Assembly (NCBI GenBank): GCA_029263175.1
Contig: JAJCXZ010000072.1
Coordinates: 1-38,912, forward strand
Direction of reading: 5' to 3'
Origin: Acidimicrobiales bacterium
GTDB taxonomy: Bacteria > Actinomycetota > Acidimicrobiia > Acidimicrobiales > Aldehydirespiratoraceae
DNA length: 38,912 bases
This document shows positions 1 through 38,912 of the stretch, piece after piece (the stretch's first letter is position 1; each line of letters begins with the position of its first letter). The notes beneath the pieces are model-generated. The model made no database searches. It saw only the letters and a program-made list of their open reading frames with translations, and was not told the origin of the DNA. Made by a program: the position numbers and the translations under genes.

Positions 1-101
1 CGGGTATTCGTCCGAAGTTCGCCGAGAAGCTCACGGCTGAGGGCATCCGGCTCGGTCCGGAAACGTTCCAGCCCAACGGCGCCGGGATGGTGGCTCAGTG
101 A
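1..101 (+). CDS. CpaF/TadA pilus assembly ATPase, C-terminal end (partial)
   Basis: Only the last 32 codons are present. Frame 3 is open from the window edge to the TGA at 99-101. The tail reads GIRPKFAEKL followed by a GIRLGPETF-type ending, which resembles the C-terminus of CpaF/TadA-type secretion ATPases. These hexameric cytoplasmic ATPases power Tad/Flp pilus assembly. The next gene, TadB, starts at a GTG that overlaps this stop by 4 bp (GTGA at 98-101), so the two are probably translationally coupled. The assignment rests on this short tail plus the TadB-TadC context; the ATPase core lies outside the window. Confidence 0.7.
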   Translation, partial: GIRPKFAEKLTAEGIRLGPETFQPNGAGMVAQ

Positions 102-2050
102 CCGAGTCCTCCCACGTCGCTCGCCGGCGAGGATTGTTCGCGCTGTTTCTCGCGTCGATGATGCTGGCTGCGGCGTTTGTCGCACCGGCCGCGCTGGCCC
201 AAGACGCAGAGGCGGAGGCTCCGGCCACGCCTCCAGAGCTACTCCTGATCGACGCGACCGAGGACCCCTATGTGGTCATTCGCACCGCCGAGCAGCCGTC
301 GCGAGTCGACATCGCGATCGCAGACGTCAGTGTCGATACCGACGTTCCTGTTGCGATCGCCTCGTCAGGCATCCCTGTCCAGACAGTCATCGTGATCGAC
401 AACAGCGCCGAGTCGTCCGAATTCCTCGACTCATTCATCGCCGCGGCCGACGACTACGTGCGTCGTGCCCCGACAACCGAGGACATCGAGGTGTGGACCA
501 CTGGTGGCGTTGCTCGCCTCCGTGTCGGTTTCAACAACGACCACGACCGCACTCGTGACATCGTCGCCAACATTCTGAGCGCCTCCGGCGGCAACAAGAT
601 GTGGGACGGAGTGCGCGGCTCTGTCCTGAACATGGTCGACCCGGTTCCGGGTGCCGCCAATGTCGTAGTGCTCACCGCCAATACGGACAACGCCTCGACA
701 TCGAGTGCCGGCGAAGCCCGGGGCACCGTTCTGAACGCCGGCGCATCGGTCTTCTTGTTGCACGGTGGCGAAACCACCAGTCCAGAGGAACCCCGCCTGG
801 TCGAGGTATCGGGCGCCGGTGCCTATGCGGCTCCCGAGGCCAGGGCCGAGTTGGCCGGCTACGGATCGTCAATCTCGCAGGTCGTCGCATCGACCTGGAA
901 GGTCGGGTTCTCCGGTGAGGCCGTCGAATTCGGTCGCACCCTTGCCATCACCGTCGATGGTGTGACCATCACCGGCACGTTCTCGAACAACGCCCGCACG
1001 AGCGGACGGGCGATGGCGCCGATCGTCACTCCCGGTCCGACCACGCTTCCGGGTCTCGGATTCCTTGATGGGGAGACCGGCCGAAGCGTTGGGCTCGTTC
1101 TGGGCGCCATCGCCGCGGCGCTGTGCGCCTATTCGCTTGCGATGTTGTTCCAAAAGGACGAGTCAGGTCTCGACGCCGTGCTCGGCGTCTACACCGACGG
1201 CTACGCGCAGAAGGTTGCGGACGAGGAGAGCGGCAACGGCTTCTCGAAGAGTCTTTTCCTGAAGCGTGCCGTCGAGATCACCGAGGGCATCGCTGAACGT
1301 CAGGGCGCGCTCGAACGATCCGAGGCGCTGCTCGAACGAGCCGACCTGCCGCTGCGCGCCGGTGAGGCCATGACGGCCTACGCGGGCATCGTGCTGGCAT
1401 CCTTCGCCGTTGGCCTGGTCATGATCGGCGGCATTCCCGGCTTGGCTGTGATGGGCATGATGGGCGTACTCCTCCCGCCCTTCGTCGTCCGGTTCATGGC
1501 CGCTCGCCGGGGCAAGAAGTTCATGTCGCAGCTTCCCGACACCCTCAACCTCTTGTCGTCGACCCTGAAGGCCGGCTACTCGTTCATGCAAGGTGTCGAG
1601 GCCGTTTCCCAGGAGATAGAGGACCCGATGGGCAGCGAGCTTCGCCGCATCGTGACCGAGGCTCAGCTCGGCCGACCGCTCGAGGACGCCATGGATTCCT
1701 CCGCTGCCCGTATGGACTCCGATGACTTCGCCTGGGCGGTCATGGCCGTGAAGATCCAGCGTGAGGTCGGCGGCAACCTGTCGGAGCTGCTCCTCACTGT
1801 TGCTGAGACAATGACCGAACGTGAGCGGCTGCGTCGTGACGTGGCCACGCTCACCGCTGAAGGCAAGATGAGCGCGATCGTGCTCGGTGTCCTGCCGATT
1901 CTGTTGGGTATGGCCATGTGGGCCATGAACCCCGACTACATCAACACCCTCTTCACCGATCCGCTCGGGAAGATTCTGCTGGGTGGGTCCATCGTCGCCG
2001 CGCTAGTCGGCTTCGCATGGATGAAGAAGATCATCTCCATCGAAATCTGA
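98..2050 (+). CDS. tadB: TadB-like pilus assembly membrane protein with N-terminal VWA-like domain
   Basis: This 650-residue protein should be the inner-membrane platform of the Tad/Flp pilus, working with the CpaF ATPase and TadC. It has a Sec-type signal peptide at about residues 1-35 (cleavage near ALA-Q). An extracytoplasmic VWA-like domain follows at roughly 75-230, containing VIVIDNSAES near residue 101 and a VVVLTAN strand. A membrane helix lies near 328-350. The T2SSF domain, at about 475-640, begins LPDTLNLLSSTLKAG and ends in two hydrophobic helices. Classical TadB proteins are about 300 residues, so the N-terminal half is an added module. The metal-site motif is degenerate: DNSAES rather than DxSxS. 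The GTG start overlaps the upstream stop, and tadC starts 8 nt downstream, so this is one operon. The T2SSF assignment is firm; the VWA domain is judged from its pattern only. Confidence 0.88.
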   Translation: MTESSHVARRRGLFALFLASMMLAAAFVAPAALAQDAEAEAPATPPELLLIDATEDPYVVIRTAEQPSRVDIAIADVSVDTDVPVAIASSGIPVQTVIVIDNSAESSEFLDSFIAAADDYVRRAPTTEDIEVWTTGGVARLRVGFNNDHDRTRDIVANILSASGGNKMWDGVRGSVLNMVDPVPGAANVVVLTANTDNASTSSAGEARGTVLNAGASVFLLHGGETTSPEEPRLVEVSGAGAYAAPEARAELAGYGSSISQVVASTWKVGFSGEAVEFGRTLAITVDGVTITGTFSNNARTSGRAMAPIVTPGPTTLPGLGFLDGETGRSVGLVLGAIAAALCAYSLAMLFQKDESGLDAVLGVYTDGYAQKVADEESGNGFSKSLFLKRAVEITEGIAERQGALERSEALLERADLPLRAGEAMTAYAGIVLASFAVGLVMIGGIPGLAVMGMMGVLLPPFVVRFMAARRGKKFMSQLPDTLNLLSSTLKAGYSFMQGVEAVSQEIEDPMGSELRRIVTEAQLGRPLEDAMDSSAARMDSDDFAWAVMAVKIQREVGGNLSELLLTVAETMTERERLRRDVATLTAEGKMSAIVLGVLPILLGMAMWAMNPDYINTLFTDPLGKILLGGSIVAALVGFAWMKKIISIEI

Positions 2051-2057
2051 GGCGACT

Positions 2058-2987
2058 GTGTTCGATCTGGATCCCCAAATTGCTGCTGGTCTGCTCGGCT
2101 TCGGCATTGCGCTGATCATCTGGGTAGTCGGTTCCCAGGCTCATGAGAAGGCAACCGTTCGCGAGTCACTTCGTGCACTCGAGGACTACGAGGTCGACAG
2201 TGTCCGTGACCAGGTGCTGTTGAACCCACTGGCGGAACGTGCCCTGCTCCCCGTCCTGGGCGCTCTCACCAACGTTGGTCGCCGGCTCACCCCGGTCGGC
2301 TATGTCGACGGTGTCAGGCACAAGTTCCTACTCTCGGGTCGCCCAAGTGCTTCTGCCGTCGACCGGTTCCTGGCGATCCGTGTGGTCACGGTGGTGCTCG
2401 TCCCTGCGGTGATCTGGTTCGCCTACATCTGGAACCCGGTCGGCCTCGCCGGCAAGACCCAACTGGGTGTTGCACTCATGCTGACGATGGTCTTGATGCT
2501 GGGTCCGGACGCCAAGCTCAACCGTGCGGTCGCAGAGCGTCAACACGACGTGCTTCGGGGCTTGCCCGATGTGATCGACCTTCTGGTGATCAGTGTTGAG
2601 GCCGGTCTCGGCTTCGAACAGGCGCTGCAGCGAGTGATCGGTGCTGTCGAAGGTCCGCTCTCTGAAGAGTTCAATCGGATGCTCGGTGAGGTTCGGGCGG
2701 GCTCGACTCGTGCGGAAGCCATGCGAGCAATGGATGCCCGTATCGAGGTCCCTGAGGTCCGCAGCTTTGTGCTCGCCATCCTCCAGGCCGACACGTTCGG
2801 TGTGTCGATCGGCCGGGTCCTTCGTGGCCAGGCTGAGGAGATGCGTATCAAGCGCCGCCAGATCGCCCAGGAAAAGGCGCAGAAGGCACCGGTCAAGATG
2901 TTGATCCCGATGGTCTTCTGCATCTTCCCGGCACTGTTCTGCATCGTGCTCGGCCCTGCCGCGATTCGCATCGCCAACAACTTCTAG
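2058..2987 (+). CDS. tadC: TadC-like pilus assembly membrane protein (T2SSF family)
   Basis: This 309-residue protein is the partner platform protein of TadB. It begins with a membrane helix at about residues 5-24 and has a second hydrophobic pair near 105-150. The T2SSF domain is at about 165-290, with the hallmark LPDVIDLLVISVEAGLGFEQAL. A C-terminal hydrophobic segment (MLIPMVFCIFPALFCIVLG) follows a basic stretch rich in K/R and Q. The length is normal for TadC. The start is the GTG at 2058, 8 nt after tadB, and no better start precedes it. A membrane-protein gene follows after 8 nt. TadB and TadC are paralogous, and the order CpaF-TadB-TadC is the standard Tad arrangement. Confidence 0.9.
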   Translation: MFDLDPQIAAGLLGFGIALIIWVVGSQAHEKATVRESLRALEDYEVDSVRDQVLLNPLAERALLPVLGALTNVGRRLTPVGYVDGVRHKFLLSGRPSASAVDRFLAIRVVTVVLVPAVIWFAYIWNPVGLAGKTQLGVALMLTMVLMLGPDAKLNRAVAERQHDVLRGLPDVIDLLVISVEAGLGFEQALQRVIGAVEGPLSEEFNRMLGEVRAGSTRAEAMRAMDARIEVPEVRSFVLAILQADTFGVSIGRVLRGQAEEMRIKRRQIAQEKAQKAPVKMLIPMVFCIFPALFCIVLGPAAIRIANNF

Positions 2988-2995
2988 CCGGAACC

Positions 2996-4435
2996 ATGAC
3001 GGACGCAGTCAGCGCCCGTCGCCCTGCGACGCTCGAGCGAGTCCTCGGACTTGCTGTTGTGCTCGTTGGGATCGGGATCGGCGCGCAGAAGCTCGGAGAC
3101 AACAGCTTCCTGACGCATCTCGCGACAGGGCGTCAGATGTTCGACAACGGCATCGTTCGCGAGGACGTGTTCACGTGGACGAGTGCCGGCGAATCGATCG
3201 TGGTCCAGAGCTGGCTCGCGTCTCTGCTCTACGGCGTCGTCGATGAACTCGGTGGCTTTCACGGACTCCGTCTGCTGATGGCCGTCATCGCGGGCACTCT
3301 CGCCGGTCTGGTCTGGCTCCTCACCAGCCGAAACAAGTCCCTGCTCGTCCGAGCGGCGCTGATGGTGCCGACACTCTGGATCGGTCTTCGCGCCTGGACC
3401 GAACGTCCACTGTTGATCGCATTCGTGCTCTTGGCGTTGACGTTGCTCGTCGCCGAGGGGCGCGGCAATCCTCGCTGGCTTGTCCTGGTGGGTGCGCTGT
3501 GGATCAGTGTCCACGGAAGTTGGCCGCTCGGTCTGGTGATCCTCGGGGCCCGGTGGTTCGGCGGCCGCCTCGATCGCGGTGTCGCCGGCGGGTCGATCAC
3601 TGCAGATTGGCGGGATCGCGATGCAGACTCCACCATCTGGCTCGGTATCGGCGTGCTGGCCGCGGGAATCATCAATCCCTATGGCCCACGGCTCCTGCTC
3701 TTCCCACTTGATCTGCTCGGCCGCCAGGAAACGCTTCGCCACATCGCCGAGTGGCAGGCAAGCAGCTTTGAGTCGACGTGGACCCGTGCCTTCCTGTTGC
3801 TCGTGGTCGTCGCCGTCGTTGCCGCTCGTCGTGCAAGCTGGCAACGGATCGTGCCGGCACTGGTCATGATCGTGATGGCACTGCTGAGCGCCCGCAACAT
3901 CGCGGTGGCCGCAATCGTGATGCTGCCCCTTCTCGCCGAAGGCCTCCCGGCGCCTCGGCCCCAGGACCGGCGATACACGACAGCTGCCGTTCATCTCGCA
4001 TCATTGGCGATGTTCGCGCTCGTCGTGATTGTGCCGGTCGTGGGCATTCGGGGGCCCCACGTGGACATGCAGCGCTATCCGATCGACGCCGTCAACGCGA
4101 TGGAGGACATGGGCCTGTCACCGGCCGAGGTGCCTGTCGTTCATCAGGACTTCGTCGGCAACTATCTCGACATCCGCTACGCCGAATCGGCCGCATCGTG
4201 GATCGATGATCGTTTCGAACTGCACGAGGCCGACCTGGTCGATGACTATCTCGCACTTCTGAACGGCAGCCCATCGTGGGACAACGTCCTCGACGAGTAC
4301 GCCCCGACAGCCATCCTCTGGCCCAGCGACCGCGTACTGGTCGAGCTCGCGGTCGGAACCGGGGAGTGGACGGTCGCCTGGGAAGACGACGACTGGACCG
4401 TTCTCTGCTCGGTCGGCGCCCCGGCGTGCCAATAG
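2996..4435 (+). CDS. GT-C-like polytopic membrane protein in the tad operon
   Basis: This 479-residue integral membrane protein has about 9-10 hydrophobic segments between residues 15 and 355 and a C-terminal soluble domain of about 120 residues. The first loop has the pattern THLATGRQMFDNG then DVFTWTSAGE then QSWLASLLYG. I know this pattern from a widespread uncharacterised bacterial family that resembles GT-C lipid-linked glycosyltransferases. The soluble end has NYLDIRYAESAASWIDDRFEL and a conserved W/D-rich ending, also typical of that family. No enzymatic activity has been established for the family as far as I know. The gene starts 8 nt after tadC, so it is probably co-transcribed with the pilus genes. 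Pilus glycosylation or lipid-linked sugar transfer is a guess from context. Confidence 0.75.
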   Translation: MTDAVSARRPATLERVLGLAVVLVGIGIGAQKLGDNSFLTHLATGRQMFDNGIVREDVFTWTSAGESIVVQSWLASLLYGVVDELGGFHGLRLLMAVIAGTLAGLVWLLTSRNKSLLVRAALMVPTLWIGLRAWTERPLLIAFVLLALTLLVAEGRGNPRWLVLVGALWISVHGSWPLGLVILGARWFGGRLDRGVAGGSITADWRDRDADSTIWLGIGVLAAGIINPYGPRLLLFPLDLLGRQETLRHIAEWQASSFESTWTRAFLLLVVVAVVAARRASWQRIVPALVMIVMALLSARNIAVAAIVMLPLLAEGLPAPRPQDRRYTTAAVHLASLAMFALVVIVPVVGIRGPHVDMQRYPIDAVNAMEDMGLSPAEVPVVHQDFVGNYLDIRYAESAASWIDDRFELHEADLVDDYLALLNGSPSWDNVLDEYAPTAILWPSDRVLVELAVGTGEWTVAWEDDDWTVLCSVGAPACQ

Positions 4436-4457
4436 TCACTTCTTCATTCCCACCCCA

Positions 4458-4489
4458 GCCGAAAGTCCTCGGATTCCGTGACTTTCGGC
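4458..4489. repeat. Inverted repeat upstream of the sensor kinase (10-bp stem, 12-nt loop)
   Basis: GCCGAAAGTC (4458-4467) is the exact reverse complement of GACTTTCGGC (4480-4489). It lies 23 nt after the membrane-protein stop. It could be a terminator, but there is no T-run after it. Its right arm matches a sequence found again before the response regulator (6379-6394), so a pair of inverted regulator sites is at least as likely. Confidence 0.7.
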
Positions 4490-4494
4490 CGATG
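4475..4494 (+). promoter_or_regulatory. Candidate DevR/NarL-type box upstream of the kinase gene
   Basis: TCCGTGACTTTCGGCC at 4475-4490 differs by one base from TCCGGGACTTTCGGCC at 6379-6394, upstream of the response regulator. A third, inverted copy (reverse complement of 4457-4473) reads TCCGAGGACTTTCGGCT. The shared core resembles the mycobacterial DosR/DevR consensus (GGGACT-N3-G-N-CCC type). The sites lie about 40-75 bp before the kinase start. Function is inferred from repetition and context. Confidence 0.45.
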
Positions 4495-4532
4495 GGATCC
4501 GCAGGGTTCAGGAGGTAGGAATCATCGACACG

Positions 4533-6338
4533 ATGACCGAGATTCAGACGCCGGGCGAGGCTTCGCCGGCTGACGTCGATCGTCTCCGACGTCCTGCGCA
4601 CCGGAGTTCTTCCTGGATGCGCCCGTTGGCGCGCATTGGCAGGGCCAGCGATGGCTATGACCCGATGGGCCCCGGCATCATCGATCGCGTTGACCGAGTA
4701 GCCACGTTCGCACCGGCGATTCTGGCAATTCGCTGGTGTATGACCGCCGTCTCGTTGGCCCTGTCGGCCAGCGCGTTCGTCCACAACGACTGGAAGGTCG
4801 TGCTGTGGTGCATGCTCGTCGTGAGCTACACGGTGATTCGCACAATCAGCCCACTTCGTTATGTGGGCAGCATCCGTTCCCTCCTCGAAGTGATCGGCGA
4901 GATCGCATTCCACGTCGCCGCAGTGGCGGCCACCTCCTACTGGGATTCGCCCTTCGTCTTCTCCTTGATGACGGCCATCATCGTCGCCGGCTTCGCCCGA
5001 GGCTTCGGGTTCGGTCTACGGATCGCAATCGGGGCCGCGGTGGCGATCAGCCTCGCCGACGCCACCCGTCCTGAATATGCCGGCGTCGATCTGCGGATTT
5101 CCCTGCAATGGTCGGCCGTTCTCGTCCTGGTCGGGGTTGTGGCCGGCTACGCCCGCCGCATCTCCGGGGAAGCCGACCGCCAGCATTCGCTCGCCCTGGA
5201 TCGACTTGATCGACTCAGCGATGCCAACGCCCTGCTCTTCTCGCTCCACCGCGTGGCCCAGACGCTTCCGGCGTCGCTCGACCTCGGCGATGTGCTTGAT
5301 ACGACCGTTGCCCGGCTTCGTGGCCTCGTCGACTTTGACTCGGTTGCGATCCTGGTCTTCGACGACACCGATGCCAGCTGGCAGGTGGTTCGCCGAGAGG
5401 GCGCCGCCCTTCCGAGCCGGCTCGGCCCCACCGAGCTGCCGAGGCCGCTGATGGAAGCAATGTCGAGCAACAAGCTGGTGGAGTTCTCCGACCTCAGCCA
5501 ACCGAACGGTCCCGGCATCTCGCCGATGTCATCATCCGGGATCTACACGGTGCTCCCGGCACGCGGCTCGATCATTGGTCTGCTGGCGGTCGAATCCCGC
5601 AAACCCGCTGCGTTCGGTCGCCGTGAAACAGAGCTGATGAACGGCTTCGTGGAGCCGGTGGCGCTCGCAATCGACAACGCCCGCTGGTTCAGCCGTCTGC
5701 GCACGGTTGGGGCAGACGAAGAACGCACGCGCATCGCCCGCGATCTCCATGACAACATCGGTCAGTCGCTGGCGTACCTCGCCTTTGAACTCGACAGAAT
5801 CGTCTCAAAGGAGGAGCGCGGCGACGAGGTCGGACCATCCCTCGATCAGCTCCGCAACGACCTACGCGGGGTGATCGGTGAGGTCCGCGACACCCTGTAC
5901 GACCTTCGTACCGATGTGTCCGAGGAGTTCGAGATCGGTGAGGTGCTCGAACAGTTCGCCGCCCGCCTCATGGAGCGCAGCGAGATCGACATTCGTGTCT
6001 ACGCCGATCAGCAGGGCACCCGTCTCCCGCTTCTCCAGGAACGAGAGATGTGGCGCATTGCCCAGGAGGCGCTCGTAAACGTCGAACGCCACGCTGACGC
6101 TCGAGGCGCCGCCGTGCGTTGGCGCTGTGACGGCAACGCTGCTGCCCTGGAGGTCGCCGACGACGGCAAGGGCTTCCCCGAAGGCAAGGCTGGTCGGATC
6201 GACAGCTACGGCGTCATGGGGATGCGAGAGCGCGCCGCAAGCATCGGCGCAACGCTCGAACTGCACAGTGAGGAAGGCCGAGGCACCGTGATTCGATGCT
6301 TCCTTCCCGCTGATCGCAACGGCGCCCGTCGGGTCTGA
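4533..6338 (+). CDS. Membrane sensor histidine kinase (GAF, HisKA_3, HATPase)
   Basis: This 601-residue sensor kinase of the NarX/DevS/DesK class (HPK7) is the likely partner of the response regulator at 6533. Residues about 60-225 form roughly six membrane helices. A linker and a GAF domain follow (about 245-395, SVAILVFDDTDASWQVVRREG). HisKA_3 has ERTRIARDLHDNIGQSLAYL with the phospho-acceptor His at residue 406. The HATPase N-box (EALVNVERHADA) has Asn516, the G1 box is VADDGKGF near 542, and the ending GMRERAASIGATLEL is typical. The ATG at 4533 is chosen, but the strong Shine-Dalgarno GGAGGT (4511-4516) is 16 nt away; in-frame ATC codons at 4521/4524 fit its spacing better, so the true start may be non-canonical. 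The GAF ligand (heme, as in DevS, or another) cannot be told from sequence. Confidence 0.92.
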   Translation: MTEIQTPGEASPADVDRLRRPAHRSSSWMRPLARIGRASDGYDPMGPGIIDRVDRVATFAPAILAIRWCMTAVSLALSASAFVHNDWKVVLWCMLVVSYTVIRTISPLRYVGSIRSLLEVIGEIAFHVAAVAATSYWDSPFVFSLMTAIIVAGFARGFGFGLRIAIGAAVAISLADATRPEYAGVDLRISLQWSAVLVLVGVVAGYARRISGEADRQHSLALDRLDRLSDANALLFSLHRVAQTLPASLDLGDVLDTTVARLRGLVDFDSVAILVFDDTDASWQVVRREGAALPSRLGPTELPRPLMEAMSSNKLVEFSDLSQPNGPGISPMSSSGIYTVLPARGSIIGLLAVESRKPAAFGRRETELMNGFVEPVALAIDNARWFSRLRTVGADEERTRIARDLHDNIGQSLAYLAFELDRIVSKEERGDEVGPSLDQLRNDLRGVIGEVRDTLYDLRTDVSEEFEIGEVLEQFAARLMERSEIDIRVYADQQGTRLPLLQEREMWRIAQEALVNVERHADARGAAVRWRCDGNAAALEVADDGKGFPEGKAGRIDSYGVMGMRERAASIGATLELHSEEGRGTVIRCFLPADRNGARRV

Positions 6339-6378
6339 GTCGCAACTTCGCGGCTCAGGGCACCGGGGTCGCGGCTGA

Positions 6379-6398
6379 TCCGGGACTTTCGGCCACAA
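6379..6398 (+). promoter_or_regulatory. Candidate DosR/DevR-like box upstream of the response regulator
   Basis: The 20-mer starting TCCGGGACTTTCGGCC matches the known mycobacterial DosR consensus (TTSGGGACTWWAGTCCCSAA) at 16 of 20 positions, counted by hand. It lies 135-154 bp before the response-regulator ATG and repeats the site at 4475 with one mismatch. It probably marks a site for the regulator encoded next to it. Confidence 0.5.
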
Positions 6399-6421
6399 AG
6401 GGTGAGGAGACTAGGCCCGGA

Positions 6422-6439
6422 GTCCTAATGAACTAGGAC
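6422..6439. repeat. Short inverted repeat GTCCTA-N6-TAGGAC
   Basis: GTCCTA (6422-6427) and TAGGAC (6434-6439) are perfect complements separated by ATGAAC. It is 94 bp before the regulator start and 23 bp after the DosR-like box. The short symmetrical arms suit a dimeric regulator. Further GGAC/GTCC-like half-sites follow (AATGACC, GATGGACTCC) up to about 6470. Confidence 0.5.
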
Positions 6440-6532
6440 CAATGACCGATGGACTCCCTGACCGGAAACGGTTGAAAGTGCAGAGTTTGGTCCTGCCGGA
6501 CCATGGGAGCTCGAGGAAAGCACCAGGAAAAT

Positions 6533-7177
6533 ATGACGATTCGATTGATGCTCGCTGATGACCACCGAATGCTTCGGGAAGGCCTGAGCCGTTCAATGTC
6601 GGAGCATGGCTTCGATGTGGTCGGTGAGGCCCGAGACGGCGTCGAAGCCGTCAACATGGCCTACAGCCTGAACCCCGACGTGATCCTCATGGACGTGTCG
6701 ATGCCGGAGATGGACGGCGTCGAAGCGTGCCGTCAGGTCCGCGCTGCCGTGCCCGGCACCAAAGTTGTGATGCTGACGATGCACGCCGACCAGGAAGTAC
6801 TGGCCAACGCCATCCGCGCCGGTGCTTGTGGGTATCTGGTGAAGGACTGCTCGACCGAGGAGATCGCCAGCGCCGTGCGAATGGCCTCCACGGGCGACAC
6901 GGCGCTCTCACCTCAGCTCGCCGCATCGATGCTCGACGAAGTCCGCAAGCTGGACATGGCTCCGACTCGCGAAGACCGCGTCGTGACGAAGCGTGAAGAA
7001 GAAGTTCTCCAACTGATCGCTGACGGTTGCTCGACCTCTGAGGTCGCGGACCAGATGTACATCAGCCAGAAGACCGTCAAGAACCATCTGGCGTCGATCT
7101 ACCAGAAGCTCGATGCCCGTGACCGCACCCAGGCCGTTCTCCAGGCCGTACGAATGGGCATTGTTTCTCTTGAATAG
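6533..7177 (+). CDS. NarL/LuxR-family response regulator
   Basis: This 214-residue DNA-binding response regulator has a receiver domain at residues 1-120: the acidic pair is in MLADDHRML, the phospho-acceptor Asp54 in VILMDVSMPEMDG, the switch Thr in VVMLTMHAD and the Lys in GYLVKDCS. A LuxR-type helix-turn-helix occupies about 150-214 (REEEVLQLIADGCSTSEVA, then ISQKTVKNHLASIYQKL). I chose ATG 6533 because the family begins directly with the receiver strand (MTIRLMLADDH) and AGGA lies just upstream. An in-frame ATG at 6503 would add ten residues. The partner is the kinase at 4533; the two are separated by 195 bp with candidate binding sites, suggesting separate or autoregulated transcription. 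The stop lies inside the first of three 16-bp tandem repeats. Confidence 0.93.
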   Translation: MTIRLMLADDHRMLREGLSRSMSEHGFDVVGEARDGVEAVNMAYSLNPDVILMDVSMPEMDGVEACRQVRAAVPGTKVVMLTMHADQEVLANAIRAGACGYLVKDCSTEEIASAVRMASTGDTALSPQLAASMLDEVRKLDMAPTREDRVVTKREEEVLQLIADGCSTSEVADQMYISQKTVKNHLASIYQKLDARDRTQAVLQAVRMGIVSLE

Positions 7178-7209
7178 TGTTTCTCTTGAAGAGTGCTTCT
7201 CTTGAAGAG
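7162..7209. repeat. Three tandem 16-bp repeats across the regulator stop codon
   Basis: TGTTTCTCTTGAATAG (7162-7177), TGTTTCTCTTGAAGAG (7178-7193) and TGCTTCTCTTGAAGAG (7194-7209) run head to tail with one difference between neighbouring copies. The first copy encodes the last residues (VSLE) and stop of the response regulator. The last copy can form a small hairpin (TCTCTT/AAGAGA). The unit is not a multiple of three. Confidence 0.9.
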
Positions 7210-7253
7210 AGAACACCCGGCCTCAATGTCTCCCAAGAACGGTCTCCCAGGAA

Positions 7254-7273
7254 CGCCGCCCATCCGGGCGGCG
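7254..7273 (+). terminator. GC-rich hairpin, likely terminator of the regulator transcript
   Basis: CGCCGCCC (7254-7261), loop ATCC, GGGCGGCG (7266-7273) form a perfect 8-bp GC stem, followed by TACCCCGTTTT. It lies 76 bp after the regulator stop and before the pilin leader region. A short T-run follows the stem at a few bases' distance. Confidence 0.65.
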
Positions 7274-7328
7274 TACCCCGTTTTGGCACGGCCGGGGCGC
7301 ATGACCCGCGGATAGGCCATGTTGCCGG

Positions 7329-7425
7329 GGTCTATGGGACCGATGACTCACGTATTGGGTCGAACGGTCCATCTAGCAACCCGTGATTCGTGTCGATGGG
7401 ACTACATCGGCGCACTGGGACGTGT
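7329..7425 (+). promoter_or_regulatory. Pilin upstream region with several GGGAC/GGTCC half-sites
   Basis: Between the terminator and the pilin start are GGGTCTATGGGACC (7327-7340 region), GGGACCGATGACTC (7336-7349), GGGTCGAACGGTCC (7357-7370), GGGACTACATCGG (from 7398) and GGGACGTGTCG (from 7417). These GGGAC-type half-sites resemble those before the kinase and regulator, which suggests that the regulator also binds here. No clear sigma-70 hexamers were identified. The spacing of half-sites is irregular, so this is a weak call. Confidence 0.35.
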
Positions 7426-7447
7426 CGAGATACCAGGGAGTCCACCC

Positions 7448-7672
7448 GTGAATCGCCACCTCATTGTTCGGGACCATGTTGAGAGCACCAACGACCACCC
7501 CGCCGCCAGCGGTGATCGGGGAGCATCGTTGGTCGAATATGTCCTTCTTGTCGGACTGATCTTTCTTGTCTGTCTCGCGTCGGTAACCGTATTCGGTGAC
7601 GGCGTGAGCGGAAGCGTCGACAAGTCCGCCAGCCGAGTGGTGACTGCCGGTGGCCAGAACTACGGCGGATAG
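7448..7672 (+). CDS. flp: Flp-type prepilin
   Basis: This 74-residue prepilin is the structural subunit of a Tad/Flp pilus. The leader is 25 residues and ends in Gly (ASGDRG). The mature part starts ASLVEYVLLVGLIFLV, with Glu at +5 and Tyr at +6, the hallmark of Flp pilins cut by a TadV-type prepilin peptidase. One hydrophobic helix follows, and the mature peptide is only 49 residues. The GTG start at 7448 is supported by AGGGAG at 7435-7440, 7 nt upstream; longer in-frame starts lie within the regulatory region. No prepilin peptidase gene is seen in the window. Its position downstream of a two-component pair suggests regulated pilus production. Confidence 0.9.
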   Translation: MNRHLIVRDHVESTNDHPAASGDRGASLVEYVLLVGLIFLVCLASVTVFGDGVSGSVDKSASRVVTAGGQNYGG

Positions 7673-7756
7673 TTGAGCGCACGGTCGGTCGAGACCAGAC
7701 GCTGAGCGGGTGTAGTGGTGCTGCCGGGTGGCGCTCCGGCCCCGCCCGTTACGGTT

Positions 7757-7784
7757 TTGGCGTTAGCCGTCCGTCCGTTAGTTT
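7757..7784 (+). promoter_or_regulatory. Promoter of coaE, apparently leaderless
   Basis: TTGGCG (7757-7762), a 16-nt spacer and TAGTTT (7779-7784) lie with the -10 hexamer only 6 nt before the GTG start at 7791. No Shine-Dalgarno is present, so transcription would begin at or next to the start codon. Confidence 0.5.
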
Positions 7785-7790
7785 GCGGCG

Positions 7791-8405
7791 GTGATCGAGA
7801 TCGGACTCACTGGAGGCATCGGATCGGGCAAGTCGACCGTGGCCGACATGCTCGTCGAACGCGGCGCTGTGCTCATCGACGCCGACCGCATCGTGCGAGA
7901 GCTGCAGGAGCCGGGAGCTCCCGTCTTCGAAGCGATGGTCGAGCGATGGGGCAACGCGATAGTGGCAGACGATGGCTCCCTGGATCGTGCCGCCGTCGCC
8001 AGGATCGTGTTCGCCGACGAGGATGAGTTGAAGGCGATCAACGACATCGTGCACCCGGCTGTGGGTGAGGCAATGCAGTCTCGTCGAGACGAGCTGAAGG
8101 AGACCGATGCGATCGTCGTGTTCGACATCCCACTCCTGGTGAAGCCCGACGGCGACCCCGTCGAGGATCGCTACTCCCACCTGCAGGGCATCATCGTCGT
8201 CGATGTCCATGCCGAACTCGCGGTCGAACGACTCGTGACGTTTCGTGGCTTTGACGCCGATGATGCTCGTGGGCGAATCGCCAACCAGGCATCACGCGAG
8301 GCCCGATGCGCAGTCGCCGATGTGGTCATCGACAACTCAGGCGATCTCGACTCTCTCGGTCCCCAGGTCGACGCCGCATGGGAGTGGGCCCAGTCGCTCG
8401 CCTGA
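7791..8405 (+). CDS. coaE: Dephospho-CoA kinase
   Basis: CoaE catalyses the last step of coenzyme A synthesis, the ATP-dependent 3'-phosphorylation of dephospho-CoA in the cytoplasm. The 204-residue protein begins MIEIGLTGGIGSGKST, a P-loop at residues 8-16. DADRIVRELQEPG follows near 32 (substrate-binding Asp), then HPAV near 90 and FDIPLL near 112, all standard for the family. The length is typical. The GTG start lies directly after a promoter-like TAGTTT and matches the family N-terminus. coaE next to uvrB is a known actinobacterial arrangement. The short stretch before uvrB (8406-8518) has only a weak imperfect inverted repeat. Confidence 0.95.
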   Translation: MIEIGLTGGIGSGKSTVADMLVERGAVLIDADRIVRELQEPGAPVFEAMVERWGNAIVADDGSLDRAAVARIVFADEDELKAINDIVHPAVGEAMQSRRDELKETDAIVVFDIPLLVKPDGDPVEDRYSHLQGIIVVDVHAELAVERLVTFRGFDADDARGRIANQASREARCAVADVVIDNSGDLDSLGPQVDAAWEWAQSLA

Positions 8406-8506
8406 TCGGCCCACCCCATTCTGCCTACGACTTTTCCACCGGTGAGGTGGGCTGGCGGCAGCAATTTCGGGTTGGTTCGGAGGAGCAGGTTGTCACACGC
8501 TCTGAG

Positions 8507-8512
8507 TAGGTT
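8507..8512 (+). promoter_or_regulatory. -10 element of uvrB, apparently leaderless
   Basis: TAGGTT is followed by 6 nt and the uvrB ATG at 8519. GGAGGAG near 8480 is too far away to be a Shine-Dalgarno. TTGTCA at 8490 is too close to be a normal -35, so the -35 is uncertain. Confidence 0.45.
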
Positions 8513-8518
8513 GGCGCC

Positions 8519-10564
8519 ATGGCGCCTGTCACCGTTCCGTCCAAGAAGACCGCCTTCAAGGTGACCTCGAGCTTCCAGCCGTCAGGTGATCAGCCCGCGG
8601 CGATCGAAGCGCTGTCAGCGGGCATCGAGCGGGGGGATCGCTTCCAGACGCTGCTCGGCATCACGGGGTCCGGTAAGAGCGCCACGATCGCCTGGACCAT
8701 CGAGAAAGTGCAGCGTCCGACACTCGTATTGGCGCCCAACAAGTCGCTTGCCGCACAGTTGGCGAATGAGCTCAAGGAGTTCTTTCCCGACAACCAGGTC
8801 GAGTACTTCGTCAGCTACTACGACTACTACCAGCCCGAGGCCTACATGCCTTCGAGCGACACCTATATCGAGAAAGACTCGTCGGTGAACGACGAGATCG
8901 ATCGTCTCCGACACTCCGCCACTTCGTCCTTGCTCACCCGCCGAGACACGATCGTGGTGGCCTCCGTGTCGGCGATCTACGGCCTTGGCTCGCCCGAGGA
9001 ATACGAAACCCAACTGCTGGTTCTTCGTGTGGGGGAGGAGCATGATCAGCGGTCGATCCTGAAGCGACTGGTCGAGCTCCAATACGAGCGCAACGACATG
9101 AACCTCGTCCGCGGCAAGTTCCGGGTACGTGGCGACACGATCGAGGTCCACCCTGCCTACGACGAGACCGCAGTACGAATCGAGCTGTTCGGCGACGATA
9201 TCGAACAGATCACGGTCGTCGACCCGCTCACGGGTGAGCGCCTCGAGCAGCTCGAGGAGCTGGTCATCTTCCCGGCCACCCACTACGCCACATCCGAAGA
9301 GCGCATGGTCGCGGCGATTGATCGGATTCAGATCGAGTTGCAAGAACAGCTCAAGGCATTCGAGGACGACGGCAAGCTGCTCGAAGCGCAGCGGCTTCGC
9401 ATGCGCACCGAGTACGACCTCGAGATGATGCAGGAGCTCGGCTACTGCAACGGCATCGAGAACTACTCGGGCCCGATCGATGGCCGGAGCAGAGGCGAGC
9501 CGCCCTACACACTCATCGACTATTTCCCCGAAGACTTCCTGCTGGTGATCGACGAGTCACATGTCGCGGTGCCGCAGCTCCACGGTCAATACGAGGGCGA
9601 CCGCAGCCGCAAGGCCACCCTCATCGACCACGGGTTCCGCTTGCCGTCCGCGGCCGACAACCGACCGCTGACGTTCGAGGAGGTGATGACCCGGCTGAAT
9701 CAGGTCGTGTTCCTCTCGGCCACGCCGAGCCGCTACGAGCTCGATGTGTCGACCCAGGTCGTCGAGCAGATCGTGCGACCGACGGGTTTGATCGACCCCG
9801 AGGTCATCGTGAAACCCACGAAGGGCCAGATCGACGATCTCCACGAGCTGATCAAAGGCCGCTCCGACAACAACGAGCGTGTTCTCGTCACGACCCTCAC
9901 CAAAAAAATGGCAGAGGATCTCACCGACTATCTCCTGGAGCTCGGTGTCAGGGTGCGCTACCTCCACAGCGAGGTCGACACGATCCAACGGATCGAGATA
10001 CTGCGCGACCTTCGGCTCGGCGAGTTCGACGTGCTGGTCGGTATCAACCTCCTCCGGGAGGGCCTCGATCTGCCCGAGGTGTCTCTGGTTGCCATCTTGG
10101 ATGCCGACAAGGAAGGCTTTCTGCGTTCCCAGACATCGCTGATCCAGATGATCGGCCGTGCCGCTCGAAACGTGGCCGGCCAAGTGGTGATGTACGCCGA
10201 TCAGATGACCGACTCGATGCAGCGGGCGATCTCCGAGACGATGCGACGCCGTGGTTTGCAGCAGGCCTACAACATCGAGCACAACATCGACCCGACCTCG
10301 GTACGTAAGGAGATCACCGACATCTTGTCGATGATTCGGCCCGCCGCCGACCGGGCACCGGTGCCGGAGAGGCTGAGCGAGATCGGAAAGAAGCGCCGGG
10401 CCGTGGAGGATCTCAGCGACCTTCCCGAGGACGAGCTCGAGCGACTGATTCGTACGCTCGAGGCCGAGATGCACGATGCGGCGGTCGGCCTTCGATTCGA
10501 ATACGCGGCTCGCCTCCGCGATGAGATCAAGGAGCTCAAGCGAGAACTCCGGGAGATGCGCTGA
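8519..10564 (+). CDS. uvrB: UvrABC excinuclease subunit B (helicase)
   Basis: UvrB is the damage-verifying helicase of nucleotide excision repair. It is loaded by UvrA and then binds UvrC. The 681-residue protein has Walker A GITGSGKS with Lys53, the [20 protein letters not shown] beta-hairpin that clamps DNA, the DExH-type VIDESHV near residue 345, and motif VI (QMIGRAARN) near 545. A C-terminal UVR domain at about 640-681 ([18 protein letters not shown]) contacts UvrC. Length and all motifs are complete. The ATG start follows a TAGGTT -10 element by 6 nt. uvrA and uvrC lie downstream in the window, separated by other genes. Confidence 0.97.
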
Positions 10565-10585
10565 ACTTCGCTGCAGGCGTGCCGA

Positions 10586-12277
10586 TTGTTGCAGGTGCTC
10601 GTCGCCTCGGAATCGCGCCCCACATCGAAGGATGTCTCCGCGGACTGGTGGGCCCGGCCTGGTCGCGCCGCGCTGGTCCTCGGACTGGTGCTCTTCGCGT
10701 TCTTGCTGGCCACCGACACGGGCGGCTTCCTTGCCACCGACGTCGGCGGCAAGATGGCTACGTTGGAGGCAATGGATCGACGAGGCGATTGGTCGCCTGA
10801 CCTGGGTTATTGGGCCGAGGATCTCGATCCGGACGGCTCGCTCTACCCGATGGCGAGCACATCTCATGTCGGCGACACCTGGATCAACGTCACGTCACTC
10901 CCGATGATCTTCACTGCCCGGCCGCTGTACGCGGTCGGAGGCGGACTGGCCGTTGGCGTGATCCCGTTGCTCGGCACTGTCTTGGCCGCTCTCGCCGCTC
11001 GTTCGATCTCGCGCCGTCTGGGCGGAGACGGGGTGATGGCATTCTGGTTGGTCGGGCTGGCATCCCCGGCCACGATCTATGCGCTCGACTTCTGGGAGCA
11101 CGCTCCGGCGCTCGCACTCATGATGTGGGGTGTGGTCCACGCCATGGACGCCTCTGAGCCGGACGGGTCCTGGCGTTCGGCGCTCTTGTCCGGACTCGTG
11201 CTGGGACTCGCCGCCGCGATGCGCCAGGAAGCGATTCTGTACGGCGTTGTCATCGGAGCCGCCCTGGCGCTCCGTTTGCTCCTGTCCGGTCGGTTTCTCA
11301 CCATGCTCGGACGATGTGTGGCCTATGGCGGGGCCGCGCTCACGATGGTCGGGGCCAACACACTGATCGAGTGGTGGGTCATCGGGAAGTCGACGCGGTC
11401 GACTCGGGTCAGCGGCACATTCGTGGCCGGCGGCGGCGATCCGCTGCTGCGCTTCAAGGAGGCCGTCATCACCGGCATCTCGCCGTTTGCTCAGGCCACC
11501 ACGCTCAATATCGCGATCGCGATCATCCTTGCCTTCGCCATGGTGCAGCTCGGTCTTCGGGCGGAGCGGCCGGAGGCGCAGCGGCCCTACCTGCTCATCG
11601 GTGGTGCGGTTCTCGCGCTCTGGATCTTCGACAATCTGATCAACGGGCTCGGTTTCACGCCGGGGCTGGTGGCGACCACCCCGGTGGCCGCCCTCGTGGC
11701 CGGGCGTGTCTGGCGCGACGAACGTCATCGACTTGTCGGGTTGGTCGCGCTGGGCACGATGCCGCTGGTGTGGGTCTTCGGCTACACCGGTGGAGCGGGT
11801 CCACAGTGGGGCGGCCGCTATCTGCTGCTTTCGGGAGCGTTGCTCATCACCGCGGCCCCGACCCTCTTCACCAGCACAAATGCTCGGACTCTGCTGACTC
11901 GCGTTGCGGTGATCGGGTTCGCCATCACCATGGCCGGAGTGACGTTTGCGGCCATGCGCACGCATTCCAACGCCGACGCAATGCGAGCCTTGGCTGATCG
12001 TGATGAGCAGGTCATCTTGTTCAACGGTGGGCATCGCGCCCGTGAAGCCGGCGCCCTGAACCTCGACGAGCAGTGGTTCGTGACCGCCACGCCGGAGACA
12101 CGAGCGGAGGCCGGCGAGCTTCTTCTCGACGCCGGCTTCACGAGGATTGCCTACGTCGGTGGTTGGCTCCAGGACAGCCCACCCGAGGTGCCGGGCTGGA
12201 CCGTCGTCGACAAGGAATACGTGCCGCTCATGGGCGATCTGGTGTTGGCCGTGAGCGTCATGGAACCCTCGGGCTAA
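10586..12277 (+). CDS. GT-C-like polytopic membrane protein between uvrB and uvrA
   Basis: This 563-residue membrane protein of unknown function has about 10-12 hydrophobic segments between residues 25 and 460 and a soluble C-terminal part of about 90 residues. The first periplasmic loop has [13 protein letters not shown] and LYPM-type features. The layout (acidic first loop, many helices, small C-terminal domain) resembles GT-C/GT39-like glycosyltransferases, but no catalytic signature is certain. The start is TTG at 10586 with GCAGG 8 nt upstream; a GTG at 10595 is a good alternative. It lies 21 nt after uvrB and probably shares its transcript. A role in cell-surface glycan synthesis would fit the polysaccharide cluster 3 kb downstream, but that is inference. 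Confidence 0.7.
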
Positions 12278-12307
12278 CGAACAGGTGTTCGGCGGGCCGA
12301 ACCCCGC

Positions 12308-12313
12308 TAGAGT
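12308..12313 (+). promoter_or_regulatory. -10 element of uvrA, apparently leaderless
   Basis: TAGAGT sits 7 nt before the uvrA GTG at 12321, with GTGTTC at a 17-nt spacing as a possible -35 (12285-12290). There is no Shine-Dalgarno. It supports the start at 12321 over the longer in-frame start at 12285. Confidence 0.45.
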
Positions 12314-12320
12314 GCCCGCC

Positions 12321-15158
12321 GTGGCTGAACGTCTCGTCATCCAGGGCGCCCGAGAACACAACCTCCAAGAGGTCGATCTCGACCTGCCGCGCGACAAGCT
12401 CATCGTGTTCACGGGCCTATCGGGTTCGGGCAAGTCGAGTCTGGCGTTCGACACGATTTACGCGGAGGGACAGCGGCGCTATGTGGAGTCGCTGAGCGCC
12501 TATGCGCGTCAGTTCCTCGGGCAGATGGACAAGCCCGATGTCGATTTCATCGAGGGTCTGTCGCCCGCCATTTCGATCGATCAGAAGAGCGCGTCTCGCA
12601 ATCCGCGGTCCACGGTCGGCACTGTCACCGAGGTGTACGACTACCTCCGCTTGCTCTACGCACGCATCGGGGTGCCTCACGATCCCGAGACGGGCGAAGA
12701 ACTCGTCCGCCAGACGCCTCAGCAGATCGTCGACAAGATCCTGAAGATGGAAGACGGTCTCCGTTTCCAGGTTCTGGCACCGGTGGTGAAGGGCCGCAAG
12801 GGCACCTACGACACGATGCTCGCCGACCTGGCCGGCCAAGGATTCGCCCGCGCGATCGTCGACGGTGAACAGGTCGATCTCAGCGAAGAGGTCCATGCCG
12901 ACCTCGAGCGATACGAGACCCACGACATCTCGGTCATCGTCGATCGGCTTGTGTTGCGGGAGGGAATCGAGCGTCGCCTCACCGATTCCATCGAGACCGC
13001 GCTGACGCTCGCGGGTGGTCTCGCCGAGCTCCAGATCGTGCCGAAGGACGGGGAACCGGAGACGATCGTCTTCAGCCAGCATCTGTCTCGGCCGAGTGAT
13101 GGCAAGTCGTTCGACGAGCTCGCCCCTCGCAACTTCTCCTTCAACTCGCCATACGGCGCGTGCACCCATTGCGACGGGCTGGGCACCGTCTATCAAGTCG
13201 ATCACCGGCTTGTCGTCACCGACCCCGAAGCCACGATCGAGGGTGGCGCCATCACCCCGTGGGCGGGGGGCCGCAGTCGCTACTTCTCTCGCCTGGTCGA
13301 GTCGGTCTGCGACGTCTACGACATTCCCATCGACAAGCCATGGGGGAAGCTCACGAAGAAGCAGCACGCCCTCCTGCTCGATGGCAAGGGGGTGAAGAGC
13401 CGCATCCAGGTCCAATACAAGAACCGCTACGGCCGCACCCGCACCTACCAGGCGAAGTACGAGGGAGTCATCCCGTACCTGCGTCGTCGCCACACCGAGG
13501 CCGAGAGCGATGCCACCCGCGAGCAGATCGAGGGCTACATGCGCCTGGTGGCGTGCGTCCACTGCGCAGGGGCACGGCTCAACCCGCTGTCGATGGCGGT
13601 CACCATCGCGGGCTACTCGATTCACGATCTCTGTGCAATGTCGATTGCCGACGCGGCAAAGACGCTGGGCGAACTGGAGCTCAGTGAGCGCGATGCGATC
13701 ATCGCCGAGCAGGTCTTCAAGGAGGTCAGCTCCCGGCTCGGGTTCCTTCTCGACGTCGGTCTCGACTATCTGAGCATGAGCCGCAATGCAGCCACCCTTG
13801 CCGGCGGGGAGGCCCAGCGAATCCGTCTTGCCTCCCAGGTCGGTTCTGGTTTGGTCGGCGTGCTCTACGTGCTCGACGAGCCGTCGATCGGGCTCCACCA
13901 GCGCGACAATCAACGGCTGATCGAGACGCTTTTGCGCATGCGAGATCTCGGCAACACCGTCATCGTGGTGGAGCACGACGAAGACACGATGAAGGTCGCT
14001 GATCATGTGGTCGACATAGGTCCCGGCGCGGGGGAGCACGGTGGTCGCATCGTGCACTCCGGCACTTTCAAGCAACTCCTCAAGAACAAGGAGTCCCTCA
14101 CCGGCCAATACCTGTCGGGTCGTCGGAAGATCCCGGTTCCCGGCGTGCGACGCATAGGCGACGGCACCTTCATCAGGATCGTCGGGGCCAAGGAAAACAA
14201 CCTGAAGGACGTCACCGTCGACTTCCCGTTGGGCAAGTTCGTGTGTGTCACCGGCGTTTCCGGTTCTGGCAAGTCCACCCTTGTCTCCGACATCCTGCAT
14301 CGATCGCTGATGCAGCGGATCTACACCTCCAAGGTTCCGCCGGGCCTCCACACCCGCATCGAGGGCATCGATCACCTCGACAAGGTCATTGCCATCGACC
14401 AGTCACCGATCGGGCGCACGCCACGATCGAACCCCGCCACCTACACCGGCGTGTTCGACCACGTCCGCAAGCTGTTCGCTCAGACCAATGAGGCCAACAT
14501 CCGCGGCTACCTTCCGGGCCGGTTCTCGTTCAACGTCAAGGGTGGCCGCTGCGAAGCCTGCCAGGGCGACGGCACCATCAAGATCGAGATGCATTTCCTG
14601 CCCGACGTGTATGTGCCGTGTGAGGTCTGCAAGGGCAAGCGCTACAACCGCGACACGCTCGAGATCACTTTCAAGGGCAAGAACATCTCTGAGGTGCTCG
14701 ACATGCCGATCGAAGAGGCACTCGGCTTCTTCGCCAACCAGCCTCCGATCGCCCGGCACATGCAGACGCTGGTCGATGTCGGCCTCGGCTACGTGCGCCT
14801 CGGTCAACCCGCGCCCACGTTGTCCGGCGGCGAGGCCCAACGAGTGAAACTGGCCTCGGAGCTGGCAAAGCGCAGCACCGGCCACACCATCTACATCCTG
14901 GACGAGCCCACTACCGGCTTGCACTTCGAAGACATTCGCAAGCTGCTCGGCGTGCTGGGTCGCCTTGTTGATCAAGGCAACTCGGTGCTCGTGATCGAGC
15001 ACAACCTGGATGTGATCAAGACGGCTGACTGGATCATCGACCTCGGCCCCGAGGGCGGTTCGGGCGGAGGGTCCGTTGTCGCCACGGGCACGCCCGAGGA
15101 GCTTGCGCAGGTGCCCGAGAGCCACACCGGTCGGTTCCTGGCGCCCCTACTCGATTGA
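12321..15158 (+). CDS. uvrA: UvrABC excinuclease subunit A
   Basis: UvrA is the damage-recognising ATPase of nucleotide excision repair, a dimer with tandem ABC-ATPase halves. The 945-residue protein begins [22 protein letters not shown], and the first Walker A is GLSGSGKSS near residue 35. The first zinc module has Cys pairs in CTHCDGLG and [11 protein letters not shown]. The first ABC signature is [12 protein letters not shown] near 495. The second half has Walker [10 protein letters not shown] near 650, zinc Cys pairs CEACQGDG and [10 protein letters not shown] near 740-775, and signature [12 protein letters not shown] near 835. The GTG at 12321 is chosen because it matches the family N-terminus and follows TAGAGT. 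The gene is complete. Confidence 0.97.
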
Positions 15159-15171
15159 GCGCTCGTCCTAC

Positions 15172-15191
15172 GGCTCAGCGGCGCTGAAGCC
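15172..15191 (+). terminator. Hairpin after uvrA
   Basis: GGCTCAGC (15172-15179) pairs with GCTGAAGCC (15183-15191) with one bulged base and a GGC loop. It lies 14 nt after the uvrA stop. There is no T-run, so termination is only probable. The rest of the 102-bp gap before the methyltransferase shows no clear promoter. Confidence 0.4.
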
Positions 15192-15260
15192 CACCCTGAT
15201 AGTCGGGACAGAAGTCGGCTATCGACTTGATTCGTTCGGCCCAGATGCCGATGGATCCCC

Positions 15261-16016
15261 ATGGGCATCACGATCGACGAGCGGATTGAAATTGAGCGCG
15301 CGTTCCCCGACGATCGTCACCGCCGGCACCAGCGTGGAGCCCAGGAGAGGTTCTATGAAGGACTCGCTCAATCGGAGGCTCGTTTTCGAGAGCTGGTGAA
15401 CGGATTCAGCCCGGGCCAGCGAGTTCTCGAGCTGGGATGCGGAGTCGAGTCGCTCGCCTTCCGTCTCGCCGAGCGAGGTATCGAGGTCGTGGGGATCGAC
15501 ATCTCGGCGACCGCCGTGCAGGCCGCCGCTGAGCGGGCTCGTCAGCAAGAGCTCACTGGCCTGTCATTTGAGGTCATGAATGCCGAGTCGCTGGCATTTG
15601 CGGACGGTCAATTCGACGGAGTGGTGGGCACAGCAGTGCTCCACCATCTCGATGTCGCCAGTGCGTGTGCGGAGATGAGTCGGGTGCTTCGTCCCGGTGG
15701 TCGAGTCGTCTTGATCGAACCGCTCGGTCACAACCCGGTCATCAACGCCTACCGGCGTCGTACGCCGGAGTCCCGGACGCGTTTCGAACACCCGTTGCGG
15801 TGGGAGGACTACGGACTGGCGCGCCGGTACTTCGAGGAAGTCCAGGTCGAAACCTTCCATCTTCTTGCGATCCTCACCAGCCCGATCGCTGACCGCTGGT
15901 GGGGGCGACGGCTCCATGCCGCGCTTGCATCCGCCGATCGATGGATCCTTGGCCTTTCCGAGCGTCTCCGCTGGCAAGGCTGGATCGCGGTGTCGGAGTT
16001 CCGCCGCCCCCGATGA
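15261..16016 (+). CDS. SAM-dependent class I methyltransferase, first gene of the polysaccharide cluster
   Basis: This 251-residue enzyme has a Rossmann-type SAM domain at about residues 45-160. Motif I is VLELGCGVES near 54, the acidic SAM-ribose residue is in VVGIDIS near 77, and VVGTAVLHHL and LRPGGRVVLIEP are the later motifs, as in UbiE/Methyltransf_11 proteins. The substrate is not evident. Its stop overlaps the start of the sugar transferase by 4 bp (ATGA), so it belongs to the polysaccharide operon and may methylate a sugar or its lipid carrier. The ATG start at 15261 has only a weak upstream purine stretch. Confidence 0.88.
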   Translation: MGITIDERIEIERAFPDDRHRRHQRGAQERFYEGLAQSEARFRELVNGFSPGQRVLELGCGVESLAFRLAERGIEVVGIDISATAVQAAAERARQQELTGLSFEVMNAESLAFADGQFDGVVGTAVLHHLDVASACAEMSRVLRPGGRVVLIEPLGHNPVINAYRRRTPESRTRFEHPLRWEDYGLARRYFEEVQVETFHLLAILTSPIADRWWGRRLHAALASADRWILGLSERLRWQGWIAVSEFRRPR

Positions 16017-17332
16017 ACCGGTCATTCGCACTTGTGATGCCCGGCGGCATCTTCGGCCTCGTCGTGGGACTCGGTATGGTTCACGCCGAACTGGCGGATC
16101 CTTCGTACTCCTACGGCGGCATGCGTCTGTGGTGGGGTCTGGTGTACGCCTCGACCCTTTGGGTCGGTGCATACGCCTTTGGTCTCCCGGATGTGCCCCG
16201 CGTCTTCCGGCAGGCACTCGCGGCAGCGGTGGGCGCCGGTCTGTTCGGCTCACTCGGCCTCGCTGCCGCTCAGGCGGGATTGGGATCACAGGTCCTCCCT
16301 CGATTCGTGGTGATCGCCGGAGCCGGTCTCACGGTCCTCTGGCTGGTCGCAGTCTCCTCGCTATTGCGTCGGCAACGGAGTCGCGTCCAGTCAGGTGACC
16401 GGGTGCTTTTGGTCGCCGAGGCGGAAGGAGCCGCTCAGCTGGTCGCGGAGTTGGAAACCGCACCGCATCCACCTGTGCTCGCTGCGGTGGTCGATCCATC
16501 GGTCGCTCGCTCCCAGCCCGACGATCACGCTCCGCTGCTTGGAGCGGCGGCCGCGGTCGAGGCCACGGTGGTCGTGCTCGACCGTCAAGCGCAGATGGAC
16601 CAAACGATCGTCGATCAGGTCGCGATGCTCCACGAGCGCGGCGTGCGTGTCCGCACACTTTCCCTGTTCTATGAGCAGTGGCTTCTGCGTCTGCCGATCA
16701 GCGAACTCGAGCGGATCTCGCTGATGTTCGACATCGGTGAGATCCACCGAGCGCGCTACGGCCGACGGAAACGTATTCTCGACGTGCTCGTGGCTGCGGC
16801 GGGTCTTCCTGTTCTGGTCGTGGCGATCCCGTTCGTCTGGGTGGCCAACCGGATCGGCAACCGAGGCTCGCTGTTCTTTCGCCAAGACCGCGTCGGGAAG
16901 AACAGCGAGCCTTTCCAGATCCTGAAGTTTCGAACCATGTCCGGCGAGGACACCGGCGCCGGACCGTGGACGTCGGGCAACGACGCCCGAGTGACAGGAT
17001 TCGGTTCGTTGCTCAGACGATCTCACATCGATGAGCTGCCCCAGGTCATCAACATCCTGCGGGGCGAGCTCTCGATGGTCGGGCCCCGCCCGGAGCAGCC
17101 CCACTATGTCCGGGAGTTGGCGACGAAGCTGCCGTTCTACGAGCTACGTCACCTGGTGCAGCCGGGGCTGACAGGGTGGGCGCAGATTCACCAGGGATAC
17201 GCGGCCTCCGAGAGCGACGCCCTGGAGAAGCTTCAGTACGAGTTCTGGTATCTCCGTCATCAGTCGCTCGCGATGGACCTGCGAATCATGGTCCGAACCA
17301 TTCGCAGCGTTGTTCGGGGGCGGGGCCGATGA
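16013..17332 (+). CDS. Polyprenyl-phosphate sugar-1-phosphate transferase (WcaJ/WbaP-like)
   Basis: This 439-residue membrane enzyme is the likely initiating transferase. It would move a sugar-1-phosphate from a nucleotide sugar to undecaprenyl phosphate at the inner face of the membrane. Four hydrophobic helices occupy residues 1-120, a soluble nucleotide-binding-like domain about 125-240, and the Bac_transf catalytic domain about 250-439. Key motifs are RRKRILDVLVAAAGLPVL, then FFRQDRVGKN, ILKFRTM, HIDELPQVINIL and GPRPEQP, and finally PGLTGWAQI. ATG 16013 overlaps the methyltransferase stop by 4 bp and is preferred to a longer in-frame start at 15899, which lies inside that gene. The substrate sugar cannot be predicted. 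Confidence 0.93.
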   Translation: MNRSFALVMPGGIFGLVVGLGMVHAELADPSYSYGGMRLWWGLVYASTLWVGAYAFGLPDVPRVFRQALAAAVGAGLFGSLGLAAAQAGLGSQVLPRFVVIAGAGLTVLWLVAVSSLLRRQRSRVQSGDRVLLVAEAEGAAQLVAELETAPHPPVLAAVVDPSVARSQPDDHAPLLGAAAAVEATVVVLDRQAQMDQTIVDQVAMLHERGVRVRTLSLFYEQWLLRLPISELERISLMFDIGEIHRARYGRRKRILDVLVAAAGLPVLVVAIPFVWVANRIGNRGSLFFRQDRVGKNSEPFQILKFRTMSGEDTGAGPWTSGNDARVTGFGSLLRRSHIDELPQVINILRGELSMVGPRPEQPHYVRELATKLPFYELRHLVQPGLTGWAQIHQGYAASESDALEKLQYEFWYLRHQSLAMDLRIMVRTIRSVVRGRGR

Positions 17333-18150
17333 GCCAGTCGACCGTCCTCGTCGTGGCCTACGGGATCGATGCACTCGACCTCTCGTGGGTGCCGTCCGAC
17401 ACCGAGGTCATCATCGTTCACAACGACGATCGCCTCGATCTCGGTGCATGCGAACACCCGAGTTCGCGCCATCTCTGGCCCGGCCGCAACGTCGGCTTCG
17501 GCGCGGGAATGAATCTCGCTCTCGCCGAAGTGACCAGTGAGCGGGTACTCCTCTGCAATCCGGATACCCGGCTCGACCCGTGTCATTTCGAAGCGCTCGA
17601 CAGCGCGGACGGTTCGACGATCGTGGCCATCCCGCTTCTCGAGGAGGACGGCGCACCGAACGCGGTCGTCAGTCCCTACTGGACCGTCCTCGCGTTTGTC
17701 GCAACCGCCTACCGGCTGGGCCGGTTCGCGCCGCGAGGTGGTCGCCTTCGGTCGATAGTCGCACGACTGCTCGGCCGCTACGGAGCCGGTCATGTCGAAG
17801 CCTTGGGCCAGACTTCAGGCCGCTGGTCGCTCCAGGAGCGCTGGGTTTCGGGGGCGGTGCTCTCGATGCCAACCGATGCTCTTCGTGTCGTCGGGGGATT
17901 CGACGAGTCGTACTTCCTCTACTTCGAGGACGCCGATCTTCAGCAGCGCCTCGCCGTGGCTCGTCCCGACATCGAGATCGAGTTGAAGGACATCCGCCCG
18001 GCGGTGCACCTGGTCGGTGGATCCGACAATGGTTCGCGGTCCGATGTGGTTGCCAGGCACCGTCGTGCCAGCGCGCGTACGTACGCCTCGCGCCAAACCG
18101 GCGCTGGCTGGCGCGTCGCCGAGACTGCCCTGGCAGTGGGGTCACGATGA
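17329..18150 (+). CDS. Family 2 glycosyltransferase
   Basis: This 273-residue GT-A-fold enzyme resembles rhamnosyltransferase-type GT2 proteins. VGFGAGMNLAL near residue 58 and LLCNPDTRLDP near 75 (the DxD equivalent) form the nucleotide-sugar site. WVSGAVLSM and GGFDESYFLYFEDADLQQRL near 170-210 form the acceptor and catalytic region. It lacks the long C-terminal membrane part of processive enzymes, so it should add a single residue to the lipid-linked glycan. ATG 17329 overlaps the previous stop by 4 bp; a longer frame begins at 17176 inside the sugar transferase and is rejected. Donor and acceptor are unknown. Confidence 0.88.
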   Translation: MSQSTVLVVAYGIDALDLSWVPSDTEVIIVHNDDRLDLGACEHPSSRHLWPGRNVGFGAGMNLALAEVTSERVLLCNPDTRLDPCHFEALDSADGSTIVAIPLLEEDGAPNAVVSPYWTVLAFVATAYRLGRFAPRGGRLRSIVARLLGRYGAGHVEALGQTSGRWSLQERWVSGAVLSMPTDALRVVGGFDESYFLYFEDADLQQRLAVARPDIEIELKDIRPAVHLVGGSDNGSRSDVVARHRRASARTYASRQTGAGWRVAETALAVGSR

Positions 18151-19253
18151 GCGCGCTCAAAGCTGTCGTGCTGCGCCCTGGCCGTCCCGCGTTCGGAGAG
18201 ATTCGCCGCACGCAGACGTGGCTGCGACTGTTTCGTGCTGCCGGCGGGGAGGCCACCGACTTGGGATTCCTCGATCGGAAACTGCTCGGCCCGACGATCT
18301 CCGACGCCCGTCGGCTCCTCCGTCGAGAGATGGTGCCGGAGGCCGCGGTGTGGCGTGGGGGAGTGGTGGCCGAGCGCCTTCGGGCCCTTGAGCCTGATGT
18401 CGTTGTGCTCCAGACAAGCCGGGCGTATCGACCAGAGGTCGTCGACGGCCCGTGGGTGACGATCCTTGACCTCGTCGATCGCTTGAGTCTGAGCTATCGA
18501 CAACGGGCGCGGCTTGCGCCGTCGCGGGCGAAGGGCGAACTGCTTCGTCGGCTCGCTGAGGCGCACGAGGGTTTTGAGGCTGGGGCTCGAGACCGCTGCT
18601 CACAGGTGGTCGCCGCCGGTTGGGGCGACTCCGCCCATCTGGGGGCAACGTGGGTCCCGAATCTTGTCGATCCATCACAACGACCTGCCGGCTCGACGGC
18701 CAAGCCCTACGACGCCGTGTTTTTCGGTTCGCTTGGCTACGCCCCAAATGTTGAGGCCCTTCGCTGGCTGGCTCAGAGTGACACGGGTGATCTCGATCTC
18801 CGGATCCTCATCGCCGGCCATGCACCCACCGACGAGGTGCGTCATCTCTGCCGCTCCCGGGGCTGGGAACTCGTCGAGGACTATCCGTCCAACGACTGGC
18901 TGGTGGAGCAGGCCACGATCTCTCTCGCTCCGCTGCGTTCCACCGCCGGCATCCAGAACAAGGTGCTCGAAGCGGCAGCCCTCGGTCTTCCTCAGGTCGT
19001 GGCGCCGGCCGCGCTCGCCGGGATGCGCGAAGGCTTCCCCGCAGTTGTGGCCGACACGCCCGACGAGTTCTTGGCGAGCGCCCGCCGACTGGTGGACGAC
19101 ACTCAGCATCGGCGACGCCTCGCCGACGACGCCTGGGCCTACGCCCATTCCAACTACACCGTTGATGGGTGGCTGCCGACCCTCTGGGAGCTCGTGAGTC
19201 CATCCGACGCGGTCGCCCCTGCGTGGGTGTCACAACCGAAGCTAGCGGGATGA
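18147..19253 (+). CDS. GT4-like glycosyltransferase
   Basis: This 368-residue GT-B-fold glycosyltransferase starts MSALKAVVLRPGRP. The N-terminal acceptor half has VVVLQTSRAYRP, and the C-terminal donor half begins near residue 185 (DAVFFGSLGYAPNVEALRWL). Its nucleotide-sugar site includes LAPLRSTAGIQNKVLEAAALGLPQVV near 275. The Gly-rich N-terminal loop of many GT4 enzymes is not obvious. The start overlaps the previous stop by 4 bp (ATGA 18147-18150), and the next gene overlaps it in the same way. Its role in the cluster is extension of the glycan. Confidence 0.85.
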   Translation: MSALKAVVLRPGRPAFGEIRRTQTWLRLFRAAGGEATDLGFLDRKLLGPTISDARRLLRREMVPEAAVWRGGVVAERLRALEPDVVVLQTSRAYRPEVVDGPWVTILDLVDRLSLSYRQRARLAPSRAKGELLRRLAEAHEGFEAGARDRCSQVVAAGWGDSAHLGATWVPNLVDPSQRPAGSTAKPYDAVFFGSLGYAPNVEALRWLAQSDTGDLDLRILIAGHAPTDEVRHLCRSRGWELVEDYPSNDWLVEQATISLAPLRSTAGIQNKVLEAAALGLPQVVAPAALAGMREGFPAVVADTPDEFLASARRLVDDTQHRRRLADDAWAYAHSNYTVDGWLPTLWELVSPSDAVAPAWVSQPKLAG

Positions 19254-19996
19254 CCTCGAACGTCGCGTTCATAGTGGCGCCGTTTCGATCTGGCAGCACT
19301 GCGGTTTGGAACGCGTGCCGGTCATACGAAGGTGTCACCGCGTTCTACGAACCGCTTCACGAGAGATTGGTGTCGCTGGTCGCCCAGCCGCGTGAGATCG
19401 ATCCGACCCATGAGGGTGTGGAGCTCGACTACTTCGCTGAGTACCGCGCGCTCGATCCGGCGTGGCTTGCGGATGCTCACCACGACGTGGCTCCTCACGC
19501 GCATGGTGCGATGGCGAGCTCGGCCGCTCGCTCGGCCCTGCGCGCCTACGTCGAAGGACTCGCCGCGGTTTCTGATGGGCCAGTCGTGCTTCAGTTCAAC
19601 CGTGCCTGCCTGGCGATTCCAACCCTCTCCACGCTGTGGCCCGCCGCTCCGATCCTCGCGGTGACCCGACCGGTCGAGGAACGCTTGCAGTCGGCCCGTG
19701 CTCAGGAGAGCCAGAGCTTTGATTGGTACGAGGCCTGCGGAATGCACTGGGTCGATCCGGGTCTACGGACGAAAGCGGCGGTTGCCGTCCCTCGAGTCGC
19801 GACGACCCTCGCCCGGCTCTCCCCGAACTGGTTTCTCGAGGCCGCGAGGAATGTGCAGGCACGGTTCGAGGATGATGCGGGCCGCTACGCCAGCGCAATC
19901 TTCGAGCACCGGACGTTGCGTGACGATGATCTGGTGGCCCGGGTCGGGTCCATCCTCCAGCTCGGTTCCCTCGGGCTCCCGGCGGTGAGGTCGTGA
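19250..19996 (+). CDS. Sulfotransferase-like protein
   Basis: This 248-residue soluble protein begins VAFIVAPFRSGSTAVWNA, which matches the 5'-phosphosulfate-binding loop (RSGST) of PAPS-dependent sulfotransferases near residues 13-18. ILAVTRPVEERLQSA near 142 resembles the 3'-phosphate-binding region (R...S). Such enzymes transfer sulfate from PAPS to hydroxyls of glycans or lipids. Its place between a glycosyltransferase and the flippase, with 4-bp overlaps on both sides, points to sulfation of the repeat unit before export. The rest of the sequence is divergent. The ATG start at 19250 is fixed by the overlap and by the family N-terminus. Confidence 0.78.
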   Translation: MTSNVAFIVAPFRSGSTAVWNACRSYEGVTAFYEPLHERLVSLVAQPREIDPTHEGVELDYFAEYRALDPAWLADAHHDVAPHAHGAMASSAARSALRAYVEGLAAVSDGPVVLQFNRACLAIPTLSTLWPAAPILAVTRPVEERLQSARAQESQSFDWYEACGMHWVDPGLRTKAAVAVPRVATTLARLSPNWFLEAARNVQARFEDDAGRYASAIFEHRTLRDDDLVARVGSILQLGSLGLPAVRS

Positions 19997-21219
19997 CCGC
20001 CGTGCTTTCCGCTCGTGTCAACGCCCTCCGAGGACACTTGTCATCCGGTTCGCTCCCCGTCCTTGCTGTTCGGGTAGTGGCCCAGGGCGCCGGACTGGTC
20101 GTTGTCCTGGCCGCGCTCGTGCTTCATGGGGCGGCGAACACCGGCATCTTTGTCCTGACCGTGACGATCTCCCAGATCGCCGCCATGCCCGTTGGTACCG
20201 GTTTCGGGCGGACGCTCACTCGCAACGTCTCACGATCAGACGAGCATGCGGCAACTGCGACGTGGACCTCGGGGGTTCTTGCCGCAGTCCCTCTCGTCGT
20301 GGTGTCGGTGGCTGCAGGTGCCGTCGTACTCGGTGACCTGCTGACGACGAGCGCGATGGTGGTATCGCTGGCCACATCGACTGCGGGGCTCTCGCTCCTA
20401 CAGATGAAATCTGCGGAGTATCGCGGGCAGGGGAAACCGGTGGCCACCTCGGTTCTGGAAGCGATCGTTCCGCAGGCCAGCGCGTTGATCGCCATCGGCT
20501 TCGGATTCTTCGGACCCGGTGCGTTCGTGGTCGCCAGGGGCGTCATTCTCCTGGTGTGCGCGCTCGTGATTGCCCGACCGCCTTCCTGGGATATCCGGCT
20601 GCGGTCGGATCTGGCGTCGTTGACATCCTCGTTCAACTCGGCGCTCATCGCCGGCACGCAGTTGCTGCTCGTTCGCTCGGATCTGCTCCTGATCGGGTGG
20701 CTCCTCGGTCCCGAGAAGGTGGCGTTCTACTCGATCATGCAACGCGTCGCAGAGACGGTGATATGGCCGACGGCGGCCCACCTCGTCGGAGCTGCGTCGA
20801 GATATGCAGCACCCGACCCGGGGCCGGCGCTTCATGACGTGGTTCTCTCCGATCGTCACGCCCTTCGGGCCGCGCAGCTCTTGTCCCTGGCCATCTCAGC
20901 CGTCGTGCTGTCAGCCGCGTTCGGTCTCAGCTTCGTGCGGCTCGACATGGGCATCGCCTTGGGTTTCCTTGTCGTCGGGAATCTCGTCGTGGTTCGCTAT
21001 GGGCCTGAGACCTCGTTGCTCATCATGCGCGACGAAGTGGCACGCGTTGCCCTCGTCGGCATGCTGGGGTTGACGATCAACCTCGTCGTTTCGTCGCTGT
21101 TGCTGCCAGTAGTGGGCGTGGGTGGCGCGGCTTTTGCCACACTCGCCTCAGTGGTGACCATGTACGTGTCGCTTCGCCAAATCGCTTTGCAGCGCATCGG
21201 CGTGACGGCGTCGGCCTAG
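19993..21219 (+). CDS. Wzx-like polysaccharide flippase
   Basis: This 408-residue polytopic protein of the MOP/oligosaccharide-flippase type should flip the lipid-linked repeat unit to the outer face of the membrane. About 12 hydrophobic segments span the whole length, for example GLVVVLAALVLHG near 37 and a C-terminal run near 350-395. The pattern NSALIAGTQLLLVRSDLLLIG followed by KVAFYSIMQRVAE near 215-250 is typical of the family. The GTG start overlaps the sulfotransferase stop by 4 bp. The gene is convergent with the next glycosyltransferase, and the two stop codons share the palindrome CTAG (21216-21219). No Wzy polymerase is evident in the cluster. Confidence 0.85.
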   Translation: MTAVLSARVNALRGHLSSGSLPVLAVRVVAQGAGLVVVLAALVLHGAANTGIFVLTVTISQIAAMPVGTGFGRTLTRNVSRSDEHAATATWTSGVLAAVPLVVVSVAAGAVVLGDLLTTSAMVVSLATSTAGLSLLQMKSAEYRGQGKPVATSVLEAIVPQASALIAIGFGFFGPGAFVVARGVILLVCALVIARPPSWDIRLRSDLASLTSSFNSALIAGTQLLLVRSDLLLIGWLLGPEKVAFYSIMQRVAETVIWPTAAHLVGAASRYAAPDPGPALHDVVLSDRHALRAAQLLSLAISAVVLSAAFGLSFVRLDMGIALGFLVVGNLVVVRYGPETSLLIMRDEVARVALVGMLGLTINLVVSSLLLPVVGVGGAAFATLASVVTMYVSLRQIALQRIGVTASA

Positions 21220-22409
21220 CCGATCAGGCGATCGAGTTCTGCGGCGTAGCGATCGCTCGCGAGGTCCCAGTTCCAGCTGGTCCGAGCATGTTGGCGGATG
21301 GCTGATCGATCAGTGCCGGGGAGGTCGGACAACACTCTGTGCAGCCCAGCAGCCAGTGCTTCCGGTGAGCGGTCGGCCAGCGCGCCGGTGATTCCCGGGG
21401 TCACGGTCTCGCGGTAGCCGCCTTCGTTCACGGCTACCACCGGAGTGCCGCAGGCCATTGCCTCGAGAGGGGTGAGACCGAGGGGTTCGACTCGCGCCGT
21501 TGCTATGACGGCAGATGCGCGCTGATAGCGCGAGACGAGGGTTGATTCGTCGATGTCGGCCTCGAGCACCAGCCGGACGCCGTGTTCCTTGGCCAGTGTG
21601 CGCAGCTTGTCGGCCTGGTTCGGTGCCGCTCGGTTGTGGATGATGCGCAACGCAGGTCGATCGGGCAACGGCAGTTGCCCCACCGCGGCAATGGCGAGGT
21701 CATGCCCCTTGCTGTCGTCCAGAGCACCCACGGCGACGATCTCGTGTTCGCGGTGGTCATCGGGCGGAAGCGTGAACTGGTCCTGGTCGGCACCCAACGG
21801 CAATACGGTGGAATCTCGCCCGTAGCCGCGCCAGATCGTCTCGCGGGAGTAGTGGCTGTTGCAGACGATCGCGGTGGCTGCTCTCGTCGCCGAGAGGTCC
21901 TGTCGGCGGGCCCAGCCCTCCAACAGGTCGAGAGGGAGTTCCGCGGTGCGACGAAGCGGCCCTCGTTCAGTTGGGTGACGGATTGCGTATTCGAAGCTGC
22001 GACGGCGGGGCTCTTGGGCCATGTAGAGGCTGGGGCCCGACAGATGACGAAGCAGGCTCGGGGCCTGGAGAAACCGTTGGTGGTGCACGACGGTTGCCGA
22101 TGCGGCGAGTTGCTCGATCTGACGGGCGATCTGGCGCTCCGCCTTGATGATGGCGGGGACGGCCCGCGTCCAGCGGCGAATACGACCTTCGCCACCGACC
22201 GGCGCTCGGTGACGATGAACCTCAGCAACTACGTCGGCCAGCGGAGCCAGGCGAGCACTCGCAAACGGGTCCTGGTCGGTGGGCTCCACCTCGTAGAGCA
22301 CGTACCGGTACCGCTGATTGGTCCGCCGGGTCAGCTCGAACATCGCGCGATGAGCACCGCCCGGTGGGAGGTGATGGTACAGAGCCACGACGGGGCGGGA
22401 GTCGGTCAT
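21216..22409 (-). CDS. GT4 glycosyltransferase (GT-B fold)
   Basis: This 397-residue GT4 glycosyltransferase starts MTDSRPVVALYHHLPPGGAHRAMFEL, where PPGGAHRA is the N-terminal nucleotide/acceptor loop. The C-terminal half begins near residue 220 with IVAVGALDDSKGHDLAIAA. The catalytic EX7E-type region is ARVEPLGLTPLEAMACGTPVVA near 310-330. It is transcribed towards the flippase and away from uvrC. The 119-bp gap to uvrC must hold divergent promoters. It is probably the last glycosyltransferase of the polysaccharide locus, but it is under separate control. Donor sugar unknown. Confidence 0.9.
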   Translation of the reverse strand: MTDSRPVVALYHHLPPGGAHRAMFELTRRTNQRYRYVLYEVEPTDQDPFASARLAPLADVVAEVHRHRAPVGGEGRIRRWTRAVPAIIKAERQIARQIEQLAASATVVHHQRFLQAPSLLRHLSGPSLYMAQEPRRRSFEYAIRHPTERGPLRRTAELPLDLLEGWARRQDLSATRAATAIVCNSHYSRETIWRGYGRDSTVLPLGADQDQFTLPPDDHREHEIVAVGALDDSKGHDLAIAAVGQLPLPDRPALRIIHNRAAPNQADKLRTLAKEHGVRLVLEADIDESTLVSRYQRASAVIATARVEPLGLTPLEAMACGTPVVAVNEGGYRETVTPGITGALADRSPEALAAGLHRVLSDLPGTDRSAIRQHARTSWNWDLASDRYAAELDRLIG

Positions 22410-22515
22410 GTCACCCGACTCCTTTGGCCTTGCGGGGAGGAGGCGCGATCGTTTCCAGAAGATTCGCCATGTGTTCTCATCGGCAGATCGGCGACCGTCG
22501 GTAGGTCTTTCGCCC

Positions 22516-22521
22516 TAGTCT
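22516..22521 (+). promoter_or_regulatory. -10 element of uvrC, apparently leaderless
   Basis: TAGTCT lies 7 nt before the uvrC ATG at 22529 and there is no Shine-Dalgarno. No convincing -35 was found. Confidence 0.4.
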
Positions 22522-22528
22522 CGGATCG

Positions 22529-24409
22529 ATGGTGCAGCGACCGCCGGCCGGCACGATTCCGGATACACCCGGCTCCTACCAATTCAAGGATGCCGAAGGT
22601 CGTGTGATCTATGTCGGCAAGGCGAAGAGCCTGCGTTCGCGCCTGTCGAACTACTTCCAGAATCCGCACAATCTCCCGTTGCGAACGCGGCAGATGGTGG
22701 AGACGGCTGAAACCGTCGAGTGGATGCAGGTCGGCAACGAGGTCGAGGCCCTGATGCTGGAGTACGCGCTGATCCAGCGGCACAAGCCGCGATTCAACGT
22801 GCGCTACATGGACGACAAGTCCTACCCGTTCTTGTGCGTCACCCTCCTCGATGAGTGGCCGCGAGCCATGGTGATGCGGGGCAAGCGCAAGAAGGGCAAT
22901 CGCTACTTCGGGCCCTACGGACAGGCCTACGCGATCCGCGACACACTCGATCTACTCCTTCGCACGTTCCCGATCCGAACCTGCACCGATGGCAAATACT
23001 CTCGCCACGAGAAACTCGGCAAGCCGTGCCTGTTGTTCCACATCGAGAAGTGTGCGGGGCCCTGTGTCGGAGAGATCGAGAAGGACGACTACGCCGAGCT
23101 CGTCCGGGAGCTGATCTCGTTCCTCGAGGGCGACACCGACGAGGTGATCGAGAGGCTGGAAGCCCAGATGGGTTCGGCCTCCGCCGCGCTCGAGTTCGAA
23201 CTGGCCGCTCATCTGCGCGACCGTCTGTCGGCAGTGCGCAAGGCGGTCGAGAAGCAGCAGATGGTCTTCAACCGCAACGAGGACGCTGATGTGATCGGAA
23301 TCTTCGGCGACGAGCTGGAAGCTGCAGTCCAGGTGTTCTTCGTGCGCAAGGGTCGGGTCATGGGCCGTCGCGGTTTTGTGGTCGACAAGGCCGAGGAACT
23401 CGACGACGCGGAGCTCGTCAGTCGCGTGCTCGAGCGGCTCTACTTCGACGACAATCCGGTGGGTTGGCCGAAGGAAGTGCTCGTGCCCGAGTTGCCGCAC
23501 GACCCGAAGCTCTACGAGGAGTGGCTCACCGAGGTTCGCGAGTCGAACGTCACGATCCGTATCCCGCAGCGTGGTGACAAGCGTCAGCTGCAGGCCACGG
23601 TCACCAAGAACGCAGAGGAGACCTTCAAGCGGCATCGGATGAAGCGGGCGGCGGATCACAACAGCCGTGCTCGGGCGCTCAACGAGCTCCAGGAGTACCT
23701 CGGTCTCCCGGCGGCTCCGCTGCGCATCGAGTGTTACGACATGAGTCACATTCAGGGCACCGACTATGTCGGCTCGATGGTGGTGGTGGAAGACGGCCTG
23801 CCGAAGAAGTCCGACTACCGGCGGTTCAAGATCAAGACCGTCGGTGGCAACGACGACTTCGCGGCGATGGAGGAAGTGCTGACTCGCCGCTTCACGGCGT
23901 ATCTGGCCGAGCGTGATGTGCCGGTCGAGCAACGGGAGGGCCGGTTCTCGTACCCGCCGCAGCTGCTGGTCGTCGACGGTGGCAAGGGGCAGCTGTCTTC
24001 TGCGGTGAAGGTGCTCGATGACCTTGGTCTCAGCGATGAGATCCCGGTTGTCTCCCTTGCCAAGCAGTTCGAAGAGGTGTTTGTGCCCGGCAAGTCCGAG
24101 TCGATCCGGCTGCCGCGGCAGAGCGAGGCGTTGTACATGCTTCAGCGGATTCGCGATGAGTCACATCGGTTCGCGATCACATTCCATCGTCAGCTCCGAG
24201 ACAAACGGATGACCAAAAGCGCACTCGACGACATCCCTGGGTTGGGACCGGCGCGCAAAAAACGGCTCGCCAAAGAGCTCGGTGGTGTGAACGCCGTGAA
24301 GCAGGCAGATCTCGACTCCCTCAAGAAGTTGCCCTGGTTGCCCGACGGGGTAGCAGAGAACGTCTTTCGTGCTCTGCACCGCCCCGGTGGGTCGGCAAGG
24401 AGATCCTGA
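22529..24409 (+). CDS. uvrC: UvrABC excinuclease subunit C (dual endonuclease)
   Basis: UvrC makes both incisions around the lesion in nucleotide excision repair. The 626-residue protein has the GIY-YIG nuclease domain at about residues 10-100 (PGSYQFKDAEGRVIYVGKAKSLRSRL), which makes the 3' cut. A Cys-containing linker follows (CLLFHIEKCAGPCVGEI), then a UVR motif near 210-245 (EFELAAHLRDRLSAVRKAV) that binds UvrB. The RNase H-like nuclease for the 5' cut is at about 390-540 (ECYDMSHIQGTDYVGSMVV, LLVVDGGKGQL). A helix-hairpin-helix pair near 570-615 is last (IPGLGPARKKRL). The gene is complete, and its start follows TAGTCT. Confidence 0.97.
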   Translation: MVQRPPAGTIPDTPGSYQFKDAEGRVIYVGKAKSLRSRLSNYFQNPHNLPLRTRQMVETAETVEWMQVGNEVEALMLEYALIQRHKPRFNVRYMDDKSYPFLCVTLLDEWPRAMVMRGKRKKGNRYFGPYGQAYAIRDTLDLLLRTFPIRTCTDGKYSRHEKLGKPCLLFHIEKCAGPCVGEIEKDDYAELVRELISFLEGDTDEVIERLEAQMGSASAALEFELAAHLRDRLSAVRKAVEKQQMVFNRNEDADVIGIFGDELEAAVQVFFVRKGRVMGRRGFVVDKAEELDDAELVSRVLERLYFDDNPVGWPKEVLVPELPHDPKLYEEWLTEVRESNVTIRIPQRGDKRQLQATVTKNAEETFKRHRMKRAADHNSRARALNELQEYLGLPAAPLRIECYDMSHIQGTDYVGSMVVVEDGLPKKSDYRRFKIKTVGGNDDFAAMEEVLTRRFTAYLAERDVPVEQREGRFSYPPQLLVVDGGKGQLSSAVKVLDDLGLSDEIPVVSLAKQFEEVFVPGKSESIRLPRQSEALYMLQRIRDESHRFAITFHRQLRDKRMTKSALDDIPGLGPARKKRLAKELGGVNAVKQADLDSLKKLPWLPDGVAENVFRALHRPGGSARRS

Positions 24410-24428
24410 CTGTCCTACGGCAGTCGGG
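24405..24428 (+). terminator. Hairpin at the uvrC stop codon
   Basis: CCTGACTG (24405-24412) pairs with CAGTCGGG (24421-24428) across an 8-nt loop, with one G-T pair. It includes the uvrC stop codon and lacks a T-run. A terminator without U-tail is possible, as often suggested for actinobacteria. Confidence 0.35.
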
Positions 24429-24471
24429 GAGATTGATACCGTGGGCACGCCGCGGGATCGAGGAGCCTGTC

Positions 24472-25980
24472 ATGAGCGACACAACCCCAACTACGGACAG
24501 CGGTGTGCTCCGCCCGTTCGTTCCCTCGGAGAGCGATCCGCTACCGCCGGTCGAACCCTCAGCGGTCGTCGTCCCGCCGCCGGCACCAGAGCCCGCCGCG
24601 CCCGCACCCGCGGATGAGCCGTGGATCCCGCCGGAGGCGCTTGGTTTGTTGCCGACCGCCGAGCCGACGGACATCACTCCTCCTCCGGAGCCGACGGACA
24701 TCACTCCTCCTCCGGAACCAGTTGTCGCCGATGAGCCGACACCGACTCCGGTCGTGGCCGATCCTGCTCCTCGCCCCGTTCCTCCCGTTGCTTCACCGGC
24801 CGGCGAGTCGCCCCCTGCGTCCACGGACGACAGCATCACGCTGCCGCGCAAACCATTCCTCATCGGCGCAGGTGTTGTAGCCCTCGTCATAGCGGCACTG
24901 GCGGCCTTGTGGCTGACGGGCGGCGACGATTCGTCGCCCGAGATCGCTGAGGACGGGTCGCCGAGCACCAGCACCGCAGCCGACACGGGCACCGATGGAA
25001 CCGGTGACCCGGCCGGACTCACGCAGGCCGACTTCGATGCTGTCGAGAGTGAGCTCGCGGCCAGCCAGGACCGAGTGACCGAGCTCGAGACTGAGCTGCT
25101 GGTGCAACCAATTCCGGCACTGCCGGGCACGGCCCTGCGCCGCATCATCGTTGCCGCCGACGCAAAGTTCGTCAGTGTCGGAGCCGATTCGGTCGCCGTG
25201 GTCGGACCGTTCGGCGCGTACGCCGCCATCGATCCGGCAACCAACTCCGTCACCGCCACCGGCCAGGTCGCATCGGGAGCCACGCGTGTCATGCGTACGG
25301 CCTCCGCAGTGTGGACCACCAACTACGGCGGTAGCGAAATCGTTCGGGTCGATCCGATCGCCAATGAGGTTCTCTCGACATTCCCGTTCCCGGGCCCTGA
25401 TGGCATCGCCAAGGATGACGGGAATCTGATCGTCGCCTCGCACGACGGCTTGTTCGTCGCTCGGGTCAACTCCGCCGATGGCGAGATCCTCGACCAAGTT
25501 GATGTGCAGGGCAAGCCGACTGCTGTGGCGGTCACGACCAACTTCGGTATCTGGGCCGCCATCTTCGACACCGGCGAACTCGTGCGGATCGATTCTGATT
25601 CGTTCGAGATCGTCGAGCGTGTGATCGTTGGTGCGGGTCCGGTCGGTCTCACCGTTCACGAGGGTCTGGCGTGGGTCGCCAATCACGAAGAAGACACCAT
25701 CGCGGTTGTCGACTTGGAAACCGCTGAGGTCCTCGAGACGATCGCGGTCGGGGCCGGCCCGACCGAAGTCGCCGTCCAGGGTGACTATGCCTGGGTGACC
25801 GTGACTGATGCGGGCAACCTCATACAGCTCGATACCGCCACCTACAAGATCGTGACCCAGACCCCGCTCGGCGCAAGCAGCCGTGGTGGGCCGACGGGAA
25901 TCGCAGTCGGCAACGGTTCGGTATGGGTTGCGGTCCAGGGCGAACGCTCCGTGGTCCGCGTCACCTTGCCCGAGCGGTGA
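24472..25980 (+). CDS. Membrane-anchored protein with Pro-rich N-terminus and external beta-propeller
   Basis: This 502-residue protein is of unknown function. Residues 1-125 are cytoplasmic and rich in Pro, Ala and Glu, including a nine-residue repeat (EPTDITPPP) twice at 64-81. One membrane helix is at about 127-150 (FLIGAGVVALVIAALAALWL). A Ser/Thr/Asp-rich linker and a short coiled coil follow (ESELAASQDRVTELETEL). Then come about six blades of YVTN/NHL-like beta-propeller at about 215-500, recognisable by repeats such as VDLETAEVLETIAVGAGPTEVAVQGDYAWV. Propellers of this kind usually bind proteins or ligands outside the cell. The ATG at 24472 has AGGAG 6 nt upstream, better than an in-frame start at 24433. 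The methyltransferase gene starts 14 nt downstream. Confidence 0.8.
   Translation: MSDTTPTTDSGVLRPFVPSESDPLPPVEPSAVVVPPPAPEPAAPAPADEPWIPPEALGLLPTAEPTDITPPPEPTDITPPPEPVVADEPTPTPVVADPAPRPVPPVASPAGESPPASTDDSITLPRKPFLIGAGVVALVIAALAALWLTGGDDSSPEIAEDGSPSTSTAADTGTDGTGDPAGLTQADFDAVESELAASQDRVTELETELLVQPIPALPGTALRRIIVAADAKFVSVGADSVAVVGPFGAYAAIDPATNSVTATGQVASGATRVMRTASAVWTTNYGGSEIVRVDPIANEVLSTFPFPGPDGIAKDDGNLIVASHDGLFVARVNSADGEILDQVDVQGKPTAVAVTTNFGIWAAIFDTGELVRIDSDSFEIVERVIVGAGPVGLTVHEGLAWVANHEEDTIAVVDLETAEVLETIAVGAGPTEVAVQGDYAWVTVTDAGNLIQLDTATYKIVTQTPLGASSRGGPTGIAVGNGSVWVAVQGERSVVRVTLPER
24661..24714 (+). repeat. Two perfect 27-bp tandem repeats in the Pro-rich region
   Basis: The 27-bp unit beginning GAGCCGACGGACATCACTCC occurs at 24661-24687 and again, identical, at 24688-24714. 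A partial third copy (GAACC) follows. It encodes EPTDITPPP twice. Identity at the DNA level suggests a recent duplication. Confidence 0.9.
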
Positions 25981-25993
25981 CAGGCTCACCTCG

Positions 25994-26737
25994 ATGACTG
26001 AACCCCAGTGGGACGAACACGCCGACTGGTGGCAACGAGAATTCACCGACGGCGTTGATCCCGAGTACGTCGAGCAGATCATTCCGCTCGCGCTCGAGAA
26101 CCTCCCGTCGAGTGGCCGAATCCTCGATCTGGGTACCGGCGAGGGGCAGATCGCCCGAGCGGCCACGACCGTGCTCGGGCTCGAGGTGGTCGGCATCGAC
26201 CCGACCGAATCGCAGATCTCTGCGGCCATCGAACGTGGCGGTGGGCCGGTCTACGCAATGGCCGGCAGCGACGCGCTGCCGCTTCCGGACCAGTCAGTCG
26301 ATGCCGTCGTCGTGTGCTTGGTGTTCGAACACGTGGATGCAATCGACGAGTCGATGGCGGAGGTTGCACGCGTGCTTCGCCCCGGCGGCACGTTCGTGTT
26401 CTTCCTGAATCACCCATTGCTGCAGACCCCTGGCAGCGGCATGATCATCGATCACATGATCGAACCGCCCGAGACCTATTGGCGGATCGGCCCATACATC
26501 CCCGAGGCCGTCACGATCGAAGAGGTGCAAAAGGATGTCTACGTTCGCTTCGTGCACCGGCCGCTGAGCCGATATGTCAACGCCATGATCGATGCCGGCA
26601 TGACACTCTCGGCGATGCACGAGCCGGCGCCGCCTCCGGGCTTCCTGGCCAAAGCGGGGGAGTACGAGCACGACGTCGTCGTCACCACGCCGCGGCTCCT
26701 GCTTCTCGTGGGCGAACGCACCGGTGGTACACGATGA
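25994..26737 (+). CDS. SAM-dependent class I methyltransferase
   Basis: This 247-residue enzyme has motif I in ILDLGTGEGQIARA near residue 43, the ribose-binding acidic residue in VVGIDPTESQI near 66, VVVCLVFEHVDA near 105 and LRPGGTFVFFLNHPLLQ near 127. It is a Methyltransf_11-type protein. The extra C-terminal region with YWRIGPYIPEA and FVHRPLSRYVNAM resembles small-molecule methyltransferases. The substrate is unknown. It lies 13 nt after the propeller gene, and its stop overlaps the rapZ start by 4 bp (ATGA), so it is co-transcribed with rapZ and yvcK. ATG 25994 is chosen; a longer frame from 25883 lies in the previous gene. Confidence 0.87.
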   Translation: MTEPQWDEHADWWQREFTDGVDPEYVEQIIPLALENLPSSGRILDLGTGEGQIARAATTVLGLEVVGIDPTESQISAAIERGGGPVYAMAGSDALPLPDQSVDAVVVCLVFEHVDAIDESMAEVARVLRPGGTFVFFLNHPLLQTPGSGMIIDHMIEPPETYWRIGPYIPEAVTIEEVQKDVYVRFVHRPLSRYVNAMIDAGMTLSAMHEPAPPPGFLAKAGEYEHDVVVTTPRLLLLVGERTGGTR

Positions 26738-27594
26738 GCGAACTCGTGGTGGTCGCGGGTATGTCGGGCGCCGGTCGCAGCGTTGCGGCCAACAATCTCG
26801 AGGACCTCGGCTGGTTCGTGATGGACAACCTCCCTCCATCGTTGATTCCCAAGGTGGCCGAACTGGCGGATGGCTCCGGGCCCGCGGGTGACCGCCTTGC
26901 CCTCGTTGTCGGATCGGGCCGGTATCACGACGAGATCGTGCCGCTCATCGGTGTGCTTCGCAGCCAGGTCGACCGGCTTCAACTGGTCTTCCTCGATGCC
27001 TCGACCGAGGTGCTGGTGCGACGCTACGAGTCGACCCGTCGCCGGCATCCGTTCGCTGATACCGACACGGGGGGAACACTGGGCGACGCGATCGAGACCG
27101 AGCGCGTTGCGCTTGAATCACTTCGTGCCGAGGCCGACATCATGATCGACACGTCGGACCTCAACGTCCATCAGCTCCGTGAACGAATCCTCGAGGTCTT
27201 TGCGGGCGGGGGTGCGGAACCCACGATGCGGACGACCGTGTTGTCCTTCGGGTACAAGCACGGCATGCCGCTCGACGTCGACCTCGTCCTCGACTGTCGC
27301 TTCCTCCCCAACCCACACTGGGTCGAGGAACTACGGCCGCAGACCGGGCTCGACGAGCCCGTCGCGAAGTACGTCCTCGAACAGCCCGTGACCGGCGCAT
27401 TCCTGGCGCGGCTCGAGCGCTTGCTCGCACTGATTCTCCCCTTCTATGTGCAGGAGGGGAAGTCGTACCTCACCATCGCGTTCGGTTGCACCGGAGGCCG
27501 TCACCGCTCGGTCGCCATTGCCGAGAAGATGGCGGAAACCCTGGACCGCCTTGGCCATTCGCCGGCAATTGTTCACCGGGACGTCGAAAAGTGA
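26734..27594 (+). CDS. rapZ: RapZ family nucleotide-binding protein
   Basis: RapZ (YvcJ/YhbJ) is a P-loop protein. In Escherichia coli it is an RNA adaptor in control of amino-sugar synthesis, and in Gram-positives it pairs with YvcK. The 286-residue protein starts MSELVVVAGMSGAGRSVAANNLEDLGW. The Walker A ends GRS rather than GKS, an Arg variant I recall from actinobacterial homologues. The C-terminal half is strongly conserved: SFGYKHGMPLDVDLVLDCRFLPNPHW near 168 and TIAFGCTGGRHRSV near 247. The start overlaps the methyltransferase stop, and yvcK overlaps its own stop by 4 bp, so the three are one operon. The exact role in actinobacteria is uncertain. Confidence 0.94.
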   Translation: MSELVVVAGMSGAGRSVAANNLEDLGWFVMDNLPPSLIPKVAELADGSGPAGDRLALVVGSGRYHDEIVPLIGVLRSQVDRLQLVFLDASTEVLVRRYESTRRRHPFADTDTGGTLGDAIETERVALESLRAEADIMIDTSDLNVHQLRERILEVFAGGGAEPTMRTTVLSFGYKHGMPLDVDLVLDCRFLPNPHWVEELRPQTGLDEPVAKYVLEQPVTGAFLARLERLLALILPFYVQEGKSYLTIAFGCTGGRHRSVAIAEKMAETLDRLGHSPAIVHRDVEK

Positions 27595-28469
27595 ACGAGC
27601 CGATGGTCGGCCGCATCGTCGCGATCGGCGGCGGTCGTGGATTGTCGATGGTGCTCGGCGCGCTCGTCGACTGTTGTGATCACCTGACCGCCGTCGTTTC
27701 GGTGGCTGATGACGGCGGGTCGAGCGGTCGTCTTCGGCGAGATCTCGGCATCGTTGCTCCCGGCGATATGCGACGCTGCGTTGTGGCGTTGACGCCTCCG
27801 GGGATCGTTCGTGACGCGTTGGAGCATCGCTTCGACACAGGAGTGCTCGATGGGCATCCGGCCGGCAATGTCATGCTTGCGTCGCTGCTCGAAGTCGAAG
27901 ACAACGTGGTCGCGGTCATGGACGCCATGGTCGAGATGGTCGGTGCCCGGGGTCGAGTGCTTCCGGCCACCACGGGCAAGGTCGATCTCATCGCCTCGGC
28001 CGCCCGTGGCACCGTGAAGGGTCAGGTCGCGGTGAGCGAGAGTGCTGCGATCGAGTCGTTGCGTTTCTCTCCCGAGGAGCCCGAGGTTCCCCCCGAGGTC
28101 ATTGCCGCGATCAACGAAGCCGATCTGGTCGTCGTCGGCCCCGGTTCGCTCTACACGAGCGTGCTTGCCGCGCTTGTACCGGGCGTTCGTGCTGCCCTCG
28201 ACGCCACAAGTGCCCTGGTGGTCTATGTCGCCAACCTGGCGGCGGAGCCGAGCGAGACCGCGGGGTATGACCTCGTCGACCACATCACGGCGGTTCGCCG
28301 CCATGGAATCGAGCCCGATGTCGTTCTTGCCGGCAGCGATGCGTCGATACCTCCGGAGTATGCGAGGAAGGTGGTCTCTGCTGACCTGGTCGCTGTTGGC
28401 GGAGACGCCCACGACCCGATCAAGCTGGCATCAGCCCTCGACCTCCTGGCTGCTCACATTCGCGCCTGA
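27591..28469 (+). CDS. yvcK: YvcK/CofD-like protein (gluconeogenesis factor)
   Basis: This 292-residue protein is from the CofD-like UPF0052 group. YvcK binds UDP-GlcNAc in Bacillus and Listeria and affects cell-wall synthesis and growth on gluconeogenic carbon. The N-terminus is RIVAIGGGRGLSMVLGAL, then VVSVADDGGSSGRLRRDLGI near 35-55 and PGDMRRCVVAL near 58. HPAGNVMLASLLE near 85 and VVGPGSLYTSVL near 182 are family signatures. The GTG at 27591 overlaps the rapZ stop (GTGA); an ATG at 27603 is an alternative. The whiA gene normally follows in actinobacteria, but here gap follows after 112 bp. Confidence 0.93.
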   Translation: MNEPMVGRIVAIGGGRGLSMVLGALVDCCDHLTAVVSVADDGGSSGRLRRDLGIVAPGDMRRCVVALTPPGIVRDALEHRFDTGVLDGHPAGNVMLASLLEVEDNVVAVMDAMVEMVGARGRVLPATTGKVDLIASAARGTVKGQVAVSESAAIESLRFSPEEPEVPPEVIAAINEADLVVVGPGSLYTSVLAALVPGVRAALDATSALVVYVANLAAEPSETAGYDLVDHITAVRRHGIEPDVVLAGSDASIPPEYARKVVSADLVAVGGDAHDPIKLASALDLLAAHIRA

Positions 28470-28537
28470 TCGTTGCGACGATTGGGTCCGCCGGAGGCAG
28501 CTGCCAGCTCGCCCACACGGTTAGGATCGCTGTCGCG

Positions 28538-28565
28538 TTGACATCCAACCAGCGCAATTTGCTAT
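28538..28565 (+). promoter_or_regulatory. Promoter candidates before gap
   Basis: TTGACA (28538-28543) with a 16-nt spacer and TGCTAT (28560-28565) is the best sigma-70-like pair in the window. A second hexamer, TAGGAT (28522-28527), lies upstream. Transcription from the first would leave a leader of only about 10 nt, while GGGAG at 28568-28572 suggests translation with a longer leader from the second. Confidence 0.45.
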
Positions 28566-28581
28566 CAGGGAGCTCCCTCAC

Positions 28582-29649
28582 ATGACCGTACGCGTCGGCA
28601 TCAACGGCTTTGGCCGTATCGGCCGCAACTTCCTCCGAGCCGCCAAGGCTCAAGGCGTCGATATCGACCTCGTCGCCGTCAATGATCTCGGTTCCATCGA
28701 GACCATGGCCCATCTACTGAAGAACGACTCGGTCCATGGCCGTCTCGATGGCAAGATCAAGGCCGTCCGCGGTGGTATCAGCGTCGACGGAGACACCTTC
28801 CAGGTCCTTTCCGTCCGCAACCCCGAGGAGCTCCCGTGGGGCGACCTCGGCGTTGACGTCGTCATCGAATCAACTGGCATCTTCACCAAGAAGGAAGCCG
28901 CCGGAATGCACCGCAAGGCCGGCGCCCCCAAGGTCATCATCTCGGCTCCGTCCGGCGACTGTGACGCCACCTTCGTGGTCGGCGTCAACGACGACACCTA
29001 CAACCCCGATCGTCACCACGTCATCTCCAACGCATCGTGCACCACCAACTGCTTCGTACCGATGATCAAGGTGCTCGACGATGCTTTCGGCGTCGAGCAG
29101 GGCCTCATGACCACCATCCATGCCTACACCGGCGATCAGGCGCTCGTCGACGGCCCGCACTCTGACCTTCGTCGTGCTCGCGCCGCCGCGGTCAACATCG
29201 TGCCCACGTCCACCGGTGCCGCTCGCGCCACCGGCCTCGTGATGAAGAAGATGGCAGGCAAGCTCGACGGCACGTCGATGCGTGTGCCGATCCCCGATGG
29301 TTCGATCACCGACTTCACCGGCATCCTCAAGAAGGAAGCATCGGTCGATGCGATCAACGCCGCGTTCAAGAAGGCCGCGGCCAGCGGCGCTTTACGCAAG
29401 GTTCTCGACTATTCCGATGAGCCTCTGGTTTCCTCCGACATCGTCGGCTCGGCAGCTTCGTGCACCTTTGACTCCGGTCTCACCATGTCGCAGGGCAAGC
29501 TCGTCAAGATCTTCGGCTGGTACGACAACGAGATGGGGTACTCCAACCGTCTCGTCGACATGGCGATGATCGTTGGCAAGAAGAAGCCCAAGAAGGCTGC
29601 TGCCAAGAAGGCCGTGCGCAAGCGTCCCACCGCCGCCAAGAAGAAGTGA
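28582..29649 (+). CDS. gap: Glyceraldehyde-3-phosphate dehydrogenase with basic C-terminal tail
   Basis: GAPDH oxidises glyceraldehyde-3-phosphate with NAD(P) and phosphate in glycolysis. The 355-residue protein begins VRVGINGFGRIGRNFLRA (dinucleotide fold). The catalytic Cys153 is in SNASCTTNC, HAYTGDQALVDGPH is near 180, and WYDNEMGYSNRLVDMA is near 315. Normal GAPDH ends about here, at roughly 332 residues. This one continues with 23 residues made of Lys, Arg, Ala and Pro (about 333-355; 11 Lys and 2 Arg), like tails of histone H1-like or HU-like proteins. GGGAG 9 nt upstream supports ATG 28582. pgk and tpiA follow in tight succession. The tail is continuous with the catalytic frame, so a frameshift or annotation error is unlikely. 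Confidence 0.95.
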   Translation: MTVRVGINGFGRIGRNFLRAAKAQGVDIDLVAVNDLGSIETMAHLLKNDSVHGRLDGKIKAVRGGISVDGDTFQVLSVRNPEELPWGDLGVDVVIESTGIFTKKEAAGMHRKAGAPKVIISAPSGDCDATFVVGVNDDTYNPDRHHVISNASCTTNCFVPMIKVLDDAFGVEQGLMTTIHAYTGDQALVDGPHSDLRRARAAAVNIVPTSTGAARATGLVMKKMAGKLDGTSMRVPIPDGSITDFTGILKKEASVDAINAAFKKAAASGALRKVLDYSDEPLVSSDIVGSAASCTFDSGLTMSQGKLVKIFGWYDNEMGYSNRLVDMAMIVGKKKPKKAAAKKAVRKRPTAAKKK

Positions 29650-29662
29650 GCAGGACCCTCAA

Positions 29663-30793
29663 TTGAGTAGGGTCCCGGCCCTGGAGGACCTGGGCGACCT
29701 CACGGGCAAGTCCGTTCTCCTGCGGGCGGATTTCAACGTCCCCATCTCTGATGGGGAGATCACCGACGACCTTCGCATCCGCGCCGCGCTGCCCACGATC
29801 AAGTGGTTGCTCGGCGCGGGTGCGAGCGTCACTGCGTGCACTCACCTCGGTCGCCCCAAGGGCGTGCCGGATCCTGCGTATTCGGTCGAGCCGGTGCGTG
29901 CGAAGCTTGACGAGCTCGTCCCTGAAGTCACGTTGCTCGACAACCTGCGGTTTGATCCGGGGGAGACCGCCAACGATCCCGCTTTCGTGGCGAAGCTGAT
30001 CGAGGGCCACGATGCCTACGTCAACGATGCCTTCGGCGCGTCGCACCGAGCGCATGCATCGATTGTTGGGCCGCCGCAGCATCTGCCCTCGGCGGCAGGC
30101 CGTCTTCTTCACCGTGAGGTGGAGGTCATCAGCGGAATGCGGGAGAACCCCCGTCGGCCATTCGTGGCCGTGATGGGCGGCTCAAAGGTGAGCGACAAGC
30201 TCGCGGTGATCGAGGCGCTGCTCGACTCGGTCGACTCGTTGATCGTCGGGGGCGGCATGTGCTTCACCTTCCTGAAGGCGAAGGGCCATAGCGTTGGGTC
30301 ATCGCTGTGTGAAGACGACATGGTCGATACGTGCAGGCGTTTGCTGGAGGGTCCCAAGACCATCCACTTGCCCTACGACCTCACCGCGCTCGGCCCCGGT
30401 GGCAAGCTGTTCGACCCTGCGGCCGGGGGCGACGTGCGCCAGATCGGGGCCAATGTGCCCGAGGGCTGGATGGGTGTCGATATCGGCCCCGGATCCGCCG
30501 CCGCGTTCGGCGATGTCATCATGGAAGCGGGCACGGTCCTGTGGAACGGCCCGATGGGCGTGTTCGAGGATCCTCGCTTCGGCGGCGGCACTGGCGCGGT
30601 CGCGGCAGCGATGGCCGAGACCCGGGCATTCACTATCGTTGGTGGTGGCGACAGCGCCGCAGCCGCAAAGCTGTTCAAGGTCGACAAAGACATGGATCAC
30701 GTCTCCACCGGTGGTGGCGCCTCTCTCGAGTTGATCGAGAAGGGCGACTTGCCGGGCCTGGAGGCGCTACGAGGAGCCCCCAATGGCCAGTAA
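29663..30793 (+). CDS. pgk: Phosphoglycerate kinase
   Basis: Pgk makes ATP from 1,3-bisphosphoglycerate in glycolysis. From the TTG at 29663 the protein has 376 residues, slightly short of the usual 390-415. VLLRADFNVPISDGEI near residue 20 binds substrate, as do HLGRPKG near 60 and VNDAFGASHRAHAS near 120. GGSKVSDKL near 172 and the nucleotide-binding GGGDSAAAAKLF near 330 are complete. AGGA at 29652-29655, 7 nt before the TTG, supports this start; a longer in-frame start at 29573 lies within gap. It lies 13 nt after gap and overlaps tpiA by 11 bp, so the three glycolytic genes form one operon. Confidence 0.95.
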   Translation: MSRVPALEDLGDLTGKSVLLRADFNVPISDGEITDDLRIRAALPTIKWLLGAGASVTACTHLGRPKGVPDPAYSVEPVRAKLDELVPEVTLLDNLRFDPGETANDPAFVAKLIEGHDAYVNDAFGASHRAHASIVGPPQHLPSAAGRLLHREVEVISGMRENPRRPFVAVMGGSKVSDKLAVIEALLDSVDSLIVGGGMCFTFLKAKGHSVGSSLCEDDMVDTCRRLLEGPKTIHLPYDLTALGPGGKLFDPAAGGDVRQIGANVPEGWMGVDIGPGSAAAFGDVIMEAGTVLWNGPMGVFEDPRFGGGTGAVAAAMAETRAFTIVGGGDSAAAAKLFKVDKDMDHVSTGGGASLELIEKGDLPGLEALRGAPNGQ

Positions 30794-31571
30794 CGCTCGC
30801 AAACCACTCATCTCCGGCAACTGGAAAATGAACCACAACCACTTCGAAGCGATCCAGACGATCCAGAAGCTGGCGTACGCCCTCGAAGAGAGTGACTACA
30901 GAGCTGTCGACGTGTCGGTGCACCCGCCGTTCACCGACCTCCGCTCGGTTCAGACGGTCATCCAGGCCGACGACATCCCGATTGCGCTCGGGGCGCAGAA
31001 CGTGCATCAGGCCGTCGGTGGGGCGTTCACCGGCGAGATCTCGCCGTCGATGCTTCAGAAACTTGACGTCAGCTACGTGATCGTGGGTCATTCCGAGCGT
31101 CGTGAGCTGTTCGGCGAGACCGACGAGATCGTGAACGAGAAGGCCAAGGCGGTTCTTGCTGCGGGCATGACTCCGATCGTGTGCTGCGGCGAAACGCTCG
31201 AGGAGCGCACGGCCGGCCAGGCTGAATCGAAGGTGGCGGGCCAGATCAGCGGAAGCCTCGCCGGACTCGATGCGGCCACGATCGGCGATCTTGTGATCGC
31301 CTACGAACCCATCTGGGCGATCGGTACCGGCGAGACCGCCACACCCGCCGACGCGCAGCAGATGTGTGGCCATATTCGTTCGCTCGTGGCGAGCGAGTGG
31401 GGGGCCACCGCTGCCGCCAACGTCCGTATCCAGTACGGCGGCTCGGTGAAGCCGGGCAACGCCCCGGAACTCATGGGCCAAGCCGACATCGACGGCGCCC
31501 TCGTGGGCGGCGCCAGCCTCGACGCCGACGACTTCGCCCGCATCGTCAAGTTCCCCCTCTACCAGGTGTAG
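30783..31571 (+). CDS. tpiA: Triosephosphate isomerase
   Basis: TpiA interconverts dihydroxyacetone phosphate and glyceraldehyde-3-phosphate. The 262-residue TIM barrel has the catalytic Lys in SGNWKMN near residue 16, the electrophilic His103 in VIVGHSERRELFGETD, and Glu175 in AYEPIWAIGTG, followed by the flexible loop. Phosphate-binding GGSVKPGN is near 222. GAGGAG at 30771-30776, 6 nt upstream, supports ATG 30783, which overlaps the end of pgk by 11 bp. The length is slightly above the usual 250. Confidence 0.96.
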   Translation: MASNARKPLISGNWKMNHNHFEAIQTIQKLAYALEESDYRAVDVSVHPPFTDLRSVQTVIQADDIPIALGAQNVHQAVGGAFTGEISPSMLQKLDVSYVIVGHSERRELFGETDEIVNEKAKAVLAAGMTPIVCCGETLEERTAGQAESKVAGQISGSLAGLDAATIGDLVIAYEPIWAIGTGETATPADAQQMCGHIRSLVASEWGATAAANVRIQYGGSVKPGNAPELMGQADIDGALVGGASLDADDFARIVKFPLYQV

Positions 31572-31587
31572 TTGCTGCAACTCTGGG

Positions 31588-31593
31588 TACGCT
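31588..31593 (+). promoter_or_regulatory. -10 element of secG, apparently leaderless
   Basis: TACGCT lies 7 nt before the secG GTG at 31601 and there is no Shine-Dalgarno. TTGCTG at 31572 is too close to be a normal -35. secG may also be read through from tpiA. Confidence 0.4.
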
Positions 31594-31600
31594 CTAGCCC

Positions 31601-31825
31601 GTGATTTGGCTTGTTGCTCCGCTCCATGTGATTTCGGCCCTGACGCTGGTCTTCCTTGTCCTGCTGCATAGCGGCAAGGGCGGTGGCCTGTCCGACATGT
31701 TCGGGGGCGGCGCAGGTGCGGCAGCGGCCGGTTCGACTGTCGTTGAGCGCAACCTGGACCGCATCACGGTTGTGGCTGCCATCGTCTTTGGTTTCACGTC
31801 CGTCTCCTACGGCCTGATCTTCTGA
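31601..31825 (+). CDS. secG: Preprotein translocase subunit SecG
   Basis: SecG is the small accessory subunit of the SecYEG protein channel. The 74-residue protein has two membrane helices (about residues 3-22 and 53-73). Between them is the typical LLHSGKGGGLSDMFGGG stretch near 22-38 and a small Ala/Gly-rich loop. Its position directly after tpiA is the standard actinobacterial order. The start is the GTG at 31601, 29 nt after the tpiA stop. Confidence 0.92.
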   Translation: MIWLVAPLHVISALTLVFLVLLHSGKGGGLSDMFGGGAGAAAAGSTVVERNLDRITVVAAIVFGFTSVSYGLIF

Positions 31826-31843
31826 GCTGAAGCACTCCAGGAC

Positions 31844-31859
31844 CGGCCCCCTCGGGCCG
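31844..31859 (+). terminator. Small GC hairpin between secG and the lipoprotein gene
   Basis: CGGCCC (31844-31849), loop CCTC, GGGCCG (31854-31859) lies 18 nt after secG and only 10 nt before the next start. It could end the glycolytic operon or hide the adjacent ribosome-binding GGAGG (31862-31866). Confidence 0.45.
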
Positions 31860-31869
31860 ATGGAGGCAG

Positions 31870-33372
31870 GTGCGTCGCCTGTGTCCCCATGCAGGGCTCT
31901 TGGCCCTGCTCACCCTTCTCGCCTTCCTGGCCGCCGCGTGCGCGGGCGAACGGCCCACGCTGCGAAGCGAAGGAGCGGAGCGAGAGGTCACATCGGCGGC
32001 CTCCGATGCCGACGCCGACGAATCTGAAGAGACCGACGATTCCGTCGAGGCGGATGAGGTCGAAGACATCACCCTGCGTCTCGGAGTCGGTGCCGACTGG
32101 ACCGGCGACCCCGCCGATGCAGGGCCGGCATCGTTGTCACTTCGTGTTGTTGCCGATCTGTTGCACCAGGGCCTGACCGACCTGGGCGCGGACGGTTCGA
32201 TCGGCCCGGGACTCGCCGACCGCTGGTTCGTCACCGAAGATCGACTGACATGGACCTTCGTGCTGCCCTCAGGCCTTACTGACGGGCTCGGTCTTGCGCT
32301 GACTGCTCGAGATGTAAAGCTCTCGCTCGAAGGTGTTGCGGCGAGGGGCCCGGTCGACCAGGCCGCCACCAGCCTTCAGCCGATCCGCGGGTGGACGGAC
32401 TTCATGAACGGGGAATCCGGCGGAGTCGCCGGAATTTCGGCGCCCGATGTGACCACTTTGGTGATCAGGCTCGACGAACCCTTCGAGATGCTGCCTGACG
32501 TGCTGGCGGCTCCCGCCTTCGGCATCACCGGCCTCACCGAGGACAACGAGATCCGAACCACCGGCGCCTATCGTTACGACGGTGACATGACGCTGGTCGC
32601 CGTGGCCGATGATGCGGTCGTGACCGAGATCACATTGGTTCGCTCCGAGTCGGGTCCCGGCGATCTGCTGGCCAACGATTTGGTCGACTGGGTCGTTCTC
32701 TCTCCCGGCGAAGCGAGCGACGGCTTGCCCGGCGACGTAATCCGTCAACCGTTGGATCTCCGCGTTGCGATGGTGGTTCGTCTCGGCGACGAGACGGCTC
32801 GTCGAGCCTTGCTGGGCTCAATAGTGGCAGCCGAGCTATCCACGGGCATTCCGTCTCTGAACCCGCTTCCGAATCAGCTGACCGGCGCGGCCGCGTCCGA
32901 CGACCTGCCCGAGTCGATCGTGGTCGACGTCCCCGCGGGGACGCTTTCGACGATTGGCCGAGCGATTGAGATTCAGCTTCTGAGTCTCGGAGTCGATGTC
33001 GAACTCCGAGAGTCCGAGGCCGACGAGTTCGCCGCCCGTGTGGCATCGGGCGAGGCCGTGTTCTACCCGCTCGCCATCGCGGGAGGATCTGGATCCGCCG
33101 ACGCGCTGCTCCGTGTGGCGGGCGGGGTCGATGATGTGACCGGTGCCGAGTCTGATCAGCTTCAGGAGCTGATCGAGGGGGTGGCGGCCGAGTCTGACCC
33201 GGCGCGCCGGCGGATCCTCATCGCCAGCCTCGAAGACGAAATGCGTGACCTGGGCTTGATGCTGCTCATCGGACAGTTCGAGGTGCGAGTGGGAATCGGG
33301 CCCGACTTCGACGGGCTCCGGCATCGCAGCGACGGCACGCTCGATCTCTCTCGTCTTGGTGGTGGATCGTAG
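31870..33372 (+). CDS. Extracellular solute-binding lipoprotein (SBP_bac_5-like)
   Basis: This 500-residue protein begins with a lipoprotein signal peptide (hydrophobic core LLALLTLLAFL, Cys24 after LAAA). A strongly acidic linker rich in Asp, Glu and Ser follows (about 45-70). The remainder resembles the peptide-binding SBP_bac_5 family of ABC importers: RVVADLLHQGLTDLGADGSIGPGLADRWFV near 93-122, TWTFVLPSGLTDGLGLALTARDVKLSL near 130-155, and a LDEPFEML-type continuation. The GTG at 31870 has GGAGG only 3 nt upstream, so a slightly later start is possible. No permease or ATPase gene is nearby, so the substrate is unknown and a non-transport role is possible. Confidence 0.78.
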   Translation: MRRLCPHAGLLALLTLLAFLAAACAGERPTLRSEGAEREVTSAASDADADESEETDDSVEADEVEDITLRLGVGADWTGDPADAGPASLSLRVVADLLHQGLTDLGADGSIGPGLADRWFVTEDRLTWTFVLPSGLTDGLGLALTARDVKLSLEGVAARGPVDQAATSLQPIRGWTDFMNGESGGVAGISAPDVTTLVIRLDEPFEMLPDVLAAPAFGITGLTEDNEIRTTGAYRYDGDMTLVAVADDAVVTEITLVRSESGPGDLLANDLVDWVVLSPGEASDGLPGDVIRQPLDLRVAMVVRLGDETARRALLGSIVAAELSTGIPSLNPLPNQLTGAAASDDLPESIVVDVPAGTLSTIGRAIEIQLLSLGVDVELRESEADEFAARVASGEAVFYPLAIAGGSGSADALLRVAGGVDDVTGAESDQLQELIEGVAAESDPARRRILIASLEDEMRDLGLMLLIGQFEVRVGIGPDFDGLRHRSDGTLDLSRLGGGS

Positions 33373-33375
33373 ATC

Positions 33376-35004
33376 TCAACCGCGATCGACGATGTCGATC
33401 GGAATGATCACGCCGGGCACTTCGAGTCTTGTCTCGACGATCAGCCAGCATGAGTCGAGACAGAAGCTCACCGGCGCGAGCGCGCCCACTGCGATTGTTC
33501 GTCGACGATCGAAGTTCGGGATCTGCAGGATGGCATCGACCGTGCCGTCACGCTGGATTCCAGTACTGAACCCGGCCGTGGCGATGCAGTCGTCGGGCGT
33601 GCCGTCGGGGGACTCGCAGAATCGGATTCGGGTGGACACAAACGGGTCGTCCACTGCCGCGTTTGCAAAGAGGCCTCGACCCACTATCCGAATCTCATCG
33701 CCGGCCTCGAACGGCCCGGATCCGTCGATTCCGACTTCCGGAACGATGGCCGCGGCGTTGCTGGTTACGAACGACACCGGCACCGAGACGAACTCGCCGG
33801 CGACAGCAGCGGTGAGCGAGCAGGGGGTCAGCGCGCAGTCGATGATCGACTCGCCCGCCAGACGATCGTGGCGATCGTCGACGAATCGTGGGATCGAGAT
33901 CAGGGTCGCTTCGCTCGTCGAAGCTGTTGCCAGCGAGATGCAGGTCGGAACGTCGGTGGCACACAGCCACAGGGAGGCGACCGAGGCCCCGGCATTGCTG
34001 AGTCGGACTTCGATCACGTCGCGCTCGCTGAGTCCAACGCTGGGTCGAACGCTGAGCCCGACTCCGGCCGCAGCGCCGTCGCTGTCGGTCAAGAATTCGA
34101 GGCTGACCGGGTCGATGCGTTGGCTGTCCTCAGTGATGAAGCGGAGCTCGCACGGCCCATCGATCGCGCAGTCGTGTGGCCCCCGCGCCGTGATCATGTG
34201 GCGGCGAGGGAAGGTGCGGTAGACGGCCGCTGAACCGATGGTCGTTACCTGCGACGGGGCGATGGTCGTTCCCGCGGTACACGAGTCGTTCAAGTCAAGG
34301 ATGCACTGACGGGCAACGAGCACTCGGTCTGTCGGGATGGTGATGTTGAGCTCGTCGACCTCTTCCAGCTCGCCCTCGTCGATGGTCGACTTGCGAGCGC
34401 TCTGGAGCGGGGCAGAGTTGTCGAAGTCGATCTCGACGTTCAACTCCTCGATCAGGTTGCCGAACGCGCGGATTCGCAGCTCGCAGGGCGAAATTGTCAC
34501 GCAATCTTGGATGTTGCCCTGCCAGTCGACGAACCGTCGCATGAGCGTGACCGGTACAGAACTCGACTCCGCGCCGACCGTGACAGATCCCATTTCCACG
34601 TCGGTACAGGCAATCGCTCGGCCCCGGCGGCAGAGAGCCAAGCTGGGCTGATCCTGGGTGAGGTAGGGGCTGTCGGCTGTGACAGTGACGACCACGCCAT
34701 CGCTCAGGCCAATTGACGGTTCCACGGATGCCCCCCGAGCCACGAGCGAGCTCCGGGGAGGGGCGGGCAGGTCGGGGTCGAAGGTCGTGGTCGGCGGGGA
34801 AGTCGTCGATGTTGTCGACGTGGCGGGAGCCGCTTCCGGTTGAGCAACACCGTCGCCGTCGAGGAGCTGCCAGCCGAGCGCCGCAATCAGCAGCAGGCCG
34901 CCGATACCTGCGAGTGAGCGGAGCGGGCGGCGATTCGGGCCCTTCGGCCGGCGGGAGCGCTCGGGAGCGTCGTCCTCGATCGGCAGCTCCGACAAGGGGT
35001 CCAT
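33376..35004 (-). CDS. Membrane-anchored secreted protein with four neocarzinostatin-like Cys repeats
   Basis: This 542-residue protein is of unrecognised function. Residues 1-30 are cytoplasmic and basic, a membrane helix is at about 31-48 (LAGIGGLLLIAALGW), and a Thr/Ser/Pro linker runs about 54-83. Four repeats of about 100 residues fill the rest. All 16 cysteines fall into four sets of two pairs: 125/133 and 168/174; 234/242 and 279/285; 348/355 and 390/395; 463/473 and 515/519. Repeats 1 and 3 have PSIGLSDG/PSVGLSER then LC...C and DC...PC, a pattern like the neocarzinostatin fold (two disulfides, GLSDG start). No chromophore genes are nearby. The ATG at 35004 is chosen because the N-terminal region before it looks non-coding; a longer frame to 35085 exists. 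It converges with the solute-binding protein, 3 bp apart. Confidence 0.8.
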   Translation of the reverse strand: MDPLSELPIEDDAPERSRRPKGPNRRPLRSLAGIGGLLLIAALGWQLLDGDGVAQPEAAPATSTTSTTSPPTTTFDPDLPAPPRSSLVARGASVEPSIGLSDGVVVTVTADSPYLTQDQPSLALCRRGRAIACTDVEMGSVTVGAESSSVPVTLMRRFVDWQGNIQDCVTISPCELRIRAFGNLIEELNVEIDFDNSAPLQSARKSTIDEGELEEVDELNITIPTDRVLVARQCILDLNDSCTAGTTIAPSQVTTIGSAAVYRTFPRRHMITARGPHDCAIDGPCELRFITEDSQRIDPVSLEFLTDSDGAAAGVGLSVRPSVGLSERDVIEVRLSNAGASVASLWLCATDVPTCISLATASTSEATLISIPRFVDDRHDRLAGESIIDCALTPCSLTAAVAGEFVSVPVSFVTSNAAAIVPEVGIDGSGPFEAGDEIRIVGRGLFANAAVDDPFVSTRIRFCESPDGTPDDCIATAGFSTGIQRDGTVDAILQIPNFDRRRTIAVGALAPVSFCLDSCWLIVETRLEVPGVIIPIDIVDRG

Positions 35005-35067
35005 CCCGAGAGTCTGCCACGTACGGCAACCGTCCGATCTCTGGGTGGCTCCCTGGCGCCGAGCCGC

Positions 35068-35073
35068 TACGAT
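35068..35073 (+). promoter_or_regulatory. Possible -10 element of the tRNA-Leu gene
   Basis: TACGAT lies 32 nt before the tRNA 5' end, a plausible distance for a -10 with a short precursor leader. No clear -35 was found. This 101-bp gap also has to hold the start region of the minus-strand gene ending at 35004. Confidence 0.3.
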
Positions 35074-35105
35074 TGCGCCTCGCATCCGGTTCGCCGGAAG
35101 GCCAC

Positions 35106-35192
35106 GTCGGAGTGGCGGAATTGGCAGACGCGCTAGCTTGAGGGGCTAGTGCCCGAAAGGGCGTGGGGGTTCAAGTCCCCCCTCCGACACCA
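35106..35192 (+). tRNA. tRNA-Leu(GAG), CCA encoded
   Basis: The acceptor stem GTCGGAG (35106-35112) pairs with CTCCGAC (35182-35188). The anticodon stem CTAGC/GCTAG encloses the loop TTGAGGG with anticodon GAG, which reads CUC and CUU leucine codons. A long variable arm (GCCC-GAAA-GGGC) marks it as a class II tRNA. The T-arm has GTTCAAG between GGGG and CCCC. ACCA follows the acceptor stem, so CCA is encoded. Its 3' half (from 35171) overlaps the end of the serine recombinase gene on the other strand. Confidence 0.97.
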
Positions 35193-36826
35193 ACCGTGAG
35201 TACATGAGGTGCCCCGGCACCGGCTTCGATCATCTTCGTTTCTGGGTGATAGGTGAGGTTCACGCCGAGTTCGTCGTAGACGGCTCGACGGTCGGTCGGG
35301 CTGGCTTTGGCTAGTACGTCGACGATGTCACGGAGTTGCGTGACGAGTTCGCGGATCTCGGTTTTGGTCATGCTTTGGTTCTTGGGCCGAACGTTGAGCT
35401 GGCGTTCCAGCTTCTTGCGTTCTCGCTCAACTTCGGAGATCCAGGTACCGACCACCGCGATGTCTGGTTGTGTCTCGAGAAGCTCTCGGTACTTCTTGAG
35501 TTTCGAGTCACAATCCTTGATCTGTCGGCGGATGGCGAGCGCCTGCTCTGGCTGATCGTCAAGCTCTGCATTGCTTGCGTTCGAAAGAGCTTGGCACGTG
35601 GCCTCGATGTGTTCGTCGTCGAACAGCTGACCGATCCATTGGTCGAGACCCGGCAGGACCGCGTTCTCGCGCACGTACACCGTTTTCGGATGTTTGTCTT
35701 CGGCGACGGCATACTCGCTCGGGAACTTGCATCGGTAGTAGGCCTTGTTGTTGTTCCACGAGGCCTGCATCCGTCTTCCGCAGATTCCACAGCGCATGAG
35801 TCCGGAAAGCATGTATGGGTGGCGGGTCTTCGTCTTGCGGACGGCGGCCCGTTGTCCCGATTGGAAGATGTCCCTAGCTGCTTCGAACTGTTCTGGCGTG
35901 ACGAGTGGCTCGTGGGTCTGTTCCTGGGACCAAACCCAATCGGCCTCGTCGTTCCATCGCATCTTGCTCTCGTGGCCGAGGGCGACGTCATCGACATCGA
36001 TTAGCACTTCATCTCGGCGCTGCTTGTTCCAGATCTCGCGGCCGGTGTATCTCGCGTTCTGAAGTATGACCTTCACGGCGTGCTTGGACCATGCTCCGCC
36101 GCTACTCGCTCGATGCCGGTTTCGGTTTGGATCGTGAGCGGAGGGGGACAGGATCCCTTCGCCGGTCAGAGTTTCGGCGATGGCATAGAGGCCCTTGCCA
36201 GCGATGAATTCGTCGAAGATCCGTCCCACATTGGCCGAAACCGTCGGGTCGGGTACGAGGACGTGGAGTCGCTGTCCGATTGCTGCCTTGCTGGGGTTTG
36301 GGTGGGGTCCAGCGTCGCCGAGCGTGTAGCCGTATGGCGGGCGTCCGCCAAGGAATCGGCCTTCGACAGCGGCTTGGGCCGCCATGGCAGAACGGACGCG
36401 TGTCTTGATCCGATTTCGTTCGCCCTTGCTCATACCGCCGTAGAGGCTCATCACCAGCTCGTGAGCATCCGAGCCAGGGTCGACCCGTCCTCCGACTTCG
36501 GGGACCCACAGTTCGACTCCGTAGTGGACGAACACGGGAAATGTAAGGCCGAACTGGTTTCCGTAGAACGCTCGTTGCGGTTCTCCGATGACTACCGCGT
36601 CGAAGCCGCGACGAGGATCGGCGAAGGTCTCAAGAAGCCGTGCTGCTTCAGGTCGTCGCTTCCATGGGATTGAGCGGGACTGTCCGATGTCGAAGAACTC
36701 CGTGACTACCTCGCCGCTCGTTTGCTCAATGATTTGGCGGGATCTCGCAATCTGCCAGTTGCGCGAGGAGGCTGGATCCTGTTGGTCCTCGGTGCTGACA
36801 CGCCCGTAGAAAGCGAACTTCGTCAT
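35171..36826 (-). CDS. Large serine recombinase (integrase)
   Basis: This 551-residue site-specific recombinase has the resolvase catalytic domain at residues about 3-150, with nucleophile Ser11 in FYGRVSTEDQ and catalytic region residues such as the Arg in GEPQRAF. The Recombinase domain is at about 165-290 (LGGRPPYGY...). A zinc ribbon near 345-370 has CGICGRRM and YYRCKF; only three Cys are seen and a His may be the fourth ligand. A coiled coil near 425-490 is rich in Lys and Glu. Its last six codons and stop (GVGGGT) lie in the tRNA-Leu 3' half, so integration at the tRNA is likely. TAGCAT is a possible -10, 8 nt before the ATG. It probably moves the element to its right. Confidence 0.93.
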   Translation of the reverse strand: MTKFAFYGRVSTEDQQDPASSRNWQIARSRQIIEQTSGEVVTEFFDIGQSRSIPWKRRPEAARLLETFADPRRGFDAVVIGEPQRAFYGNQFGLTFPVFVHYGVELWVPEVGGRVDPGSDAHELVMSLYGGMSKGERNRIKTRVRSAMAAQAAVEGRFLGGRPPYGYTLGDAGPHPNPSKAAIGQRLHVLVPDPTVSANVGRIFDEFIAGKGLYAIAETLTGEGILSPSAHDPNRNRHRASSGGAWSKHAVKVILQNARYTGREIWNKQRRDEVLIDVDDVALGHESKMRWNDEADWVWSQEQTHEPLVTPEQFEAARDIFQSGQRAAVRKTKTRHPYMLSGLMRCGICGRRMQASWNNNKAYYRCKFPSEYAVAEDKHPKTVYVRENAVLPGLDQWIGQLFDDEHIEATCQALSNASNAELDDQPEQALAIRRQIKDCDSKLKKYRELLETQPDIAVVGTWISEVERERKKLERQLNVRPKNQSMTKTEIRELVTQLRDIVDVLAKASPTDRRAVYDELGVNLTYHPETKMIEAGAGAPHVLTVGVGGGT

Positions 36827-36846
36827 GACTCACGATGCTAGGACAT

Positions 36847-36905
36847 CACCGTGACATGAATCTGGGACGCCGCCGGATTCACGTTCTGTCGATGTCACGT
36901 TGGTG
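36847..36905. repeat. Nested inverted repeats upstream of the recombinase gene
   Basis: GTGACAT (36851-36857) and ATGTCAC (36892-36898) are perfect complements, flanked by CACC (36847) and GGTG (36902). Within them, TGAATC (36857-36862) pairs with GATTCA (36876-36881). They lie 21-79 bp before the recombinase ATG, over its probable promoter, and may form an operator or recombinase binding site. The rest of the gap (36906-37032) holds no recognisable gene. Confidence 0.5.
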
Positions 36906-37032
36906 AGGAGCTTGAGGAGCGCTCTTGACAGGCGGGGGGTCAGCGGCGGCGGAGCCTGTCCAAGCTGCACCAGCCGAACCCGCGAGGAGGCAGGGGCCAT
37001 TGGCTCGGCTTGGGACCCGCGAGTCGACGCCC

Positions 37033-38226
37033 TCATCCGATGACTGCCGATCGCTGGAGGACGGCGTCGAGCCAGGCAGCCCAGTCGGTGGATGCGCCCG
37101 GGGTGTAGCACCCTGTCGCTGGCGCCGCGGTTGGCGGGATCGGCGTGCTTCGAATGATTCCGAGTAGGACGGGCTGAGGACATACGGACTGGCCGTAGGC
37201 CCGGATGCCGAGGTGAAGGTGTGGGCCGGTGGTGTTCCCTGCACCCGGGGTTCCGGGTTGCCCACCGCTGATGCCGATGGCGTGGCCGGCGGTGACTGTG
37301 TCGCCGGAGGCGACCGCAATCGCTGAGAGGTGGCAGTAGGTGTAGCGGGCTCCGTCGATTCCCGACACGATGACGGTGTTGCCGCATCGTCCTGCTGCGC
37401 CAGGCTCGTAGACGCCGGCGTTGCCGATGGCGACTGAGATGGTGCCATCGACCATCGCGAACACCGGTGTTCCGATCGGCAGTGGTAGATCGATTGCCGC
37501 ATACTCGTGGTGGCTTCGGGTGGCGCTGGCGACGCTCGCGTATTCCGATGGTGCGGGGTAGGCGTAGCCGGCGACGACCGCTCCGACTGAGGAGAGCGGG
37601 CCGGTGTAGCGGGCGGCCCATTCGAGGACGAGTTGTACGTAGGCGGCGGAGCGGTTGTAGGCGAAGATCGCCGCTTCGATATCCGTGACCGTCCCGCTGG
37701 GGCACAAGTGAGCGACCACGGCTGGGATCGCGTCGTACACGTTGTTTGGGTCGCGAACACCGTCGCCGTTTCCGTCTTGGCCAAAGATGGCCCATGACGA
37801 CGGGATGAACTGAAACGGCCCGACGGCGCGGTCCCAGACGGTGTCGCCGTCGTAGTGACCATCGTCGGTGTCACGGATCGACGCGGTGCCGTTCGTGCCG
37901 TTCAGCGGGATTCCGATGATCGATGGAGCCACCGTGCCGTCGATGTCGATTGATGATCCGGCATATCGGCCGTGGTTCGATTCGACCTTGCCGATTCCGG
38001 CGATGACCTGCCAGGGCAGACCTGGACAGGCCGCCGCCTGAGCTGCGTAGAGGTTCAGCAGCAGCGGTGGAATGTCGGTGATCGCGTCGTCTGAGGGATC
38101 GAACAGAGCATGGCCGGCGCTGGCTGTCCCTGATGCGCTGCCGGCGACGAGCGTCACGAGCCCGAAGAGCGTGATCAACGGGGAAGCAAGCACGAAGACG
38201 GCGGCGACGGTTGCCTTGACCATCAT
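37033..38226 (-). CDS. Bifunctional SLT lytic transglycosylase / M23 peptidase
   Basis: This 397-residue secreted or membrane-anchored peptidoglycan hydrolase has an N-terminal hydrophobic segment at residues 3-30 and an SLT-like lysozyme domain at about 55-200. The catalytic Glu is in VIAGIGKVESNHGRY, AVGPFQFIPSSWAIF is near 140, and a calcium-like DGNGDGVRD loop is near 155. A Tyr/Pro-rich linker precedes an M23 (LytM) domain at about 240-350, with a zinc-site HHEYAAID and GPHLHLGI near 335. Two-domain enzymes of this type open the cell wall in conjugation systems and phages. Its ATG at 38226 overlaps the upstream lipoprotein stop by 4 bp (ATGA), and a second ATG at 38223 is possible. Conjugation is inferred from context. 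Confidence 0.88.
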   Translation of the reverse strand: MMVKATVAAVFVLASPLITLFGLVTLVAGSASGTASAGHALFDPSDDAITDIPPLLLNLYAAQAAACPGLPWQVIAGIGKVESNHGRYAGSSIDIDGTVAPSIIGIPLNGTNGTASIRDTDDGHYDGDTVWDRAVGPFQFIPSSWAIFGQDGNGDGVRDPNNVYDAIPAVVAHLCPSGTVTDIEAAIFAYNRSAAYVQLVLEWAARYTGPLSSVGAVVAGYAYPAPSEYASVASATRSHHEYAAIDLPLPIGTPVFAMVDGTISVAIGNAGVYEPGAAGRCGNTVIVSGIDGARYTYCHLSAIAVASGDTVTAGHAIGISGGQPGTPGAGNTTGPHLHLGIRAYGQSVCPQPVLLGIIRSTPIPPTAAPATGCYTPGASTDWAAWLDAVLQRSAVIG

Positions 38227-38864
38227 CGGGCGAACTCCAGTGCCCCGACCACCCAGCCGCTGACCGTGGGAACCAGCAACACCTCCACTACGAACACGGA
38301 GAACGCTCCAGTTCGCGGGTCCGACCGCTCGACGGTGACAACCACGTGAGTCTCGAAGTCGCTCTCGAAGAGCTCAGCGCTCACGATGGCCGAGCTGGTT
38401 GAGGTACTCGCCTCGACTGGCGCCACCGAGCGGCCGGTGGCGGCGAGGCCGGGCGTGATCCAATCGGACGCAGCCTCGGCCCACGGCTCACCCTCGGGAG
38501 ACTCAATCGCCCAAACGGCGACGACGTAGGCCGCGACCGATTCTGGTTGCGTCGGGTCCTCAGGCGCGACGGGCAACGGCGACAGGCGGGATTCGAAGTC
38601 CGCCGAGTGGAAGAGCTGGGCGGGCTCTGGGTCTGGAATTACGTGGGCCATCGTTGTCGCGAGTGATTCCACCGAGCGGGCCAGCGTGTCTGGCGGGTCG
38701 ACGAAGAGTCCGGCCGCGGAGCCTGGCGTTTCGGCGACAGGAGCCAGGGCGTCAGTTGGGGAAGGGGACGAAACCGCTGTCTCCAGGACAGGTTGCGTTG
38801 GCGTCGTTGGAGCACAGCTGATGCCGATGAGGGTGAGTGCGCCGAGAGCGACAGTCGTTTTCAT
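38223..38864 (-). CDS. Small lipoprotein of the element
   Basis: This 213-residue protein begins MKTTVALGALTLIGISCAP, a lipoprotein signal peptide with Cys17. A Ser/Pro/Thr-rich linker runs about 20-60. The rest may be an NTF2-like or VirB8/TcpC-like mixed alpha/beta domain: VAAYVVAVWAIESPEGEPWAEAASDWITPGLA near 110-140 and VFVVEVLLVPTVSGWVVGALEF at the end. No family is certain. Its stop overlaps the start of the hydrolase gene, so the two are co-transcribed. It is probably part of the element's cell-envelope machinery. AGGT lies 7 nt upstream of the ATG. Confidence 0.6.
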   Translation of the reverse strand: MKTTVALGALTLIGISCAPTTPTQPVLETAVSSPSPTDALAPVAETPGSAAGLFVDPPDTLARSVESLATTMAHVIPDPEPAQLFHSADFESRLSPLPVAPEDPTQPESVAAYVVAVWAIESPEGEPWAEAASDWITPGLAATGRSVAPVEASTSTSSAIVSAELFESDFETHVVVTVERSDPRTGAFSVFVVEVLLVPTVSGWVVGALEFAR

Positions 38865-38871
38865 GCACTAC

Positions 38872-38890
38872 CTGTGGCTCTTGTCCACAG
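38872..38890. repeat. Short inverted repeat with a DnaA-box-like sequence
   Basis: CTGTGG (38872-38877) and CCACAG (38885-38890) pair across a 7-nt loop. The right half includes TTGTCCACA (38881-38889), identical to the GC-rich actinobacterial DnaA box. It lies just before the lipoprotein gene. One box alone does not show an origin. Confidence 0.4.
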
Positions 38891-38912
38891 AGGATTGGGA
38901 CACTCCGCGAAA

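Follow-up and report, generated by a model that had tools for sequence, protein, structure and literature searches.

Four tandem neocarzinostatin-like repeats behind a putative membrane anchor in a protein of an Acidimicrobiales bacterium

The window considered here, the whole 38,912-nucleotide stretch of DNA from an Acidimicrobiales bacterium that was analysed, contains a gene for a protein, P0001, in which a single membrane segment at the N-terminus is followed by a linker rich in Thr, Ser and Pro and by four repeats of ~105 residues each that resemble neocarzinostatin (NCS). The gene, its parts and its immediate neighbours are set out in Table 1. Its likely start is the ATG at 35004, from which the product begins MDPLSELPIED; this start is preferred over a longer reading from 35085 because the orthologous ORF L005 begins with the same residues, and a weak trace of them is also left in the genome G002 (E 0.038). 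An earlier note, made from the letters of the window, had placed an anchored four-domain protein at 33376-34740. That interval takes in the repeats but not the anchor, the gene itself being 33376-35004, and the anchor is borne out in that a hydrophobic N-terminal segment can be read from the sequence.

Table 1. Positions in the window of the NCS-fold protein gene, the parts that it encodes, and its neighbours
Feature	Position	Strand	Remarks
NCS-fold protein gene (P0001)	33376..35004	-	542 aa plus stop; start set by conservation with L005
Short N-terminus, residues 1-29	34918..35004	-	Arg/Lys-rich directly ahead of the membrane segment; presumably cytoplasmic
Membrane segment, residues 30-48	34861..34917	-	hydropathy window 1.8 at residue 30
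Thr/Ser/Pro-rich linker, residues 49-88	34741..34860	-	predicted disordered
Repeat 1, residues 91-197, NCS fold (predicted)	34414..34734	-	model pLDDT 92.8; VIA-align; PF00960 14.6 bits; profile 98.8%
Repeat 2, residues 204-306, NCS-like	34087..34395	-	profile 97.5%; 24.3 bits (HMM built without P0001 and its orthologues)
Repeat 3, residues 314-415, NCS fold (predicted)	33760..34065	-	VIA-align Z 9.4-11.2 on model residues 313-415; profile 98.3%
Repeat 4, residues 421-542, diverged NCS-like	33379..33744	-	profile 93.9%; 7.9 bits by HMM
SBP_bac_5 solute-binding protein (SBP) gene	31870..33372	+	lipobox read from sequence; convergent neighbour of the NCS gene
tRNA-Leu	35106..35192	+	upstream of the NCS gene

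A large serine recombinase is encoded at 35171-36826 on the minus strand (PHROG integrase 1.6e-67); its gene ends inside the 3' end of the tRNA-Leu, with a gene for an M23/SLT-domain protein (37033-38226) next after it, and 35106-38912 is probably an element integrated at this tRNA; in another genome (G017, locus L045) a related integrase adjoins the same tRNA-Leu. That the element also brought in the NCS gene was considered and we think not, the gene being across the tRNA from the element and its site being shared by the orthologue in the genome G001. GC content does not decide the element's part in the matter (0.651 for the NCS gene, 0.596 for the integrase gene and 0.656 for the M23 gene), and searches of phages, plasmids and viral contigs gave no relatives. 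Farther off, at 15899-22409, are polysaccharide genes for a sugar transferase, two glycosyltransferases and a polysaccharide synthesis/flippase-like protein.

Arg/Lys residues stand before residues 30-48 of P0001 and an acidic Thr/Ser/Pro-rich stretch follows them, an arrangement suggestive of a type II signal anchor, N-in/C-out, that would leave the repeats outside. In a model of the full-length protein pLDDT is below 50 across residues 1-88. The 16 cysteines of P0001 fall into four C-C/C-C blocks with spacings of 8/35/6, 8/37/6, 7/35/5 and 10/42/4 for repeats 1 to 4, so that there are two Cys pairs per block with spacing (7-10/35-42/4-6) near the 10/41/5 of NCS itself; four such blocks appeared in 0 of 200,000 shuffles of the ectodomain, a test for which the permitted spacings were fixed after seeing P0001. 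Four Cys are counted in each repeat, and they may well form two disulfide pairs there. The C...C / DC...PC pattern that had been read throughout the protein is present as such in repeats 1-3, repeat 4 having FC...SC and aligning loosely, and of the GLSDG-type beginnings attributed to repeats 1 and 3 that of repeat 1 is exact and that of repeat 3 is GLSER. Conservation of the Cys spacing in homologues, on which the earlier note had let its proposal depend, holds up well: exactly four Cys occur in 196 of the 202 domains collected below.

To which family do the repeats belong? The curated cut-off is 25 bits for PF00960 and, as an equivalog, 86 bits for NF040680. With P0001 alone, PF00960 scores below its cut-off at E 0.034; it gives 23.1 bits for L006 and no match at E<=1 for L005, while phmmer with P0001 reaches NCS itself at E 0.021. 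Such single-protein matches are too weak to decide the family. A profile (A3) built on the repeats, 12 in all, that P0001 and its two orthologues contain is more telling, since the ten best of its 12 matches among PDB sequences are NCS-family carriers (C-1027, NCS and variants, kedarcidin, macromomycin), with C-1027 at 7.5e-5, NCS at 1.7e-4 and the weakest of the carriers at 0.065. Six array ORFs from the matched genomes of the order have PF00960 in three or four stretches each, at E 3.2e-22 to 4.4e-36. An HMM iterated from the window's repeats over the fetched loci gathered 123 domains in 24 ORFs, of which 112, P0001 and its two orthologues being left aside, were made into an HMM and a profile. 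Repeats 1-4 score 36.3, 24.3, 34.0 and 7.9 bits with this HMM, the best of 500 shuffles reaching 6.3 bits and the best of 500 shuffles that kept the Cys in place 11.7 bits; repeats 1-3 thus beat the stricter control and repeat 4, at less than 11.7 bits, fails it. Since the collection of the 112 domains began with the window's repeats, it is the Pfam result, and not the HMM, that links them to NCS independently. In profile-profile comparison all four repeats match the 112-domain profile (Table 1), in profile alignments their identity to the array domains of other families being 10-21%, and the profile search against the NCS family that had been suggested as a check has come out in favour.

Models point the same way for two of the repeats. 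For repeat 1 (AlphaFold2 given the 12 repeat rows) the sole Foldseek match below 0.001 is to 4jw3 (8.0e-5, TM 0.61), chain A of which is named neocarzinostatin in the PDB sequence listing. The ten best VIA-align matches are all from the NCS family, with Z 9.5-11.4 and rmsd 2.5-3.1 over 94-102 residues, the next match having Z 8.1 and kedarcidin then following at 7.5. The full-length model has a mean pLDDT of 62.6; the eight best VIA-align matches to repeat 3 within it are again of the NCS family, and those over the other repeats are mostly general Ig-like, none above Z 8.3 and many with large rmsd. The models of repeats 1 and 3 can be superposed on the structures of NCS, macromomycin and C-1027, and the NCS beta-sandwich is accordingly the predicted fold for these two. 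For all four repeats the fold is supported by profile comparison, with repeat 4 the weakest. The central claim of the earlier note, four tandem NCS-like domains, is sustained on this combined footing; the structural comparison that it proposed gave a fit for repeats 1 and 3, a poor model for repeat 4, and otherwise resemblances of a general Ig-like kind.

Such arrays are no oddity of one genome. PF00960 is over its cut-off in 76 of 344 sampled genomes of the Acidimicrobiales; of 396 genomes sampled from the phylum 13 have it, 7 of these belonging to the order. When the order was searched with the orthologue alignment, longer proteins turned up in 11 of 347 genomes, one of them the window's own. 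We collected 65 distinct ORFs with 202 domains, comprising the best-matching loci, the window, its two orthologues and L077, a sample with a bias to strong and long arrays. Among the 54 uncut ORFs 33 have 2-9 domains (the 11 cut ORFs are outside this count), and in 53 of the 54 a hydrophobic segment lies ahead of the first domain, it being borne in mind that stop-to-stop ORFs may include sequence ahead of real starts. Counting repeats in homologues, as had been advised, thus finds multi-domain forms in plenty, and the note had overestimated the rarity of the four-domain form, tandem NCS arrays being common in the order. Arrays such as those of L061, L065-L067 and L070 share with P0001 the same domain, export to judge by sequence, and four Cys per domain, in 2-9 copies, and differ from it in that many have what look by eye like cleavable signals, not anchors, and some have Calx-beta or esterase domains. 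Ten ORFs near five other array loci have no function in common. In one genome (G041:C46, L066 2392-9358) six ORFs with 2-3 NCS domains each are clustered on the two strands of a single contig, beside isocitrate dehydrogenase. With NF040680, L061, L065 and L066 (3-9 domains) score 190-212 bits, over its cut-off, and automatic annotation might misname them 'enediyne antibiotic chromoprotein' on the domain alone.

Partner domains were read from 29 ORFs picked by hand, mostly for their extra sequence, so that what follows does not give frequencies. Over cut-off are PAF-acetylhydrolase-like hydrolases in L093, L128, L130 and L131, a BD-FAE esterase in L126, Calx-beta in L112 and L063 (below cut-off in L062), PBP_like_2 in L091, BNR/sortilin in L092 and DUF4214 in L100. 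L097, an NCS ORF by the iterated HMM for which Pfam lists only HtaA at E<=0.001, is not counted among them. By their annotation these partners are the company of an exported accessory domain. In the four PAF-acetylhydrolase/chlorophyllase-like hydrolases, two of them from genus g44, a single NCS domain is at the C-terminus, where it may serve an exported esterase as a module for binding a substrate or a surface. A further relative, L077, in the same genome as the window, has a single domain and a hydrophobic segment at each end; it scores 22.1-22.5 bits with PF00960, below cut-off, was found also by the iterated HMM and was missed by A3.

True orthologues are few. A scan of contigs with P0001 alone found no relatives, and the same scan with the alignment A1 found two orthologues, one in G001 of the same genus (57% identity; on the same contig as L078, Acidimicrobiaceae MAG BH8) and one in G012 of the same family (28%; L079, Acidimicrobiales MAG OFTM10), its 5' end cut by the contig edge. 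With the window's genome included, the NCS gene is in 3 of 51 genomes of the family at E<=1e-6. Repeats 1-4 of the window are nearest to the same-numbered repeats of L078 (64, 53, 58 and 73%, other pairings being at most 26%), and because each is nearest its counterpart the four-repeat array would be older than the split between the two; the correspondence to L079 is weaker, repeat 3 being ambiguous between its repeats 1 (28%) and 3 (26%). G002 has a piece of repeat 4 (E 9e-8) and the trace of the start 0.34 kb apart instead of 1.4 kb, which by sequence are the remnants of a decayed copy.

The SBP_bac_5 gene, which is downstream of tpi in the relatives examined, adjoins the NCS gene in the window, in G001 and in G012, and the decayed copy in G002, and is convergent with it where this is readable; it is itself found at E<=1e-20 in 16 of the 51 genomes of the family. 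No ABC permease is encoded among the window ORFs scanned. In the window and in G001 the NCS gene sits between the SBP gene and the tRNA-Leu, and in six loci without it (L045, L046, L047, L048, L050 and L053) tRNA-Leu comes ~90-290 bp after the SBP gene; in L049, L051 and L052 no tRNA was found after the SBP gene within the retrieved stretch. We infer that the NCS gene was gained in an ancestor of genera g1 and g10 and lost in G002. Its presence in 3 of 51 genomes, with remnants only in G002, implies that its role is dispensable. Where kept, the gene is under purifying selection that is most marked in repeat 4: comparison of the window with G001 gives a dN/dS of 0.29 for the whole gene (dS is 1.19, so this is rough), 0.54 for the N-terminus and 0.26, 0.35, 0.33 and 0.14 for repeats 1-4, the neighbouring SBP and tpi genes being at 0.19 and 0.08.

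What might such a protein do? P0001 belongs, as a diverged member, to a group of exported proteins with NCS folds in tandem that has been little described, and the reading to which we lean, with restrained confidence, is that it is an exported, disulfide-locked, Ig-like surface or wall-spanning stalk or binding array, held at the membrane, and not an enediyne carrier. Its one N-terminal segment would hold it in the cytoplasmic membrane with ~490 residues outside, the outer part being a flexible linker and then four Ig-like NCS-fold domains, each presumably locked by two disulfides. The four domains may act as a rigid surface or wall-spanning stalk and may bind an extracellular partner or polymer, chiefly through repeat 4, which is the distal one and under the strongest constraint; topology and role alike are proposed from features of the sequence. 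The protein would then be one member of an order-wide set of NCS-fold exported proteins having 1-9 domains, and a scaffold or ligand-binding use would fit the domain company in its relatives. The bacterial Ig-like surface repeats (TIG/IPT, choice-of-anchor) likewise have tandem Ig-like domains on an anchor, and some relatives have weak matches to TIG and NF058597 (choice-of-anchor Z), mostly below cut-off; the P0001 domains differ in being nearest the NCS family by profiles and models and in having two Cys pairs each. The available part of one report (PMC13251363) has CwpG of Actinoplanes missouriensis as a candidate cell-surface protein with one NCS-like domain (IPR002186), and by that description it is akin to P0001, with one such domain where P0001 has four. 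Tandem NCS domains were not found in the literature searched, which takes in few subscription journals.

The main rival to a stalk is a small-molecule scavenger or receptor, in which an NCS-like hydrophobic cleft would bind small hydrophobic ligands, whether for import with the neighbouring SBP or for self-protection. The NCS fold does bind small molecules, including, by their entry titles, engineered testosterone binders in the PDB, relatives join an NCS domain to PAF-acetylhydrolase- or esterase-like enzymes, and the loop lengths allow a cleft, Cys2-Cys3 being 35, 37, 35 and 42 in the four repeats versus 41 in NCS and C-1027. In NCS the stretch from an RR pair to Cys3 holds a hairpin beside the chromophore, and here the comparison is less kind to a scavenger: the stretch has 12 residues in repeats 1 and 2 versus 18 in NCS and C-1027, the measure not being comparable for repeats 3 and 4. 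The presence of an SBP gene next door is suggestive, but that gene occurs mostly without the NCS gene (the 16 versus 3 genomes above), and the convergent arrangement of the two genes does not make an operon. We regard a scavenger as improbable, though deserving of attention, and keep to the stalk or binding array.

Repeat 4, the putative tip of that array, could be thought an unrelated Ig-like domain behind three NCS domains. Its HMM score is weak, the full-length model is poor there (pLDDT blocks 27-61), so that its assignment depends on profiles, it is without the DC...PC motif, and there is no pairwise profile match between it and repeats 1-3. Against this, its four Cys have a spacing similar to that of the other repeats, and its match to the array profile, over 100 columns, compares with at most 2.4% in 50 column-shuffled controls. 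Of the four repeats it is the one most alike between the window and L078. A second hydrophobic window within it, residues 504-522, might conceivably be a membrane segment and not a strand, but is taken for buried strands because L073 is without such a window at that place. An unrelated origin for repeat 4 seems to us quite unlikely, and a diverged NCS domain is the assignment that we retain.

The fold itself raises the matter of enediynes. The apoproteins of neocarzinostatin, macromomycin, actinoxanthin, C-1027 and kedarcidin have folds like those predicted for repeats 1 and 3, and P0001 departs from them in its four tandem domains, its N-terminal membrane segment, scores below both curated cut-offs, the shorter RR-to-Cys3 stretch of repeats 1 and 2, and surroundings without a PKS domain among the 27 other window ORFs scanned (a part of the window's ORFs, including those for DNA repair (UvrA/B/C), polysaccharide synthesis and glycolysis). 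DUF1702 is linked to enediynes, and a search for it gave no match. In G001 and G012 a ketosynthase search at E<=1e-10 returned a FabF-sized match only. Two large PKS ORFs lie on other contigs of the window's genome, one (G000:C57, L133) a PKS-aminotransferase-NRPS hybrid and the other (G000:C26, L134) a KS-AT-KR-DH-ACP-TE PKS beside an NRPS with a luciferase-like monooxygenase domain. Enediyne clusters have a common cassette, E3/E4/E5/E/E10, according to the part of PMC5181780 available. As far as PKS were looked for, the earlier note's remark that enediyne genes are lacking is upheld. That the four domains of P0001 are a chromoprotein or immunity protein sequestering an enediyne, whether from another part of the genome or from neighbouring organisms, has on its side the NF040680 match at 9.2e-11 and the two PKS ORFs, yet that match is of 41.7 bits, those ORFs lie on other contigs and are of the layouts just given, and four repeats behind a membrane segment are not a secreted single domain, so that we give the idea very little credence: the evidence does not make P0001 an 'enediyne antibiotic chromoprotein', and its score speaks against the name.

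A wider proposition, offered tentatively and with more doubt than conviction, is that the NCS fold in the Acidimicrobiales is mainly a modular, disulfide-locked Ig-like export block, used in arrays of 2-9 and as an accessory to esterase-like and other exported proteins, of which the enediyne carriers are a single-domain offshoot co-opted to store a chromophore, with P0001 a type II-anchored instance of four domains that has its working tip in the distal repeat. Neocarzinostatin and related proteins are familiar for carrying drugs and as scaffolds in protein engineering. Tandem NCS modules in exported proteins across the order would provide the fold with another natural context and an evolutionary test, and may make many Cys-paired Ig-like domains available for binder design.
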